Assembly (NCBI RefSeq): GCF_023716485.1
Contig: NZ_CP092418.1
Location: 4,124,501 to 4,188,500, forward strand
From: Microbulbifer variabilis
GTDB lineage: Bacteria > Pseudomonadota > Gammaproteobacteria > Pseudomonadales > Cellvibrionaceae
Length of the DNA stretch: 64,000 nt
Reading direction: 5' to 3'
This document shows positions 1 through 64,000 of the stretch, in pieces. The notes under the pieces were generated by a model. It was not told the origin of the DNA. It made no database searches and worked only from the letters and a program-made list of their open reading frames with translations. The first letter of the stretch is position 1; each line of letters opens with the position of its first letter. The translations under genes and the position numbers were made by a program.

Positions 1-463
1 GATCGAGTAGTTGTGCCAACGCGCGTTTCTGCTCTTGCAGCGGAGGAAGCGGGCCCAGTACGGCTTGTAAAGCACCGAGTTGTTGTTGCAACTGCTCCAG
101 ACTGTAGGCATCGGGGATGGTCACCACATTCATACCCAGTGCCTGCAGCCGCTCAGCCGCACGCTGGGCACCGTACTGCCCGGCAAGAACCAGATCTGGC
201 TTTAATGGCAGCAGCTCCTCGGCGCGGGCGCGATTGAGCTGAACGTGTTCGGGAATCGGCAGGGAGCGATACTGTTCGGCGGCGGACAGCCAGGTCAGAG
301 AGGCAATATCCGCAGGTTGTGCCCAGTTCAGCAGTACTTGGTCCAGACACAGGTTCAACGAAGCAATGCGCTCATAGGCCTGGACTTTCGCGGCCAGAAT
401 GAACACTGCACCGAGTAATAGTTGCCAGCAGAGAAGATGACGCCTGGACGTGCGGGTACTCAT
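1..463 (-). CDS. Periplasmic substrate-binding protein, BtuF/FecB-like (partial)
   Basis: Partial gene: it reads from an ATG at 463 off the left edge, giving 154 residues of the N-terminal half. The product begins with a twin-arginine-like stretch (TSRR) and a hydrophobic signal segment, then shows the order typical of helical-backbone metal/cobalamin receptors (PF01497): RIASLNLCLDQ, then LNRARAEELLPLKPDLVLAG, then a long helix beginning at PDAYSLEQLQ. In this family the protein binds vitamin B12 or a ferric chelate in the periplasm and hands it to an inner-membrane ABC transporter. The ATG lies 5 bases after the radA stop codon on the same strand, so it probably shares that transcript. The missing C-terminal half holds the rest of the ligand site, so the ligand cannot be named. 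Confidence 0.72.
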   Translation of the reverse strand, partial: MSTRTSRRHLLCWQLLLGAVFILAAKVQAYERIASLNLCLDQVLLNWAQPADIASLTWLSAAEQYRSLPIPEHVQLNRARAEELLPLKPDLVLAGQYGAQRAAERLQALGMNVVTIPDAYSLEQLQQQLGALQAVLGPLPPLQEQKRALAQLLD

Positions 464-468
464 CCGAC

Positions 469-1863
469 TCAGCTCATGTCAATCACGGCAAGGGCTTCCG
501 CCAGGGTTTTTATCGAGTGCATCTCCATACCCTCGATATCGTTTTTCAGGCGATTGGCGGCGGGCACTATCGCTTTGCGAAAACCATGCTTAGCGGCTTC
601 GCGCAGGCGCTCCTGGCCCGAGGGCACGGGGCGGATCTCACCGGAAAGTCCCACCTCACCGAAGACCACCAGATCCCGCGGCAACACCCGATTGCGAAAG
701 CTGGAAACAACTGCCAGCAAAAGAGTCAGGTCGGCACTGGTTTCCATTACCTTGACGCCGCCTACCACATTGATAAACACATCCTGATCGCCGACCAAGA
801 CGCCGCCATGGCGGTGCAGCACCGCCAGCAGCATATTCAGGCGGTTCTGGTCGAGACCCACCGCTACCCGGCGCGGATTACCGAGGCTGCTGTCATCCAC
901 CAGTGCCTGCAGTTCCACCAGCAGCGGCCGGGTGCCCTCCCACACGGAAGTCACCACCGATCCCGCGGCGATCTCCTCGGCGCGCTGCAGGAAAATAGCG
1001 GAGGGATTAGAAACTTCTTTAAGGCCCTGCTCGGTCATGGCAAATACCCCCAGCTCATTCACCGCTCCAAAGCGGTTTTTATGGGCACGCAGGGTGCGGA
1101 AGCGGGAGTCGTGAGTACCTTCGAGCAATATGGAGCAATCAATAATATGTTCCAGCACCTTGGGGCCTGCCAAACTGCCGTCTTTGGTGACATGGCCCAC
1201 TAAAATCAGCGCAGTACCAGTCTGCTTGGCGAAGCGGGTCAGGTAAGCAGCACTCTCACGCACCTGGGCCACCGAGCCCGGAGCGGACTGCACATCGCTC
1301 ATATGCATCACCTGGATGGAGTCCACCACCATCACGCGTGGATTGACTTCTTTTGCCGCCAGGCAGATGCGCTCCACATCAGTTTCACTGAGGAGCTGCA
1401 GGGAATCAGTGGGCAGGCCCAGACGTTTGGCGCGCATAGCCACCTGCTGAAGAGATTCTTCACCGGTGATATACAGCGCCGGCATTGAAGTAGCGAGGTG
1501 GCACAGAGTTTGTAGCAATACCGTGGATTTACCAGCCCCAGGATGACCGCCGATCAGCACCACCGAACCCGGCACCAGGCCGCCCCCCAGCACCCGGTCG
1601 AGTTCCGAGGCGGAAGTGGGAATACGCGGCAGCTCACTCAGGTCGATTTCCGAGAGCTTCTGCACCTTGCCTGCACCGGCGGCGCCGGCATAGCCACTCT
1701 GGGCATCGGTGAAATTGGCCGCGCGGCTGTCTTTGTGCTCCGGCCCCAAACGCACTTCAGAGAGACTGTTCCAGGCACCACAAGCACTGCACTGCCCCGC
1801 CCACTTTGTATAGTCAGCGCCACATTCATTGCACACATAGGCAGTTTTGCGTTTAGCAGCCAA
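469..1863 (-). CDS. radA: DNA repair protein RadA
   Basis: 464-residue RadA (Sms), a RecA-like ATPase that drives branch migration of recombination intermediates and helps process stalled forks. Visible parts in order: an N-terminal C4 zinc finger (C11, C14, C25, C28), the Walker A box GGHPGAGKST at residues 105-114, a RadA-specific KNRFG motif near residue 264, and a C-terminal Lon-protease-like domain containing LSGEIRPV. Length and start (MAAKRKTAYVC) match the family. It is transcribed away from the pseudoazurin promoter and is followed after 5 bases by the binding-protein gene on the same strand. Confidence 0.97.
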   Translation of the reverse strand: MAAKRKTAYVCNECGADYTKWAGQCSACGAWNSLSEVRLGPEHKDSRAANFTDAQSGYAGAAGAGKVQKLSEIDLSELPRIPTSASELDRVLGGGLVPGSVVLIGGHPGAGKSTVLLQTLCHLATSMPALYITGEESLQQVAMRAKRLGLPTDSLQLLSETDVERICLAAKEVNPRVMVVDSIQVMHMSDVQSAPGSVAQVRESAAYLTRFAKQTGTALILVGHVTKDGSLAGPKVLEHIIDCSILLEGTHDSRFRTLRAHKNRFGAVNELGVFAMTEQGLKEVSNPSAIFLQRAEEIAAGSVVTSVWEGTRPLLVELQALVDDSSLGNPRRVAVGLDQNRLNMLLAVLHRHGGVLVGDQDVFINVVGGVKVMETSADLTLLLAVVSSFRNRVLPRDLVVFGEVGLSGEIRPVPSGQERLREAAKHGFRKAIVPAANRLKNDIEGMEMHSIKTLAEALAVIDMS

Positions 1864-2014
1864 GGTTATTCCCCCAAAGCGTCACCCAGTCAAATTGGCA
1901 CACAGTTTACCCCTTATCTCCCTTCAGAGGGCAGCGCTTAACAGACAGATATGACTCTCCTTTACCCAAGTGGTGTATTGGCACTTTTTCCCACTTTCTC
2001 TGGGATCTGCGCGA

Positions 2015-2055
2015 TTGATCTAGATCAATTCTTCGTATTTTCACCGGGCTAATAT
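2015..2055 (+). promoter_or_regulatory. FNR/Anr-type class II promoter for pseudoazurin-ODP genes
   Basis: The 14-bp site TTGATCTAGATCAA at 2015-2028 is a perfect dyad and an exact match to the FNR/Anr/Dnr consensus TTGAT-N4-ATCAA. A -10-like TAATAT lies at 2050-2055. A start near 2062 would put the dyad centre at about -41, the class II activator position. The next gene downstream is pseudoazurin at 2128. The box, dyad and spacing are read from the sequence; oxygen- or NO-responsive control is inferred from the family. Confidence 0.8.
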
Positions 2056-2127
2056 CCGGCGCGTCTCGCCTCCTCCTATAGGCAGAGTCACTACAACATC
2101 ACCGACTACTCAAAACAGGAAGTAAAT

Positions 2128-2571
2128 ATGTCGTCTACTACTCTTCGCAGTGCGCTTCTCGCACTCGTCATGGCCTCGACGTCCGCCCTGGCAGCAGATC
2201 ACGAAGTTAAGATGCTGAACCAGGGCAAGGACGGCATGATGACTTTCGAACCCGCGTTCCTAAACGTTGCAGTGGGCGATACTGTCACCTTCCTGCCCAC
2301 CGATATGGCACACAACAGCCGTTCCGTACTCTCCCCAGCCGAGGGCGACAGTTGGAATGGCAGCATGGGTGAGAAAGTCAGTGTGACCTTGAATAAGGAA
2401 GGCGTTTACCTGTACCAGTGCGATCCGCACCTGCCCTTGGGCATGGTCGGTGTAATTCAGGTAGGCCAGGCCGGCAACCTGGAAGATGCCAAGAAACACG
2501 CTCAAGGAATGAGTGAACGTATCGCCGTCAACAAGGAGCGCCTCAGCCAGTACCTTGACCTAATTAAATAA
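2128..2571 (+). CDS. Pseudoazurin (blue copper electron carrier)
   Basis: 147-residue periplasmic type 1 copper protein. Residues 1-23 form a signal peptide ending SALA-A. The mature part has the pseudoazurin pattern EVKMLNQG-K-GMMTFEPAFLNVAVGDTV. The four copper ligands are all present: H62 (MAHNS), C98, H101 and M106 (QCDPHLPLGM), followed by the helical C-terminal tail typical of pseudoazurins. In denitrifiers such proteins pass electrons to nitrite or nitrous oxide reductase, but no such reductase gene is in the window. The gene sits behind an FNR-type box and 13 bases ahead of an ODP-family gene, suggesting a low-oxygen role. Confidence 0.93.
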   Translation: MSSTTLRSALLALVMASTSALAADHEVKMLNQGKDGMMTFEPAFLNVAVGDTVTFLPTDMAHNSRSVLSPAEGDSWNGSMGEKVSVTLNKEGVYLYQCDPHLPLGMVGVIQVGQAGNLEDAKKHAQGMSERIAVNKERLSQYLDLIK

Positions 2572-2584
2572 GAGAGGCCGCGGC

Positions 2585-3382
2585 GTGGACATTTTATTTG
2601 AGCAAGGCCCTCACCTGGTTGCGCGTTTCTGCGATCTGGTTAAAGAACAGAATGGCAGCGATGGAGTGCAGGCCAACCAGTTTGTGATTCGCCGCGGCAC
2701 CCAAGGTGCGCTGATTGATCCCGGCGGTGATCTCACCTACACACCCCTAACCATTGAACTCAGCCGCCACCTGAACCTGAGCGATCTGGAATATATCCTG
2801 GCCTCGCACCAGGACCCGGACATCATTGCCTCACTGCCACGCTGGATGCTGCACTCGCGCTGCAAGGTAGCGGTATCCAAACTGTGGTCGCGCTTCCTGC
2901 CCCACCTAGTGTCTGGCTTTGTCGCCTCACGTGCCGGTAGTGAACGTTGGCAGGACCGTATCATTCCCATCAGTGACAAGGGCGAGGTGCTGCCTTTTGC
3001 CGACAGCGAAATCTGGGCCCTGCCCGCACACTTTATGCACTCCTGCGGCAACTTCAGTTTCTACGATCCAGTTAGCCGCATCCTGTTTTCCGGTGACGTG
3101 GGCGCCTCTCTCGGTGGAGAGGAGGGCGAAGTCATCGATTTTGATGCGCATATTCCATCCATGGAAGGTTTCCACCAGCGCTATATGGGAGGCAACTGGG
3201 CCTGCCGTCTGTGGGTGAAAATGGTGCGAGAACTGAACCCAGCCATGATTGTGCCTCAACACGGCGGGTATTTTGCCTCTGAGGAAGTTAAGGGAGGCTT
3301 CCTGAGCTGGTTGGAGCGATTGGAATGTGGACCCGATCTGCTGCGACATCAGGACTATCGCTTGCCGCTGAGGAAACCCTAA
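2585..3382 (+). CDS. ODP-family diiron metallo-beta-lactamase-fold protein
   Basis: 265 residues with a metallo-beta-lactamase fold of the flavodiiron/ODP type, but lacking the flavodoxin domain of true flavodiiron proteins. The diiron ligand set can be followed: H75, D77 and D79 (HQDPD), H152 (MHSCGNF), D171 (FSGDVGASL) and H226 (PQHGG). ODP proteins bind O2 at the diiron centre and serve as oxygen sensors or scavengers. The gene starts with GTG at 2585, 13 bases after the pseudoazurin stop, and is almost certainly co-transcribed with it from the FNR-type promoter. There is no signal peptide, so it is cytoplasmic. Confidence 0.85.
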   Translation: MDILFEQGPHLVARFCDLVKEQNGSDGVQANQFVIRRGTQGALIDPGGDLTYTPLTIELSRHLNLSDLEYILASHQDPDIIASLPRWMLHSRCKVAVSKLWSRFLPHLVSGFVASRAGSERWQDRIIPISDKGEVLPFADSEIWALPAHFMHSCGNFSFYDPVSRILFSGDVGASLGGEEGEVIDFDAHIPSMEGFHQRYMGGNWACRLWVKMVRELNPAMIVPQHGGYFASEEVKGGFLSWLERLECGPDLLRHQDYRLPLRKP

Positions 3383-3559
3383 AGACCAGTCTAAAGGACA
3401 GTCTTTACAAGCGATAACCCTGTAGGCTCCGAATCAATACAGGCATAAAACCAAGGGAGAGCGGGACGCTTTCCCTTAACCTCCTCCACCCTCCCGCTGT
3501 GCTTGCACCCCCTGCTGCCCACACATACACTGACCGGCATACTTCTCCTGGGCTGCTTT

Positions 3560-3898
3560 ATGTATATTGCCTACCTTCGCACCTTGCTGCTGATACTCCT
3601 GCTGGCCTTTGCCGGCCTGGCATCGGCCGTGCCCTGTGCGGAACCTGCAGATATGCTGAGCATGGAAAGCAGCGAACAGGGCCACTGCGAAGCGGATAAA
3701 GCCGATGATTGCCACAGTGAGCACCGCGGTGACTGTGGTATCGAATGCGGCTGCTGCCTGGGATTGAGCAATAGCCTCGCCGTAATCTCCGCCAATATCC
3801 CGAATTTTTCGCGGCCAATTTCCCTGGCAACTGCCCACACAGTATTTAAACCTTCCCCCGACCCGGAAAGCACCCTGCGGCCTCCTATTGCCACCTGA
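3560..3898 (+). CDS. Small Cys/His-rich exported protein, probably metal-related
   Basis: 112 residues from the ATG at 3560; a longer TTG-started form at 3503 would bury the signal peptide. Residues 1-23 (LLLILLLAFAGLASA) are a clear signal peptide. The mature part is rich in Cys and His (CAEP, GHCEADKADDCHSEHRGDCG, ECGCC), with a CxCC cluster, suggesting metal binding. I do not recognise a named family. It lies just upstream of a DUF411 protein, a multicopper oxidase and CopB genes in the same direction, so a periplasmic copper-binding role is a reasonable inference. No clear ribosome site precedes the ATG, which lowers confidence in the exact start. Confidence 0.6.
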   Translation: MYIAYLRTLLLILLLAFAGLASAVPCAEPADMLSMESSEQGHCEADKADDCHSEHRGDCGIECGCCLGLSNSLAVISANIPNFSRPISLATAHTVFKPSPDPESTLRPPIAT

Positions 3899-4013
3899 GC
3901 CTCGGCTCCAGCAGTAAACTTCGCCGATAAATCTTTTTTGCCCGCCACTAGCTGCACCTATGCTGCGCTGACGATGTGGTGGGTCAGTTGATATGAATGA
4001 CAGGAGTAATTCC

Positions 4014-4505
4014 ATGTACCGATCTTTTTTAGCCGCAATTGCCGCGCTTGTTACCACATTAGCCCTCAGTGCTTGTGCCGAACCCACCGAGCCCAAAGAA
4101 CCTCAAGCGCAGAACTTAACGACCTATAAATCCGCTACCTGTGGCTGCTGCAAAGTTTGGGTGGACCACGCTCGCAACAGCGGCTTCAAAGTGGTGGCAA
4201 AGGATGTCGATGACCTCAACGGCGTCAAAAAACAGCACGGAATCGAACCCCGCTACCAGTCTTGCCACACCAGTGTGTCCAAGGAAGGCTATGTTTTCGA
4301 AGGGCATGTGCCAGCCAAGCTGATTCAGCAATTTTTGCAAAGTCCGCCTAAGGGTGCGCTGGGGCTGGCTGTGCCCGGTATGCCTCTCGGAAGCCCTGGC
4401 ATGGAGATGGGCGATCGCTTTACCCCCTACCAGGTAATGCAGTTAAACAAGGACGGCAGCAGCGTGGTTTATACAGAAATCAACGCGGCCGGAGAACAGT
4501 TCTGA
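4014..4505 (+). CDS. DUF411 metal-binding lipoprotein
   Basis: 163 residues from the ATG at 4014, chosen because AGGAG at 4002-4006 sits 7 bases ahead of it; an earlier ATG at 3993 lacks such a site. A lipoprotein signal ends at LALSAC. The body is a DUF411 domain: TTYKSATCGCCKVW, VDDLNGVKKQHGI, SCHTSVSKEGYVFEGHVPA, then GLAVPGMPLGSPGMEM. The CxCC, the second Cys-His and the Met-rich loop are likely copper ligands. DUF411 proteins are regularly found in copper and silver resistance clusters. The multicopper oxidase gene follows after 9 bases, so the two are co-transcribed. Confidence 0.9.
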   Translation: MYRSFLAAIAALVTTLALSACAEPTEPKEPQAQNLTTYKSATCGCCKVWVDHARNSGFKVVAKDVDDLNGVKKQHGIEPRYQSCHTSVSKEGYVFEGHVPAKLIQQFLQSPPKGALGLAVPGMPLGSPGMEMGDRFTPYQVMQLNKDGSSVVYTEINAAGEQF

Positions 4506-4514
4506 GGACTGTCG

Positions 4515-6263
4515 ATGACAAAACCTCCGCGGTGCGGCTCGGTTTCGCGCCGCACCTTTGTAACCGGAATCAGCGCCGGCATGGCCCTCCTGGGCCTGCC
4601 CGGCTCCCCTACCCCCGCCAGGGCGCGAGTCCCGCCTCCCACGACTTTAACTGGCGAGAATTTCTCCCTGCAGGTAGACCAAAGGGCAGTCAACCTGACC
4701 GGACAACCCCGCAACGCAATTTCAGTTAACGATTCTATTCCCGGCCCAATCCTGCACTGGCACGAGGGGCAAACTGTCACTCTCAATGTCCTTAACCAAT
4801 TAGATAAAAACACTTCGATTCACTGGTATGGCATCAGGGTGCCCAATCCTATGAATGGTGTACCAGGGCTCAATTTCTCCGGTATTAGGCCCGGGGAAAA
4901 TTTTCGATACCGCTTTAAAGTCACACAAAGCGGAACTTACTGGTATCACAGTCACTCCGGCTTCCAGAGGCAGCAGGGACTCTACGGTGCTATCGTCATC
5001 AATCCAGCTGGGGGAGAGCCGGTGACCTATGACCGGGACTATGTAGTGTTGCTCTCCGATTGGAGCGATGAATCCCCCCAGCGGATTTATTCAAACCTGA
5101 AGAAAGATGGCCACTATTACAACCGGCGCCGCCACCGCACCACCACAGATCTCTGGCGAGATGTACGCGCGAAAGGCATAGAGCAAACCTGGCGTGAACG
5201 ACACCCATGGAACTTCGCAGGCATGTCTGATCGAGATGTGTCTGATGTCACAGGCTACACCTACAGCTACCTGATCAATGGACAAACTCCGGAAGACAAT
5301 TGGACTGCCCTATTTACCCCAGGTGAGATAGTACGGCTGCGTTTTATCAACGCCTCTGCCATGACAATCTTCGACCTACGCATTCCCGATCTGGATATGA
5401 CCGTGGTGACTGCTGATGGCCAGAATATTCAGCCGGTGAGAGTAGATGAATTCCGCCTAGGTACTGGGGAAACCTACGATGTGGTAGTTAGGCCCAGTGG
5501 CGACAGAGCCTACACCCTTTTTGCCCAGGCGATCGATCGCGGCGGTTACGCTCGCGGTACCTTAACGCCCGCTCAGAGTCTTTCTGCCGAAGTTCCCCCC
5601 ATGGATCCAATCCCTATTCTCGATAAGCGCGATATGGGATTCACCCGTGCCAGTGGTGCTAGAGCTGCTGATAGACAGTCCACTGCAGAAGAAGGCAATG
5701 CCAAACTGGCCCCCGCTGGCCTGGGAAGCCATAGCCCCATCATCCACCAGCCAACAGAAAAAGGCCATGGCGTAGCCCTGCGCGCGCTCGCGCCCCAAAA
5801 TGGAATGGATGATCCCGGTGTTGGACTCCGTGAACACCAGCAGCGCTACAACCGCCGCATCCTAACCTACAGGGATCTTCGCAGTCTCACACCATCATTA
5901 GACCAGCGCCAACCGCAGCGAGAACTACAACTACATCTCACCGGTAATCCAGCTCGTTACCTATGGTCCATTGACGGTGTTAAATATAAAAACGCCACAC
6001 CAATATTATTGGCTTATGGCGAGCGTCTACGTATCACTCTGGTGAACGACACCCTACTCACCCAGCCCATGCACCTGCACGGTTTATGGAGTGAGTTGGA
6101 AACTGGTGACGGACAGTATCTACCACGCAAGCACACGGTGATGGTGCAGCCCGGTGCCAAGATCAGTTACCTGGTAAATGCCGATAACCGGGGGCGCTGG
6201 GCATTACACTGCCAAATGCTTTATCGCACATACGGTATTTTCCGAGAGGTGCGCGTGGTATGA
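4515..6263 (+). CDS. pcoA: CopA/PcoA-type multicopper oxidase with many copper ligands lost
   Basis: 582 residues with a Tat signal (SRRTFVTG at 11-18) and the three-cupredoxin layout of CopA/PcoA periplasmic copper oxidases. Two of the four copper-ligand motifs are intact or nearly so: YHSHSG (H145, H147) and HLH (H520, H522). The others are eroded: HWH is HWY (Y105), the type 1 histidine of HPxHLH is Q517, and HCHxxxH is HCQxxxR (H565, C566, Q567, R571), with the axial Met replaced by Ile at 575. The type 1 site therefore keeps only its Cys. The frame is open and overall length is normal, so this is not simple decay. A novel HWH at 81-83 replaces the usual RWR. It overlaps copB by 4 bases. 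Oxidase activity is doubtful; a copper-binding or structural role is possible. Confidence 0.92.
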   Translation: MTKPPRCGSVSRRTFVTGISAGMALLGLPGSPTPARARVPPPTTLTGENFSLQVDQRAVNLTGQPRNAISVNDSIPGPILHWHEGQTVTLNVLNQLDKNTSIHWYGIRVPNPMNGVPGLNFSGIRPGENFRYRFKVTQSGTYWYHSHSGFQRQQGLYGAIVINPAGGEPVTYDRDYVVLLSDWSDESPQRIYSNLKKDGHYYNRRRHRTTTDLWRDVRAKGIEQTWRERHPWNFAGMSDRDVSDVTGYTYSYLINGQTPEDNWTALFTPGEIVRLRFINASAMTIFDLRIPDLDMTVVTADGQNIQPVRVDEFRLGTGETYDVVVRPSGDRAYTLFAQAIDRGGYARGTLTPAQSLSAEVPPMDPIPILDKRDMGFTRASGARAADRQSTAEEGNAKLAPAGLGSHSPIIHQPTEKGHGVALRALAPQNGMDDPGVGLREHQQRYNRRILTYRDLRSLTPSLDQRQPQRELQLHLTGNPARYLWSIDGVKYKNATPILLAYGERLRITLVNDTLLTQPMHLHGLWSELETGDGQYLPRKHTVMVQPGAKISYLVNADNRGRWALHCQMLYRTYGIFREVRVV

Positions 6264-7054
6264 GGCGCACCCTCTGTACCAAAGCGGCAGTGATAATAGT
6301 TGTTACCCTGTGCTTGCAACTGGGTTTTCAAGCAGCTAAAGCGCAAAATCGGGAAGACCAGCACCACAGCTTCCAAGCCCCCTCAGAAGGTTCAGTCGCT
6401 GGAGAGGACAATGGTATGGCCGGGGAGGGGGACAAGCCGGTAGCCAAACTCAGCCTTGACCAATTCGAACGGCGCGGTATGAACGGCGCGGCAATCGAAG
6501 GCGATTTCAGTTATGGAGATGACGTCAATAAAGTAGTGCTGGAAGTAGACTTTGAGCGGGGAGGAGGAGAAACGGAAAAAAATGAGCGATGGCTGGTCTA
6601 CAGCCGATCCATTTCCAAAGATTGGAATTTCCTCGCCGGCTTCCGACACGACCTACAGCGGGAAACTACCAGCCGCAATTGGCTGGCGATTGGGCTGGTT
6701 GGAGAAACCCCTTACTCATTAGAAATGGATGCAGTGCTATTTCTGGGAAGGAACGGCAGTACAGCTTTTCGTCTGGAAGGGGAATATGATGCAAAGCTCG
6801 CAGAAAAAGTGAGCCTTATTCCGCGCCTGGAGCTGAATTTCTTTGGCCAAAATGATGAAATCGCTGGCAGTGGCAGCGGATTGTCTCAAATAGAAATAGG
6901 CTTGCGCCTACTCTACGAAATTCACCCTAAATTTTCCCCCTATATCGGCGTTCACCATGAACGAGTTGTGGGCAATGCCGCAGATTTTGCCCGTGAAGAA
7001 GGGGAAAAGGTATATAGCACCGTATGGGTTGTCGGTTTTCGCGCCTGGTTTTAG
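6260..7054 (+). CDS. copB: CopB-family outer-membrane copper resistance protein
   Basis: 264 residues of the CopB/PcoB family (PF05275). After a signal peptide (cleavage near AAKA) comes a short acidic and His-containing linker, then a beta-barrel: alternating strands such as FSYGDDVNKVVLEVDFE, VYSRSISKDWNFLAGFRHD, RNWLAIGLVGETPYSLEMDA, and a terminal strand ending in aromatic F. The characteristic TPY, GLVGE and RLLYEI-PKFSPYIG motifs are all present. CopB proteins sit in the outer membrane and act with CopA in copper tolerance. The start codon overlaps the oxidase stop codon (ATGA), so translation is coupled. Confidence 0.93.
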   Translation: MRRTLCTKAAVIIVVTLCLQLGFQAAKAQNREDQHHSFQAPSEGSVAGEDNGMAGEGDKPVAKLSLDQFERRGMNGAAIEGDFSYGDDVNKVVLEVDFERGGGETEKNERWLVYSRSISKDWNFLAGFRHDLQRETTSRNWLAIGLVGETPYSLEMDAVLFLGRNGSTAFRLEGEYDAKLAEKVSLIPRLELNFFGQNDEIAGSGSGLSQIEIGLRLLYEIHPKFSPYIGVHHERVVGNAADFAREEGEKVYSTVWVVGFRAWF

Positions 7055-7345
7055 CTCCCGGTTCTATAAAAAATTCTGTTCACAACAAACTATCCGCCAA
7101 TTAAATGCAGCAGGAAACCAGAATTTTTCTTGGCTTACATTCGTAATTCACACTTTTTCTTAGGGTTCATTAATAGAGAGATTTTATCAAATTTGAAAGA
7201 TTAGAAAGGCAATATGCTTATACTGGTAAACATTCCTTACAACAAGCAAACTCAAAATTTTTTAAAATGGCAGAATACAGAAACAACTTCTATTAAGTGT
7301 ATGAAATTATTACATCAGGAAAAAATGGTATAGAAAGGGCAAAAA

Positions 7346-8257
7346 GTGTCGTACATAAACACTTCAGCTCTTGACTTTATTCACTCACCATATCTGCAGC
7401 AAGATTTCTCCTCATTGAACCTCATAGGTCGCACCAAGCCTATATGGGGTAAACGGGAGTCCAGACGATACGCAAGTGAAATTCTTCTACGTAAAGTATC
7501 AATAACTCCAGCGATTACTATTTCCTTACTAATGGGGATGCTGGCTATCGAAGGACAATCCCAAGAGGATTTACATCATGGCCTTCAGTATCACTCCACA
7601 TCTGGAAGTAACAATGATGCAACCCTAGGAGAAGACAAACCCATCGCCAAGCTCAGCCTTGATCAATTTGAATTACAAGGTAATAACGGAGCCACCATTG
7701 AGGGGGACATCAGCTATGGTACAGACCAAAGCAAGCTATCCGCAGAAGTAGACTACGAGCGCTCCAACGGGGAGACCGAGGAGAATGAGCTATGGGGCAT
7801 TTACAGCCACGCAGTTTCTGCTAATTGGAATATTCTCGCAGGAATTCGTCATGATTTTTACCTGGAGAATACCAGCCGCAATTGGTTTGCAATTGGTATT
7901 ATTGGCGAGACCCCCTACTCATTTGAAATGGACGCTGTATTTTTCCTTGGTAGAAGCGGCAGCACTGCCCTTCGCATAGAAGGAGTTTATACATTTAAAC
8001 TCTCAGAAAAGTTCAGTTTAGCACCCCGTGCAGAATTTGATTTTTTTGGGCAAAATGACAAAAATTCAGACGGAGGATCTGGTCTATCTGAAATAGAAAT
8101 TGGCATACGTTTACGCTATGAACTTCATCCGAAATTCTCCCCTTATATTGGCATACATCAATATCGCAATATCGGAAAAACTGCAGACTTTGAACGCGAA
8201 GAGGGAGAAAAAGTATACGATACCGTGTGGGTTCTGGGGTTTCGAGCTTGGTTATAA
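7346..8257 (+). CDS. Second CopB paralogue with an N-terminal extension
   Basis: 303 residues; residues 90 onward are a clear paralogue of the CopB just upstream (for example DKPIAKLSLDQFE, GETPYSFEMDAVFFLGR, ELHPKFSPYIG, TVWVLGFRAWL). The GTG start at 7346 has AAGGG six bases ahead. This leaves about 50 residues before the hydrophobic signal-like segment (TISLLMGMLAIEG), where the first CopB has only a few; no other usable start codon lies between. The copy is more AT-rich than its neighbour. It may be an old tandem duplicate whose original start has been lost. The 291 bases separating the two genes hold no recognisable terminator. Confidence 0.85.
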   Translation: MSYINTSALDFIHSPYLQQDFSSLNLIGRTKPIWGKRESRRYASEILLRKVSITPAITISLLMGMLAIEGQSQEDLHHGLQYHSTSGSNNDATLGEDKPIAKLSLDQFELQGNNGATIEGDISYGTDQSKLSAEVDYERSNGETEENELWGIYSHAVSANWNILAGIRHDFYLENTSRNWFAIGIIGETPYSFEMDAVFFLGRSGSTALRIEGVYTFKLSEKFSLAPRAEFDFFGQNDKNSDGGSGLSEIEIGIRLRYELHPKFSPYIGIHQYRNIGKTADFEREEGEKVYDTVWVLGFRAWL

Positions 8258-8427
8258 ACCAAAGATCACTCCCCCTTAGCGAACATTGGCACTATTAAAA
8301 TAGCGGCACCTCTGAAAATTTACCATTTTCACCCTATGAACCTTAAATCTTTATGTGCCCAACATCAAACAAGATGGCAAGAATAATTCGCAGAGGTGCA
8401 AAAAAGGTCAGCCAAGCAGCTAAAGCG

Positions 8428-9267
8428 TTAATCTTCTTTAAATATTTCCCTAATTCCGAAATTGTAACCCACCACTGGAACCGTTAGGTGATTCTCCCCC
8501 TTAAATACTTTTTTCGACAATTTAAGGCTAGGATAATTGCGCGAATCTAACCTGCGCACAAGTTGTTTCATGTCCTTCACCATAAACCCTTCTTCCTTAC
8601 CGACAAACATGAATATATGCTTATCCATATCTGTATTATATCCCGCATAATATCGTTCCTTGGCAAGGATCACTTTATCATCCCACCAGACACTAGGGCT
8701 TGCTATGATGTAACGATGAAAGCTATCTGGCTGAGTAAACAAAGTATGAAGAGCAAACAATCCCCCTAAAGAATGCCCCATAAAGGTCTGATCCTGTTGA
8801 TCAGCAGGGAAAGTATTGTTAATAAAGGGCTTTAACTCTTTGTTAATAAACTCAAGAAACTGATTCGCACCACCCCCCTGAACTTCCCCATCCATATCCA
8901 CAGCAGTTGGCGTCAAATCGAGACGCCGCAACTTTCCCAAACTATCATCAACATAATCAATGCCCACAAAAATAAAAGCCGGAATCTTTCCTGTTACACT
9001 CTGCTTGAAGAAATTTGGAGCCATCATTGGAAAATCGAGATAACCATCCACCATATAAACAACTGGATATTGAACGGTATCGTTCTCGGGATCGTACTCT
9101 TTAGGCAATAGCACATCAATTTGATACTGACGCGCCAAGAGGTCTGACTGGTAATGAAAAGACAATATTTCGCCACGAGTAAAAGAGACTGGCTCGGCAG
9201 TTCCTGCAGACACCGCCCTCACAGAAACGACAAGTATAAAAACAATCGTTGACAATAATATTCGCAT
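8428..9267 (-). CDS. Exported alpha/beta-hydrolase of the esterase D/IroE-like family
   Basis: 279 residues with a signal peptide (cleavage near VSA-G) and a PF00756-type alpha/beta-hydrolase domain. The strand YPVVYMVDGYLDF, the nucleophile elbow GHSLGG (serine about residue 167) and the late catalytic histidine in GENHLTV are all visible. Relatives include IroE/BesA siderophore esterases and other periplasmic esterases, but no siderophore genes are nearby and the substrate is unknown. It is transcribed toward the copB paralogue, and 589 bases of non-coding DNA separate it from the next gene. Confidence 0.85.
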   Translation of the reverse strand: MRILLSTIVFILVVSVRAVSAGTAEPVSFTRGEILSFHYQSDLLARQYQIDVLLPKEYDPENDTVQYPVVYMVDGYLDFPMMAPNFFKQSVTGKIPAFIFVGIDYVDDSLGKLRRLDLTPTAVDMDGEVQGGGANQFLEFINKELKPFINNTFPADQQDQTFMGHSLGGLFALHTLFTQPDSFHRYIIASPSVWWDDKVILAKERYYAGYNTDMDKHIFMFVGKEEGFMVKDMKQLVRRLDSRNYPSLKLSKKVFKGENHLTVPVVGYNFGIREIFKED

Positions 9268-9856
9268 AAACTTTCCCTAGCTGGATGAAATTACTATCAC
9301 CAATGCAATCAGCGACACCCCAGTTTTTAATTCAGAGCAAACCATAATGTCAACTTAGACACAAAAATTAATAGCCATGTAAATAGATAGGCATAAAACT
9401 CACATTTATTTAAAAACAAAAAACTCGCGGAGTGTAGCCTTTCATAGCTTCAAGCAAAGCTAAACCAATACAACATCCTGCAATTTTGCAAAATAAGACG
9501 TCATTGTATCTTTTAAGACAACTTACCCAGGATCCACTCTAATCTTTATCCTATGAGTTGAATGTGGCGACACACTCGATTCTCAAATAGCCTAAATTCA
9601 ATACCCAAAGCTACTGCTACCAGCTACCAGCTACCAGCTACCAGCTACCAGCTACCAGCTACCAGAAAATATTGAACCACCATTTTAACCCCAGAAATTT
9701 ATGCAACCTTTACTAACTGAAGCGTAAAAATACCACTCAGCGGCAACCCAGTATTCTGACTCTCCAGAGTCAGCAGGAATACAATCCTCCCAGATTATCA
9801 ATAAGGCCCACAGCAAGGCCAAGTGGATAATTCAGCTCTAGTGAAATAGAGGAATT
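9268..9856. other. Intergenic region with a short tandem repeat
   Basis: AT-rich non-coding stretch between the esterase start and the SDR stop. Apart from seven copies of a 7-bp repeat at 9617-9665, no convincing gene or terminator was seen. Confidence 0.6.
9617..9665. repeat. Seven tandem copies of CTACCAG
   Basis: Seven perfect head-to-tail copies of the heptamer CTACCAG, 49 bp in total. The period is not a multiple of three, and one strand contains TAG in every third unit, so the array cannot be part of a gene. It is a candidate slipped-strand site. Confidence 0.97.
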
Positions 9857-10651
9857 TTATGTCTTTTCATTACTTACAATACGCTTAAATACTTTCCCCG
9901 ATAGACGCAGCAGTTGCGCTCGACTCAGAAGTCGAGAAAGTAAAACCAGTGCCCACTTTTGCTTACCTGACAATACATAACTTTTTTGAGACAAGAATCC
10001 TTCTAACCCTACTTGAGCAACATACTCAGCAGTTTCGTAGATACTTTCATCCACCTTGACTTGATTATTCGCCACCTCGGCAAAATTTGTCTTGGTTCCA
10101 CCGGGGCAAAGGCAGGTTACTGTTACACCGGTTCCTTGTAGTTCATTGTGCAGAGCTTCCGAAAAATTCAGTACGTAACTTTTGGATGCAGAGTAGACTC
10201 CAGCATAAGGTACCGGCATCAGGGCTGCTCCAGAGGCAACATTAATGATACCGCCTGTTTTTTTAAGTCTCATCTCTGGTAGAAATAAGTAACACAGCTC
10301 TGTAAGGGTGTTAATATTGAGCTGCAACATATCCCTATAGGTTTCAAGAGTGAAGCTTTCAAAGCTTCCCCACTTGCCAAAACCTGCGTTATTAATGAGA
10401 ATTTCAACTTCAATACCCATCTCTTTAGTTTTATCAAAGAGCTTTTGCGCAGATCCTTCTACGCTTAAATCCATAGGAATAAAGTTTGTATCTACTGGGT
10501 ATAATTCATTAATTTTTGTTGCGATATTCGATAAGGAGTCTTCAGATCGAGCAACCAAAATTAGGTTTGCACCCCTTTTAGCACATTCATACGCAAATGC
10601 TTCGCCGATTCCCGAAGAAGCTCCCGTAACTAAAACAGTCTTTGATTTCAT
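9857..10651 (-). CDS. Short-chain dehydrogenase/reductase
   Basis: 264-residue classical SDR. The NAD(P)-binding TGASSGIGEAFA motif is at residues 10-21, NNAG follows in the middle, and the catalytic YSASK follows a conserved serine (INVASG). The length is typical and the C-terminal tail (SGKQKWALVLLSRLLSR) resembles oxidoreductases acting on lipid-like substrates (DltE/YqjQ group). The substrate is not predictable from sequence. A decayed copy of another SDR lies immediately upstream on the same strand at 10681-10820. Confidence 0.92.
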   Translation of the reverse strand: MKSKTVLVTGASSGIGEAFAYECAKRGANLILVARSEDSLSNIATKINELYPVDTNFIPMDLSVEGSAQKLFDKTKEMGIEVEILINNAGFGKWGSFESFTLETYRDMLQLNINTLTELCYLFLPEMRLKKTGGIINVASGAALMPVPYAGVYSASKSYVLNFSEALHNELQGTGVTVTCLCPGGTKTNFAEVANNQVKVDESIYETAEYVAQVGLEGFLSQKSYVLSGKQKWALVLLSRLLSRAQLLRLSGKVFKRIVSNEKT

Positions 10652-10680
10652 TTACTACTATCCCAATACAACTCAAATCC

Positions 10681-10820
10681 TATTTATTTAGGTCGCCCAT
10701 TCGATCCCGACATCGGGCAGGTGTGCAGACAAAATCCTTTATAGCCAGTGCTCAGGCAGAGCCCTTGCCCATATCCAACGAAGCTCCGGTTATCAATATA
10801 AATTGTTTATCCATCTGCAT
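10681..10820 (-). pseudogene. Decayed N-terminal fragment of a second SDR
   Basis: Reading from the ATG at 10820, the strand encodes a start followed by FILITGAS and GKGSA, an SDR nucleotide-binding motif with its glycine pattern damaged (SLDMG for SSGIG). There is a TGA after GSA, and reading through gives ALAIKDF and then nothing recognisable. Only about 45 codons remain, too few for a working enzyme. It is a remnant of a former tandem SDR next to the intact one downstream. Confidence 0.65.
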
Positions 10821-10862
10821 TTCCCTCTCGAAAGATACTCAACTGAGTTGGCAAGACCGTCT

Positions 10863-11939
10863 TTATGGTTGAGTAGCCAGCTCAACCTGTTCCTCTACAG
10901 TAAACTTCCTCCACCAGGCCTGTGTCGGGGCGGGCGTAAGCACATTCACCGGAGCACCGATAACAGGCGTAAGAACTGTTGCCCCATGAGCTTCTGCGGC
11001 CATTGACGCGCGCTCTAGGGGTTCAAACCAATCGTGCAGGGCAAGATCAAAGGTACTGTTGTGGATAGGAACCATGGCACGGCCACGCAAATCCAAATGA
11101 GCCTGCACACTCTCCTCCGGTAGCATATGGACTTCACTCCACAGATCGTTGTAAGCACCGGTTTCTATCAGGGTTAGATCAAAGGGCCCGAAGCGCTCCC
11201 CGATTTCCCGAAAGCCACCGAAATAACCACTATCACCGCTAAAGAAGATTCGTGCCTCGTGCCCTGCAATTACCCAGCTGGCCCATAAAGTTTTATCCCT
11301 ATCAGTTAGGCCGCGCCCGGAAAAATGTTGCGCCGGAGTGGCCGTAAATTGCAGACTCCCTATTGAAAAGGACTGCCACCAGGCCAGTTCGATAATCTTG
11401 CCTGAAGCGACCCCCCATCCCCGTAAGTAATCGCCTACCCCTGTAGGAACAATAAAGCGTTCAACTTTCTTATCCAGGGTGCGCACGCTGGTTTTATCCA
11501 GGTGATCGTAGTGATCATGACTGATTATTACGGCTTTTAACGCCGGCAGATCTTGTAGAGACAAAGGTAGCGGATGGAAACGTTTCGGCCCCATCCACTG
11601 TACTGGTGAAGCCCTCTCACTGAATACCGGGTCAGTAAGCACAAACTCCCCATCAAGATGGATCAAAACGGATGAGTGCCCCAGGCGATAGATCGTGGGC
11701 TGACCCTCATTATTTGTGAGTATTTCCTTTGTGATCGTCTGTAGCGGAAGAGGTGCTCTAGGTACCGGTGCCGCCCTCTCAGCACGGGCATAGGCTGCAA
11801 TGATGCCCACCATCTTACCCAGCCCCGCTTTATAAACGGTCTCCGTGTTTTGAAACTTTTGCGGCTGTGTAGCACAGCTATTAAATAGACCAACGGACAT
11901 ACCTATCACTCCTAGCAATAACCACCAGCGCTTCTTCAT
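10863..11939 (-). CDS. MBL-fold metal-dependent hydrolase, probable lipoprotein
   Basis: 358 residues from the ATG at 11939 (an upstream TTG at 11951 adds only four residues). A signal segment ends FNSC, a weak lipobox. The zinc-binding HDHYDH motif is in the middle, followed by later ligands in TPAQHFSGRG, FFSGDSGYF and PIHNSTFDLALHDW. This arrangement matches the UlaG/NAPE-phospholipase-D-like branch of metallo-beta-lactamase-fold hydrolases, such as Rv0906-like and YjfR-like lactonases or phospholipases. It is divergent from a TetR gene 138 bases away, so it is a likely target of that regulator. Confidence 0.85.
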   Translation of the reverse strand: MKKRWWLLLGVIGMSVGLFNSCATQPQKFQNTETVYKAGLGKMVGIIAAYARAERAAPVPRAPLPLQTITKEILTNNEGQPTIYRLGHSSVLIHLDGEFVLTDPVFSERASPVQWMGPKRFHPLPLSLQDLPALKAVIISHDHYDHLDKTSVRTLDKKVERFIVPTGVGDYLRGWGVASGKIIELAWWQSFSIGSLQFTATPAQHFSGRGLTDRDKTLWASWVIAGHEARIFFSGDSGYFGGFREIGERFGPFDLTLIETGAYNDLWSEVHMLPEESVQAHLDLRGRAMVPIHNSTFDLALHDWFEPLERASMAAEAHGATVLTPVIGAPVNVLTPAPTQAWWRKFTVEEQVELATQP

Positions 11940-11950
11940 AGATGCCACCA

Positions 11951-11975
11951 AGTAAACTATACAGTGCAGTTTATT
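11951..11975. promoter_or_regulatory. Possible operator between MBL hydrolase and TetR genes
   Basis: AGTAAACT at 11951-11958 and AGTTTATT at 11968-11975 form an inverted repeat matching at 7 of 8 positions in the divergent intergenic region. TetR-family regulators usually bind such dyads next to their own gene. The assignment to this TetR protein is inference. Confidence 0.35.
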
Positions 11976-12077
11976 GTCGACAGAAGAAAAAGTAAACCAG
12001 TTAGTGTAAAATTAATCACTTAGACTAATTCCCCGCCAGGTAGCTTTCCTGACGCAAGCAGAGATATCGAGAGTCAC

Positions 12078-12689
12078 ATGAGTGAAAAGAAGCCGACCAG
12101 AAGCGAAATTAAGCGCCAGGCCATTATTGATGCCGCTAAGCAGGCCTTTCAGGAACTGGGCGTTCAGGGAACCAGTATGGATGAGCTGGCAGCACGTGCC
12201 CAGGTGTCCAAGCGCACGGTATATAACCACTTTGCCAGCAAGGAAGCCTTGATAATGTTTTTGATTGGCGAGCTCTGGCAGCAGGCAACCCAGTCCCCAG
12301 GCTGTGACTACAACCCGGATAGCGACCTTTATGCTCAACTACACACGCTTTTGGCGCTGGAAATTAAAACTATCTGCAACCCGCAGTATATTGAACTAAA
12401 CCGTATGGCCTTCGACTACTTCTTCCACCAGCCGGAAGCCCTGCGTCAGGAAATGGAAAAATACAAAGCCCATGAAACCGGCGTACAACGCTGGATTAAA
12501 GCCGCCGCAGCCGATGGCCGACTGAAGCCACTGGACCCAGAAATCGCCAGCGGGCAGATACACAACTTAATTAAGGGAAGCTGTTTTTGGCCACAGATGT
12601 TACAACTCTCCGGCCCGCCTAGCTCAACCGAACAAGCCGCACTGGCGGAGCGTACTGCGGAGATGTTTTTGAGTCATTATCAGGTTTAA
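12078..12689 (+). CDS. TetR-family transcriptional regulator
   Basis: 203 residues. The N-terminal helix-turn-helix is canonical: RQAIIDAAKQAFQELG, then TSMDELAARAQVSKRTVYNHFASKEAL. The C-terminal ligand-binding half resembles the AefR/YcdC-type group (TetR_C with FFHQPEALRQEME). It would act as a repressor released by a small hydrophobic ligand. It is transcribed divergently from the MBL hydrolase, the usual arrangement for a TetR repressor and its target. Confidence 0.93.
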   Translation: MSEKKPTRSEIKRQAIIDAAKQAFQELGVQGTSMDELAARAQVSKRTVYNHFASKEALIMFLIGELWQQATQSPGCDYNPDSDLYAQLHTLLALEIKTICNPQYIELNRMAFDYFFHQPEALRQEMEKYKAHETGVQRWIKAAAADGRLKPLDPEIASGQIHNLIKGSCFWPQMLQLSGPPSSTEQAALAERTAEMFLSHYQV

Positions 12690-12830
12690 TACTCTGATTG
12701 GCAGCTCTAAATAGCAATCAGGATTCCCCAGGAAACTCAACTGCAAAAATGAATCAGGTATGTCAATATCGTATTAATCTTCCCTTAGGCTATTGAGCCT
12801 AGGTTTAATGGCTCAGGATATATACTGACA

Positions 12831-13256
12831 ATGATTAGAAGCTACAACCCAAACGACATAGAGCCCATCTTAAATATTTGGCTAAAAGCCTCCATTAGGG
12901 CACATAATTTTATCGCAGCTGACTTCTGGGAGTCTCAAATAGATAATATGCGCGATATCTATATACCAAACTCAGAAACCTATATCTATGATATACACTC
13001 AAAGATATATGGCTTTTACTCTCTAGCTGACAATACTTTAGCCGCGCTTTTTGTGGATCCAGAATTCCAAGGCCAGGGCATTGGGAAACGGCTTATAGCA
13101 CACGCTAAATCACAGAGAAACCCGTTAAACCTAACGGTTTACAAAGAGAATGTTAATAGCTATCAGTTTTACCTATCTCAAGGCTTTCACTCACAAAAAG
13201 AGCAAGTAGATAATCATACGGGACATATTGAGTGCTTGATGAGCACAAAGATATAA
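12831..13256 (+). CDS. GNAT-family N-acetyltransferase
   Basis: 141 residues with the GNAT fold: an N-terminal MIRSYNPNDIEPILNIWLKAS helix, a central strand TLAALFVDPEFQGQGIGKRLI containing the acetyl-CoA pyrophosphate loop (Q-G-Q-G-I-G), and a final VYKENVNSYQFYLSQGF helix and strand. It most resembles YiaC-like acetyltransferases; the acceptor is unknown. The composition is AT-rich relative to neighbouring housekeeping genes. Confidence 0.9.
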   Translation: MIRSYNPNDIEPILNIWLKASIRAHNFIAADFWESQIDNMRDIYIPNSETYIYDIHSKIYGFYSLADNTLAALFVDPEFQGQGIGKRLIAHAKSQRNPLNLTVYKENVNSYQFYLSQGFHSQKEQVDNHTGHIECLMSTKI

Positions 13257-13288
13257 AGTGCCTACCCCCAAAATATAAGTAAAAGACA

Positions 13289-13888
13289 ATGCTCCCTGAC
13301 AAGATATATTTAATCGACAAATCAAAAGAGCTGACTCAAGCATAGCACCAGGTTTTTAGTGATATTGAGATTTTTGAAATTATTGAGGGTGATTATTTCT
13401 CAAAACCTGCCGATGCAATGGTAAGCCCAGCAAACAGTTTTGGAATTATGGATGGAGGCCTCGACCTGCCGATTAGAAATGAATTAGGGTTTGAGGTGGA
13501 AGATCAGTTACAAAAGCGAATTAAATCTGATTTTCATGGTGAGCTGCCCATTGGATCAGCAATAGTGATTTCAACCTCGAATGCCAATTGGCCTTACATG
13601 ATTTCTGCCCCCACTATGCGTATTCCTGAGGACATATCAAATACCATGAATGCCTACTATGCTTTCAGGGCCATTTTAAACTCAGTAAAACTATTCAATA
13701 AGTCAGACCCCACGAAGAAGATAAACTCCATAGTTTGCCCAGGCTTGGGCACTGGCATTGGGAATTTACCGGCTAGGCGTTGTGCTGGCCATATGCGAGC
13801 AGCCTACAATTACTTATCCAAACCTCCTAGAATTCCCAGCTTTAAAGAAATTCATGAAACCCATAGAAAACTGCAAATCACATACTAA
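13289..13888 (+). pseudogene. Macro-domain protein interrupted by an early nonsense codon
   Basis: Starting at ATG 13289 the frame reads 18 residues (MLPDKIYLIDKSKELTQA), meets TAG at 13343-13345, then continues in the same frame with HQVFSDIEIFEIIEGDYFSKPADAMVSPANSFGIMDGGLDL, the start of a macro domain that binds ADP-ribose. The TAG probably replaces a Trp codon by one base. The downstream part (VSPANSFG, ICPGLGTGIGNLP, RRCAGHMRAAY) is intact to 13888. Translation from an internal ATG at 13418 would lose the first strand and helix of the domain. It is either a pseudogene or a shortened protein. Confidence 0.75.
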
Positions 13889-13942
13889 ATAGAGCCAATG
13901 CCCTATTGGAGTAGCTCAACGTAAGTAAAGCACATCGTAAAA

Positions 13943-13968
13943 TACAAAAAGGCCCCTAGTGGGGCCTT
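13943..13968 (-). terminator. Terminator of the gbpA gene
   Basis: AAGGCCCC (13949-13956), loop TAGT, and GGGGCCTT (13961-13968) form a perfect 8-bp stem. Read on the minus strand it is followed by a run of Ts. It lies just beyond the stop codon of the LPMO gene. Confidence 0.9.
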
Positions 13969-13984
13969 GTTTGATTAGTTGGAT

Positions 13985-15496
13985 TTATAATTTTTCCCAG
14001 GCCATCTGCCAGTAGCTACCTCTGCCAGGTTCATACTGGTTTGCACTTCTGCTCCACTGGACACAGTAGCCAGAATTAGGGAAGGGCTTACATTGATAAA
14101 TATTCCCATCACTGCCCATTACTTTAGTTCCTGCCGTATAGGATTTTAGACCTTCGGGGAAAACAAAGTCGTAGTCACCTGCTGGCGGTGGAGAAGTTTC
14201 GTCTTCCATCAAGTGGAAATCTTGTGTAGTTTGATCAATCAAATTTCCATCAATATCTTTTGTCACAATAACGAGCATATGATGGCCAGGTTCAGACTTT
14301 GAAAGTGTCAAAGTCCTATCTAATCTCTGACCGTCACTCATATTGACTTCATAATTAGCCAGTGTTTCACGAGCATGGTTCAAGACTTTCAGCTCAGCCC
14401 TGATATTTCCTTTTGCGGTGAGAGCAAGCTGTAGTGAGAGTGGATCGTCAGATATTGTGTACATATCCTCAAGTCCTGACACATTTAAATCATAATCTGG
14501 TGTTGGGCTGTTGATTTCATAATTAATTTCAACACGCTCTAAACCGCTGCCATCCTGTAAATATATTGGATTTGAGCCAAAGACAGGGCTAAATTGATCT
14601 TCGCCATTAAACTGGCCTGCGCGAATACTGGTCTGTTCTTGATTGATTTTGGTTGCAAGATCATGTGCCCAGTTATTAGCCATACCCTGCTCATCAGTAG
14701 CAATTTCCAGCACTGTTGCATAAGCTGGCTCTTCATTACTGCTACTATAAACACGTGTGGAAACTTTATCGCCAACTTTTAAGTTTTGTGTTGGATTAAT
14801 TGTTCCACCTTGATTCCATTCTGATTCGGGCACTCCATCGCCATCAAATTCTACGTCGATAACATTGTAAAAGGCCGCGGCTGTATCAGCCACATCCCAC
14901 ACAGCAAGGATAACTTGGTACCCATCTCGCTCAGGAACCACGCATTCGTGATACATATCAATGGGTGGCTTTTGATTATTTCCATCAATAGTACAGAATG
15001 GATTTAAATCAAATGAAGCTCGGGATAATGGTTGATTGGGGTTCCAATCCGGTTTGGTAATATAATATTTCCAGTCACGAGCTACGTGATTCGCGGTAAA
15101 GTGCCACTTAAAAGTTTGTTTACCAGCAGTTATGGGAGTTTTCAGCCAGCGGTCAGCAGTTTGTTCATTTAATGGTGACCATACATTACTACCGGCACTA
15201 GCGATCATGCCATCAGCCGGGCCACTCTCTGGAAACCCTTCGGGCCCTTCAACACTTTGCGGCTCCCATTGAACGGCTCCACAATTTATGTTTTTTTGAC
15301 CTGTAGAGGCTAGAGGGTATTTACATAAAGTACCCCGCGCAGATGCCGCACCTCCATCATATTCTTCCACGTAGCCATGGCCAATTGTATTAGAGCTGAC
15401 CCCCACCAGAATCATCGCCAATAGAGTTTTGTTTAATGCAGGTTTCTTCAGTGACGAAACCGCTTTTTTCATTCGTAAAGTCATATCAACAGCCAT
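13985..15496 (-). CDS. gbpA: GbpA-like chitin-active lytic polysaccharide monooxygenase (AA10)
   Basis: 503-residue secreted protein with the four-module plan of GbpA. The signal peptide ends at residue 39, leaving H40 (HGYVEEY) as the N-terminal half of the copper histidine brace; the second is H137 ([10 protein letters not shown]). The AA10 domain runs to about residue 225, followed by a GbpA2-type domain, a third beta-rich module and a C-terminal Trp- and Tyr-rich chitin-binding module ([19 protein letters not shown]). The enzyme cleaves crystalline chitin oxidatively. Three in-frame ATGs (15496, 15484, 15472) precede the signal; the first is listed but the third is equally plausible. A clear terminator follows. 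Confidence 0.93.
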
Positions 15497-16163
15497 TATT
15501 TATGCATGTGCGATTTCCTTCCTGGGTTTATTTACTTCCTTATTTTTGCCCGACCAAGTAAACATCGCTTTATTTAAAAAATACTTGTGAGGCGTTATTG
15601 TCAGGTTAATGGACTTTGACCTTTAGATACGGTTCCAAATAATTTCGCAATTATGCAAACATAGTGAAAAATTGTCACCAAAAGCCATACTGCCATTTTA
15701 AGAAAGGAATAAATTATTCATGCAAGGGAATTTCTATTTAAGCTTACTGTCTTGAAAAAAGAAAAATAAAACCACGTATAAATATTTAGAAAGATCTAGA
15801 CATATAGGCAACGGGAAGCAACTACCTAGACAGCAAGAAAATCTCTCTGAATATATGACTAAAAATTATGAATTGTTCTTAAAAAAATAATCAAGACTAG
15901 AAGACCAATAAACACCTCATTTTTATTTAGTAGTCACAAAGCTACACATCCCTGTGTTACCTAGACATATTCACTCAGTAGACGAGTCTTCTAAAAACTG
16001 GCTAAAGGGCAAAAAGATTAAATCATCCATATGTTATGCCGCCATAAAAGGTCTACTGAGAGGCAGGGGCAGAAGGAAATGAAACCCTCAAGGCCCAACA
16101 GCCAAAGTAGTGATTTATGCTCAAAAATAAAAAATACTATTCTTTACGCCTCAATATCTACGA
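15497..16163. other. Long AT-rich intergenic region upstream of gbpA
   Basis: No convincing gene is present in these 667 bases. The stretch holds the gbpA promoter region and a perfect 10-bp inverted repeat with a 67-base spacer (15974-16060). Confidence 0.55.
15974..16060. repeat. Perfect 10-bp inverted repeat with 67-bp spacer
   Basis: CTCAGTAGAC at 15974-15983 and its exact complement GTCTACTGAG at 16051-16060. Its function is unknown. Confidence 0.5.
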
Positions 16164-17018
16164 TTAGACGCAACCCTGTTGCTTACCGGTAACTGAGTGA
16201 CTTAGATGTTTACGGATATCGATCATTATTAGCAGATTGGCGATAAACCAAAGATCTTTAATAATAAATATGCCACTAGAGGCCAAAACTCCAGGGCTTT
16301 GCCAGCTTCCGGGATAGCTGAACAGAAAAGTCTGAGTTGTCACAAACACCGCACCACAGAGCAGTATTCCCGGCCAAAACAGGGACCGGATAACTAACCC
16401 CAAAGCCAAAATGATCAGAGCGATCAAGTCATAGATGCCAATCAGATTGGAGGCCTGTTGTACATTGAAGAAACTATAGAGCCATGCCATCAAGGGTGAA
16501 CTACTCACCAGGCCCTCAATACCCTGAGCTTCTATTGCAGTGAACTTCATTCCGCCAATCCACAACAGAACCAACCCCACCGGTAAATAGTTCAGCCAGA
16601 TATAGCGCATTGACTGACAGGCACTGCAGCTCAACAGTGTCAGACCAATCGCGGTGAGAGCAAAGTACTTGATCACGCCCTGCCCGGAGCCAATAGCGGG
16701 AAACCCACCAAGGCTATCGATCCAATGCGCACTTCCGAAGAGACTTAATAGAGGGACCAAGGATATACATATAATCAGGAGTGCCAGGGGGCGAATATAT
16801 TGTGGTTTTAACAGTGATAGCAGGGCTATAACCGCAGCTACCGCAAAGAGTAGCGCTACGGCAATTCTTACAATGTGCAAACCCGCCTCACTATTAACGC
16901 CATAAAATCCGAAAATGGAGGCCAGGCCCCCATTCTGGCCAAGAAGCAAGGCAGCAGCGATCAATGTAAATGAAAGGCCCAACAGGGCCCTAGAAGTTTT
17001 TTGCAAAAAGGTGTTCAT
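16164..17018 (-). CDS. DUF417 (YkgB/RclC-like) membrane protein
   Basis: 284 residues, almost entirely hydrophobic, with about eight membrane segments. The family signature WIGGMKFTAIEAQGIEGLVSSSPLMAWLY lies in the middle and identifies DUF417, the group including YkgB and RclC. In Escherichia coli RclC is an inner-membrane protein linked to reactive chlorine resistance, but its biochemical role is unclear. There is no rcl neighbourhood here; the next genes on the same strand encode a cupredoxin and a copper ATPase. Confidence 0.85.
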   Translation of the reverse strand: MNTFLQKTSRALLGLSFTLIAAALLLGQNGGLASIFGFYGVNSEAGLHIVRIAVALLFAVAAVIALLSLLKPQYIRPLALLIICISLVPLLSLFGSAHWIDSLGGFPAIGSGQGVIKYFALTAIGLTLLSCSACQSMRYIWLNYLPVGLVLLWIGGMKFTAIEAQGIEGLVSSSPLMAWLYSFFNVQQASNLIGIYDLIALIILALGLVIRSLFWPGILLCGAVFVTTQTFLFSYPGSWQSPGVLASSGIFIIKDLWFIANLLIMIDIRKHLSHSVTGKQQGCV

Positions 17019-17082
17019 TATTTAGGGACCAAATCGTAAATAGCACTTCTGGAAAACCTAGTGGCTTCCCTCTGTCTCCTCC

Positions 17083-17150
17083 GGGCACTTCCCTATGCTC
17101 CGATGACCCATTAAGTGTTCTAAGTCGGGTTAGCTGTGAAGGAAGTGCCT
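17083..17150. repeat. Inverted repeat upstream of the DUF417 gene
   Basis: GGGCACTTCC at 17083-17092 and GGAAGTGCCT at 17141-17150 pair over 9 of 10 positions with a 48-base spacer. A leader RNA fold or protein site is possible; no function can be assigned. Confidence 0.4.
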
Positions 17151-17247
17151 GAAGGCCTATTAATTTTGTCGGTCCTGACTGGAAATAATTACACCTTAAT
17201 TGACTTGTTCGCAGAAAATAAACTGACCTCTTCCGGTTGAGTTCACT

Positions 17248-17616
17248 TTATTCCAGGGTAAGCGTCCCACGATACATCTGCATCTGGCAGCTAAAGGGAT
17301 ATTTTCCCGGTTTGGCCGCAGGGATTTCTACCGTGGTTTCTTTATTGAGCGCTAGCTCAGCACTGATTTCGAGATCGGGGAAAATCACCCACTCGGAGCA
17401 AGGGCTGGGATCTTCCCGTAAAAAATGCAGGGTGGCGGCATGACCCGAAGGCAGGCGAATATGATCCGGCTCATAAACCCCATCTTTGACCACTATTTGC
17501 AGTTGTTCACTGACCGCCACTGTCTTTGCCGCACCGCGCCTTGGACCCAGCCAGAACCACCAGATGATGGCAATAATTAGCAGTACTCCGATGGTATTTA
17601 CCAGGGTCGCAATCAT
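17248..17616 (-). CDS. Membrane-anchored cupredoxin-like protein
   Basis: 122 residues: one N-terminal membrane segment (LVNTIGVLLIIAIIWWFWLG), then a small cupredoxin domain (PF13473 type) facing the periplasm. Conserved features are VVKDGVYEPDHIRLPSGHAATLHFLREDPSPCSEWVIFPDLEI, including C73, and FSCQMQMYRGTLTLE near the end, with Cys and Met residues that may bind copper. Its ATG shares a base with the stop codon of the copper ATPase, so translation is coupled. Such proteins are often paired with copper ATPases and may accept copper for export. Confidence 0.85.
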   Translation of the reverse strand: MIATLVNTIGVLLIIAIIWWFWLGPRRGAAKTVAVSEQLQIVVKDGVYEPDHIRLPSGHAATLHFLREDPSPCSEWVIFPDLEISAELALNKETTVEIPAAKPGKYPFSCQMQMYRGTLTLE

Positions 17617-19859
17617 TAGTGCACCTCCGAGGGCTTAAAGAAGCGTAGACGGTTGGCATTGCTCACCACGGTGAGCGAGGAAAGTGCCATAGCGGCACCT
17701 GCTACGATCGGGCTCAGCAACATGCCGGTGAGCGGAAATAGTACCCCTGCGGCGATGGGTATACCTAGGGTGTTATAAATAAAGGCTCCAAAAAGGTTCT
17801 GTTTGATATTGCCGAGAGTCGCCCGCGATAATTCCACCGCATTGGCGACTCCATGTAGGGAGGAACGCATCAGGGTGACATCGGCACTTTCGATAGCGAC
17901 ATCGGTACCGGCACCGATCGCAAAGCCCACATCAGCGCGAGCCAGTGCTGGGGCATCATTGATACCATCTCCCACCATGCCCACACGCGCACCGTCTTTC
18001 TGCAGTTGCGCCACTATGCGCTCTTTGTCTTCCGGCAATAACTCAGCGTGTACTTTATCGATTTTAAGATGGCGGGCAACGGCCTCGGCACTGGCTTGGT
18101 TATCACCAGTCAGCATCTCCAAGCGCAGGCCCAACTTACGCAAACGGGCTATGGCCGCTGCGGCATCATCCCTAATCGGATCAGCCACAGCGATAATTCC
18201 CTGCATTACACCATCCACTGCCGCATACATCACCGTACGCCCTGCCTCCGCCAGATTGTTGGCGCGGGCCTTCCAGTCACCCAGGGGAATATTTTCCCGC
18301 TGCATTAACTTACTGTTACCGAGCAGTATCTTTTTACCGGAAATAACCCCCATCACCCCATGTGCGGTAATGGCTTCGAAATCACTGGGCTTTTGTAGAT
18401 CAAGCTTTTTCTCATGGGCCGCAGTCACAACCGCCTCAGCCAGCGGATGCTCCGAGCCCTGTTCCAGGCTCGCCAGTAAACGCAGTAACTCATCGCTATC
18501 GCCTTCGCTCTCGATATCGGTGAGGCGTGGTGAGCCCTCGGTGAGCGTGCCGGTCTTATCCACAACCAGCACATCCAGATTGCAGGACTGCTGCAACGCC
18601 TTGCCGTTGCGCACCAGCACACCGTACTCCGCACCCTTACCCACGCCCACCATCACCGACATGGGCGTAGCCAGCCCCAGGGCGCAGGGGCAGGCAATAA
18701 TCAGCACCGAGGTAAGAACCACCAGCATATGGGCGGCGCGCGGATCCGGTCCCAGGTTGAACCAGACCAGTGCCGCCACCACAGCGATGATCATCACCAC
18801 CGGCACAAAAATGGCCGAGATTTTGTCTGCCAGGCGCGCAATGGGCACCCGAGAGCCCTGGGCGTTTTTGACCATCTCAATAATTTGTGCCAGGCGGGTG
18901 TCCGCCCCCACTTTTTCCGCCCGGAACAGCAAGCTGCCGTTCTTGTTCAGGGTGCCGGCAGCCAGATTGTCCCCCTCGCCCTTCTTCACCGGCACCGGCT
19001 CGCCGGTGAGCATGGATTCATCCACCAGGCTACCACCCTCCAGCACCATGCCATCCACCGGGATCTTTTCACCGGGGCGCACGCGCAACTGGTCACCGGC
19101 CTGAACCTGCTCAATCGGCAGATCCACTTCTTTACCGTCGCGCAGAACCCGCGCCGAGGTGTCCTGCAGCTCCAACAGTTTCTCCACCGCCGCACTGGTG
19201 CGCCCGCGAGCGCGCACTTCCAGTGCCTGGCCCAGGCTGATCAGGCCGATAATCATAGCGCTGGCCTCAAAGTACACATGGCGGGCTGCCTCCGGCAGCA
19301 GGTGGGGCACCAACACCACCAACATGGAAAAAAGCCAGGCCGTGCCGGTACCCAGGGCCACCAGGGTATCCATAGTGGCGCTGTGGTGGCGTAGCGCTTT
19401 CCAGGCCCCACTGAAAAATTGACCACCACAGAACACCAGAATCGCCAGGGTAATAAGCCCCATGACGCCCCAAGCCAGCTGATCTGCGAAGCTGTTGACG
19501 GACATCTTATCGGTGATCAGGCCCCAGGCCATCAACGGCAGGCCCACACCCAGGGCAATAGCGGAGCGCCACAGCAACTGGTGATAGTGGCGCTCTTCCT
19601 GGGCACGCTGCTCTTCGCGCCGCTGGCGCTCGCTACTCTTGGCCACCTCGGCGTCATAACCCGCCTGGCGCACCGCCTCGATGCAACTTTGCGGCGCCGC
19701 CGCGCCCTGCACCTTAAGGGTTTTATCGGCCAGGTTTATGCGGGCATCCTGCACCCCCGCAACACCCTGCACGGCGCTTTCAATCTTATTCACACAGCCG
19801 GCACAGCTCACGCCACTGAGGCGGAATAGTGTCTGCGCTGCTTGCTGTTCTCTCGCCAT
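17616..19859 (-). CDS. copA: Copper-exporting P1B-type ATPase CopA
   Basis: 747 residues from the ATG at 19859. In order: one heavy-metal-associated domain with SCAGC (C19, C22), membrane helices, TGE in the actuator domain ([11 protein letters not shown]), the copper channel motif CPC ([13 protein letters not shown]), the phosphorylation site DKTGTLT, the HP motif ([12 protein letters not shown]) and [11 protein letters not shown], then two last helices. It pumps Cu(I) out of the cytoplasm. A start further upstream (19922) would lie within the promoter, so the ATG at 19859, preceded by GGGAG seven bases away, is chosen. The cupredoxin gene follows with a one-base overlap. Confidence 0.95.
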
Positions 19860-19891
19860 AATGCTCTCCCGCAATACCGTTTCTGGCGACA

Positions 19892-19922
19892 AAGTTACAA
19901 CCTTACCCCAAGGGTAAGGCAA
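19892..19922 (-). promoter_or_regulatory. CueR/MerR-type promoter of copA
   Basis: On the minus strand TTGCCT (19922-19917) and TAACTT (19897-19892) are separated by exactly 19 bases, the overlong spacer of MerR-family promoters. Between them lies a perfect dyad, CCTTACCC-CAA-GGGTAAGG (19901-19919). This is the expected operator of a Cu(I)-sensing CueR. No cueR gene lies in the window. Confidence 0.85.
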
Positions 19923-20075
19923 CGGGTTACAGCCATAATTTTCCCTGCCCTATTTCCGGGTCGCCATTATTCAGCTTAGCGGCTGGACTGGCGCGCCTTG
20001 CTCTGGCAAAAGCAGGCTATAAAGAGCCACTGTAAAGGCCGCGCAAGCCCCACGCCGGAGTGTTATTATCGCGCC

Positions 20076-21407
20076 ATGAAACACCCCCTGCTCCCCGAAA
20101 GACCCCTGAGTATCTCCCCGACTCTGGCCTCAACTGTTGGCCTGGAGGAAGCGGTATTGCTCACCGCCCTGGGCGACCTGATACCTTTCCTGCCCGCGGA
20201 GCCCTACGCTGGGCGGGACTGGTTTACCGCCACCGGCGAGCAACTTTATCTGCTTCTGCCGTTCTGGCAGGCAGCAGATATCCAGCGGGTAGCCACCAGC
20301 CTGCGCAATCAGGGCGCCCTGATGCTGGGCGCAGCTCCTTTCGGTAGCAGTGAAGTCCTCAAGTTCACCCTGCCCAGTGAACACCGCCGCCCTACAGCCC
20401 TGGCTCAAACCCCGGCACCGAGCCGCACCCCGGCACCAGCCAATCGCAGTGCCAACACCATTGCCCCCAGCTGGCAGCCAGATGCCGAAACTATGGCGCG
20501 CATCAGCCAGCTCGGTATCCCGGAACACTTTGTGCGGGAGCAGTTACCGGAGTTTGTCACCTACTGGCGCGAACGGGCCGAGCCACGCCACTCCTTTGGC
20601 TCACTGTTCCTGCGCCAGGTAAAGAGCAAATGGGAAGCCTTTCGTGCTACTGCCCAGCGCAAGCAGGCCCTGCCGGATAACTGGCAACCGAACAACGACA
20701 CCCTGCGCAAACTGGCCGACGAGGGGGTACCCAGTACATTTGTCAGCCGCGGCCTACAGCGCTTCCTCGACTACCACCGTTCCAGCGGCAAGCAATCCAT
20801 TTCTTGGGATCTGGAATTCAATGACTGGATCATGGAAGACTGGGAGAAACAGGAAACTCCATTTATTGAAAAGCGCAAACCCACTGCTATGACGCGCGAC
20901 TGGCAACCCAGTGAACATACCTGGGAACAACTACAGCGCCTGGCAATCAACCCGCGCTTTGCCGCCGAACTGCTGCCGGAATTTATTTACAAGTGGACAG
21001 AGCGCGGTGGCCACAGCGCGCGCTGGGGCGAGCTGTTTATTGAGTACGCTCGCGAGGAATGGGCCTACTACTGCCAGGGTATTGAGAAAAACCCGGTAGC
21101 CAAACCCATAGCGCGCAACTGGCAGCCCGGCGGCGACTGCCTGAGCCACCTGGTGAACCAGTGCGAGATAGAGCGTGACTTCGCCCTATCACTGGTGCCG
21201 GAATTTATTATTTACTGGCGCGGCCAAAACGCCGCGCGCAAAAGCTGGGACGCCGTATTTGTGCGTCACGCTCGCCATCAATGGGCAGAGCGCAACAAGT
21301 TGGCAATAGGAAACTCTTATGGCAATCCACAAGACGCCCACAACAGCGCAAACCAGCGCACCCGCGACCGCTCAATCGGCGACATACTCACAGACACAAA
21401 CTGGTAA
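20076..21407 (+). CDS. DnaT-like protein with four tandem ssDNA-binding domains
   Basis: 443 residues from the ATG at 20076 (an in-frame TTG/other start at 19998 is unlikely). Residues 1-100 look like a winged-helix replication-initiator domain (SISPTLASTVGLEEAVLLTALGDL). Then come four copies of the DnaT C-terminal domain, each beginning W-Q-P, with a middle FVREQLPEF-like helix and ending in a W-containing helix: SWQPDAETMARIS, NWQPNNDTLRKLA, DWQPSEHTWEQLQ and NWQPGGDCLSHLV. E. coli DnaT has only one such domain. It probably binds single-stranded DNA and helps load replicative helicase. Its last 89 bases overlap the next gene, a P-like loader. Confidence 0.85.
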   Translation: MKHPLLPERPLSISPTLASTVGLEEAVLLTALGDLIPFLPAEPYAGRDWFTATGEQLYLLLPFWQAADIQRVATSLRNQGALMLGAAPFGSSEVLKFTLPSEHRRPTALAQTPAPSRTPAPANRSANTIAPSWQPDAETMARISQLGIPEHFVREQLPEFVTYWRERAEPRHSFGSLFLRQVKSKWEAFRATAQRKQALPDNWQPNNDTLRKLADEGVPSTFVSRGLQRFLDYHRSSGKQSISWDLEFNDWIMEDWEKQETPFIEKRKPTAMTRDWQPSEHTWEQLQRLAINPRFAAELLPEFIYKWTERGGHSARWGELFIEYAREEWAYYCQGIEKNPVAKPIARNWQPGGDCLSHLVNQCEIERDFALSLVPEFIIYWRGQNAARKSWDAVFVRHARHQWAERNKLAIGNSYGNPQDAHNSANQRTRDRSIGDILTDTNW

Positions 21408-21984
21408 TGCACAAGATCAGGAACTACTGAACGAAAAAAAGCGCGCGATTAACGAAGTCTTCGCGTTGTTTAAACTGAATTACCACAACCAGTTCAGTGC
21501 CGCATTTCCGGATACCGAAACCCTGCATCACGCAAAACGCCTGTGGCTCGAAGCGCTGGCCGCTTTTGAAGCCCAGGATATTATGCAGGGCGCAAAGCGC
21601 GCGATACTGCAGAGCGAATACCTGCCCACAGTTCACAAAATGCTGCAGCTCTGTGCCGCCGGCGAAAGCGGCCTGCCAGAAGCCCGCTCCGCCTACCGCG
21701 AAGCCTGCAATGCGCCCAGCCCCAAAACCAATCACAATTGGAGTCACCCAGCGGTTTACCATGCTGGGCGTGAATCCAACTGGTATTTTCTCTCCAACAA
21801 CCCAGAATCTATCGCCTACCCGGTATTTGCAGAGCACTACCGCAAGCTTTGTGCGCGCGTACTGGAAGGAGAAAAACTCGGTGCCCCGGAACAGTTAAAG
21901 CTGGAAGAAGACCCCGGTACTCCACTCTCCAAAGAAGAAAATGCGCAAAAGATGGCAGCCCTTCGGGCTGAATTAGGTATTTAA
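21319..21984 (+). CDS. Phage-lambda-P-like helicase loader
   Basis: 221 residues of the replication protein P family (PF06992): after a Thr/Gln/Ala-rich linker comes KKRAINEVFALFKLNYHNQFSAAFPDTETLHHAKRLWLEAL, then AKRAILQSEYLPTVHKMLQLC, the conserved core. In lambda, P delivers DnaB helicase to the replication initiator. The ATG at 21319 lies inside the end of the DnaT-like gene in another frame (89-base overlap), with AGGAA eight bases upstream, so the two are translationally coupled. No integrase or other phage genes are near; this appears to be a chromosomal primosome module. Confidence 0.85.
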   Translation: MAIHKTPTTAQTSAPATAQSATYSQTQTGNAQDQELLNEKKRAINEVFALFKLNYHNQFSAAFPDTETLHHAKRLWLEALAAFEAQDIMQGAKRAILQSEYLPTVHKMLQLCAAGESGLPEARSAYREACNAPSPKTNHNWSHPAVYHAGRESNWYFLSNNPESIAYPVFAEHYRKLCARVLEGEKLGAPEQLKLEEDPGTPLSKEENAQKMAALRAELGI

Positions 21985-23166
21985 ATTTACTTTGTCCGGC
22001 GCTTAGGAATACCCTGAGCGCCCTCCTCTAAACTCTCCCCACATACTCTCCTAAAATAGAACCGAATCTACTGGCCAGGCCGATCGTTTTTTATCGAGCC
22101 ATGCTCAAAAGTAGAACATCCTCAAGAATTTAAATTATCTTAAAACTATTCGCTATCATGAGTTCGATTTAAATAATCACCTCTCTGACATGCATGATCG
22201 AACCATTTAGATAAAAAATTGATTCAATGTTGTTTTAGGGGAGTTGATACTAAATTAATCCCTTAGTGGCGGACTGGATACTCATTGTCTAGCTGATCAC
22301 TATATAAAGATTATTTCAACTAAGTTTGTGAATGATGATACAGAGCTGCTTTTCATTGAAAATGATTAAATCTATTTATTAACTCATGGCAGTGCCCACA
22401 GAGGTGTGGATGCTGAATAAATGTAGAGTTTGGCTTGATTCAGAAGAAAAATTGTAGGAATTAGCTCCCTAAAAAAAACCTTGATAATACTGACTTCATA
22501 GCCTGCACAACCCATCGGCTACAGTTCTTTACCTCAAGTCTCAAGGAAAAATATTGTTGAGCATATTAAAGAAATTTAGAAAAAACGATAGAATGTTTTG
22601 CTTCTGGGTAGGAACTCCAACGGCAATTTACAATAATACTTTTGACATCAGTTGTAAAAAAAACATTAGAACAGAAATTAAATCTAATATTTAATGATAC
22701 TCAGCAAGAACTTTGCTGCTCACATGATTGCTCATGGAATGACTTAGGAAAACCATATAATCTATTAAAACCGATATTAGACAAAAGAAGAACTAAAAAA
22801 TCGAGTATTCAGAGGCATTTATTCCACTAGATATTGAGTATCAAAAGTTGAAATTAAATATATTCAATACAAAATTTCTGAAGGTTAGTTCACACCCACA
22901 ATTAAGTCACGATACTGAGTTACTTGGTAAAAAACGTCACTGGCCAACACTTTCAAACACAGATGATTCTGAATTGCGTATTTTAAGAAGCAATGAATCA
23001 CTTTTTTATGATGATTGTGAACTTTATACTTATTGTAAATTATTGGTAGCCATAAAAGAGGCTAATATACATGGATTACTGCTATGGGTTAGTTAACCTG
23101 ATATCCTTTTAATCAACTTATCTTCTTCGGTAGCATCATTTATATTTAAGAAAGGGAGGTCACTTT
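21985..23166. other. AT-rich stretch with decayed coding DNA
   Basis: No complete gene. Between about 22560 and 23096 three coding-like pieces lie in two frames with breaks at A-rich homopolymers: one up to about 22650, ending at an A8 run; one at 22642-22830; and one continuing across about 22800-23096. Several shorter remnants occur upstream, from about 22140. No family could be recognised. Confidence 0.5.
22570..23096 (+). pseudogene. Unidentified gene broken by frameshifts
   Basis: Successive segments (MFCFWVGTPTAIYNNTFDIS; KKTLEQKLNLIFNDTQQELCCSHDCSWNDL; IEYSEAFIPLDIEYQKLKLNIFNTKFLKV) read smoothly in different frames, with changes at A8 near 22655 and A6 near 22795. The final 82 residues run to a stop at 23096. 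Composition and amino-acid use look protein-like, but I do not recognise the family. It could be one frameshifted gene or two small genes. Confidence 0.4.
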
Positions 23167-24270
23167 ATGACCAATCGTCGTAATTTCGTTAAGGTTCTAG
23201 GTACTTTTACTGCAGCCTCTCTACTGAATGGCACCAAGGAGTCATTTGCAGTAATGAATAGTAAAAGTACTTGGTACATGCCAGATGAGGGTGAGCCTCA
23301 CCTGCGTACTTGGATGGCCTTTGGTGCAAGCCGCAAAATTTGGGGACGGAAACTCCTTAGGGAAGTCCAGCAGAATTTGGCAACAATTGCGCTGACGATT
23401 GCGGAGTACGAGCCCGTTTCAATGCTGGTTCGACAAGCAGATCTCCCACTTGCCCGGCGACTAATGGGAGATAAGATCGAACTAGTTGTTTGCCCTCTAG
23501 ATGACTTGTGGATACGTGATACAGGCCCCGTTTTTATTGTAAATGAAAACGGTGATAAAGCGGCTATTGACTTCAACTTCAATGGTTGGGGAGAAAAGCA
23601 GGATTTTGATAATGATGCAGAAGTTGCTGCATTCACTGCTCAGTCGGCCGGTGTACCCAGTATCCAAACTAACCTGATACTCGAAGGCGGCGGGATAGAG
23701 GTTGATGGGTATGGTACCGCGATCATAACCGAGAGTTGTGTGCTCAACGATAACCGTAACCCAGGTGTTAGTAAGCAACAATGCGAACGGGAATTAAAGC
23801 AGCTTCTTGGTCTAGAGAAAATTATCTGGTTACCTGGCATTAAAGATATGGATATCACTGACGGACATACAGATTTTTATGCCCGTTTCGTACACCCAGG
23901 TGTAGTTGTTGCCGGCTTTGATCCCGATCCCAACTCTTTCGATCACGCCGTAACAAAGCGGCATCTTGAGATTCTACGCTCTGTAACGGATGCCAGTGGC
24001 CGCGAACTAGAAGTTATTGTATTAGAGGCACCTTCAATAATTCGAGAGCGGTTTGACAACAGGGATTTCGCCGCTGGATATATTAACTTCTATGTTTGCA
24101 ATGGCGCGGTCATAGCACCTGAGTTCGGCGATCACTATGCAGATGCCTCAGCCAAGCGAAAATTACAAAGAGCATTTCCTAATCGCGATATTATACAAAT
24201 CAATATTGATGGCATAGCAGCCGGTGGTGGAGGTATACATTGTACAACCCAACAGGAACCGGAAATTTAA
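23167..24270 (+). CDS. Agmatine-deiminase-family protein with a Tat-like signal
   Basis: 367 residues. A strong ribosome site AGGGAGGT ends six bases before the ATG. The N-terminus TNRRNFVKVLGTFTAASLL is a Tat-type signal, unusual for this family. The PAD/agmatine deiminase core (PF04371) has all its landmarks: DDLWIRDTGP, NFNGWGEK, LEGGGIEVDGYGT, DGHTDFYARF, and the catalytic Cys in GGGGIHCTTQQEP at the end. Cytoplasmic relatives convert agmatine to N-carbamoylputrescine; the same fold also includes peptidylarginine deiminases of Porphyromonas type. The export signal suggests an extracytoplasmic substrate. Confidence 0.88.
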   Translation: MTNRRNFVKVLGTFTAASLLNGTKESFAVMNSKSTWYMPDEGEPHLRTWMAFGASRKIWGRKLLREVQQNLATIALTIAEYEPVSMLVRQADLPLARRLMGDKIELVVCPLDDLWIRDTGPVFIVNENGDKAAIDFNFNGWGEKQDFDNDAEVAAFTAQSAGVPSIQTNLILEGGGIEVDGYGTAIITESCVLNDNRNPGVSKQQCERELKQLLGLEKIIWLPGIKDMDITDGHTDFYARFVHPGVVVAGFDPDPNSFDHAVTKRHLEILRSVTDASGRELEVIVLEAPSIIRERFDNRDFAAGYINFYVCNGAVIAPEFGDHYADASAKRKLQRAFPNRDIIQINIDGIAAGGGGIHCTTQQEPEI

Positions 24271-24590
24271 CTGCTCTTAACTTAAAGTGATTAACGGAGA
24301 TTTAATATATCTAAATACTTGCTACCTTAGATATTCGCCATAAAGAAGTGTGTATTTATTTTGAGTATATTTGAGCAGCAATAATTTTGCCTATAAATAC
24401 ATTGACTGCATAAATATCCATGAAAAATAGAAATTACAAATAATTACATTTCTATAGTAAAACATCCTTCTTTCAAGAATCTATAGCAAGATAACAGTCT
24501 TACCATAATGATTGATCATATTCTTTATAAAAGAGACAATTCAGCTATAAAGCTCCCCCAAGATTGGAAAACAATAAGGATATATTGTTT
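24271..24590. other. Intergenic region
   Basis: AT-rich, 320 bases; nothing recognisable apart from the start region of the serine hydrolase gene. Confidence 0.5.
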
Positions 24591-25694
24591 ATGAATTATA
24601 CGCTTCGATTACTAACTAGACTACGCTTAACAATTCTAGCTGTTGTTATGATATCCTTCAGCTTTCCAGCATATGCAGACTCTGTGGATAAGCTGATCAA
24701 AAGCATCATGGATAAGCGCCAAATCCCTGGTCTCCAATTGGCCATCGTTAAAAACGGTGAAATAATCAAACTTGGAAATTATGGGTTATCTAATTTACAA
24801 GACAATGTGCCGGTAAGATCCAACACTGTATTTCCAATTAACTCAATGACTAAGGCGTTTACGGGTGTTGCATTGCTACAGCTCGCAGAGCAAGGACGCC
24901 TTTCCTTAGATGATGAGATTGGCAAACACCTTACTGACTTACCTGCCAACTGGAAGTCAATAAAGATAAAACATTTAATGGCACACACTTCTGGGCTGCC
25001 CAATATTTTCAGTGGTTACCTTGCTGATTTGGTTGTTCGTGGCAATCCAGATGCTGCATGGAACAAAGTAAAAGAGTTACCTTTAAAATCTGAAGTAAAC
25101 ACACAGTTTAGTTATAATCAGACGGGTTATGTTATTATCGGTAAAATAATCGATAAATACGTACAAGGCGGCTTCCCAAAATTTATTATCGATAATCAGC
25201 TTAAAATCGCCAATATGAAATTAACAGCTGATGCCGGCTTTGAACACATGACGCGTCCTATTAGCAATCATGCAAGGCAATATCTCTACGATTCCGATAA
25301 GGGCCAGCACAAAAATAACTACGTTGAATTCCCTTACATATTACAAAGTGCAGCTGGCATGAATTCAACAGCAACAGAAATTGCGCAATATCTTATTGCC
25401 TTGCAGTCTAAAAAGCTGCTCAAAAACCTCCATTCTCTTTGGACACCGATCACTTTAAAGAATGGCCAAACTGCTGGGTTTAATCATGTAGAGAATGGTT
25501 ATGCTATTGGATGGCAAGTTATCGATCGGGAACATCACCGTGCAGTTAGTGCGAGCGGCGGAAATGCGGCAACTATGATTCACTATCCGGAGGATAAACT
25601 ATCCATAGTTGTTCTTACAAATTTAATTGGCGGATTGCCAATCCAGTTTGTAGATAAAATTGCAGCTGAATATATTCCTGAATTTAAGCTTTAA
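24591..25694 (+). CDS. Exported class C beta-lactamase-like serine hydrolase
   Basis: 367 residues from the ATG at 24591, preceded by AAGGA 12 bases away; a TTG at 24564 is less likely. The signal peptide ends at AYA-D. The beta-lactamase/DD-peptidase (PF00144) landmarks are S85-M-T-K88, the tyrosine motif YNQTGY about residue 180, and ASGGNAATM near 330 in place of the third KTG-type motif. This pattern fits non-beta-lactamase members (esterases, D-aminopeptidases, EstB-like) better than true AmpC. The substrate is unknown. Confidence 0.85.
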   Translation: MNYTLRLLTRLRLTILAVVMISFSFPAYADSVDKLIKSIMDKRQIPGLQLAIVKNGEIIKLGNYGLSNLQDNVPVRSNTVFPINSMTKAFTGVALLQLAEQGRLSLDDEIGKHLTDLPANWKSIKIKHLMAHTSGLPNIFSGYLADLVVRGNPDAAWNKVKELPLKSEVNTQFSYNQTGYVIIGKIIDKYVQGGFPKFIIDNQLKIANMKLTADAGFEHMTRPISNHARQYLYDSDKGQHKNNYVEFPYILQSAAGMNSTATEIAQYLIALQSKKLLKNLHSLWTPITLKNGQTAGFNHVENGYAIGWQVIDREHHRAVSASGGNAATMIHYPEDKLSIVVLTNLIGGLPIQFVDKIAAEYIPEFKL

Positions 25695-26284
25695 AGTCGC
25701 AGGGGCAGTTAGTAGCTGGGATTTTAAAGAGCTGGTTAATAAGCAAACATATCACCTATACAAAACCTGTCCCAACAATTAATCCATTAATAAGTCAAAA
25801 ATCATTATCGGGGATGCAGCGGAGCCTCTAAATAATTCCTTAATGCCTCTGCGAGCCTTAGGGATTACAGAGGTTAGCCGCGGATAGTACTAACCCTCTG
25901 TAAGAGCTGGAACGTGGCAGATATGGCCTGCCCCTCAAGGGTTTCAGAGCGATTTACATTTGGTATTGCAACTTCTTGGAAATTCTAGGTATTCCTGCAA
26001 AGCAGCATTTTGATTGAAAACTACTCTGAAGGCCAGAGGAATCGCGGAATTATTCAGAGATCCCCTAGATTTAATCTTTCACCAAATTTTGTTTTTTTGG
26101 CTCAGATGGAAAATTTAATCAAAATCACTATAACCAATAACGCTAGATCATAGCTTGGAGCAGGAAATATAAAAAACAATTTTTATTATGTATATCAGGT
26201 TTATAGCAAAGACGAACCCCGATATTTTTCATAGCAATTCTATAGAAAATTCCAACAGAGTTTTGTCACAATAAATATAAATGG
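25695..26284. other. Intergenic region containing a MITE-like element
   Basis: No gene recognised in 590 bases. Most of it is accounted for by the element at 25821-26064. Confidence 0.5.
25821..26064. mobile_element. Possible MITE or deleted insertion sequence
   Basis: The ends are inverted repeats: GGAGCCTCTAAATAATTCC at 25821-25839 pairs with 26046-26064 at 15 of 19 positions, and similarity continues inward for another dozen bases (CCTCTG shared). The interior has no open transposase frame but contains a strong hairpin, 25865-25877 with 25890-25903. No target duplication was found, so this is a tentative call. Confidence 0.45.
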
Positions 26285-28237
26285 TTAATTTTTAACAAAG
26301 ACCGACAAATCCAATGCCTCACTCACCGTATACCAATCAATCAATTTAAAATTCTGCTTGGCATTGGGCAGACGATTCCTGCCATCTTGGACAACAAGCA
26401 AACCCATTGGATATTCCGGCCCAAGATACAGGCTGGTAACATCCAGGCCATCGGTTTCAGAACTTCCATCGATACCTGAGCGCACATTCATTGTTACCCT
26501 AAAATGACCAACAAAGTCATTACCATCACGTGTGAATAACGCATAACTGTCATTACCCTGGCTAGAGGCGATCAGGTAACCACTATCCTCTGTTAGGTAG
26601 AGGGCGAGCCCTTCCACATCATCCACCAGGGTCTGACCATCCACTTCAGCAACCAATTTAGCCTGGTATTCACTATTCTGTTGCTTTTTAAGGCCCAGTG
26701 ACCAAATCCCCCGATCCTCCTCGGCAAAAAAGAGCCTCTGCCACTTATCATCGACGACACAGCCTTCAACCTGGCTATTTACGACTATTTCTGTATGCTT
26801 TTTTAACGAAAATTCTGTGGGATTCTCGCCGAGATCAATTTCAAACTGGTGCAAGGCAGCATCTTTATCCGATACCCAAGCAAATAGCTGATTATTGGTT
26901 TTCTGCAAACATAGGCCATAAGGATCTTGCAAATTTATAGCGCGTAGCCCCAGGTGCTCGACATGCCCCTCAGCCGTGATGGCAAAGAGGTTCACCCCGG
27001 CGGTCGAGCGGTTAGATGCTGCCGCTAATGCACTATAATGAGGATGTTCAATACTGCGGATATCCACATTGTTAACACGTCCCACAGCAAAATGTTCGAG
27101 CAGCTTTCCCGATAAATTGTAAATATTCAGGCCACTTTTTTTGTCCGTTGCCAAAATCAGGCTATTCTGTGGCTGGGATTTATTGGCCCAGATAGCAGGA
27201 TCATCAGCAGCATCACCAAATGACTCTACCGGGTCCGTCTGATTGCGAGCAAATACACTGACGATTGAATCACCGCTCTCGGGATCAAATCCTGTAGACT
27301 CAGTTTCTAAGTAATCATTTTCCACATCATCAAAAACCAACAGCTGATCCCGACCAACATCCAGGGCCCAGAGCTGACCATTTAAGAAAACTGGGGAGAC
27401 TGCTGAGTGGTTCTCGTTAATATGAAGGTGCCACTCTGGCTCCTCTGAGGAAAAAGGCAGTCGGTAGCGATGTATCTGATCACCTGCGCTCAGCCACAGA
27501 CTTTCACTACGAGCATCAAACCATAGATTGCCGAAGTCTTCACCAAGCCAATGAGCACTAAGGAATAATTTACGCTGCTCATCCTTTTCCGCGTTTGTAT
27601 TTAAGCTCAGGATTCCAATGGGTGGTTGAGATACTAGTAGGCGTTGGGAGCGTGGGCTTACTGCGCAAGCATTAACTTGCTCACCAAAATAGAGTGGACG
27701 TACTTCTTGCATCTGCCACTGTTGTTGGGCTGGGAATAATAAATATTCACGACCTATTCCATCTTCACCAATGCTAAACAAATGAGTGCGCTGTTCTTGT
27801 TGGGAAAAGCACAGGGCACTCTGTAGCGTTGGCATTTTCTGGCTACCCAGTAGCCTAAAATTTACGTTATTTGAAGCATCACTGTGGCGTATTTCATGTA
27901 AATTTATTTGCGCCAGGCGCTCATCGAAGGAGGCCACCAGTAAAGTTTCATTAGGCAGAGCTTGTACGGCTAGGCGTTCCACCCTTCCCTCTTGGGAGGC
28001 GAGTATTTCTCCGTAGGAATTTATTACAAGCAAACCGCGACGCTCGCTGGCAAGCAATAAATATTGCTCAGCCCCAACCCGTATTGGCAGAATCTGTTCT
28101 GCGTCTATCGCACCCAAGGGAATTGCCCGTTGCGGCAAGGCCTTTTTAATGCGTAAAACAGAATCCACATCGTGACCACAGCTAACGAGTAGCGCAGCGG
28201 CGAGCATGATCGCAATAATAAAATGCAGTTTTTTCAT
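26285..28237 (-). CDS. Two-propeller beta-propeller phytase, lipoprotein
   Basis: 650 residues. The lipoprotein signal ends LLVSC with C20 as the lipid site. The C-terminal half is a beta-propeller phytase domain (PF02333): DDPAIWANKSQPQNSLILATDKKSGLNIYNLSGK, with the acidic calcium and phosphate residues of BPP enzymes, and later GNDSYALFTRDG. The N-terminal half (about 25-330) looks like a second, divergent propeller. Dual-domain BPP phytases of marine bacteria release phosphate from phytate outside the cell. The gene lies downstream of a TonB-dependent receptor on the same strand, in a phosphate-related island. Confidence 0.9.
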   Translation of the reverse strand: MKKLHFIIAIMLAAALLVSCGHDVDSVLRIKKALPQRAIPLGAIDAEQILPIRVGAEQYLLLASERRGLLVINSYGEILASQEGRVERLAVQALPNETLLVASFDERLAQINLHEIRHSDASNNVNFRLLGSQKMPTLQSALCFSQQEQRTHLFSIGEDGIGREYLLFPAQQQWQMQEVRPLYFGEQVNACAVSPRSQRLLVSQPPIGILSLNTNAEKDEQRKLFLSAHWLGEDFGNLWFDARSESLWLSAGDQIHRYRLPFSSEEPEWHLHINENHSAVSPVFLNGQLWALDVGRDQLLVFDDVENDYLETESTGFDPESGDSIVSVFARNQTDPVESFGDAADDPAIWANKSQPQNSLILATDKKSGLNIYNLSGKLLEHFAVGRVNNVDIRSIEHPHYSALAAASNRSTAGVNLFAITAEGHVEHLGLRAINLQDPYGLCLQKTNNQLFAWVSDKDAALHQFEIDLGENPTEFSLKKHTEIVVNSQVEGCVVDDKWQRLFFAEEDRGIWSLGLKKQQNSEYQAKLVAEVDGQTLVDDVEGLALYLTEDSGYLIASSQGNDSYALFTRDGNDFVGHFRVTMNVRSGIDGSSETDGLDVTSLYLGPEYPMGLLVVQDGRNRLPNAKQNFKLIDWYTVSEALDLSVFVKN

Positions 28238-28263
28238 GGAAAGCCATTCAATTCCGGAGAAAG

Positions 28264-28285
28264 AGCCCCACCTGTGTGAGGCTCC
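28264..28285 (-). promoter_or_regulatory. Hairpin between receptor and phytase genes
   Basis: GAGCCCCAC (28264-28272) and GTGAGGCTC (28277-28285) form a stem with 8 of 9 pairs and a CTGT loop, followed on the minus strand by a short T-rich stretch. It may act as a partial terminator or RNA-stability element lowering phytase expression relative to the receptor. Confidence 0.5.
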
Positions 28286-28338
28286 TTGCAGTGCATAAAC
28301 ACCGTAATTTTATTAAAAATGTTTTAGATGTTGTCCCG

Positions 28339-30969
28339 CTAGAAAGTGCTGTAACTCAGGCCCAGGGCATAAGTCGACCCGTACTCTTCATATTGACCGT
28401 TGAAACCAGAGTTATGCACATAATAAGGCTCATCGGTCAAATTCACTCCGGTGAATGTCAGTAGTAAACCGTTGTTCAAGTGGTAGCGCACAGAGAGATC
28501 CAATTGTAAGTGATCCTCTTCATAACGATCACGGGATGCATCCTCCATATCTACCTCCAGCAATCGCTCGCTGCGAAAAGCAGCAGACAAGCGCAGGCTA
28601 AAAGCATCTCGCTCATAACCGACAATAAAATTTCCCACCAGATCTGCTTGGGATGACATAGAAATTTTGTCGCTGCGTTGACGACCCGGCCCCAATCCTA
28701 GACTGGCTTCAGAGTCTGTGAAGGTTGCGTTAGCACGCAGTAGGAAACCATTATCGAAGCCCTGTGTCCAAGCCAGTTCCGCACCGTTAATCCGTGCCCT
28801 TTTACCATTGATAGGTTGAAGTATTTCGGCCTCTTCCACTATCAGGTTACCGATATACTGAGTAAAGTCCGCGCTACTGGAAACATCGGACATCACTATA
28901 AAATTATCGATAGACTTGTGGAACAATCCCAGCGATAGCATACCCAGATGATCCGCGTAGTATTCTGCGGAGAAATCCAGGTTGCGAGATTCATAAGGTT
29001 GCAGAGCTGGATTGCCGGCTTCCACTTCTAGCTCACCATCGTCGTACTCAATTTGCGCCGGCGAGGGATTCAGATGGCCAAACGAGGGGCGCGACAGGGA
29101 CTCGGTGTAGGCCGCACGCAGCACAATATTATCGCTGTAATCAAGCTTGAAGTTTACACTAGGGAAGAAGTGATCGTAATCGCGCTGATAATTGACCGCA
29201 CTTGCATAGACCTCATCGGCAATGAAATCGGCACCGGGTACTGGCTCTTCGGATTCAATCACACGCATTCCTTTGGCACTGAAATCGGTGCGTTCATAGC
29301 GTACTCCAAAGACCCATTGAGCGCGATCAAGTTCGATGGTGTTCATTACGTAGAGCGCACTGATGTCTTCCTGCATCTGGTAATCACGCGCAGAAGAGAG
29401 GGCGGTTTCAGTTTCATCCATCTCAAAACTAGCAATCTTGCGATTAATAAATCGATTGAGATTGCCTGGATTAACTCCCGGTCCGAAGGTATCGAGACGG
29501 TAATTAATATCGTTACGAACAAAATCTGCCAAGGTATAGTCACCGGCAAAACCATCATAAACGCTGGCATTCAGATCACCACGTTTTTCCCTCTGGCGTT
29601 CGTGCAGGCCAAATTGCACAGTTGAGTCATAGCTGCCCCAGTTTATCTCCCTGGTAAAATCCAGACGTAAACTCAACTCTTCATCCTCGGTGAAATTATC
29701 CTCAATAACCAACTCGTCCAGTTGATAATTGGCGGGATCTAATATTTTTTCAGCGTCGCTACTGTCCACTGCCATACGCGGAGTTTTACCCGCTTCCACA
29801 TAACCCAGGCGCAGCGGTTCAAGGACAAAGTCGGTATCGCGTCGATGTGGCTCAGATTCCTCCGCGTAAGAATAACCCAGCACGTAGGCAAGACCCCATT
29901 GTTCGAAATTATGCTCTCCACCCAATACTGTTGAAATAATCTCCTGTTCTTCCAGACGATCTTTCAAGGATTTTTCCAGTGCCGCCTCTTCCCAAATGGC
30001 GCTATGTCTGGAAATCGTCTCTGGCTCATCGCGCTCTGTATCCAGTTTCCAGGAATTGCGTTGACGGATCTCCTGATCTGAGAAGTCGGAATAGAGATTA
30101 TGCAGATAGATTCGTGCACCACTACTCAATTTCAGGTCGAAATTCGCGGCCATACCGGTGCGCTCACGAGTAATGGTGTAATCCCGCTGTTCTATTTCAG
30201 TTGCCCCAATCCCCTCACTACCGTCCTCGGCCACAAGCGCTTCCCAGCTACCATCGGTTTCAATATTTTCAGAACCGAAATCTCGCTGCTGATGACTGAC
30301 TGCCAGAGCGACACCAAAGCGCCTGTTGCCATCAAGATCGAAAACATTGGTCATGGTGGCTGCATATTTTGGACTGTGCTCCTCTTGCAGTTCGCTATAA
30401 CTGTTTTCAACACTGAATTTATAGCGACTGCCATCGTAGTCCAGCGCGTTAATACTCTTGATTTCTATGGCCCCGCCGATGGAGTCTGCACTCATATCCG
30501 GTGTAAGGGTTTTGAATACTTCTAAGCTGGCAAGTAGGTCTGAGGGGATGACATCCAGAGCCACAGCGCGACTGCCAATTTCTGGTGCGGGCAGACTGAC
30601 GCCATTGATGCTGGCGGCATTCAAGTTGGGATCAATACCGCGCACCCCCACAAAACGTCCCTCACCCTGGTCGCGGGCAATAAAGACTCCAGGCATCCGC
30701 TGCAGGGCCTCTGTTACATTGGCATCCGGCAACTCACCAATGGCATCAGAAGTTTGTACTGCCACCAGCTTGTTGGAGTCACGCTGACGATCCAGGTCGC
30801 TGCGCGCATTGTTGGCCTGAGCAGTAACCGTCACCGTTTCCATGGTGCGGGCCTGGCTCTCTTGTGCATAAGCATTGGCACTCAAGCCGTTATTAGCACA
30901 AAAAACTGCTATGGCAAGCGCGGTAACGGGGGTGTTGGGCGTTTGAAAATTGATGGTTGTGCTTTTCAT
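28339..30969 (-). CDS. TonB-dependent receptor, likely for phytate or another phosphorylated substrate
   Basis: 876 residues from the ATG at 30969 (an upstream TTG at 30984 is less likely). Signal peptide, a TonB-box-like ETVTVTAQ shortly after, a plug domain with LPDANVTEALQRMPGV and VRGIDPNLNAASINGV, and a long 22-strand barrel ending YSTF, with the aromatic last residue expected. The group (YP-like, TBDT fused N-terminus 'TonB-dependent receptor' of Xanthomonas/Caulobacter type) usually imports sugars or sugar phosphates. Location directly upstream of the phytase and behind a Pho-box-like site suggests uptake of phytate or its products; this is inference. Confidence 0.9.
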   Translation of the reverse strand: MKSTTINFQTPNTPVTALAIAVFCANNGLSANAYAQESQARTMETVTVTAQANNARSDLDRQRDSNKLVAVQTSDAIGELPDANVTEALQRMPGVFIARDQGEGRFVGVRGIDPNLNAASINGVSLPAPEIGSRAVALDVIPSDLLASLEVFKTLTPDMSADSIGGAIEIKSINALDYDGSRYKFSVENSYSELQEEHSPKYAATMTNVFDLDGNRRFGVALAVSHQQRDFGSENIETDGSWEALVAEDGSEGIGATEIEQRDYTITRERTGMAANFDLKLSSGARIYLHNLYSDFSDQEIRQRNSWKLDTERDEPETISRHSAIWEEAALEKSLKDRLEEQEIISTVLGGEHNFEQWGLAYVLGYSYAEESEPHRRDTDFVLEPLRLGYVEAGKTPRMAVDSSDAEKILDPANYQLDELVIEDNFTEDEELSLRLDFTREINWGSYDSTVQFGLHERQREKRGDLNASVYDGFAGDYTLADFVRNDINYRLDTFGPGVNPGNLNRFINRKIASFEMDETETALSSARDYQMQEDISALYVMNTIELDRAQWVFGVRYERTDFSAKGMRVIESEEPVPGADFIADEVYASAVNYQRDYDHFFPSVNFKLDYSDNIVLRAAYTESLSRPSFGHLNPSPAQIEYDDGELEVEAGNPALQPYESRNLDFSAEYYADHLGMLSLGLFHKSIDNFIVMSDVSSSADFTQYIGNLIVEEAEILQPINGKRARINGAELAWTQGFDNGFLLRANATFTDSEASLGLGPGRQRSDKISMSSQADLVGNFIVGYERDAFSLRLSAAFRSERLLEVDMEDASRDRYEEDHLQLDLSVRYHLNNGLLLTFTGVNLTDEPYYVHNSGFNGQYEEYGSTYALGLSYSTF

Positions 30970-31030
30970 GGCGTCCCACTCCAATTAGTCCCGGCGGCGT
31001 ATTTATTGGGGCGCAGACTAGTAGGCGACT

Positions 31031-31048
31031 ATGAACTTTACATGACGG
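31031..31048 (-). promoter_or_regulatory. Pho-box-like site facing the TonB receptor
   Basis: On the minus strand: CCGTCATGTAAAGTTCAT, two 7-mers separated by 4 bases, matching the PhoB consensus CTGTCATAAAACTGTCAT at the key GTCAT of the first half and TCAT of the second. It lies 62 bases from the receptor ATG. Weaker than the neighbouring plus-strand site. Confidence 0.45.
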
Positions 31049-31058
31049 TTTTTTTAAG

Positions 31059-31076
31059 CTGTCATCAAGCTTTCAG
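31059..31076 (+). promoter_or_regulatory. Pho-box-like site facing phoX
   Basis: CTGTCATCAAGCTTTCAG: first half exact, second half 5 of 7 against the PhoB consensus with the correct 4-base spacer. It lies about 157 bases ahead of phoX, in the divergent region. Confidence 0.65.
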
Positions 31077-31232
31077 AAATAGCTGGAAAAATTCCCAGAT
31101 AAATTAAATATTCTTATTTATCGCTTTTTATTAACCTCTTTTAATTAATCGATAGCGGAAAAGATATGTCATCGATTTAATTAGGTCAGGTTAATTTAAT
31201 TTTATTAGGTTCCCCGCAACGGAGCAGCAGCA

Positions 31233-33164
31233 ATGAAAGATTCCCCTAAAAACCCTGACCGTAGAAAGCTATTGAAGGCCATTGGTGGTGCCACGGCTGC
31301 GGGCGCCGCAACCAGCTTTATGTCTGGCTGCGGATCGGAGCATCATCGGGAGAATCTCTCATTTCAGGAAGTTCCCCACAGCTTGGACTTCAATCATCAT
31401 TTACCGCAGGGTTACAGCGCCGATATCCTGCTACGGTGGGGCGACCCCATTGTCGCTAACCTCAAAGAATTTGAGCCGAAACAATTGACGGCGAAGGGAC
31501 AATCTCAACGCTTTGGCTATAACAACGACTTTATCGCCTTTATGCCATTGGCGGAGAATACCCCTGCCGGGCACGGAGATATCCACTGCCAGAGTGGTAA
31601 CAGCGATCGCGGCCTACTATGTGTAAATCACGAGTACACCCAACCACACCTGATGTTCTCTGGTTACAACGATGAGTACAGTGCCACGCGGGGAGTCAGT
31701 GCCGAGCATGTAGCCATAGAACTAGCCGCCTGTGGCCACTCGGTAATAGAAATTACACGTACCGACAAAGGCTGGCAGCCGGTTCTGGAGAGCCCCTACA
31801 ATCGCCGCATCACCGCGACCACGCCGATGCAAATTAGTGGCCCCGCCTCCGGAGACAAACGCTTGCAAACAACCGCAGATCCCTCTGGCACCCAGGTGCT
31901 CGGTACCATTGGCAACTGCGCCGGTGGCAAGACTCCCTGGGGCACGGTATTGGTGGCCGAGGAGGGATTTGGTGGCGCCTTCCAAGGAGATCCCAACAAA
32001 ATCGAGGATACTCGCGAGGCGCGCAATCACCTTGACTTCGGCGTAAGGCCCCACAATCGCAACTTAGGTGATTACGACCCGCGCTTCGATATACAGCAAG
32101 AACCCAACGAACCCAATCGTTTTGGTTGGATGGTGGAATACGACCCCTACGACCCGCAATCTATACCGCGCAAGCTGACCACCCTGGGCCGCTTTGAACA
32201 CGAGGGCTTTACCCTGGTCTGTAAGCCGGGCCAACCGGTGGTGGCATATGGCGGCGATGACGACGAACACCAATTCGTTTACCGCTATGTCTCCAAAGAG
32301 GCTTATCTGCCCAAAGATCCAACCCACAATCGCAATTTACTGACCGAAGGCACCCTCTATGCGGCACGCTTTGATGCGGATGGAAGTGGGAAATGGTTGC
32401 CACTAGTTTTTGGGCAGGGCCCTCTAAACAGCAACAACGGTTTTCATAATCAAGCAGATGTCTTGATTGACGCACGCCAGGCCGCTGCACTGCTGGGCGC
32501 CACTCCCATGGACCGCCCGGAGGATGTAGAGACCAATCCCCACAACGACTGCACCTATGTGATGCTAACCAAGAATAAAAGCCGCGCCGAAGACGGTGTG
32601 GATGCGGCTAATCCCCGTCACCAAAATACTGCCGGGCATATTTTGGAAATTGTGCCCCCCATCAAGCCTGGTAAAAAAACCGGCCGAGATCACACCAGTG
32701 ACCAATTCCGCTGGCAACAGTTTTTACTTGGCGGCAACCCCAATGCGGAGAACCCCAAGGAGCGCGGCGCTTACGGGCAGCAATCCACTTACAATATTTC
32801 TAATCACGGCTGGTTTACCAACCCGGACAATGTCGCCTTCGATCCTCATGGCAACATGTGGGTGGCCACTGACGGCTGCGAGCGTTTCGGCTTCCACGAC
32901 GGCCTCTGGGCCATGGCCACCGAGGGGCCAATGCGCGCCGCGCCCAAACACTTCTTTGGATGCCCGCAGGGCGCTGAGGTGTGCGGCCCCGAGTTTACTC
33001 CCGATGGCACAACTCTGTTTATCGCAGTGCAACACCCTGCCGACGCCCTCAACTCTACTTACGACCACCCCTTACACCGCTGGCCGGATAACAACCCGGA
33101 ACTGCCACCGCGCCCCTCGGTATTGGCCATCTATAGGGACGATGGCGGTGAAGTGGGCAGCTAG
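31233..33164 (+). CDS. phoX: PhoX-type alkaline phosphatase
   Basis: 643 residues of the PhoX family (DUF839/PF05787). Tat signal DRRKLLKAIGG at the N-terminus, ending near a Cys (MSGCG). Typical blocks follow: YSADILLRWGDPI, LLCVNHEYTQP, the metal-site block NCAGGKTPWGTVLVAEE, HEGFTLV, and DNVAFDPHGNMWVATDGC. PhoX enzymes carry an Fe/Ca cofactor and release phosphate from many phosphoesters in the periplasm or outside; they are typical of marine bacteria under phosphate limitation. Divergent from the receptor gene with a Pho-box-like site between. Confidence 0.95.
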   Translation: MKDSPKNPDRRKLLKAIGGATAAGAATSFMSGCGSEHHRENLSFQEVPHSLDFNHHLPQGYSADILLRWGDPIVANLKEFEPKQLTAKGQSQRFGYNNDFIAFMPLAENTPAGHGDIHCQSGNSDRGLLCVNHEYTQPHLMFSGYNDEYSATRGVSAEHVAIELAACGHSVIEITRTDKGWQPVLESPYNRRITATTPMQISGPASGDKRLQTTADPSGTQVLGTIGNCAGGKTPWGTVLVAEEGFGGAFQGDPNKIEDTREARNHLDFGVRPHNRNLGDYDPRFDIQQEPNEPNRFGWMVEYDPYDPQSIPRKLTTLGRFEHEGFTLVCKPGQPVVAYGGDDDEHQFVYRYVSKEAYLPKDPTHNRNLLTEGTLYAARFDADGSGKWLPLVFGQGPLNSNNGFHNQADVLIDARQAAALLGATPMDRPEDVETNPHNDCTYVMLTKNKSRAEDGVDAANPRHQNTAGHILEIVPPIKPGKKTGRDHTSDQFRWQQFLLGGNPNAENPKERGAYGQQSTYNISNHGWFTNPDNVAFDPHGNMWVATDGCERFGFHDGLWAMATEGPMRAAPKHFFGCPQGAEVCGPEFTPDGTTLFIAVQHPADALNSTYDHPLHRWPDNNPELPPRPSVLAIYRDDGGEVGS

Positions 33165-33250
33165 TCATCCCAGAACGGCGCACTTTCACACGAAGCCGCC
33201 GGTCCTGCTAGAATTTTTTAATCGAAGCCTATTTTTGGCGGCTCGTCGTT

Positions 33251-33268
33251 GGTCTCCAATAAGAGACC
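33251..33268 (+). promoter_or_regulatory. Hairpin in the pstS-like gene leader
   Basis: GGTCTC-CAATAA-GAGACC is a perfect 6-bp stem, extendable with G-T pairs, 26 bases ahead of the start codon. No T-run follows, so it is more likely an mRNA leader fold than a terminator. Confidence 0.4.
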
Positions 33269-33293
33269 GGTGACCCTTCAGTTGAGGTAACCC

Positions 33294-34379
33294 ATGTTAT
33301 CGAGGTACACCGCGGTACTACGCCGCCTTGCAGCCATACTGGCGGTGACCGCTGGCATTTCACTCTTCGGCCTACAAGTGCAAGCCCAGGTGCCAGAAAA
33401 CCCCGTTAATCTGCGGGGCAGTGGCGCCAGTTTCCCCTATCCGATTTATGTGGAGTGGTTTCGCCAGTTTACCCACCGCGAGAACAATATTTTTATTTTT
33501 TATGAAATGAGTAATAGCGGGGACGGCATCCGCGATTTCCTCGGCCATACAGTAAATTTTGCCGCCTCAGATGCGGCCATAGAAGTCGATCAACTCAAGA
33601 AACTCAAAGAGGGAGGTGTTGTATTACCCGTCACTGCCGGGCAAGTAGTGTTAGTGTTTAATTTACCGGGTATCAATAGACTGAAACTATCGCGGGAAGC
33701 CTATGTGGGCATTTTTATGGGCAAGATCCGCCATTGGGACGATCCAATCATCGCCGCCAGTAATCCAGATATTAAATTACCACGCACAGATATTTCAGTG
33801 GTTACCCGCTCTGAGAGCTCCGGAACTTCCTATATTTTTTCCGGCCACCTCAGCGCCGTTAGTGAAGAGTTCCGTGAGAATATTGGCCTGGACCGAACAC
33901 CCGACTGGCCCCGACTGTCGACTTTTAAAATCGCACCAGGTAACCAGGGTGTAGCGGCCAAAGTACGAGAAATACCCGGTGCCATCGGTTATGTGGAGCA
34001 CGGCTTTGCCAACATCGTCAATTTACCGGTAGCAATCCTGGAAAACCGCGCCGGTCAATTTATCGAAGCCAATGCCAAGAGCGGAGTAGCTGCATTAGAA
34101 GAAGTGGAATTTCCCGATAGCAAACTGCCCGTGAGTGGCGCGCCCAACCTGATCGCCTGGGTCTGGGACCCCAAAGGTAAAGATGCCTACCCGATTACTA
34201 GCTTTTCCTGGTTGCTGCTCTACGCCAATCAGAAAGATGATGTTGCCCAGGCTCTAAGACAGATGCTGGTCTTTATGTTGAGCCAAAATTCCCAGTCGGA
34301 AGCCGGCAATATCGGTCTGGTACCTCTACCGGAAAATGTGCGTATCAGGGTGCTCAACGCAGTGACCTATGTGCAGTAG
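33294..34379 (+). CDS. pstS: PstS-like phosphate-binding protein
   Basis: 361 residues with a signal peptide (cleavage near VQA-Q) and a PstS-type domain. Phosphate-binding blocks are visible: GSGASFPYPIYVEWFRQF, DAAIE, and RSESSGTSYIFSGHLS. It binds phosphate in the periplasm; in PstSCAB systems it delivers it to an ABC transporter, but pstC, pstA and pstB are not nearby, so this copy stands alone. Ribosome site GAGGT 8 bases ahead of the ATG. It follows phoX after 129 bases in the same direction and ends one base from the stop of the diguanylate cyclase gene on the opposite strand. Confidence 0.88.
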   Translation: MLSRYTAVLRRLAAILAVTAGISLFGLQVQAQVPENPVNLRGSGASFPYPIYVEWFRQFTHRENNIFIFYEMSNSGDGIRDFLGHTVNFAASDAAIEVDQLKKLKEGGVVLPVTAGQVVLVFNLPGINRLKLSREAYVGIFMGKIRHWDDPIIAASNPDIKLPRTDISVVTRSESSGTSYIFSGHLSAVSEEFRENIGLDRTPDWPRLSTFKIAPGNQGVAAKVREIPGAIGYVEHGFANIVNLPVAILENRAGQFIEANAKSGVAALEEVEFPDSKLPVSGAPNLIAWVWDPKGKDAYPITSFSWLLLYANQKDDVAQALRQMLVFMLSQNSQSEAGNIGLVPLPENVRIRVLNAVTYVQ

Positions 34380-34380
34380 C

Positions 34381-36264
34381 TCAGCCCTCCGCCACTGCAT
34401 ACTCTAAGACACGATTGCGACCTGTCCTTTTGGCCCGGTAAAGAGCGCTGTCGGCATGCTGCAATAATTCCAGCACGTCTCTCTCTCCCTGCAGCTGGGC
34501 CACGCCAATGCTAGCGGTAAACTGCACCGGCCCCAGAGCGGACTTGATCATAATTTTGGCGATATCTTCATGGATACGCTTGGCAACAGCCAGCGTACCT
34601 GGGCCATCGGCACTAACCAGTAGTGCAAATTCCTCACCGCCTATACGCCCAAACACATCCACCTCACGCACATGCTGGGCTATTACCCGGGCAGTGGCAC
34701 ACAAGGCCTGATCACCGATCAGGTGGCCATGGCAATCATTGATTGATTTAAAGCGGTCTATATCCAACATCAATATACCCAGGGGAATTTGCTTGCGTTG
34801 AGCCAATTTGAGCAAAAGATTGGACTCTTCAAAAAAACTGCGGCGATTGTGAATGCCGGTAAGTGGATCGGTACGTGCCTCCAATTCCGCCCTGGCCTTG
34901 GCAGCCTCCAACTCCCGAGTGCGTGACTGCACCAACTCCTCAAGATCAATCTTGGATACTTCCAGCTGTTGCAGGTATTTTTTTTCCGCCCGATCCTTCT
35001 GTAACCGCAGGCGCTGCACCATTAAACCGATCGCTGCCATAATCGCCAGCATCTCCACAAAAGAGGCCACCGGCGGCCAATAGTAGTTGACCGGGTTGTG
35101 CACCACATAACCGAGATCACGCATTGCCTGCACCAGTAGCCCCAGCACTAGGGTGGCCCACCCCAGGGCAAACACTCCTGCAGCATTCTCTCCCTGGCGC
35201 CAGCGAATCATCGCGATCGGCACGACCAGGGGATAACAAAGCAACGCGATGATCATGGATATTTGGGAAAGGGCCTTCAGCTCTAAAAACACGCAACCAA
35301 TCAGGAAAGCACCGTTGAGTAACATCAGCTGTAAGAGGAAGTCCAACTTTGGCGTGTACTGACGGGTTTCGAGAAATGTCCGTGCAAAGACAAGCCCGGC
35401 CATAATTGCCACAGCCCCACTAAGAGAGCCGTATCCCCAGTGGAAGCTGCCGGTCATCAGGTATTGATGGGTATATCCAAGCACCGTACCCCACACCAGG
35501 ATTTTGCTGGCGCAGTAAAAAGAATAGATATAGAGAATCTTTTCTTTGATTGCGATCGCTCCCACCAGGGCAAAGACCGCCATTAGAAAGTAGCCTCCAA
35601 ACAGAAAAGCGATTAGGCTCGTCTCACCCTTACTATTTTGTTGCAATGCCTGGGGGCTCCAGATACGCAGACTGGGAAAGACCACACCCAATTCGCCAGA
35701 ATCAAACCTTACCATTAGCTCCTGAGTGGCCTCCGGTGCGATGGTCACTGGAAAAACAAAACGGTTATGCGCCACCTGCCGACGGGTAAAAGGCTCATAA
35801 ATAGAAAGGTTGCTCACCTCGCGGAAGAGATCACCACTGCCCGCCTTCCGACTAAAAGCTTGCAAACCGACCAGCTGGTGATCGACATACTCAATATTTA
35901 GGGTTAGCGGGTGGCTGTCGCGATTGCGCAACGTAAAGTGAGACCAGAAAACACCGGCGCTTAGACCGGTGGAACCCGCTGTTTCCAGAATGCGAAACTC
36001 TCCCAACTCATGAGCTTGTCGTGCACTATAAATATCGCTCTCTCCACCCTTGTCGTGCCATATCGCATGGAGTCCGGTGGAATTTTCCCCCTGCTCATTG
36101 GTGTTCACGTCCAGGGGAGTATGCGCCCATACCGGAACCTTGGACAGGAAAAGGGCATAGAAGGTTAATAGTAGAAAAACATAGAAAGAGGGACGAATGT
36201 ACCAACATTTAAAAATAGAACGCCGCAGATCCAGTAACCGCAGTCTTATTATTCTGTCTTTCAT
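34381..36264 (-). CDS. Membrane diguanylate cyclase with 7TMR-DISM sensor
   Basis: 627 residues from the ATG at 36264; a GTG at 36288 would add eight. An N-terminal membrane anchor is followed by a periplasmic 7TMR-DISM extracellular domain (about 40-210), seven membrane helices, a coiled coil (RLRLQKDRAEKKYLQQLEVSKIDLEEL), and a C-terminal GGDEF domain with RTDPLTGIHNRRSF and the active-site GGEEF. It makes cyclic di-GMP in response to an external signal, probably a small sugar or similar ligand. Convergent with the pstS-like gene, one base apart. No upstream inhibitory RxxD site was recognised. Confidence 0.93.
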   Translation of the reverse strand: MKDRIIRLRLLDLRRSIFKCWYIRPSFYVFLLLTFYALFLSKVPVWAHTPLDVNTNEQGENSTGLHAIWHDKGGESDIYSARQAHELGEFRILETAGSTGLSAGVFWSHFTLRNRDSHPLTLNIEYVDHQLVGLQAFSRKAGSGDLFREVSNLSIYEPFTRRQVAHNRFVFPVTIAPEATQELMVRFDSGELGVVFPSLRIWSPQALQQNSKGETSLIAFLFGGYFLMAVFALVGAIAIKEKILYIYSFYCASKILVWGTVLGYTHQYLMTGSFHWGYGSLSGAVAIMAGLVFARTFLETRQYTPKLDFLLQLMLLNGAFLIGCVFLELKALSQISMIIALLCYPLVVPIAMIRWRQGENAAGVFALGWATLVLGLLVQAMRDLGYVVHNPVNYYWPPVASFVEMLAIMAAIGLMVQRLRLQKDRAEKKYLQQLEVSKIDLEELVQSRTRELEAAKARAELEARTDPLTGIHNRRSFFEESNLLLKLAQRKQIPLGILMLDIDRFKSINDCHGHLIGDQALCATARVIAQHVREVDVFGRIGGEEFALLVSADGPGTLAVAKRIHEDIAKIMIKSALGPVQFTASIGVAQLQGERDVLELLQHADSALYRAKRTGRNRVLEYAVAEG

Positions 36265-36579
36265 AGTCTTGGCGCGCGGGGATAACACTTACCCCTTATA
36301 ATGCCTTCCTCCAGAGCAGTAAATGACAGCCTCTCACTTAACGCGAGACATTCTGGCTAGCTAACGCTTTCACAGTGATCAATCCGCCCCCTCAATAAAG
36401 TTTTGCATATCTTTTGGCTCTCAATCGGAGCACCATAGGTACTAGCAACCACTAAAGTTCGAATTTACACAAAAGACACAACATTGCAGCAATTCCCTTA
36501 TTAATTACTAATCCTTGATCACAGAGATTACTCCACTGTCTCAATGCTTATCCGTATACGCTCGTTTTGCGACAAGTAT
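36265..36579. other. Intergenic region
   Basis: 315 bases with no gene or clear regulatory structure seen. Confidence 0.4.
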
Positions 36580-37359
36580 CTAACTGAGTAAGGTGATATC
36601 AGAAAAAATATCGGGTCTTAATTGAGCAATTTGTGTCAAAGATCGTGATGCGAGAAACACTCCACAAATAAACATTAGAGCGAGCATATAGTAATGAAAG
36701 CGCTGTGTACTCATACGCAAGATGCGATGCTTAGCAAGGTAAACTCCAATAATCCCTCCAATACCAATAGCAACGCCATAACTTGCCAAATTCATGGTGA
36801 TAGCACCAAAGCTAAGGTAAGTCATTATTTTGGTGGCCTGTAAGACCATGGTGTTCAACGCCTTGGTTGCAATCAAATTTTCCTTATCAACGCCGTAATT
36901 GATAAAGAAGGGATTCTGCACCGGGCCAATAGCACCAATAATCCCAGAGAGAAATGCGACTACTACACCTAGGAAGAAAAAGTAGGGCAAACGCATTGGA
37001 AAAGAAGATTGTTTTCTACCGAGCCGATATTGAACTAAAGTGGACATCAAGAAGATGCCCACAAGGAGTTGAAGCCATATTGGGTGCATTTGACTATAAA
37101 TATAGGCACCAACCATCGCCCCCAGAATACTACCGGGTAGCATCCAGCAAATAACGCTCCAGTTAATATATGGCCAAAAGAACAACACGCGGGAAGGTGC
37201 GGCAATAACACTGCCAATCGTAATCGTAGGAGCCACCAAATGTGGCCCAATCAAGAGACCGACTAGTGGAATCATCAGCATGGCCCCACCACCGGCAGCG
37301 AGGGTGCAGATATACCAGGAGAGGGTCCCAAAGATTAGTAAAACTGGGATTAGTATCAT
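36580..37359 (-). CDS. TauE/SafE-family membrane permease
   Basis: 259 residues with about eight membrane helices. The family repeat is visible in both halves: AAGGGAMLMIPLVGLL-GPHLVAPTITIGS, and FLSGIIGAIGPVQNPFFI followed by ATKALNTMVLQATKI. TauE/SafE proteins are thought to export sulfite, sulfoacetate or related anions, or take up sulfur compounds. It lies near a sulfotransferase gene on the same strand, a loose link to sulfur metabolism. Confidence 0.9.
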   Translation of the reverse strand: MILIPVLLIFGTLSWYICTLAAGGGAMLMIPLVGLLIGPHLVAPTITIGSVIAAPSRVLFFWPYINWSVICWMLPGSILGAMVGAYIYSQMHPIWLQLLVGIFLMSTLVQYRLGRKQSSFPMRLPYFFFLGVVVAFLSGIIGAIGPVQNPFFINYGVDKENLIATKALNTMVLQATKIMTYLSFGAITMNLASYGVAIGIGGIIGVYLAKHRILRMSTQRFHYYMLALMFICGVFLASRSLTQIAQLRPDIFSDITLLS

Positions 37360-37497
37360 GCTCTTATCCGCAGCACAAAGATGCCTCTGTTAGGCAGGCA
37401 ATAAATTTGCAGGCGATTGATAGCCCGAAGAGTCAGTCAATATAGACCATAGAAAGATCGGTAGAAATAACGAAGAAAAGTCACTTCTCCAATAGAC

Positions 37498-38463
37498 TTA
37501 ATCTTCACCGCGAATTACCCAGGGAGAATTTACTAGCGGTTGCCCCGTCTCAGCCACCTCACACTCCAGAATTGCGCCCTTTGCAAAGCCAGAGATATCT
37601 ATAGAAAAACCGACGAAACCACCACGGCCTGCACCATTTGCGCGTAGATCAGCACGATATTCATTCGCTAGAACTTCGCCCTTATAGGCCCCATCAACTT
37701 TCACACGCAGTACAACCGCATCATCGCTTTGCTCGGGAATAGCACACCCTAGAATATGTTCCTTGGCCTGACCGCTAAGCAAGCCGGCCACAAATTTCAT
37801 GCCGTTCTTGAAAAGTGAGACTCTCCATTCAAATTGTGACACTGCCTTATCATATAGATCAATTTCACGAGCATTCCTAATACACGTTTCATCTAATTGG
37901 TCCTGAGGAATATCATATTTCCCCTTAAGATCCTCACGCCCTAAGTTCATTGTTAAATACGGAATTTCTATTCCATATTTATTATTAAGCAACTGTAGGG
38001 ATTCATCATACCTCTCAGTCAAACCAACAAAACCGAAAAGTGGCCAGGAAAACCTACGGAAAATTTTTAGCTGCCGATTGGTGAATGATGACTTTCTATA
38101 AAAAGACTTAAAACTGTCTTTATACCCATTATGTCGAGAATAGTGTTTATATTCTGACACCAACCTCTGTATTGGATCTCGCAAAATTGTTACTGTATTT
38201 TCCAGGCCAAATATTGGAAGATAACGTACTGAATTTGAATGACCTGCAAGCATTTTAACATTTTTGTATTTCATCTTCTGAAAAAATACCCATAGATCAG
38301 GATTATCACCCATCCAAGCTTTCACAATATCGCTGGTATGCTTCGATCCTGGGCCGTAATCAAGACAAATACTACCATCGCCAAAATATGTTGATGCGCC
38401 AAACCGAAAGCTTGTTCCTGCAGTTTTTGGAACATGAATAAATAAAAGTGGGTTCACCACCAT
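37498..38463 (-). CDS. Sulfotransferase with an extra C-terminal domain
   Basis: 321 residues. The PAPS-binding 5'-phosphosulfate loop is HVPKTAGTSFR near the start and the 3'-phosphate loop is TILRDPIQRLVSEYKH at about 90-106, as in family 2 (carbohydrate) sulfotransferases. Residues after about 235 (AVVLRVKVDGAYKGEVLANEYRADL) form a separate beta-rich module seen in glycan-modifying proteins. It probably transfers sulfate to a cell-surface or secreted glycan. No polysaccharide cluster is around it. A-T content is higher than in the flanking genes, suggesting transfer. Confidence 0.85.
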   Translation of the reverse strand: MVVNPLLFIHVPKTAGTSFRFGASTYFGDGSICLDYGPGSKHTSDIVKAWMGDNPDLWVFFQKMKYKNVKMLAGHSNSVRYLPIFGLENTVTILRDPIQRLVSEYKHYSRHNGYKDSFKSFYRKSSFTNRQLKIFRRFSWPLFGFVGLTERYDESLQLLNNKYGIEIPYLTMNLGREDLKGKYDIPQDQLDETCIRNAREIDLYDKAVSQFEWRVSLFKNGMKFVAGLLSGQAKEHILGCAIPEQSDDAVVLRVKVDGAYKGEVLANEYRADLRANGAGRGGFVGFSIDISGFAKGAILECEVAETGQPLVNSPWVIRGED

Positions 38464-38985
38464 AAAAATCCCTTAAGAATGGTGTGTAATATGTTCCCGA
38501 TGCTCCCAAAATGACAACAAAAATACAGAAGGGGAACACATCAAGAAAATGATAAAGAATTGTCTTTTGAATATCTTATCTCTTAGCCAATTCGTTTCTT
38601 GTAAAACAATTACTTATCATTATGCATCACTTAATCATAGTTAGGTTTAGTGATGTGAACAACCATCTGACTATTTCCTAACAAACAAAGGGCATAACTG
38701 TGACTACAGTCTTCTTTTGGCAATTAGTTAATGATATTTAGACAACAAAACAATAAGTCATAGAATATTGCTCAGGTGTATTTTGACTGTACTGGCACAA
38801 TAAAGCCACAGTGAAAGCATGCTTCACCACAGTACAACACAGTAATCAGTAGCATCTCGTTATTGAGTAAAACGCATCGTTCATGGGGGAATCGAAACAC
38901 GGAATAATCGAAACGAGTCGACGAGAAAACTTGTGCAGACACCCCAACTGACGTTCGGGGTGCCTGTTCATTCTGACTGGGCAGC
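38464..38985. other. Intergenic region
   Basis: 522 bases. Contains the probable marC terminator near its right end; nothing else recognised. Confidence 0.5.
38940..38962 (-). terminator. Possible terminator of the MarC gene
   Basis: CACCCC (38940-38945) and GGGGTG (38957-38962) form a GC-rich stem with an 11-base loop, 24 bases beyond the stop codon. Only a broken T-run follows on the minus strand. Confidence 0.5.
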
Positions 38986-39594
38986 TTAGATGGAGAAGAA
39001 CTGCTGTATACCCAGCAGTACATTGGTGGTGGCTACCGAGGCGAGTATCAGCCCCATCACCCGGCTGACGATACTGGCGCCAGCATCCCCTATAAACCGA
39101 TAGATCCAATTTGCGGTTAGTAACAGTGCAATCACAATCCCCAATACCGCCAGCATCGCCGTGGCAGTGTTGAGTTGATGCATCATATCAAAGCGATGAT
39201 TATCGGTAAGTACCACTGCCGCCAGCATGGCGCCCGGCGAGGCTATTGAGGGCACCGCCAGCGGGAATATCGCGGTCTCATGGCCCTCGCGGACAATCTC
39301 CATCTCCTGCTCAGGTTTACTATCACCAAATATCATGGTGAGGGCAAACAGGAACAACACTACGCCACCTGCCACCTGAAAAGCTGACAGCGGTACACCT
39401 ATTGCCTCCAACAGGAATTGACCGACCAATAAAAAGAACAGCAAGATGCCAGCGGCTACCAATACGGCCAGCCAGGCGATTTTGCGTTTTTGCCATTCGG
39501 CGTGACGGGAAGTGACCGCAATAAATACCGGCAGAGTGCCCACCGGATCGATCACCGCAAAGAAAAAGACAAAACTACTGATCCAATCGTTCAA
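38986..39594 (-). CDS. MarC-family membrane protein
   Basis: 202 residues with six membrane helices of the MarC family (PF01914). Motifs: FFAVIDPVGTLPVFIAVT at the start, AFQVAGGVVLFLFALTMIFGD, and FPLAVPSIASPGAMLAAVVL. MarC was once linked to multiple antibiotic resistance, but its function is not established; transport of small molecules has been proposed. Divergent from aceK with 166 bases between the starts. Confidence 0.93.
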   Translation of the reverse strand: MNDWISSFVFFFAVIDPVGTLPVFIAVTSRHAEWQKRKIAWLAVLVAAGILLFFLLVGQFLLEAIGVPLSAFQVAGGVVLFLFALTMIFGDSKPEQEMEIVREGHETAIFPLAVPSIASPGAMLAAVVLTDNHRFDMMHQLNTATAMLAVLGIVIALLLTANWIYRFIGDAGASIVSRVMGLILASVATTNVLLGIQQFFSI

Positions 39595-39760
39595 CTGGTA
39601 CTCCGGCGTGCCGTGCTACTATCCGCTTATTCCCTGCCGCGGGGAGATCGGCAAGCGCCGGGGCGGTGGAATCTGGTAAGGCGCGGGTTAACCCCGTCAG
39701 CCACCCCAAATGCTCCCCAGGCAGATGCTTAACCTGAAACTCAAAAACCAAGTCTAGTGC

Positions 39761-41515
39761 ATGACCAATCACTCACCGACCGCCCGCCGCATCGCGAAGA
39801 CCATCCTGAATGGTTTTGATGCGTATTTCGCAGACTATCAGAACATCACTCTGGGCGCCAAGGCGCGCTTTGAGACCGCTTCCTGGCAGGCCGCACATGA
39901 GGCCAACAAGGAACGCATCGACCTGTACAAAACCAAGGTCAACCAAGTGCTCAAACTGGTGCACTCAGTTACCAGTAAAGATACCAGTCAACTGGAACTG
40001 TGGCGGGATGCCCGCGCCACCTACGCACAACTAATCGCCAATCACAGCAACTACGAGATTGCCGAAACTTTCTTCAACTCTGTCTTTTGCAGCCAATTTC
40101 GACACGCGGATATTCACGACAAAAATATTTTCGTCAAACCCTCTCGCGCACCAGACGACAAACCGCTGCGGGATTACAGCATTTATATCAGCTATAGCGG
40201 GCGTGATGGACTCGAATATATGATCGAGGACATCCTCAAAGACTTCAGCTTTTCCGCCCCTTGGGAAAATATGCAGCGGGATATCGAAAATATCTGTGCA
40301 CTTTTACGCGAGGCGCCGCTGGCCAAGCTGGAGAATGAAAAACAGCTGCGTGTAGATATGCTGGAGTCTGTGTTCTACCGCAACAAGGCCGCCTATTTAG
40401 TGGGTCGCATGATTTTTAATGGCGAAGTGGTACCTATTATTCTGCCCTGCTTGAATAACGGCCGTGGTGGTATTTTTGTGGATACCCTGCTGCACAGCAA
40501 TGATTCCGCTAGTATTATCTTCAGCTTCACCCGCTCCTATTTTATGGTGGATGCGCCCATTCCTTCGCGTTTCGTGCGCTTTCTCTCCACTATTATGCCG
40601 CTCAAGGAAAAGTCGGAACTGTACAACTCCATCGGCTTCCACAAGCACGGCAAGACCGAATTCTACCGCCATATCCTTGCTCATATGAAGGTGAGCAACG
40701 ACCAGTTTGTAATAGCACCCGGCATCAAGGGCATGGTAATGAGCGTATTTACCCTGCCCTCCTATCCAGTGGTATTCAAAGTCATTAAGGATCGCTTCGA
40801 TCGCCCAAAAACCGTCACCGAAGAAATTGTGCGGGAGAAATATAAATTTGTATCCCGCTCAGACCGCGTTGGGCGTATGGCCGATACCCAGGAATACACC
40901 AATTTCATCTTCTATCGCAATCGCTTTAGTGAAGAACTACTGCGTGAGCTACAGGAGGTAGCACCCTCCAAACTGGTCATTAATGAGAAGTGGGTAATTA
41001 TCCGGCACCTCTATGTAGAACGGCGCATGGAACCCCTCAATCTCTATTTACAAACCTCCAACGAAGAGGAAACTCGAGAAGCGATGGAGGAATATGGCAA
41101 TGCCATCAAGCAGCTAGCAGCAGCCAATATCTTCCCCGGCGATATGCTTCTTAAGAACTTTGGTGTGACCCGTCACGGCCGCGTGGTCTTCTACGATTAC
41201 GACGAGCTGTGCCCGCTGACGGAGTGCAATTTCCGCAAGATTCCCGAAGCGCAAACACCCGAGCAGGAACTGGCAGACAAACCTTGGTACACCGTGGATG
41301 AAGCGGACGTCTTCCCAGAGGAGTTCCGCCTGTTCTTCTCCGGTAATCCCACCGCGCGCTCAGCTTTTGAGAGGTTGCACAGCGACCTCTACGATTATCG
41401 ATACTGGAGGCGCCTGCAAGACCGTATCCGCGCCGGGCATGTGGAGAGCGCCTTCCCCTACCGGCGTAAGTGGCGCTTCCATCGCCGTGCTCCGGCCATC
41501 GCCCGCAACAAATAA
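39761..41515 (+). CDS. aceK: Isocitrate dehydrogenase kinase/phosphatase AceK
   Basis: 584 residues, matching AceK over the full length. The regulatory N-terminal half starts RRIAKTILNGFDAYFADY; the kinase half has the P-loop-like ATP site APGIKGMVMSVFTLPSYPVVFKVIKDRF and the catalytic NFGVTRHGRVVFYDYDELCPLTECNFR. AceK phosphorylates and dephosphorylates isocitrate dehydrogenase to send carbon into the glyoxylate shunt during growth on acetate or fatty acids. In enteric bacteria it follows aceBA; here it stands without them. Confidence 0.97.
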   Translation: MTNHSPTARRIAKTILNGFDAYFADYQNITLGAKARFETASWQAAHEANKERIDLYKTKVNQVLKLVHSVTSKDTSQLELWRDARATYAQLIANHSNYEIAETFFNSVFCSQFRHADIHDKNIFVKPSRAPDDKPLRDYSIYISYSGRDGLEYMIEDILKDFSFSAPWENMQRDIENICALLREAPLAKLENEKQLRVDMLESVFYRNKAAYLVGRMIFNGEVVPIILPCLNNGRGGIFVDTLLHSNDSASIIFSFTRSYFMVDAPIPSRFVRFLSTIMPLKEKSELYNSIGFHKHGKTEFYRHILAHMKVSNDQFVIAPGIKGMVMSVFTLPSYPVVFKVIKDRFDRPKTVTEEIVREKYKFVSRSDRVGRMADTQEYTNFIFYRNRFSEELLRELQEVAPSKLVINEKWVIIRHLYVERRMEPLNLYLQTSNEEETREAMEEYGNAIKQLAAANIFPGDMLLKNFGVTRHGRVVFYDYDELCPLTECNFRKIPEAQTPEQELADKPWYTVDEADVFPEEFRLFFSGNPTARSAFERLHSDLYDYRYWRRLQDRIRAGHVESAFPYRRKWRFHRRAPAIARNK

Positions 41516-41571
41516 GCACTCAATCTATGGCTATATTGGTAGGAGGCCCCCACAATTCGAATAGGTGATCA

Positions 41572-42072
41572 GTGCGCATACTTGCATGGGCCGCAACTCT
41601 AGCGGCCCTGGCTCTATTAACAGCCAGTGGCTGCGGTTATCTGCCCAGTGAAATGACCATTCCCGGCAAGGAAAAGGCGCCGCCTCCTCACGCCCGTATC
41701 ACTGGAAAACCCCAAGTAGTCAGCTGCGCAACTCCAGCACAGGGATTTCGCCCAATTCCATTCGACAACCTCTACACCTTCACCGGCAGTGAACCCCAGC
41801 CTTTTCAGGAAAAGGCCAGTGTGCCAATGCAATACGATGTACTGGCCTATGTTTGGGGTAGCGAGCCCTGCGCACCCAGCGCCTTTTGCAAAAGAGGGGA
41901 TTACTATTGGCTGATCGGGCGAGGACCTGGCAATGATTTCCAGACCTGGGTAGTTACCCCACAGTTTCCACGTATGATTATCCAGTCGACTTGCTATGAA
42001 TGGCTGCAAATCGGACAACGCTATCGCTTTTCATTCAGTCGAGGAAAGTTGGTGGGGTTCAGCCGGGACTAA
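41572..42072 (+). CDS. Hypothetical lipoprotein
   Basis: 166 residues starting with GTG at 41572. The lipoprotein signal ends LTASGC. No domain is recognised. Five later cysteines (SCATP, PCAPSAFCK, STCYEW) may form disulfides, and the sequence is rich in aromatic residues (YDVLAYVWG, GDYYWLIG). It lies 56 bases after aceK in the same direction and 65 bases from the convergent end of ppk1. Confidence 0.7.
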   Translation: MRILAWAATLAALALLTASGCGYLPSEMTIPGKEKAPPPHARITGKPQVVSCATPAQGFRPIPFDNLYTFTGSEPQPFQEKASVPMQYDVLAYVWGSEPCAPSAFCKRGDYYWLIGRGPGNDFQTWVVTPQFPRMIIQSTCYEWLQIGQRYRFSFSRGKLVGFSRD

Positions 42073-42137
42073 GTGAGCCAAATTACTGTGAGTGCTTTTA
42101 AAGCTTGCAAACCAGTTCTTGTCGAAACCAACTAAGT

Positions 42138-44204
42138 TCAAGCGTCAGACTGCTTCTTCAAATAGCGGTATATAGCATCCTGGGAACGACAGTTTTTTTT
42201 GCCAGAGTTGGCAATTTTAGTATTACTCTGACTCGCATCCACAATCCGAGCTTTTTGATTATCACTCCATTGCAGCTCCAAAATTTTTCGAATCGTCTCA
42301 CGGTGATCAGTATTCATAATTGGAAAAGTCACTTCCACCCGGTGATCTAAATTACGAGTCATAAGATCTGCTGAAGAGAGCCACATTACCTCCTCTCCAC
42401 CGTTATAAAATATATAAACACGCGCATGCTCCAGAAATTTATCCACCAAACTGACAACATGAATATTATCAGAAAGACCCGCTGTCTCACACACTAAGGT
42501 GCACATACTTCGTACAATAATTCTTACTTTTACTCCTGCGGCACTTGCACTGTAAAGCCGATCCACTACCTGGCTATCCACCAAGTTATTACACTTAAAA
42601 AACAACTCAGCTCTATCGCCCCTTTGGGCGGCCTCAATTTCTCGATCTATTGCCCCCAAAAGCGCAGCACGGTTTGTCAGGGGTGAAACTGCGATATGCT
42701 GAAACACCGGACGACGTCGAGTACGCCGAATAAATTCGAAAACATTGTAGACATCCTGGCCCAACTCCTGATTATTAGTTAACAAACTAAAATCACAGTA
42801 AATTCGCGCAGTACTTTCATTAAAATTACCTGTCCCCAAATGACTGTAAAACCTATCTTTACCCTGTTCTCGACGAAGAATAGAAATCAATTTACAATGA
42901 ACTTTCAATCCTGGAACACCATAAATAACCTCTACCCCCGCATCGAAAAGCTCCTTCGACCAGTGGATATTTGCCAACTCATCGAATCGCGCGCGTAACT
43001 CAACAACAGCAATGACTTTTTTATTATTCCGCACGGCATTGATCAAAGCAGCCACCACCCGTGAATTCTTTGAAACCCGGTAGAGATTGATCCGAATTTC
43101 TCGCACCTGTGGATCAATTGCTGCAGATGCGAGCAAATTGGTGATTACGCGAAAATCATGATAAGGGTAATAATAAAGCCGATCGGCACTGCGAATATGT
43201 GCAAAGGCGCCCCCCTTACCAGGTAACGTTGGCAGCGGTAATAGTGGCTTATAGATATAACTCCCAGAATCTGCGGGGAACTTCATCAGATCTTTGGAGT
43301 TGTGGTAGCGCCCACCGGGTGTATAAGTATCATAGCGCCCCATTTTTAACTTTTTCTTCACCATATTTAGGAGCACTTCAGGCATTTCTGCATCGTAAGC
43401 AAGGCGCACTGGATCGGCGCGCTTACGCCTCTTGAGAGATTTCTCCATACGGTCCACGAGGTTTTGGGTTATCTGCTCACCCAATTCAAGCTCAGCATCA
43501 CGGCTAATCTTGAACATATACGCTTTGGCCGAGCGAATCGGCAAAACCTGGCGAAACACCTCCACCAAACAGGCCCGTATAATATTGTCGAGAACAATAT
43601 ATACTTTTTCACGCATTCCCTCACGGGGTGGAATCACAACAAAACGCGATAAAGTATTGGTGGGAATTTCCATTGCCGCATAACGCTGGATACCATCTTT
43701 TAAACGCAGAAAAATGGCAAAATAGATACTCGCCTCATTAAGCAGCGGCATAGTATCAAGGTCATCAATAAAAAAAGGCTCCAGCTCTGGCAACACTTCC
43801 CGATGGAAATATTCTTCGACAAAGGTGCGTTGGTGCTCAGTTAGCGTGGTTTCCCTAACTACATGGATATTGTGTTTATCGAGATCTGCCAGTGCTTTAG
43901 CGTAAGCTCGTGCATAACGTCGTTGCAGGCGCAGTACACGCTCATTAATTTGCCCGAGTAGTTTGGCAAAATGTCTTTTCTCCTGTTCAGCCCCTGCGAA
44001 CGCGGCAAGACGGCGCACATCTGCTACACGTACACGGAAAAATTCATCGAGATTGTTAGAGAAAATTCCCAGGAAACGCACCCGATCAATAATGGGTACA
44101 GTTTCGTCTTCAACTTCCTGTAGCACTCGCTCATTGAAGGACAACCAGCTCAACTCTTTTGGGTATAGAGGGATATCGTTAGGTATTGAAGGTTTGTAAT
44201 ACAT
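42138..44204 (-). CDS. ppk1: Polyphosphate kinase 1
   Basis: 688 residues from the ATG at 44204 (a TTG at 44234 is less likely). N domain begins LYPKELSWLSFNERVLQE; the head domain and two phospholipase-D-like catalytic domains follow, with LRARFDELANIHWSKEL and the active-site His regions VHCKLISILRR and HLGTGNFNESTARIYCDFSLLTNN. The enzyme makes polyphosphate from ATP. Divergent from ppx, which degrades it; 245 bases separate the start codons. Confidence 0.97.
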   Translation of the reverse strand: MYYKPSIPNDIPLYPKELSWLSFNERVLQEVEDETVPIIDRVRFLGIFSNNLDEFFRVRVADVRRLAAFAGAEQEKRHFAKLLGQINERVLRLQRRYARAYAKALADLDKHNIHVVRETTLTEHQRTFVEEYFHREVLPELEPFFIDDLDTMPLLNEASIYFAIFLRLKDGIQRYAAMEIPTNTLSRFVVIPPREGMREKVYIVLDNIIRACLVEVFRQVLPIRSAKAYMFKISRDAELELGEQITQNLVDRMEKSLKRRKRADPVRLAYDAEMPEVLLNMVKKKLKMGRYDTYTPGGRYHNSKDLMKFPADSGSYIYKPLLPLPTLPGKGGAFAHIRSADRLYYYPYHDFRVITNLLASAAIDPQVREIRINLYRVSKNSRVVAALINAVRNNKKVIAVVELRARFDELANIHWSKELFDAGVEVIYGVPGLKVHCKLISILRREQGKDRFYSHLGTGNFNESTARIYCDFSLLTNNQELGQDVYNVFEFIRRTRRRPVFQHIAVSPLTNRAALLGAIDREIEAAQRGDRAELFFKCNNLVDSQVVDRLYSASAAGVKVRIIVRSMCTLVCETAGLSDNIHVVSLVDKFLEHARVYIFYNGGEEVMWLSSADLMTRNLDHRVEVTFPIMNTDHRETIRKILELQWSDNQKARIVDASQSNTKIANSGKKNCRSQDAIYRYLKKQSDA

Positions 44205-44449
44205 ATTCAACCGGAGTGAATTTCCCTGCCCCAAGAATTCGATGCCAATTTAGGGGAAGTACATATCGAACAACTTATAGGGGCACAGGCATCAACCTAT
44301 GACGAGCTATTCTCGCGAAAGGAAGATTTACGCGCATTTTCGTCACAACCAGGGGGAAGACCCCGCCAGATTGAAATAATCAACATGAGCACAAGGTTAT
44401 ACAGTTAATAGTAGAGTAGCTTGCCGTCTTAACTAACACGGGCCTAAGG

Positions 44450-45928
44450 ATGTCGATGCAATCACCAAGTGAGCGCTACGTTGCGCTCGACCTCGGCTCC
44501 AACAGCTTCCACCTGTTGTTAGCGGAATTTCGCGATCAACGCATGGTACGCCTGCATACCGACCGCGCCATGGTGAGACTGGCAGAGGGGCTGGACGCCC
44601 ACCGCCACCTAAACCCCGTGGTATCGGAGCGCGCCCTGACCGCTCTCACTCGCTTTCAACCTGTACTACAAAAACTACCAGTCGATCATATTCGCGTCGT
44701 CGGTACCAATACCCTGCGCGCCGCCGCGGCTAATGCCGATGGTTTTCTCGAAGAGGCCGAATCCATTCTCGGCGTGCCCGTGGAAATTATTAGCGGTATT
44801 GAGGAGGCACGCCTGATTTACAGTGGCGTAATGGCCGCCGCCGACGGCCCACCACGGCTTCGCTGCATTATCGACATCGGCGGTGGCTCCACCGAACTGG
44901 TGCGCGGCAGCGAATCCCCCCAACAGTTACAAAGCCTGGAAATGGGTTGCGTTTCCTACAGTAGACGCTTTTTTGCCGATGGCCTGATCAGTGAAAATAC
45001 CGTCAACCATTTTAAGCGCGCACAGCGCGCCGCCCGCGCCGAGTTGCAAGGGTTACAACACATTGCCGCCGAGGCGGAAGTTATCGGCTGCTCTGGCAGC
45101 GTGAAGGCGGTTTCACGGGTACTGAATGGAGGAGAGGTGGCGGATATCGTGCACGAGGATATCGACCGTCTCGCCAAAGAAGTTGCCAAGGTGGAGCATA
45201 TCGCCGAACTGGAGCTGCCCGATCTCGACGAGGAGCGGCACCCGGTATTCGCCGCCGGCCTGGCAATCCTGCACGCCATCTTCTGTGAATTGGATATCCA
45301 GCGCATGGAGGTTTCGCCCTATGCCATTCGCGAGGGCATAGTGCATGACCTGGCGGGGCGGCTGCACGGTGGCGATCGCCGTGCCAGTACTGTAGACGCT
45401 GTGGTACAGCACTGGCAGATTGACCAGAACCAAGTGCGTCGAGTGAACGACACCGCCCTCAAACTATTGCAGCAATTGCGCCCCGAATACCCGCTGGAAG
45501 GAAGGCAACGACTGCGCTGGGCCATCCAGCTACATGAAGTGGGGCTGGCACTCACCCACAGCAGCTTTCGCAAGCTCGGTGCTTATATGATCAAGCATGC
45601 AGATATGGCTGGATTCTCCAACGGCGAACAGGAGCACCTGGCCTACCTAGTGCGCAACCAGCGCGGTCCAATCAAAGCACCAAAAGAGCACTACGGTTTC
45701 CACCCAAGCCCAGATTTACTGCTGTGTCTGCGCCTTGCCAGCATTATTCATCGCGACCGCACAGAGCGCACTTTGCGGGGAATCAACTTGGCAGACCAGG
45801 GAGATGCCTATCGCTTGCAAATTGAGCGTGAATGGCTGGATAGCAGCCCGGCGATAGAGGAATTGCTTTACCAGGAGGAGCAGCACTGGCAATCACAGAC
45901 ACGCCCTCTACGCCTACTTGCGGTATAA
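44450..45928 (+). CDS. ppx: Exopolyphosphatase/guanosine pentaphosphatase
   Basis: 492 residues of the Ppx/GppA family. The ASKHA-fold phosphate loops are ALDLGSNSFHLL near the start and IDIGGGSTELV near 145. The conserved catalytic Glu lies in SGIEEARLIYSG. The C-terminal half is a helical HD-like domain (LHEVGLAL). It removes terminal phosphates from polyphosphate and may act on pppGpp. Divergent from ppk1, the usual pairing. Confidence 0.95.
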   Translation: MSMQSPSERYVALDLGSNSFHLLLAEFRDQRMVRLHTDRAMVRLAEGLDAHRHLNPVVSERALTALTRFQPVLQKLPVDHIRVVGTNTLRAAAANADGFLEEAESILGVPVEIISGIEEARLIYSGVMAAADGPPRLRCIIDIGGGSTELVRGSESPQQLQSLEMGCVSYSRRFFADGLISENTVNHFKRAQRAARAELQGLQHIAAEAEVIGCSGSVKAVSRVLNGGEVADIVHEDIDRLAKEVAKVEHIAELELPDLDEERHPVFAAGLAILHAIFCELDIQRMEVSPYAIREGIVHDLAGRLHGGDRRASTVDAVVQHWQIDQNQVRRVNDTALKLLQQLRPEYPLEGRQRLRWAIQLHEVGLALTHSSFRKLGAYMIKHADMAGFSNGEQEHLAYLVRNQRGPIKAPKEHYGFHPSPDLLLCLRLASIIHRDRTERTLRGINLADQGDAYRLQIEREWLDSSPAIEELLYQEEQHWQSQTRPLRLLAV

Positions 45929-46001
45929 GCGTCCCTGCGAATAGCGATTAATGCCGGTAACATGCCTGGCAACATTTATTTTTAGCCCAAACCCAAAATC
46001 T

Positions 46002-47468
46002 ATGAAACTCAGCGAAGTTACCCTCAGCCACCGCTACGCCGATATGGGCGATGCCTTTGGCCGCCGCATCAACCCCACTCCCTTCAAGCATCCACAGCTT
46101 ATCGATATCAATCCCGCTGTGCTGCAGCTGCTGGGTATCAATGCCGCTGAGGCGAGCAATCCCGACTGGGCCCAACTGGGGTGTGGTGCCAAATTGTTTC
46201 ACGGCAGCCGACCCTTTGCCATGAAGTACACAGGCCATCAATTCGGCGTCTACAACCCGGATCTGGGCGACGGCCGCGCCCTGCTGTTGGGGGAAGTTGA
46301 ACACCAAGGCAAAAGCTGGGAATTACATCTGAAAGGCGCCGGCCAAACCCCCTATTCCCGCTTTGGCGACGGCCGCGCAGTGTTGCGCTCCACCATTCGC
46401 GAATATCTCGCCGGCGAAGCCCTAAGTGGCCTGGGCATCCGCTCTACCCGCGCGTTGAGTATCGTCGGTAGTGACGAGCCGGTAACCCGCGAGCAAATTG
46501 AAAAGGGCGCCATGTTGATCCGCGTGGCCGAAAGCCATGTACGCTTCGGTCACTTCGAATACCTGTTTTACACCAAGCAGCTGCAAGCCCAACAACAGCT
46601 TATCGGCGAGATCTGTCGGCGTTTTCTCCCCGACTCCCAAGAACTCAGTATTGGTGAACAGGCAGAGGCCATGCTGCGCTTTACCACCAGACGCAGTGCT
46701 GAACTGGTGGCGGGCTGGCAGGCGGTGGGTTTCGCCCACGGCGTATTGAATACCGACAATATGTCGATTATTGGAGACACCTTCGACTACGGCCCCTATG
46801 CCTTTCTCGATGACTACGATCCCACTTTTATCTGCAACCATTCAGACCATACCGGCCGCTACGCCTTCGAGCAGCAGCCCGGTGTAGTACTTTGGAACCT
46901 GAATGCCCTGGCCCACTCTCTCTCCGGCTTTGTCAGTGTAGAGGCACTGCGAGACTGCCTGGAGCAGTTCCAACCCCAGGTGACCGATGCCTTTGCTGCG
47001 AGGATGCGCGCCAAATTGGGGCTCACCACCGAGGAGGAGGGCGATCAGGCACTCTGCGCAGATCTACTGCAGTTGTTACAACAGGGGGAGGCAGACTATA
47101 CCCTCTTCTTCCGCGCCCTATCCCGCTACCGCGGAGAGCGTCCCGCCCAAGGACTTCAGGAATGTCTCGCCGAGGCTCAGCACAGCGCCCTTGAGCAGTG
47201 GCTGGGGCACTACGATCGACGCCTGGCGCGTGAGCACAGTGATTCCTGCGCCCGCAACCGAGCCATGCTGGCGACAAACCCCAAATACCTATTGCGCAAC
47301 TACTTGGCACAGAAGGTTATTGAGACCGCCGAAACCGGTGATTACCAACCCTTGCATACCCTGCGCCAGCTACTGCAGAGCCCATTTGACGAGCACTCTC
47401 AACACGAAGTCTGGGCCAGCGCTCCCCCAGAATCCGGCAAGCGTATCCCGTTGAGCTGTAGCTCTTAA
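46002..47468 (+). CDS. selO: Protein adenylyltransferase SelO
   Basis: 488 residues from the ATG at 46002, chosen because family members begin just before MKLSEVTLSHRYADMGD; an ATG at 45951 adds 17 unconserved residues. The pseudokinase-like core is intact: YTGHQFGVYNPDLGDGRALLLGE, LHLKGAGQTPYSRFGDGRAVLRSTIREYLAGEAL, and NTDNMSIIGDTFDYGPYAFLDDY. SelO transfers AMP to Ser, Thr and Tyr of target proteins and is redox-linked through a C-terminal Cys; here the end is SCSS. It follows ppx after 73 bases. Confidence 0.96.
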   Translation: MKLSEVTLSHRYADMGDAFGRRINPTPFKHPQLIDINPAVLQLLGINAAEASNPDWAQLGCGAKLFHGSRPFAMKYTGHQFGVYNPDLGDGRALLLGEVEHQGKSWELHLKGAGQTPYSRFGDGRAVLRSTIREYLAGEALSGLGIRSTRALSIVGSDEPVTREQIEKGAMLIRVAESHVRFGHFEYLFYTKQLQAQQQLIGEICRRFLPDSQELSIGEQAEAMLRFTTRRSAELVAGWQAVGFAHGVLNTDNMSIIGDTFDYGPYAFLDDYDPTFICNHSDHTGRYAFEQQPGVVLWNLNALAHSLSGFVSVEALRDCLEQFQPQVTDAFAARMRAKLGLTTEEEGDQALCADLLQLLQQGEADYTLFFRALSRYRGERPAQGLQECLAEAQHSALEQWLGHYDRRLAREHSDSCARNRAMLATNPKYLLRNYLAQKVIETAETGDYQPLHTLRQLLQSPFDEHSQHEVWASAPPESGKRIPLSCSS

Positions 47469-47629
47469 TAGGGCCAAATTGGTACAACTTGCGAACAAAT
47501 TGCCGGTATTTGCGGTCAAATGTCGTCTGTATGCGGTTATTTTTTTACCCGATGATGACTTATGCGGTGTCGCTGCAAGTGACTTGCTGTAAGATCTGGG
47601 TCACCCACTGAATAGAGGAAAACCTACAG

Positions 47630-48052
47630 ATGATCAGAAACCTGCTCCTGGCCACATTCGGCCTGTTGTTCGCCCTGCAGGCCAATGCCGCAGATGTTGT
47701 AGGCAAGTGGCGCACTATTGATGACGAATCCGGCAAGCCCAGATCCATCGTGGAAATTTATGAAAAGGACGGTAAGTACTTCGGCAAGATCGTCCAGCTA
47801 TTGCTGAAGCCCAATGACACCATTTGTGAAAACTGCCCAGGTGACCTAAAGGGCAAGCCTCTTGTAGGAATGGACGTGATCACCAATATGGTGCAGAAAG
47901 GCAAGAAATACGAAGGCGGGGAAATTATGGACCCGGTGAAAGGCAAGGTGTACGACTGCAAGTTCTGGTTGGAAAACGACAACACCCTGAAAGTGCGTGG
48001 GTACCTCGGTTTTCTCTACCGCACCCAGACCTGGCACAGAGTCGAAGAGTAA
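47630..48052 (+). CDS. DUF2147 exported protein
   Basis: 140 residues with a signal peptide (LQANA-A) and the DUF2147 domain: VVGKWRTIDDESGKPRSIVEIYEKDGKYFGKIVQL, ICENCPGDLKGKPLVGMDVI, and LKVRGYLGFLYRTQTWHRV. The strands suggest a lipocalin-like barrel. Function unknown; relatives are periplasmic or outer-membrane proteins in many proteobacteria. Followed by a strong terminator. Confidence 0.9.
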   Translation: MIRNLLLATFGLLFALQANAADVVGKWRTIDDESGKPRSIVEIYEKDGKYFGKIVQLLLKPNDTICENCPGDLKGKPLVGMDVITNMVQKGKKYEGGEIMDPVKGKVYDCKFWLENDNTLKVRGYLGFLYRTQTWHRVEE

Positions 48053-48059
48053 ATTACAG

Positions 48060-48084
48060 GGCCCGCATTGCGGGCCTTTTTTTT
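48060..48084 (+). terminator. Terminator of the DUF2147 gene
   Basis: GGCCCGC-ATT-GCGGGCC (48060-48076) followed by eight Ts. Confidence 0.95.
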
Positions 48085-48169
48085 GGCCGGCTGCCACTGG
48101 TTAGTCAGATTCTGACAGCCAAATCGACCGCTCCATCGCACAGCGCAAATCCCAGCCACTGAAGTGCTT

Positions 48170-49255
48170 CTAGAGAACCACCCTGCCACTCTCATCGGTA
48201 GAGGCGCGTGCGGATACTACCTTGGCATCCTCACTGGTATCGATACGCACTTTAGCGCTCATACCCGCACGGAGCGGCGGCGCATCCTTGAGGGGGTAGA
48301 GGCGCAAGCGCACCGGTACCCGCTGTACCACCTTGTGCCATTCGCCGCTGGCATTCTGCGGCGGAGTAGGTGAAAACTCACTACCACTGGCCGGACTCAT
48401 GCTGTCCACCTGGGCCTGCCATTCAAAGTCCGGGTAGGCATCGAGGGTCACCTCCGCCTGCTGGCCCGTGCGCACCCTGGCCAGCTCGGTTTCTTTAAGG
48501 TTGGCCTCTACCCACAAGCCGCTGGTGCCCACCATAAACAGAAGGCTCTCGCCGACGGTGGCCATCTCTCCGACTTGTGGCAGGGTATTGGCGATCACGC
48601 CATCCATAGGTGCAATAATACGGGTACGCGACAGTTGATAATTGGCCTTGTCCAACTGCGCCTGGGCCACCTTGAGGTCGGCCTGCTCTTCCAGGGCCAC
48701 ACTGGGGTCGCCGCCCAGCTCGGCACGCAGGCTGGAGAGCTTTTCCGCATTAATGGTGATCTGCGCGCGGGCCCGCTCCAGCTGCTGGCGGGCGCTATCC
48801 AACTCCGCTTCAGAGAAGGCCACCTTGCCCAGTTTTTCATTGCGCTCCAGTTGGCGTCGGTAGAAGTCTGCATCTTTACGCGCCTGCTGCAGGGCGGCAT
48901 CCGCCTCGGCATATTCGGCGCGGCGCGCCAGCAGATCATTGCGCACCTGAGCCAGGCGCGCCTCAGCTTCGGTCACCGCCAGCTCATAAGCCGTGCGGTC
49001 AATTTGAATCAACAACTGGCCCTTAAAAACCGGCTCATTGGCACTGACCAACACCTTGGTCACCACACCATGAACTTCTGGTGCCAGGGAAACTTTATCC
49101 GCCTTTACATAGGCGTTTTGCGTCTCGACGATATCGCCGCCGCCATACAGGCTCCAGCCGGCCGCCAGGGCGACAAACGCCAATCCCAGGGCGGCCCCCA
49201 GCTTGCGCATCGCACTCGGCTTTAGCTTCAGGTGCAGCTTGTCAGTCACATTCAA
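48170..49255 (-). CDS. EmrA/HlyD-family membrane fusion protein
   Basis: 361 residues. One N-terminal membrane helix (ALGLAFVALAAGWSLYG), a biotinyl-lipoyl half (VSLAPEVHGVVTKVLVSANEPVFKGQLLIQID), a long alpha-helical hairpin (about 90-210) rich in Ala, Arg and Gln, the second lipoyl half (RIIAPMDGVIANTLPQVGE), and a beta-barrel. It would bridge an inner-membrane drug pump and an outer-membrane channel. Its start overlaps the MarR gene by 14 bases, but no pump gene follows; the next gene is convergent. Confidence 0.9.
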   Translation of the reverse strand: MNVTDKLHLKLKPSAMRKLGAALGLAFVALAAGWSLYGGGDIVETQNAYVKADKVSLAPEVHGVVTKVLVSANEPVFKGQLLIQIDRTAYELAVTEAEARLAQVRNDLLARRAEYAEADAALQQARKDADFYRRQLERNEKLGKVAFSEAELDSARQQLERARAQITINAEKLSSLRAELGGDPSVALEEQADLKVAQAQLDKANYQLSRTRIIAPMDGVIANTLPQVGEMATVGESLLFMVGTSGLWVEANLKETELARVRTGQQAEVTLDAYPDFEWQAQVDSMSPASGSEFSPTPPQNASGEWHKVVQRVPVRLRLYPLKDAPPLRAGMSAKVRIDTSEDAKVVSARASTDESGRVVL

Positions 49256-49706
49256 TCTCTTCGCCTACCAGATTCTTGCGCAGCCGCCCGAGCAGCGTCT
49301 GCAGTTGTCCTATTTCCGCCGCAGTAAAGCCATCCAAGGCGTGACTGCGGGTCTCCTCCGCCAGGTCTCCCAGCAGCGCCATAGCCGGCTGTGCCCGATC
49401 GGTCGGATAAATCCTAAAACAGCGCCGATCCTCTGGATCGGGCCGTCGCTCCACCAGCCCTTCGCCCTGCAACTTGTCGAGCAGGCGCGCCAGGCTGATC
49501 GGTGCCATCTCCAGGCGTCCCGCAAGGGCTGTTTGCTTCAGTCCCTGCTCCCGTGTCAGATGCCAGAGCACCTGCCAGCGGGCATCGCTGAGGCCGTGAT
49601 CCCGTGCTCGGCGGTCAAAGTTACGCCGCAACAGGCGCGCCGCGCTATGCAGCGCAAAGCTCATCTCGGTTGCGCTGTCTTTTCCGGACCCGCCCATCCC
49701 TGACAT
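49242..49706 (-). CDS. MarR-family transcriptional regulator
   Basis: 154 residues with the MarR winged helix: ARWQVLWHLTREQGLKQTALAGRLEMAPISLARLLDKLQGEGLVERRPDPEDRRCFRIYPTD. It resembles EmrR-type regulators, which repress drug-efflux operons until a phenolic ligand binds. It overlaps the start of the fusion-protein gene, and a dyad lies immediately upstream (49734-49751), the likely operator. Confidence 0.94.
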   Translation of the reverse strand: MSGMGGSGKDSATEMSFALHSAARLLRRNFDRRARDHGLSDARWQVLWHLTREQGLKQTALAGRLEMAPISLARLLDKLQGEGLVERRPDPEDRRCFRIYPTDRAQPAMALLGDLAEETRSHALDGFTAAEIGQLQTLLGRLRKNLVGEEIECD

Positions 49707-49733
49707 AGTCTCCCCCCTTTTTGAGGGCGCTCA

Positions 49734-49751
49734 TTATAAGCCTGCTTATTA
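49734..49751 (-). promoter_or_regulatory. Probable MarR operator
   Basis: ATAAGC-CT-GCTTAT at 49736-49749 is a perfect dyad, 28 bases ahead of the MarR start codon; flanking bases extend it imperfectly to 49734-49751. Confidence 0.6.
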
Positions 49752-49792
49752 TTTCATCAATGCGCGGCTTATCAATACTAAAAACTGGCAAT

Positions 49793-49819
49793 AAAAAAGC
49801 GGTCGCAATGACCGCTTTT
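49793..49819 (-). terminator. Terminator of parC
   Basis: AAAAGCGGTC-GCAAT-GACCGCTTTT; on the minus strand the stem is followed by Ts. It lies 22 bases beyond the parC stop codon. Confidence 0.93.
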
Positions 49820-49841
49820 ACCGTGCCACATTAGTAAAGGC

Positions 49842-52091
49842 TTATTTTTCCAGCACCTCGATGCTATCGACCTTCTGAAAGCCCCGTGGCAGCTTGTTGC
49901 CCCGTCGGCCACGCTCACCGCGGTAGTGCTCCATTTCCGAGATTTTGATCTTGGTATGGCGCTTACCGGCATGCACGACCAGCTGGTTTTTACCCTCCAA
50001 CACGGCGATTCCCACCACCACTTCCTCGCGGCTAGCAGCGCGCGCGGCAGTGATATTGATAATCTTATTGCCCTTGCCTTTCGATAATTCCGGCAGCTCT
50101 GTAACGGGGAACACCAACATGCGTCCCTCCGAGGTTACCGCCGCCAACAATGCCTCTTCGGGACTGTCTAACAACTGCGGCGGCAAAACCTGGGCACCTT
50201 TAGGCAGGGTCAGCATGGCCTTGCCCGACTTGTTGCGCGACTGCAGGTCGGCGAGCTTGGCGATAAAACCATAGCCCGCATCGGAGGCCAACAGAACCCG
50301 CTGGTCGTCCGACCCCATGAGCAGCCCCTCAAATGTGGCACCGGAAGGCGGGTTGATACGGCCACTCAATGGCTCGCCCTGGCCCCGCGCTGATGGCAAG
50401 GTATGGGAGGCGATGGAATAACTGCGCCCGGTGCTGTCGAGCAACAGCGCCGGCTGGTTACTCTTGCCGTGCGCGGCAAAACCGAGATTGTCACCGGCCT
50501 TATAACTCAGTGCCGCCGCATCGATCTCATGACCTTTAGCGGCACGAATCCAGCCTTTCTCAGAAACCACCACGGTGATGGGGTCGGAAGATAGCAGCTC
50601 CGATTCGCTAAATGCCTTGGCTTCCTCACGGGCCACGATGGGCGAACGGCGTTCATCGCCGAACTCCTTAGCTGCAGCCAGTAATTCTTTCTTGATCAAG
50701 GTTTTAAGGCGGCGCTCACTGTCCAGAGTCTTGGTCAGGGTATCGCGCTCTTTCTCAAGCTCCGCCTGCTCACCGCGAATTTTCATCTCTTCCAGGCGCG
50801 CCAACTGGCGCAGCTTGGTATCGAGGATGTAATCCGCCTGTATATCCGTCAGCTCGAAGCGGTCCATCAGCTCCTGCTTGGGCTCGTCGCTGGTACGGAT
50901 AATCTCGATTACTTCATCGATATTGAGGAAGGCTACCAACAAGCCGGCCAACAGGTGCAGGCGCTTCTCTACTTTATCAAGGCGGAACTGCAAGCGGCGG
51001 CGCGTGGTAGTGGCGCGGAAGGTTAGCCACTCGCGCAGGATCTTATCGAGGGACTTCACCTGCGGGCGGCCATCGATACCGATCATATTCATATTGACCC
51101 GGTAGTTGCGCTCCAGGTCGGTGGTAGCGAACAGGTGATTCATCACCGACTCCATCTCCACCCGGTTGGACTTAGGCACAATCACCAGGCGGGTGGGATT
51201 TTCGTGATCCGACTCATCGCGCAGGTCGCTCACCATCGGCAGCTTCTTCGCCTGCATCTGCTGGGCGATCTGCTCCAGCACCTTGGCGCCACTCACCTGG
51301 TGGGGAAGCGCGGTAATCACAATATCGCCGTCTTCCTTACCCCACAGGGCGCGCATTTTGATAGAGCCGCGACCACTGGTGTAAATCTTACGAATGTCTT
51401 CGCGCGGGGTAATAATCTCCGCCTCGGTGGGCATATCCGGACCGAGAATATGCTCACACAGTTCTTCCACTGTGGCCTTGGGGTTTTCCAGCAGTGCCAC
51501 CGTTGCGTTAACCACTTCGCGCAAATTGTGCGGCGGAATATCGGTGGCCATACCCACGGCAATACCGGTGGTACCGTTTAACAGGATATTCGGCACCCGC
51601 GCTGGCAGCACACAGGGCTCATCCATGGTGCCATCAAAGTTTGGCTGCCAATCCACTGTGCCCTGGCCCAGTTCCGACAGCAGCACTTCAGAATATTTGC
51701 CCATGCGCGACTCGGTGTAACGCATAGCCGCGAAGGACTTGGGATCATCCGGCGAGCCCCAGTTGCCCTGGCCATCAATCAACGGGTAACGGTAGCTGAA
51801 CGGCTGTGCCATTAACACCATCGCTTCATACACGGCACTATCGCCATGGGGATGGTACTTACCGATCACATCGCCAACCGTGCGCGCAGACTTCTTATAC
51901 TTGGCAGTATTCTTCAGGCCCAGCTCGCTCATGGCGTAGACAATTCGCCGCTGTACAGGCTTCAGGCCGTCACCGATATTCGGCAGGGCGCGATCCAGGA
52001 TCACATACATGGAGTAATCCAAGTACGCCTTCTCGGTGTACTCCTTTAACGGCAGGCGCTCTGTGGCCTCATAGACAGAGGTGTCGGTCAT
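49842..52091 (-). CDS. parC: DNA topoisomerase IV subunit A
   Basis: 749 residues. The N-terminal breakage-reunion domain has the catalytic tyrosine in [17 protein letters not shown], and the quinolone-determining region reads [16 protein letters not shown] coiled-coil tower and a C-terminal beta-pinwheel with several [13 protein letters not shown] blades follow. ParC with ParE decatenates daughter chromosomes. parE is not adjacent here. Confidence 0.97.
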
Positions 52092-52772
52092 ACAGCACTC
52101 GTTATTCGATTCGGAAGGAGCGGATTATGGCGGACTGGGGCGGGAGGTTCAAAGGGGGTTAAGTTACTATTGCTAGGCCAATATCTCTAGATTGGGAAGA
52201 ACCTCGACATCAGTAAGCTTGAAAAGCAAAAATTATTTCACCCGGCTACCCGACTATAGACTGCTGCAACTTGCATCTACTGGGATTGCCAGACCCAAGC
52301 CTGAACCTGGTTACCTGTCCACAGCAAAACTTATAAGAAGTAGATCAAGCTTATTAGCTCTGCAACACTTTCATCTCTGGCAAAAGCTTCTACTTACAAG
52401 CTTAAAGCCTTTTAACTATCCATAAATCGCTTATTATTAATTTTTTACAAAGTAAATTTTTTCTTGTTTTAAAGCAACAACTACTATCTTTTATATGCCG
52501 AGTAAACAACATCAAGATCTTCAAAAAACTTCATACTTGGCAAAGCAATCCTGATTACCTACTTTTCACTCAACTCTTGATTACATATATACCGTAGGGA
52601 GCTCTAAAAAATGAGGCTTTTGTTTAGAGCTCCCTAAAAGCAGAGTGAACGCTCGGCGAACTTGATTGAAAGGGTAAGGTGTGAAGAGCAACGAACCCCT
52701 TCATCATGCTGGACTATTTGAAGAGCCTGCTAGAACCGCCAAGCTTGCTTTTCTACGAGCCGCTCGTCTTCA
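52092..52772. other. AT-rich intergenic region
   Basis: 681 bases without a recognisable gene; contains a perfect 14-bp inverted repeat at 52595-52636. Confidence 0.5.
52595..52636. repeat. Perfect 14-bp inverted repeat
   Basis: TAGGGAGCTCTAAA (52595-52608) and TTTAGAGCTCCCTA (52623-52636) with a 14-base loop. It lies downstream of the Fic gene and could be its terminator or a recombination/end sequence of an inserted element. Confidence 0.75.
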
Positions 52773-53390
52773 CTACCAAACTTTCCTAACAACATTCAGC
52801 CCGATCAGCCTAGAAAGCTCTTTAGCTTCGGGGTCTACCGACCTTGCCGCTCGACTAGCATCAGCCATGGCTTGCCCACTTATCGCGGACCACTCCACAA
52901 AGTAACCGTTCTGACTGGCCAACTGATCTACAAATACCCGCTGCGAACGCCCATTGCCCTCACGAAAAGCATGGATCTTGTTGATCCAACCTAAATAGAA
53001 ACCCGCTCTCTGGCCAAATGCTCTTGGATCGAGGCCCTGCAGATATCCTTCAGAGGCCAGCTGTTGGAAGCACTTGCTGCTCTCTTTCTCAATCAAGCTA
53101 TAAGGGAGAAAAAGCTTATTACCTTTACTAATCTCTACTTTTCTTGTTTTCCCCGCGAATGGGTACACATGTCGAAATAAGCGTCGATGGATTTCACATA
53201 GATGTACAAGATCAAAGGTGGGAGTCACGGGAGAGGCTATCAGATCTGCCAATGTGCGCTGAGTGATCACCCTTTCCGCTTCGTTAAGAGATGACGTATC
53301 AGTAAATCCTAACAAGTTCTTTAGGCATTCTGAATTGTGCAACAAGTACGGGTCGTACTCAGAAATATCATACTGGGCGTAGGCATCCAT
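52773..53390 (-). CDS. Fic-family AMP transferase (toxin)
   Basis: 205 residues of the Fic domain. The catalytic loop HAFREGNGRSQR begins at H140, matching HxFx(D/E)GNGRxxR, so AMP transfer should be possible. The beta-flap (VEISKGNKLFLPY) that positions targets is also present. It has no internal inhibition helix; instead, a 66-residue antitoxin-like gene lies 34 bases upstream. The pair resembles VbhT/VbhA and FicT/FicA modules, which AMPylate gyrase or topoisomerase IV. The neighbouring parC makes the target suggestion attractive but unproven. Confidence 0.93.
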   Translation of the reverse strand: MDAYAQYDISEYDPYLLHNSECLKNLLGFTDTSSLNEAERVITQRTLADLIASPVTPTFDLVHLCEIHRRLFRHVYPFAGKTRKVEISKGNKLFLPYSLIEKESSKCFQQLASEGYLQGLDPRAFGQRAGFYLGWINKIHAFREGNGRSQRVFVDQLASQNGYFVEWSAISGQAMADASRAARSVDPEAKELSRLIGLNVVRKVW

Positions 53391-53424
53391 GTCTAAAACT
53401 CTAATGGTCTAAAAGCTAATAAAT

Positions 53425-53625
53425 TTATTCTTTCGTTTTGGTATTTTGGGCTTTGAAGGCATCCACTATTTTCTGAATATCTTCTTCCGCATCAACTTTT
53501 CCAGAAATGATATCTCTCATTCGCTCTTCCTCTTCAGGAGTCACCTTGAGGCCTTCTATTCGGCATGAACCCGCAGCCTGAGCAGCGAGGAATTCAGCGG
53601 TGATACGCTTATCCTGCGTTTTCAT
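53425..53625 (-). CDS. VbhA-like Fic antitoxin
   Basis: 66 residues. The inhibition motif (S/T)xxxE(G/N) is present as S20-CRI-E24-G25 on a predicted helix (AEFLAAQAAGSCRIEGLKV), the signature of class I Fic antitoxins, whose Glu blocks ATP binding in the toxin. Transcribed just ahead of the Fic gene on the same strand, the normal order. Confidence 0.88.
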   Translation of the reverse strand: MKTQDKRITAEFLAAQAAGSCRIEGLKVTPEEEERMRDIISGKVDAEEDIQKIVDAFKAQNTKTKE

Positions 53626-54800
53626 AAAATCCTCCCGTATTCTGGGGAAATACTGTTTTGGTCGTTCAATCTATTGTAAGGCTTACCTAGGACCTCTGCC
53701 CCTTCCTGTCTATCAGGTGGTTTGAGGTATATTTTATGATGACTAACACTCATTGCGCCACTATCAAATCCTAGACTAACTGGTTCTCAGGTAAGTCTTC
53801 ATAAAGCATTGAGCCCCAAAGTCTCATCAGTAGTTTCCCACTTAGTCCATGTCTGACCGCGGCCTAACTGCCTTATCAGTCAATCTCCCTTTACCCAACT
53901 AGCCATATACACTGGATATGCTATCCAGAAGTACATTACATCCCTCTTTTCTTCCACCTAAGAACCCGTCTTGTGTCAACCCATTTCACTAATTCTAAGA
54001 TTAACCTAAAAATTACATATCAAACTTGACTTAACTGAAAAGACAGCCGAAAGATTGATATATCCAAGCATTTTTAAGAAACTTATTTCTTGACCTAGAA
54101 AAGCAGCCAACTAGGTGAAAAAACCAATTAAACTAACTCATATTTATAGTTACATTAAGTAAATAAAAAGCAAAAACCTACACAAGCATGCATCTACCCC
54201 CTCAACAACACTAATTCAATATACTCACCGGACTCGACAACATTCAATTTGACACTTATTTTTTTACCTTTAAAACAAAGCAACAATTAAATTTTTTAGC
54301 AACAAAAAGCTTCTTCTACCCAAAGCAAACAGGATCATAAAGTTTTTTTACAATATATCTTCAAAACTTTCTCAAGCACCCTCAACCAACCACTTAAATA
54401 AATATTTTCAAAGCAGCACTAGATTCAGCCGCTTTTTATAGGCAGACCCCCGCACAATTCCCTACTGAGAGATTTTCACCTAACACTTTTTCGAGCTTGC
54501 TATTCTTTATCAGAGTTCATGCATACCAAAAGAAGATAGGCCTCCAGTGAGGCTCATAAATCCTGCCCCTATCAACCCATTCTGAAATCACATTAACAAC
54601 TGACACAGATAGCAGCCACTAAAAATATTAGCATGAAAAATTTAACCAATTAATATGGCATTTAGCTTCCAAATTACTTCATCAGGGAAATTAATATTCT
54701 GGTTATAATATCGAAGCAGGTTTATTTATAGAGAACAGGGGCATCCCTCAGCCCTTAAGAAGCCTAGAAACCCAATAAATAGAAGTAAGCAGCAAGAGTC
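53626..54800. other. Long AT-rich intergenic region
   Basis: 1175 bases without a recognisable gene. A small hairpin (GCCTC-CAGT-GAGGC, 54540-54553) is the only structure noted. High A+T content and lack of genes suggest an inserted or decayed segment. Confidence 0.5.
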
Positions 54801-55406
54801 ATGTCTAAACTACATATAGAAAATCTGAGTAACGATTTACTTCAGAAAGTAGATCTAGCTATAGCACCAGGCGAAGTTGTTTGCTTATCTGGCCCCTCAG
54901 GATCTGGTAAAAGCCGCTTACTACGTGCCATCGCCGATGTCGATCCTCACAACGGCCAGATCTCTCTTGGCAATAATTTACAAGAGGCTATGCCTGGTCA
55001 CCAGTGGCGCCGCCAGGTTATGTTGGTACCGGCACAAAGTGCCTGGTGGTACGAGACGGTAGGCGAACACTTTAATCAGCCGATGGGGCAAACGTTAAAA
55101 ATATTGGGGTTTCCCGAGGAGGCAACAAAGTGGCAGGTAAGCCGGCTCTCTTCTGGGGAGAAACAGCGTTTAGCGCTTATTCGTGCGCTTTCCTACACTC
55201 CACAGGCACTTTTACTGGATGAACCTACTGCCAATCTGGATGCCGATACTACGAGTAAAGTAGAAGCATGGCTTAAGGATGAAATCAGCAAGCAACAATA
55301 CCCTGTCATCTGGGTGGCGCATAATAGAGAGCAAATCCAACGAGTAGCCAGCAGGCATATTGAAATTCAAGGCAGCTGTCTTGTGGAGCGGGAACTATCT
55401 AAATGA
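54801..55406 (+). CDS. fetA: FetA (YbbL) ABC-transporter ATPase
   Basis: 201 residues of a small ABC ATPase. Walker A GPSGSGKSR at about 34-42, signature LSSGEKQRLALIRAL, Walker B ALLLDEPTANLD, and a switch His in WVAHNREQ. With FetB it forms an exporter implicated in iron homeostasis under oxidative stress. Its last 4 bases overlap the fetB start, so translation is coupled. Confidence 0.9.
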   Translation: MSKLHIENLSNDLLQKVDLAIAPGEVVCLSGPSGSGKSRLLRAIADVDPHNGQISLGNNLQEAMPGHQWRRQVMLVPAQSAWWYETVGEHFNQPMGQTLKILGFPEEATKWQVSRLSSGEKQRLALIRALSYTPQALLLDEPTANLDADTTSKVEAWLKDEISKQQYPVIWVAHNREQIQRVASRHIEIQGSCLVERELSK

Positions 55407-56209
55407 GTATGATCGATCTTTCCTGGTGGCAGTTATCGCTGGCTGCGGCGCTGGTAGTTGCCCTGGCAATTTGCACCCATATTGCCCGATTACAGCTCGG
55501 TAAACCGCTGATTATTGCGGCGGTGCGCACGGCGATACAGCTGGCGCTTGTAGGAGTCATACTGGAAGCGCTATTCGCCGTAGGCACCCTGTTATGGGTC
55601 AGCCTGTTAGGGCTGGCGATGTTATTGTTTGCCGGGCAACAAGTCGTCTCTCGGCAAAAATATCGCCTGCGCGGAGGCTGGAGTTTTGCCATTGGCACTT
55701 TATCCATGCTGGTTTCCGCATTTAGCGTCACAATACTGAGTCTAGTGGTGCTAATCGGCCCCCAGCCCTGGTACCAACCGCAATACTCTATTCCATTATT
55801 AGGCATGCTTCTGGGAAACACCATGACCGGCGTTGCCCTAGGCCTGGATCGACTAACAGAAAGTATGCGGCGCTCAAGTGATATTATTGAAAACCGCCTA
55901 ATGCTGGGGGAGACCTGGCGGCAAGCCAGTATTGAATTTCGCCGGGATGCCATGCGCGCGGGGTTGATGCCAACGATCAATATGATGGCTGCAGCCGGTA
56001 TTGTCTTTCTACCCGGTATGATGACCGGGCAGATACTAGCCGGTACCGCGCCTACTATTGCGGTTAAATATCAGATTTTGATTATGTTTACGATTGCTGC
56101 AGGTACGGGGTTTGGTACTTTTGTGGCAGTCGCATTGTGTGCGAAATATTTATTTGATGATCGTGAGAGGCTTTGCCTAAGTAGATTAAAAATAGAGAAT
56201 AACAGCTAA
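55403..56209 (+). CDS. fetB: FetB (YbbM) ABC-transporter membrane subunit
   Basis: 268 residues with about seven membrane helices, matching the UPF0014/FetB family: LQLGKPLIIAAVRTAIQLALVG, LIGPQPWYQPQYSIPLLGMLLGNTMTGVALGLDRL, RRDAMRAGLMPTINMMAAAGIVFLPGMMTGQILAGTAP. Partner of the preceding ATPase in an iron (possibly other metal) exporter. Confidence 0.93.
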   Translation: MSMIDLSWWQLSLAAALVVALAICTHIARLQLGKPLIIAAVRTAIQLALVGVILEALFAVGTLLWVSLLGLAMLLFAGQQVVSRQKYRLRGGWSFAIGTLSMLVSAFSVTILSLVVLIGPQPWYQPQYSIPLLGMLLGNTMTGVALGLDRLTESMRRSSDIIENRLMLGETWRQASIEFRRDAMRAGLMPTINMMAAAGIVFLPGMMTGQILAGTAPTIAVKYQILIMFTIAAGTGFGTFVAVALCAKYLFDDRERLCLSRLKIENNS

Positions 56210-56657
56210 TTGAGACATTGAGTGCTGCCATCTTTTTAAGAAGGCTTATAGGTTCATATTAAGAAGAACAAACCCTAATTCAAACAGAAACATATGAGAC
56301 ATGAAGAAAAAACAAAAAATAAAAGTTTAATTATTCCCCCAAAAACCTACCCAAGCACCCAAGCACCCAAGCACCCAAGCACCCAAGCACCCAAGCACCC
56401 AAGCACCCAAGCACCCAAGCACCCAAGCACCCAAGCACCCAAGCACCCAAGCACCCAAGCACCCAAGCACCCAAGCACCCAAGCACCCAAGCACCCAAGC
56501 ACCCAAGCACCCAGAAAATGTAATCACTGAGTACCTGGAAGCCTAATAAAAAAATGAGCAAGTAAGTTAGATCGGACCTTATCTCACACAGAAGTTTCAC
56601 TAACTTCAGCCACTATCTGCACTATAAAAAGTCAACACGCTAACGTTTACCAAACCT
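56210..56657. other. Intergenic region holding an 8-bp tandem repeat
   Basis: 448 bases between fetB and the small exported gene (convergent). The repeat at 56349-56508 dominates; nothing else was recognised. Confidence 0.6.
56349..56514. repeat. Twenty tandem copies of ACCCAAGC
   Basis: Twenty perfect 8-bp units (56349-56508) plus a partial ACCCAG. All six frames of the array are free of stop codons, so frames run through it on both strands (PSTQAPKH-type and VLGCLGAW-type repeats), but there is no sign these are real proteins. The unit length is not a multiple of three, so changes in copy number would shift any frame through it. Confidence 0.97.
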
Positions 56658-57008
56658 CTATTTCTTATATGTTTTTTTCAACATTTCATGTTGTTTTAAC
56701 CAAGTCTTATCTTGAGATTTTTTCGTAACACTTACAAGAAAATCTAAATTAGAGTACAAGTCACAGGAAATCTTCAAATTTGACTGACCTAGTGCCTCCA
56801 CATCCTTCCCATAATATTTAAGGATCATCATAAGATTATCTCGAGTCTCTGCACTTAAATCTTCAGATCCCAGCTCATAAGGGTTCTCCCCAGGTTTTAC
56901 ATTCATAAAAACCGGACGAAACTCACACTCAAGATCTTTTGCGCACACCTCGATACCAGCCACCAAGAGTGCAAAAGCTATACTGCTCTTAATAATTGAA
57001 CTTACCAT
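56658..57008 (-). CDS. Small exported protein, possible immunity partner of the RHS-type protein
   Basis: 116 residues from the ATG at 57008, which overlaps the stop codon region of the large gene upstream (ATGGTAA) and is preceded by GGAG eight bases away. A signal peptide (SSIIKSSIAFALLVAGIEVCA) is followed by a mainly helical domain with two Cys (LECEF and LKISCDLY) that may form a disulfide. No family recognised. Overlap with a toxin-like gene and periplasmic location suggest an immunity protein for a periplasm-acting effector; this is inference. Confidence 0.65.
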   Translation of the reverse strand: MVSSIIKSSIAFALLVAGIEVCAKDLECEFRPVFMNVKPGENPYELGSEDLSAETRDNLMMILKYYGKDVEALGQSNLKISCDLYSNLDFLVSVTKKSQDKTWLKQHEMLKKTYKK

Positions 57009-60000
57009 TTCACGTTCTCCGTCCACTCTGATTGCATATCAAATTCCTTCGCCCTTCCACCTTCTACCAATTTATTTCCTGACTCATCGCCGACTCTTCC
57101 AAAAATTGGGACTGTCGCACTCAAACCATCGTGCCAATCATAGCGATCATACCAAACATGTCGAATAGTACCTGTAATGGTTACTGTCCCATCTCCCCCT
57201 GCTTCGAGATTGAAATATCCATATGATGTAAGAGTCGAGGTTCCGCTAGCATAATAAAACTCAGAAAATAAATCTGCCTTGACTAGCTTATCCCAATAAT
57301 CAACATGCCAAGCTGACTCTCCGGATTTTAACAAATCGGCTTTTTTCATTACATCATCGTAAAAAAATTGTTTATTTATTTCTATCCCTTCTTTTATTGA
57401 TGGTTGCTGAAGAAGCCATTCTGAAGGTATTTCAAAAGGATCCTTTTCTTGGCTCATAAAGTTTTCTAATACACCAGCAGCGATATCCCAACCTTTCCTC
57501 TTGGCTCCGACAATCATAGTTTTATACCTAGCTTCGATTGCTAGCAGTTCCGCTTTATTAGCTACCTTCCCTCTTCCATCATTTAGCTTAATGGCAGCTT
57601 CGCCATTGGGATCCACATAATTAATTGGATTATTCCGCGCATAGCGATAAGGCGTCCAACGCTGTGGATCCGTAAAACGTCCCGAGTGATTTAGCACCGG
57701 ATCCGGGCTGATAAAGGTACCAAAGTCAGACTGCAGGTAACGTCGTTCGAAGTAACCTAAACCCGTGGACTCATCCAGCTCTTTGCCCGCATAGCGGTAA
57801 GGTGCTGCGGTACTATCACCGAAGACATTTTCCAGCTCGCCGTAAGACTTATAGGTAAAGGCATTAATGATCTTGCCAGCCTTATCCAGAGTCAGGTCGG
57901 TAGAACCTACGTGCGTGTGCAGGTAATACTCAGTCGGCGTGAACACTTCTCCACTCTGGTCACTGCGGGCAATACGTTTCTGGCCAACACTGATGTACTT
58001 CAGTAATTTGCCATCACGTACTTCACTATCTCCGTCGATATACAGAGTGACGCTGCGAGCTCCGCCTGTACGTTCGGTGATTTTAAAGCGGCGCTGGTGT
58101 TTAAAGTCATAACCGTACTGGTCAGCAGCTTGCTTATTACCGGCATAAGTCAGGCGCTGGTCGTGGTCCCAGTGGTAGGTCTGGTCGCCGGCTTGCGTAC
58201 GATTACCGTTGTCATCGTATTCAATCAGGCCTTCAGCCCAGCTCAACGCTTGGGGTCCGGGCAGGCTGCCACGGCTGCTGCGGTTGGAGGCGCCAGTGTT
58301 GCCATTGTCATGGCTGCCGCCGTAACGCAGATCTGTGATCTGGGTATTTCCAGCGGTGGCCATATCTGCCAGGTCGACACTCGCGCGACCCACTTGCAGC
58401 AGGTTGCCGATTTTGTCGTAGCTGTAATAAACCTGCTCGATATCGTCGGCAACGCCGGTCAGGCGATAGACATCGTCGTAGCTGTAGACAATATTTTTTG
58501 CCAGGGAGGCTGCCTGGGCACTGGTTGCGCCGAGTTCGGCAGCCATTGCGGCGAGAGCGTCGCTGGGGCGTTTGTCGTCGATACCGAGTACATTGGAGAC
58601 GGCATCAAAACGGTAATCCCACTGTTGCAGTGGCAGGGCGTCCCCGCTGCGCTGGGTGCGCAAGCCAGCCAGTCGCTGGCGCTCGTCAAAGCCCCAATCA
58701 GTTTCAACACCATTGGCCAGCCCTTGGTGCTGCAAAACCCCATTGGCGGTATAGTCCAGGCGTTCCACCACTCCCGGGATGCGCTCGAGTAAACCGCGGG
58801 TGTTGTATTCGAAGTTCACCCGGCTATTGTCGGGGTAGAACTGCTGTGTCATACGCCCGGCGCTGTCATAGGCGAAGCGCGTGGTGTAGAGGGGGCTATT
58901 AATTTGCGGGCCGATGATCTTGCGCTGGCGCTGTACCACTCGGCCGCGTGCGTCATAAACCCATTGCTCGAAGCCGGCTTGGTCGGTCACTTTGGCCAGG
59001 CGCCCAAGTAGGAAGGCACCGCCCTCTTCGCCGCGCTGATCGTACTGGTAGCTGACTACCGGTGAGGTGGAGCCCAGCTGCAAGCCCGGTTGCCAATTTG
59101 CGCCGCTGGGAGCTTCTCCTCGCGGCGATAATTGATACTCGGCAAAGAGACGGTTGGCGCCGTCGTAGCGATAGTGCCGCTCCTGCCCCAGGGCATCGCG
59201 GGTGGCCAGCAGGTTGCCGGCATCGTCAAAGTACTGCCAGCGCTGTCCGCGGTTGGGGTCGTCCAAGAAGCGCATGCGCCCCAGGTCGTCGTAGTGCATG
59301 GTGCGCACATTATTTTGTGCATCCTGCAGGCGGGTAAAATTACCATTGAGGTCGTAGTCGTAATAGGTGGACCAGGTGGCACCACCGATGCCGCCCTGGG
59401 TATTGGCTCCAACAATTTCATCCACTTGCCTCAGGCGGTATTCACCCTGCGCCGTTTGCAGGCCATCAAACACCAGTTTTTTGGCGGCGCCATGGTGAAC
59501 ACTGTTCGCACGAGTTTGCTCTTCATCTTCCAGCACCTGTGCCATGGGCAAATAGGTGATGCGATTGAAGACACTTTCCCCACTTTGCGCGGTATAGGGC
59601 TGATAAACCTCCTGGGTACGCCCTTGGGCGTCGTAAAGATATTGTCGGTGGTGCTGGCCTTTATCATTAGCGCGATAGGCGAGCCCCTGGGCAAAGTAAG
59701 GCAGTGCGGTCTGCACTACTTGGCCGCGCGCATTAAAGTTACTGTGATCGCTGACCACAACCTGTCCCGGTTGCTCGGCTTCACTGCGCACCATCAGGGT
59801 GCGGCCCAGACCGTCGTAAAAACGGCGGCTGTCGATGGTACCGCTAGCACCACTCCGCTCGCGCTGGCGAGTCTCTACCCAGCTGATACGGTGACCATCC
59901 ACCATCTGCGCCAGTTGGTAATCGTACTCAACCGTGGGGAGTTGCAGGCTGTCCCCTGGCTTGGCCATGGCAGTGAGGCGCCCGTGGCTGTCGTAACCAT

Positions 60001-63000
60001 ATTGGGTCTGCTGTCCGTTAAAGTCGGTGTAGTCGGTAAGTACACCCAGACCTTTGTCGTAACCCGCACGAGCGGTGAGCCAGCGGCTGCCGGTATGCAA
60101 ACCCACTTCTGTTGGGAAGGTATGATATTGCGAGTCGTAAGTGACTTTGGTTTGGTGGCCTGTGTTGGCGTCCCACAAGGGGTCATAACTTTGAATGCGG
60201 TTGCCGAAGGCATCGTAGCGGTGGCGCTCTGCGGCAACATAGGCATCTGCACTCTCAGCATCGTGCCAGAGTCGACGCAGGGTCAGGTTGCCCTTGGAGA
60301 CCGCGCCTAAATTACCAGCGGAGAAACTTTCATCATCGTAGAACCACTGCTCTTTGGCCACAGCGCGGCCCGATAGGTCGGTAACCTTGCGCTCTAGCGG
60401 TAGGTGCAGGAACCAGTGGCCCTGTGCAGAGGCGGATTCCGCACTGAAGCGCAATTGGGTAATACGCTCGTCCTGCCAGTTGCCATCGGTACGGCCCAGC
60501 TCTTTGATATAAGTGGTATTGCCGTAATTATCGTAGTCATACTCCCAGGCAAGGGTCACTGGGGTACCGCTGCCTCGCTCCAGCATATGCTGCTGGCGTT
60601 CGGTCATAGCCGCAAACTCGACTTTGCGGCTTTCCTCGGCATAACCGGACAGCAGTTGGCGCAACTCCCACTGATTTTCCTCTCGCCAGAAAATTCCGCC
60701 GAAGGCATCGCGGGTTTCTATTTGTTTGATCTTGCCCTGTAGGGCTTCCTGTTCGGTGCCATCGGCTTTTTGGCCCAGGTGGAATTCGTAGCGGGTTGCC
60801 AGTGTCGGGGTACTGGCATCGCCCACGCGACGCTCTTCACTGTGTGCAAAGCCCTGGAATTCTTTATCGGCAGCATCGTAAAAGCCGTCCCAGTAATCCA
60901 TCTCGGTGGTTTGCTGTTCACCACCGCGGCCATCATCCACAACAACGCGCTTAAGTACCTGCATTGCCACAGGGATACCCTGCGACCAGGGGCTGTTACC
61001 CTCGCGGTCTCTCACCATCTCCTCGACAACAGAGCCGTACTCCAGGGTCGTCAATGCACCCAGGCCATTGTCGATCGTTTTTAGCTGATTCGGTTGCTCA
61101 TTGGGGAATAGCTCTGCGAAATAAAAAGTATTAGCACCGCGACCGGGGCTGTACCAAACAATATCCGTAGAGCCGTTACCATTAATATCGACTAGGCGCA
61201 CCTCTTCGGGAGCCACATTGCCTTGGGCTTGAATTAATTGTGGCTGACTAAACTTTGCCAGCTGATGTTGCTTGGTATCCAGGCCCTGGTTCAACCATAG
61301 CGATACCTGAGTGCCATTGAGGTAAATTAGATCCGCACGGCCGTCGGCATTGATATCCGTAACACGAACATTCTTGAGGTTGTGTAACGTATCAGGACTA
61401 TTGGCAAACACTACTGCGGGAGCAAAACCCTGCAGGCCACGGTTAGCATAGTAAGCCGCGTAGCCATTGCTGACCCAAACCAGATCAGGCAGACCATCTC
61501 CGTTCATATCCCGGAGAAAGACATTGGGATCACCCAAACGCATAGCTGCGGTGCCTGTGGGCATCGGCAATTGAATAGGCTGTGACCAGCCATCGGGGTG
61601 GTTCAGCTGCACCACATGGGATAAAACCTTACCGCTGCTATTGGTTATCGTCGCAAAGACATCGATACGTTTGTCATTGTTGATGTCCAGCATATCCACA
61701 TGGGGACTATCGAGAGGAATATAGAGTCCATCTATAGCACCGCTATACTGCCAACTATAGTTATCATCAAGATGAAAGTAATGGGTACTACCAGAGCTAT
61801 ACTGCAATAGATTCACATCACCAGCGCCATCAATATCAGCCCAGGTGACCGAGTCACTGGAAATACGGCTGGTAGTGAAAGTATTCATTTCACGATAACT
61901 CTGCCATTGCGGCAGGCCATCTTTATCAGGACCTAAATTAAGCCAGTAAACGTCTTTATTCGGTGCCGTGTTAACAACATCTGGCAAACCATCCCGGTTA
62001 ATATCCAAGAAGGCGACGTCGGGGTTATTCAGTGGTACCTGACTCGCAGCCGGCATCGGTGACATAAACACCTGATCCTGCTGATAGTGGGTGTAGCCAT
62101 AGCGTACTGGTGGCAGGGTTACCGTAGATTCGCCCTCGCCTGCACTGGAATGGACTTCCTGTAACAAGGAGAGGCTTTGCCATTCCGTTAGCGGCTGATA
62201 GGAAAATTCGTATTTACGTAAGTGGCGCCCGGCAAATTGTGTTTCCACGCGCTGCAAGCGATAAGCGGTTTTAATCTCAAAACCCGCTTTATAATTTGTT
62301 AGGACGTCAGGGCGGTCTTCATAGTGAAACTGCACCGCCATATCGCCATTCGTATTATATTGAATCCTGTCCAGATAAATCTGAACGCCATCATCCAACT
62401 TGCGATATTGATAGTCGATACGATTGCCATGGGTATCTTCTACCGCCTCTAGATACCAGGAGAATACCGATGTGCCGTTGTTGCCACTGACTCGGCTATT
62501 AGAGTCTTGCCCCAAATACCAACGCAGGCCGTTGGATTGAGTCACCAGCCAACCCTTCGACAGACGCTCGTAGCGAGCAAAATCGCTGGCATTTTTGGTG
62601 CGATAAACACCGTCTTCCACCAGAACTAATTCTTCGCCCAGGTGATTGATAAACGTATCAAACTCATCAAACTCATCGGTGCGACCATCGCGGTCGTTAT
62701 CCTGCCGATCAGCCTGACCCCACTCTGAATAATTAGGCAGGCCCTTGTCGGTTTGACGCTGGATATAGGGAATAACCAGTTTATGCCCCAGTCCTAATAG
62801 CCCGTTACCAAACCCGCTGTTGTATTCCAGTGATACATCCGGAGCCAGTCCATTGCGCCCAGGGGGCACAGCCAAGTTCACTAGACGTGAACTGGTGCCG
62901 GTATTTAAATTAGGGGTAAAAGCCTCACCGAGCCCGGAGATACTGCCCGGACCTGTCGGCAGATTGAGAACGGGTGCTTGCAAAGCGGTGTGTTCATTGG

Positions 63001-63061
63001 CGGCAACAGCAGCCGTAGATGACACAACCATGCAGCAAGAAAGCAATAAATTGCGTAGCAT
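57002..63061 (-). CDS. Secreted SpvB/FG-GAP/Tc-toxin/RHS fusion protein with variable C-terminus
   Basis: 2019 residues from the ATG at 63061 (AAGG six bases ahead; GTG at 63103 and ATG at 63067 are other starts). Order: signal peptide (SCCMVVSSTAAVAA); SpvB-type N-terminal domain (LPTGPGSISGLGEAFTPN, then SLEYNSGFGNGLLGLGHKL); a propeller with repeated D-x-N-x-D-x-x-x-D FG-GAP calcium sites; the TcB middle region (LLQEV, LTTLEYGSVVEEM); about 700 residues of YD repeats; and the RHS core end (DPVLNHSGRFTDPQRWTPYRYARNNPINYVDPNGE). About 210 unrelated residues follow, a unique tip. This matches a fused TcB-TcC cocoon, but with a Sec signal, which classic Tc toxins lack. The tip is the presumed effector. 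Confidence 0.9.
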   Translation of the reverse strand: MLRNLLLSCCMVVSSTAAVAANEHTALQAPVLNLPTGPGSISGLGEAFTPNLNTGTSSRLVNLAVPPGRNGLAPDVSLEYNSGFGNGLLGLGHKLVIPYIQRQTDKGLPNYSEWGQADRQDNDRDGRTDEFDEFDTFINHLGEELVLVEDGVYRTKNASDFARYERLSKGWLVTQSNGLRWYLGQDSNSRVSGNNGTSVFSWYLEAVEDTHGNRIDYQYRKLDDGVQIYLDRIQYNTNGDMAVQFHYEDRPDVLTNYKAGFEIKTAYRLQRVETQFAGRHLRKYEFSYQPLTEWQSLSLLQEVHSSAGEGESTVTLPPVRYGYTHYQQDQVFMSPMPAASQVPLNNPDVAFLDINRDGLPDVVNTAPNKDVYWLNLGPDKDGLPQWQSYREMNTFTTSRISSDSVTWADIDGAGDVNLLQYSSGSTHYFHLDDNYSWQYSGAIDGLYIPLDSPHVDMLDINNDKRIDVFATITNSSGKVLSHVVQLNHPDGWSQPIQLPMPTGTAAMRLGDPNVFLRDMNGDGLPDLVWVSNGYAAYYANRGLQGFAPAVVFANSPDTLHNLKNVRVTDINADGRADLIYLNGTQVSLWLNQGLDTKQHQLAKFSQPQLIQAQGNVAPEEVRLVDINGNGSTDIVWYSPGRGANTFYFAELFPNEQPNQLKTIDNGLGALTTLEYGSVVEEMVRDREGNSPWSQGIPVAMQVLKRVVVDDGRGGEQQTTEMDYWDGFYDAADKEFQGFAHSEERRVGDASTPTLATRYEFHLGQKADGTEQEALQGKIKQIETRDAFGGIFWREENQWELRQLLSGYAEESRKVEFAAMTERQQHMLERGSGTPVTLAWEYDYDNYGNTTYIKELGRTDGNWQDERITQLRFSAESASAQGHWFLHLPLERKVTDLSGRAVAKEQWFYDDESFSAGNLGAVSKGNLTLRRLWHDAESADAYVAAERHRYDAFGNRIQSYDPLWDANTGHQTKVTYDSQYHTFPTEVGLHTGSRWLTARAGYDKGLGVLTDYTDFNGQQTQYGYDSHGRLTAMAKPGDSLQLPTVEYDYQLAQMVDGHRISWVETRQRERSGASGTIDSRRFYDGLGRTLMVRSEAEQPGQVVVSDHSNFNARGQVVQTALPYFAQGLAYRANDKGQHHRQYLYDAQGRTQEVYQPYTAQSGESVFNRITYLPMAQVLEDEEQTRANSVHHGAAKKLVFDGLQTAQGEYRLRQVDEIVGANTQGGIGGATWSTYYDYDLNGNFTRLQDAQNNVRTMHYDDLGRMRFLDDPNRGQRWQYFDDAGNLLATRDALGQERHYRYDGANRLFAEYQLSPRGEAPSGANWQPGLQLGSTSPVVSYQYDQRGEEGGAFLLGRLAKVTDQAGFEQWVYDARGRVVQRQRKIIGPQINSPLYTTRFAYDSAGRMTQQFYPDNSRVNFEYNTRGLLERIPGVVERLDYTANGVLQHQGLANGVETDWGFDERQRLAGLRTQRSGDALPLQQWDYRFDAVSNVLGIDDKRPSDALAAMAAELGATSAQAASLAKNIVYSYDDVYRLTGVADDIEQVYYSYDKIGNLLQVGRASVDLADMATAGNTQITDLRYGGSHDNGNTGASNRSSRGSLPGPQALSWAEGLIEYDDNGNRTQAGDQTYHWDHDQRLTYAGNKQAADQYGYDFKHQRRFKITERTGGARSVTLYIDGDSEVRDGKLLKYISVGQKRIARSDQSGEVFTPTEYYLHTHVGSTDLTLDKAGKIINAFTYKSYGELENVFGDSTAAPYRYAGKELDESTGLGYFERRYLQSDFGTFISPDPVLNHSGRFTDPQRWTPYRYARNNPINYVDPNGEAAIKLNDGRGKVANKAELLAIEARYKTMIVGAKRKGWDIAAGVLENFMSQEKDPFEIPSEWLLQQPSIKEGIEINKQFFYDDVMKKADLLKSGESAWHVDYWDKLVKADLFSEFYYASGTSTLTSYGYFNLEAGGDGTVTITGTIRHVWYDRYDWHDGLSATVPIFGRVGDESGNKLVEGGRAKEFDMQSEWTENVKW

Positions 63062-63169
63062 AAGCATCCTTGTTTTTAAAATCAGTGTTTCCTCAAAAAA
63101 CACTTTAAAGACTCGTAGTATTTATCGATAGACTCCAGCGTGAGTCATGCTGTAAAAAATAATCTTCAA

Positions 63170-63211
63170 TAAAGACGGCAACCCAGCAGTATGATTACTG
63201 CTCGGTTGCCG
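63170..63211 (-). terminator. Strong hairpin terminator of the upstream gene
   Basis: CGGCAACC (63176-63183) pairs with GGTTGCCG (63204-63211), and inner GCAGTA with TACTGC, giving a 14-bp stem with one small internal mismatch and a TGAT loop. The minus strand continues TCTTTATT. It lies between the partial gene and the RHS-type gene on the same strand. Confidence 0.85.
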
Positions 63212-63248
63212 AATTAATACTCTAATTATTAGGCATTAAAAAAGAGAG

Positions 63249-64000
63249 TTAATGGACTACCGGCTCGCGCAGTAGTAACAGTGGACCAATATCATCATCA
63301 CCACAGCTATCAACATTTCTCGGCTTGAAACGATGGTTAAAGATCAACTCAACATCCTTAACCGCATTGAGATCTACCAATGAGCCATAGCGATCTGCCA
63401 GCTTGAGTGACAAGCGCCAGCCAGTAGCGGCGACACTGCGTTCTTTAAACGCACTGGTAATCGTGGAATTTGAACCAGTGCCACTATTAAGCACATCCAA
63501 GTTCGCAGACATAGAAACACGGTAGCTATTTCTGAACGCCAGCCCAGTTCCCTCAACGGCATCCCAGAATCGAGTGCTATGAGTTATAAACTCGTCCTGA
63601 ATACCGACTCCATCCGCATTTTCCACCAGAGTTCCCGGAGTTTTACTACGCAGGAAACTAGTGCCCCCATAAGTCAAAAATGCAGGCGTTTCGGTTTCAC
63701 CACTAACGCTATATGCAAGGGGGATATTAAGACCAACGGTTTCAATTTTATCCAGGTAATTACCACCAGTTGCCAAGCAAGACAAATCACCGTTGTCGGC
63801 AATAACTGGCCCCAGGAAGAAGTTACTGCGCGGTAATTCTTTCACCGTACTAAATTCCACAGTTACCCAGGTATCACTGCCGTATTTACGCGACAACAGG
63901 CGCAGCTTTTCCTGCAAGGCTTGCTGCGGGCTTAAGCGCGGACCGCCTTGTTGAGCCGGATCCGGATGGACGTAGGTCTGTGCAATACCGTTGATATTAT
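63249..64000 (-). CDS. C-terminal part of a large protein, possibly TcA-like (partial)
   Basis: Partial gene open to the right edge; 249 residues visible, ending at the stop at 63249-63251. The end resembles the C-terminus of Tc-toxin A subunits in layout: TGWRLSLKLADRYGSLVDLNAVKDVELIFNHRF compares with the W-R-L ... D-I-x-D-V-x-L ... Y-T pattern there. The upstream part contains YVHPDPAQQGGPRLSPQQALQEKLRLLSRKYGSDTWVTVEF. Most of the gene is outside the window. Location just upstream of a TcB/TcC-like gene supports a toxin-complex reading, but family membership is not proven. Confidence 0.55.
   Translation of the reverse strand, partial: NINGIAQTYVHPDPAQQGGPRLSPQQALQEKLRLLSRKYGSDTWVTVEFSTVKELPRSNFFLGPVIADNGDLSCLATGGNYLDKIETVGLNIPLAYSVSGETETPAFLTYGGTSFLRSKTPGTLVENADGVGIQDEFITHSTRFWDAVEGTGLAFRNSYRVSMSANLDVLNSGTGSNSTITSAFKERSVAATGWRLSLKLADRYGSLVDLNAVKDVELIFNHRFKPRNVDSCGDDDIGPLLLLREPVVH

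What the first reader, a model, noticed from the sequence alone, without database searches (positions are those of the whole stretch)
4515..6263. Multicopper oxidase with a dismantled type 1 site and partly lost trinuclear site
Of ten canonical copper histidines four are replaced (HWY for HWH, Q517, Q567, R571) and the axial Met is Ile; only the type 1 Cys remains. Yet the gene is full length, has a Tat signal and sits in an intact operon with copB. It may be a non-oxidising copper carrier or scaffold that evolved from CopA. An additional HWH at residues 81-83 could be a new copper site.
Basis: seen in the sequence. Interest (0 to 1): 0.7.

Follow-up and report, generated by a model that had tools for sequence, protein, structure and literature searches.

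The report
Copper-stripped but conserved CopA pseudo-oxidase
In one branch of the marine bacterial genus Microbulbifer, a copper-handling enzyme has lost most of the parts that hold copper yet is kept intact by selection next to its membrane partner, in bacteria that also carry a different enzyme for the same chemistry, so it probably now works as a structural partner and not as an enzyme.

Summary
The 582-aa ORF at 4515-6263 is a CopA/PcoA-family protein (TIGR01480, 723 bits) that has lost 4 of 10 copper His and the axial Met and keeps the type 1 Cys.

It is not a private defect. Eight genomes of one Microbulbifer clade share it, and the gene is the orthologue of normal CopA. Both type 1 His and one type 3 His are gone in 8 of 8; other ligands are lost piecemeal. 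The Met/His-rich insert is missing. Family-conserved His/Met/Cys were lost selectively (14 of 19 columns, against 17 of 90 others). Purifying selection persists (omega 0.117; normal CopA 0.074; omega 1 rejected). An intact CueO, probably laterally gained, is in exactly these eight of 48 genomes. CopB occurs in the 40 of 48 genomes with a separate copA, dead or alive; the three clade relatives without copAB carry an intact oxidase-barrel fusion instead.

Best reading: a catalytically dead CopA kept as structural/translational partner of CopB while another oxidase does the chemistry. 'Scaffold' is supported; 'copper carrier' and 'new HWH site' are not.

The parts
4515..6263 (+). degenerate CopA/PcoA-family multicopper oxidase homologue (582 aa)
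   Evidence: ORF; TIGR01480 723.5 bits (cut-off 478.95); confident model (pLDDT 91.3, pTM 0.90)
4548..4553 (+). twin Arg (R12 R13) of the Tat-type signal
   Evidence: invariant in 10 clade members
4755..4763 (+).
   Evidence: HWR in G031 and G044, RWK/RWR in the other five degenerate and in 16 canonical genomes
4821..4829 (+). H103-W-Y105, canonical HWH; H103 kept, type 3 His lost
4854..4856 (+). N114 in place of the Asp of the DG motif above the trinuclear site
   Evidence: Asp in the canonical rows, Asn in 5 of 8 and Asp in 3 of 8 degenerate rows
4947..4955 (+). H145-S-H147, kept here, lost in part in five of the eight genomes
5622..5708 (+). shortened linker where canonical CopA carries the Met/His-rich insert (28 aa here; 23-46 in the clade, 63-153 in 16 canonical genomes)
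6063..6080 (+). Q517-PM-H520-L-H522: type 1 His replaced by Gln, H520 and H522 kept
6207..6239 (+). H565-C566-Q567 ... R571 ... I575: type 3 and type 1 His and axial Met lost, Cys kept
6260..7054 (+). copB (PcoB-type outer-membrane barrel); start codon overlaps the copA stop by 4 bases; conserved His/Met stretch of the N-terminus (DHVMDH in canonical genomes) missing
7346..8257 (+). second copB copy (3 of 8 clade genomes)
3993..4505 (+). DUF411 protein ending 9 bases before copA; CGCC, SCHT and GMPLGSPGM motifs present
3503..3898 (+). small Cys/His-rich ORF of unknown family
   Evidence: no Pfam or NCBIfam hit
2585..3382 (+). ODP-family beta-lactamase-fold protein
   Evidence: PF19583
2128..2571 (+). 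pseudoazurin with AHN and CDPHLPLGM copper motifs present
   Evidence: (TIGR02375)

Best explanation
This is a pseudoenzyme made in place from CopA/PcoA. SHOWN: in one Microbulbifer clade the orthologous copA lacks both type 1 His, one type 3 His, the Met/His-rich insert and several conserved Met, and members lost further ligands; frame, Tat-type signal, most other conserved residues and operon place are kept under purifying selection; an intact CueO is present in the same eight genomes. INFERRED: CueO, gained laterally, took over periplasmic Cu(I) oxidation, which freed CopA of catalysis. INFERRED: the protein is kept because CopB needs it, as a translationally coupled periplasmic partner or stabiliser of the outer-membrane CopB channel, so it works like a scaffold, as the copper-free SufI/FtsP does elsewhere with the same fold.
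Against: No direct evidence of a CopA-CopB contact here. Selection is relaxed about 1.6-fold and ligand loss continues. G030, inside the clade, has no copA-copB, so the pair is dispensable at least where the fusion exists. The published stabilisation runs from PcoB to PcoA, and PcoB reached the outer membrane without PcoA in Caulobacter (PMC12509749, passages). CueO presence and CopA decay each look like one event, so 8 of 8 is not eight independent events, and their order is unknown. CueO does not by itself force decay: Halothiobacillus neapolitanus has cueO beside pcoAB (PMC3548706, passages; its ligands were not examined) and E. coli with pco plasmids has both (recalled). The CueO gene's neighbours are not copper genes. 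CopB has lost its conserved N-terminal His/Met stretch, so the whole module may be leaving copper work.
Confidence: 0.55

Rival explanations
1. Slow decay: another oxidase made CopA redundant, and copA is a relic that survives for now because it lies upstream of and is coupled to copB; the protein itself does nothing.
For: Omega is higher in the clade (two-ratio model 0.114 against 0.074, 2 delta lnL 31.8); losses continue in sublineages and H147, E152, R236 and M479 drift at site omega about 0.5-1; G030 has no copA-copB.
Against: Omega is far below 1 and like that of DUF411 (0.121) and MBL362 (0.129) in the same genomes; no stop in 8 of 8 copies; Q517, Q567, H103, H520, H522 invariant; 73 of 90 conserved non-His/Met/Cys columns kept in all eight rows.
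Confidence: 0.2
2. Residual metal protein: the invariant H103, H520 (the type 2 pair) and H522 form a mononuclear copper or zinc site, so the protein binds one metal ion without oxidase chemistry, as a buffer or donor to CopB.
For: These three are the only copper His kept in 8 of 8; the query keeps 6 of 8 trinuclear His. The type 2 assignment is partly recalled.
Against: The same residues could serve packing; SufI keeps two trinuclear His and showed no metal in its crystals (PMC2661564, passages); the DG-motif acid is lost in 5 of 8; Met and His depleted overall.
Confidence: 0.2
3. The protein has acquired an unrelated periplasmic function that involves neither copper nor CopB.
For: SufI/FtsP of this fold is a division protein (PMC2661564, passages); plant SKU5-like proteins are a further case (recalled).
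Against: Beside DUF411 and copB in 8 of 8 genomes and absent together with copB in G030; no FtsP-like score (39 bits against 581).
Confidence: 0.05

Closest known systems
PcoA/CopA copper-resistance multicopper oxidase (TIGR01480)
   Same: Same family by profile (723.5 bits), Tat-type signal, operon with DUF411 and copB, flanks shared with canonical G018
   Different: Type 1 site gone, trinuclear site broken, Met/His-rich insert gone, several conserved Met replaced
SufI/FtsP, copper-free multicopper-oxidase-fold division protein
   Different: Not this family (NF008135 39.2 bits against cut-off 581); a separate loss in the CopA family, beside copB
CueO cuprous oxidase
   Same: Same fold and presumed ancestral chemistry
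   Different: The CueO of the same genome is a separate gene with complete ligand motifs

Membership tests
TIGR01480 copper_res_A (CopA/PcoA) by sequence descent | profile score over the curated cut-off | tested here: met
   723.5 bits against 478.95
TIGR01480 copper_res_A (CopA/PcoA) by sequence descent | orthologous place next to DUF411 and copB | tested here: met
   both outer flanks (radA, MBL362) shared with canonical G018
Multicopper oxidase (enzyme) | type 1 copper ligands (2 His, Cys) | tested here: not met
   Q517, R571; only C566 left
Multicopper oxidase (enzyme) | eight His of the trinuclear site | tested here: not met
   6 of 8: Y105 and Q567 replace His
Multicopper oxidase (enzyme) | three-cupredoxin-domain fold | tested here: met
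   three Pfam domains; predicted model and structural matches
Multicopper oxidase (enzyme) | Cu(I) or phenol oxidase activity | not testable with these tools
   needs purified protein
SufI/FtsP | NF008135 equivalog score | tested here: not met
   39.2 bits against 581
CueO | NF008205 equivalog score | tested here: not met
   86.7 bits against 525 for this protein; the separate CueO gene scores 604.7

The most novel reading that the evidence does not exclude
With a laterally gained CueO at hand, a bacterial clade turned its only PcoA/CopA oxidase in place, without duplication, into a copper-free partner of the outer-membrane CopB. This would show that PcoA has a structural role towards PcoB separable from oxidation, and perhaps that this PcoAB pair no longer carries copper at all.
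Probability: 0.4. Interest if true: 0.75.

Novelty: new variant of a known kind. Interest (0 to 1): 0.58.

Why it matters
What PcoA does for PcoB is open: papers report that pcoB is not found without pcoA and that PcoB affects PcoA stability, but oxidase and partner roles cannot be told apart in a normal PcoA. This clade is a natural separation of function: the oxidase chemistry is gone and the partner arrangement is kept, while close relatives instead carry a working-looking oxidase fused to a barrel-like part. It is also a case of a pseudoenzyme formed from a single orthologous gene in place, with a plausible trigger (CueO) visible in the same genomes. For annotation, these genes are named copper resistance oxidase in the databases and should not be counted as oxidases.

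Tried and rejected
First structure prediction from 10 clade members gave a useless model (pLDDT 36.3); repeated with 110 sequences. HWH 81-83 as a new site: rejected, not conserved. Sequencing or assembly artefact: rejected, eight genomes share the state. Paralogue beside a normal copy: rejected; the other multicopper oxidases found in the eight genomes are at most 40% identical over parts. Decay elsewhere: none among 146 non-clade database proteins, 68 of 70 class-sample genes and 32 of 33 non-Microbulbifer loci, the other three being unscorable at some or all sites. Selective loss of His/Met/Cys in CopB: 3 of 4 columns against 26 of 85, p 0.10, not significant. Promoter and terminator scan: 1 found against 7.6 expected, 4 against 8.1, uninformative. 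HME-RND survey: a match in 48 of 48 genomes, over the cut-off in 46, does not separate the groups. Higher omega in the query's own lineage (0.145): not significant (2 delta lnL 1.4). No atomic coordinates of the model were available, so no distance between residues was measured. The assignment of single His to type 2 or type 3 copper is partly recalled; PMC2944330 passages cover only some of it. The likeness of M514/M515 to the Cu(I)-binding Met of CueO is recalled.

Rows left out or not seen: L209 and L229 of the 70 class genes have an in-frame stop and were scored for four ligands only; 10 further class genes over the cut-off were not fetched, one of them (G471) with stops in its frame. L068 of 37 loci holds no ligand columns. 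Alignment A2 used the query, 83 of 155 proteins and 26 of 37 loci, hand-picked for spread. Ligands of canonical Microbulbifer were read in 16 of the 32 genomes with a canonical-type CopA. The rpoB tree has 46 of 48 genomes (no match in G034 and G038). His and Met counts of the CopB N-terminus are from longest ORFs, which differ in length. My pattern for the first pseudoazurin ligand matched 5 of 8 clade genomes; the other three were not looked at further.

Full report
What is there. The ORF at 4515-6263 encodes 582 aa with three multicopper oxidase Pfam domains and a TIGR01480 score of 723.5 bits against a cut-off of 478.95. The window lies in a one-contig 4.86-Mb genome; the named close relatives are Microbulbifer.

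Not a private defect. Of the 120 best hits in 5.8 billion proteins 9 share the loss; 7 carry names, all Microbulbifer. A second search, from one of them, listed no further member in its best 120. In the genus 8 of 48 genomes carry the degenerate form, all with open frames. In 8 of 8 the first type 1 His is Gln, the last His of HCH is Gln and the second type 1 His is Arg or Gln. Beyond that H147 is lost in 5 of 8, H565 in 3, Cys (to Ser) in 3, axial Met in 3, H145 in 2 and H105 in 2. Outside the clade 146 of 146 listed proteins, 68 of 70 class-sample genes and 32 of 33 non-Microbulbifer loci keep all eleven ligands; the three others could not be scored in full.

Same gene, same place. In an rpoB tree of 46 genomes the 8 and G030 form one clade, and these with G039 and G041 a larger one, each with ultrafast bootstrap 100. 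The copA tree of 24 genomes also groups the 8 with support 100. The clade order radA, pseudoazurin, ODP, Cys/His ORF, DUF411, copA, copB, MBL362 corresponds to radA, DUF411, copA, copB, MBL362 in canonical G018. So this is the orthologue changed in place, not a spare duplicate.

Copper parts went, the rest stayed. Met counts are 7-14 against 28-53, His 13-25 against 30-46 and the linker with the Met/His-rich insert 23-46 aa against 63-153, for 8 degenerate and 16 canonical genomes. Of 109 columns conserved at 95% or more in 102 canonical sequences, 78 are unchanged in all eight clade rows. The changed ones are enriched in His, Met and Cys: 14 of 19 against 17 of 90 (p 7.6e-6); nine octets of canonical sequences show 0 of 16 changed each. 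Among those lost are M514, M515 and M479. The Asp of the DG motif is Asn in 5 of 8; passages of PMC2661564 and PMC2944330 tie this motif to oxygen or proton handling. The fold is predicted with confidence (pLDDT 91.3, pTM 0.90), but from an alignment dominated by normal CopA, so it cannot prove that the altered sites fold unchanged.

Selection. Fitted separately, omega is 0.128 for clade copA and 0.066 for 16 canonical copA; in the clade DUF411 has 0.121, copB 0.138, MBL362 0.129, pseudoazurin 0.093, ODP 0.040, radA 0.015. In a joint branch model canonical branches have 0.074, the clade crown 0.117 and its stem 0.085; two ratios beat one (2 delta lnL 31.8), and omega 1 in the crown is worse by 711 lnL units. 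Relaxed, then, but far from neutral. H103, H520, H522 and the substituted Q517 and Q567 are invariant while their codons change synonymously; staying Gln in all eight at omega 1 has probability 2e-4 per site, and 0.30 at the gene's average omega, so these sites are as constrained as the rest of the gene or more, while H147, E152, R236 and M479 drift. Two of the eight (G029, G035) are near-identical, and synonymous change is near saturation between the deeper members.

Why copper oxidation could be given up. The own genome has a second, intact multicopper oxidase at C1:3871401-3872969 over the CueO equivalog cut-off (604.7 against 525). Intact copies of at least 71% identity are in 8 of 8 degenerate genomes and 0 of the other 40; G042 has a 41% homologue and G030 pieces with stops. 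Ligand motifs are complete in 8 of 8. Of 342 genomes drawn from the order three pass the cut-off, and they are the three degenerate-CopA genomes in that sample. The nearest relatives outside the genus are unnamed metagenome proteins (up to 65%); the first named ones are alphaproteobacterial (Sneathiellaceae, Amorphus, Acetobacteraceae, Tistlia, Rhizobium, Hoeflea), which suggests lateral gain. PMC3548706 (passages) calls CueO and PcoA mutually exclusive in gammaproteobacteria, with one species where they are linked. The CueO neighbours here are not copper genes, so its role in copper is inferred from family.

Why the protein could be kept. CopB is in 40 of 48 genomes, the same 40 that have a separate CopA, degenerate or not. 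Eight have neither. In G030 pseudoazurin, ODP and DUF411 remain, and copA and copB are missing between DUF411 and MBL362. G030, G039 and G041, the three relatives without copAB, carry a protein of 702-705 aa whose first part is an oxidase with complete motifs (HWHG, HSH, HPMHLHG, HCHILYHLESGM), scoring 370-391 bits for TIGR01480, under the cut-off. Its last 170 residues match CopB only weakly (12-16 bits, cut-off 27). Full-length relatives occur in these three and in no other of the 48 genomes. I read it as an oxidase-barrel fusion, like the PcoA-PcoB fusions reported from five Legionella (PMC3548706, passages). So in all eleven genomes of the larger clade an intact oxidase exists, CueO in eight and the fusion in three, and a barrel never stands without a CopA-like part.

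PMC3548706 found pcoA alone in 19 genomes and pcoB alone in none (passages). PMC12509749 (abstract and passages) reports that the PcoB N-terminus stabilises PcoA and that the genes overlap by four bases. The same ATGA overlap is at 6260-6263 and in G031 and G044; the other five clade genomes appear to use a TTG start overlapping the copA stop (my reading). Against this, clade CopB lacks the conserved DHVMDH-type stretch, so the pair may have changed its task. DUF411 keeps its Cys, His and Met motifs and pseudoazurin its CDPHLPLGM site in 8 of 8, so copper handling has not left the operon.

Noticed in passing
L157 6901-9018 (G030), L158 6434-8542 (G041), L159 475-2583 (G039): Fused protein of 702-705 aa: CopA-like oxidase with complete copper motifs plus a C-terminal part weakly like CopB, only in the three relatives that lack separate copA and copB.
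   Followed up: partly
window 7346-8257: Second, tandem copB (303 aa) 291 bases after the first; two copB at this place in 3 of 8 clade genomes (G000, G031, G044).
   Followed up: partly
window 2128-3382: Pseudoazurin and an ODP-family beta-lactamase-fold gene sit between radA and the copper genes in the clade; pseudoazurin is in 14 of 48 Microbulbifer genomes.
   Followed up: partly
window 3503-3898: Small Cys/His-rich ORF without family hit, fast evolving (40-86% identity to the other clade genomes).
   Followed up: no
L147 6069-6170 (G030): copA and copB absent as a block while the flanking DUF411 and MBL362 genes remain; the CueO gene of the same genome is in pieces with stops.
   Followed up: partly
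L209, L229: Two class-sample CopA genes with an in-frame stop before the C-terminal copper motifs.
   Followed up: no
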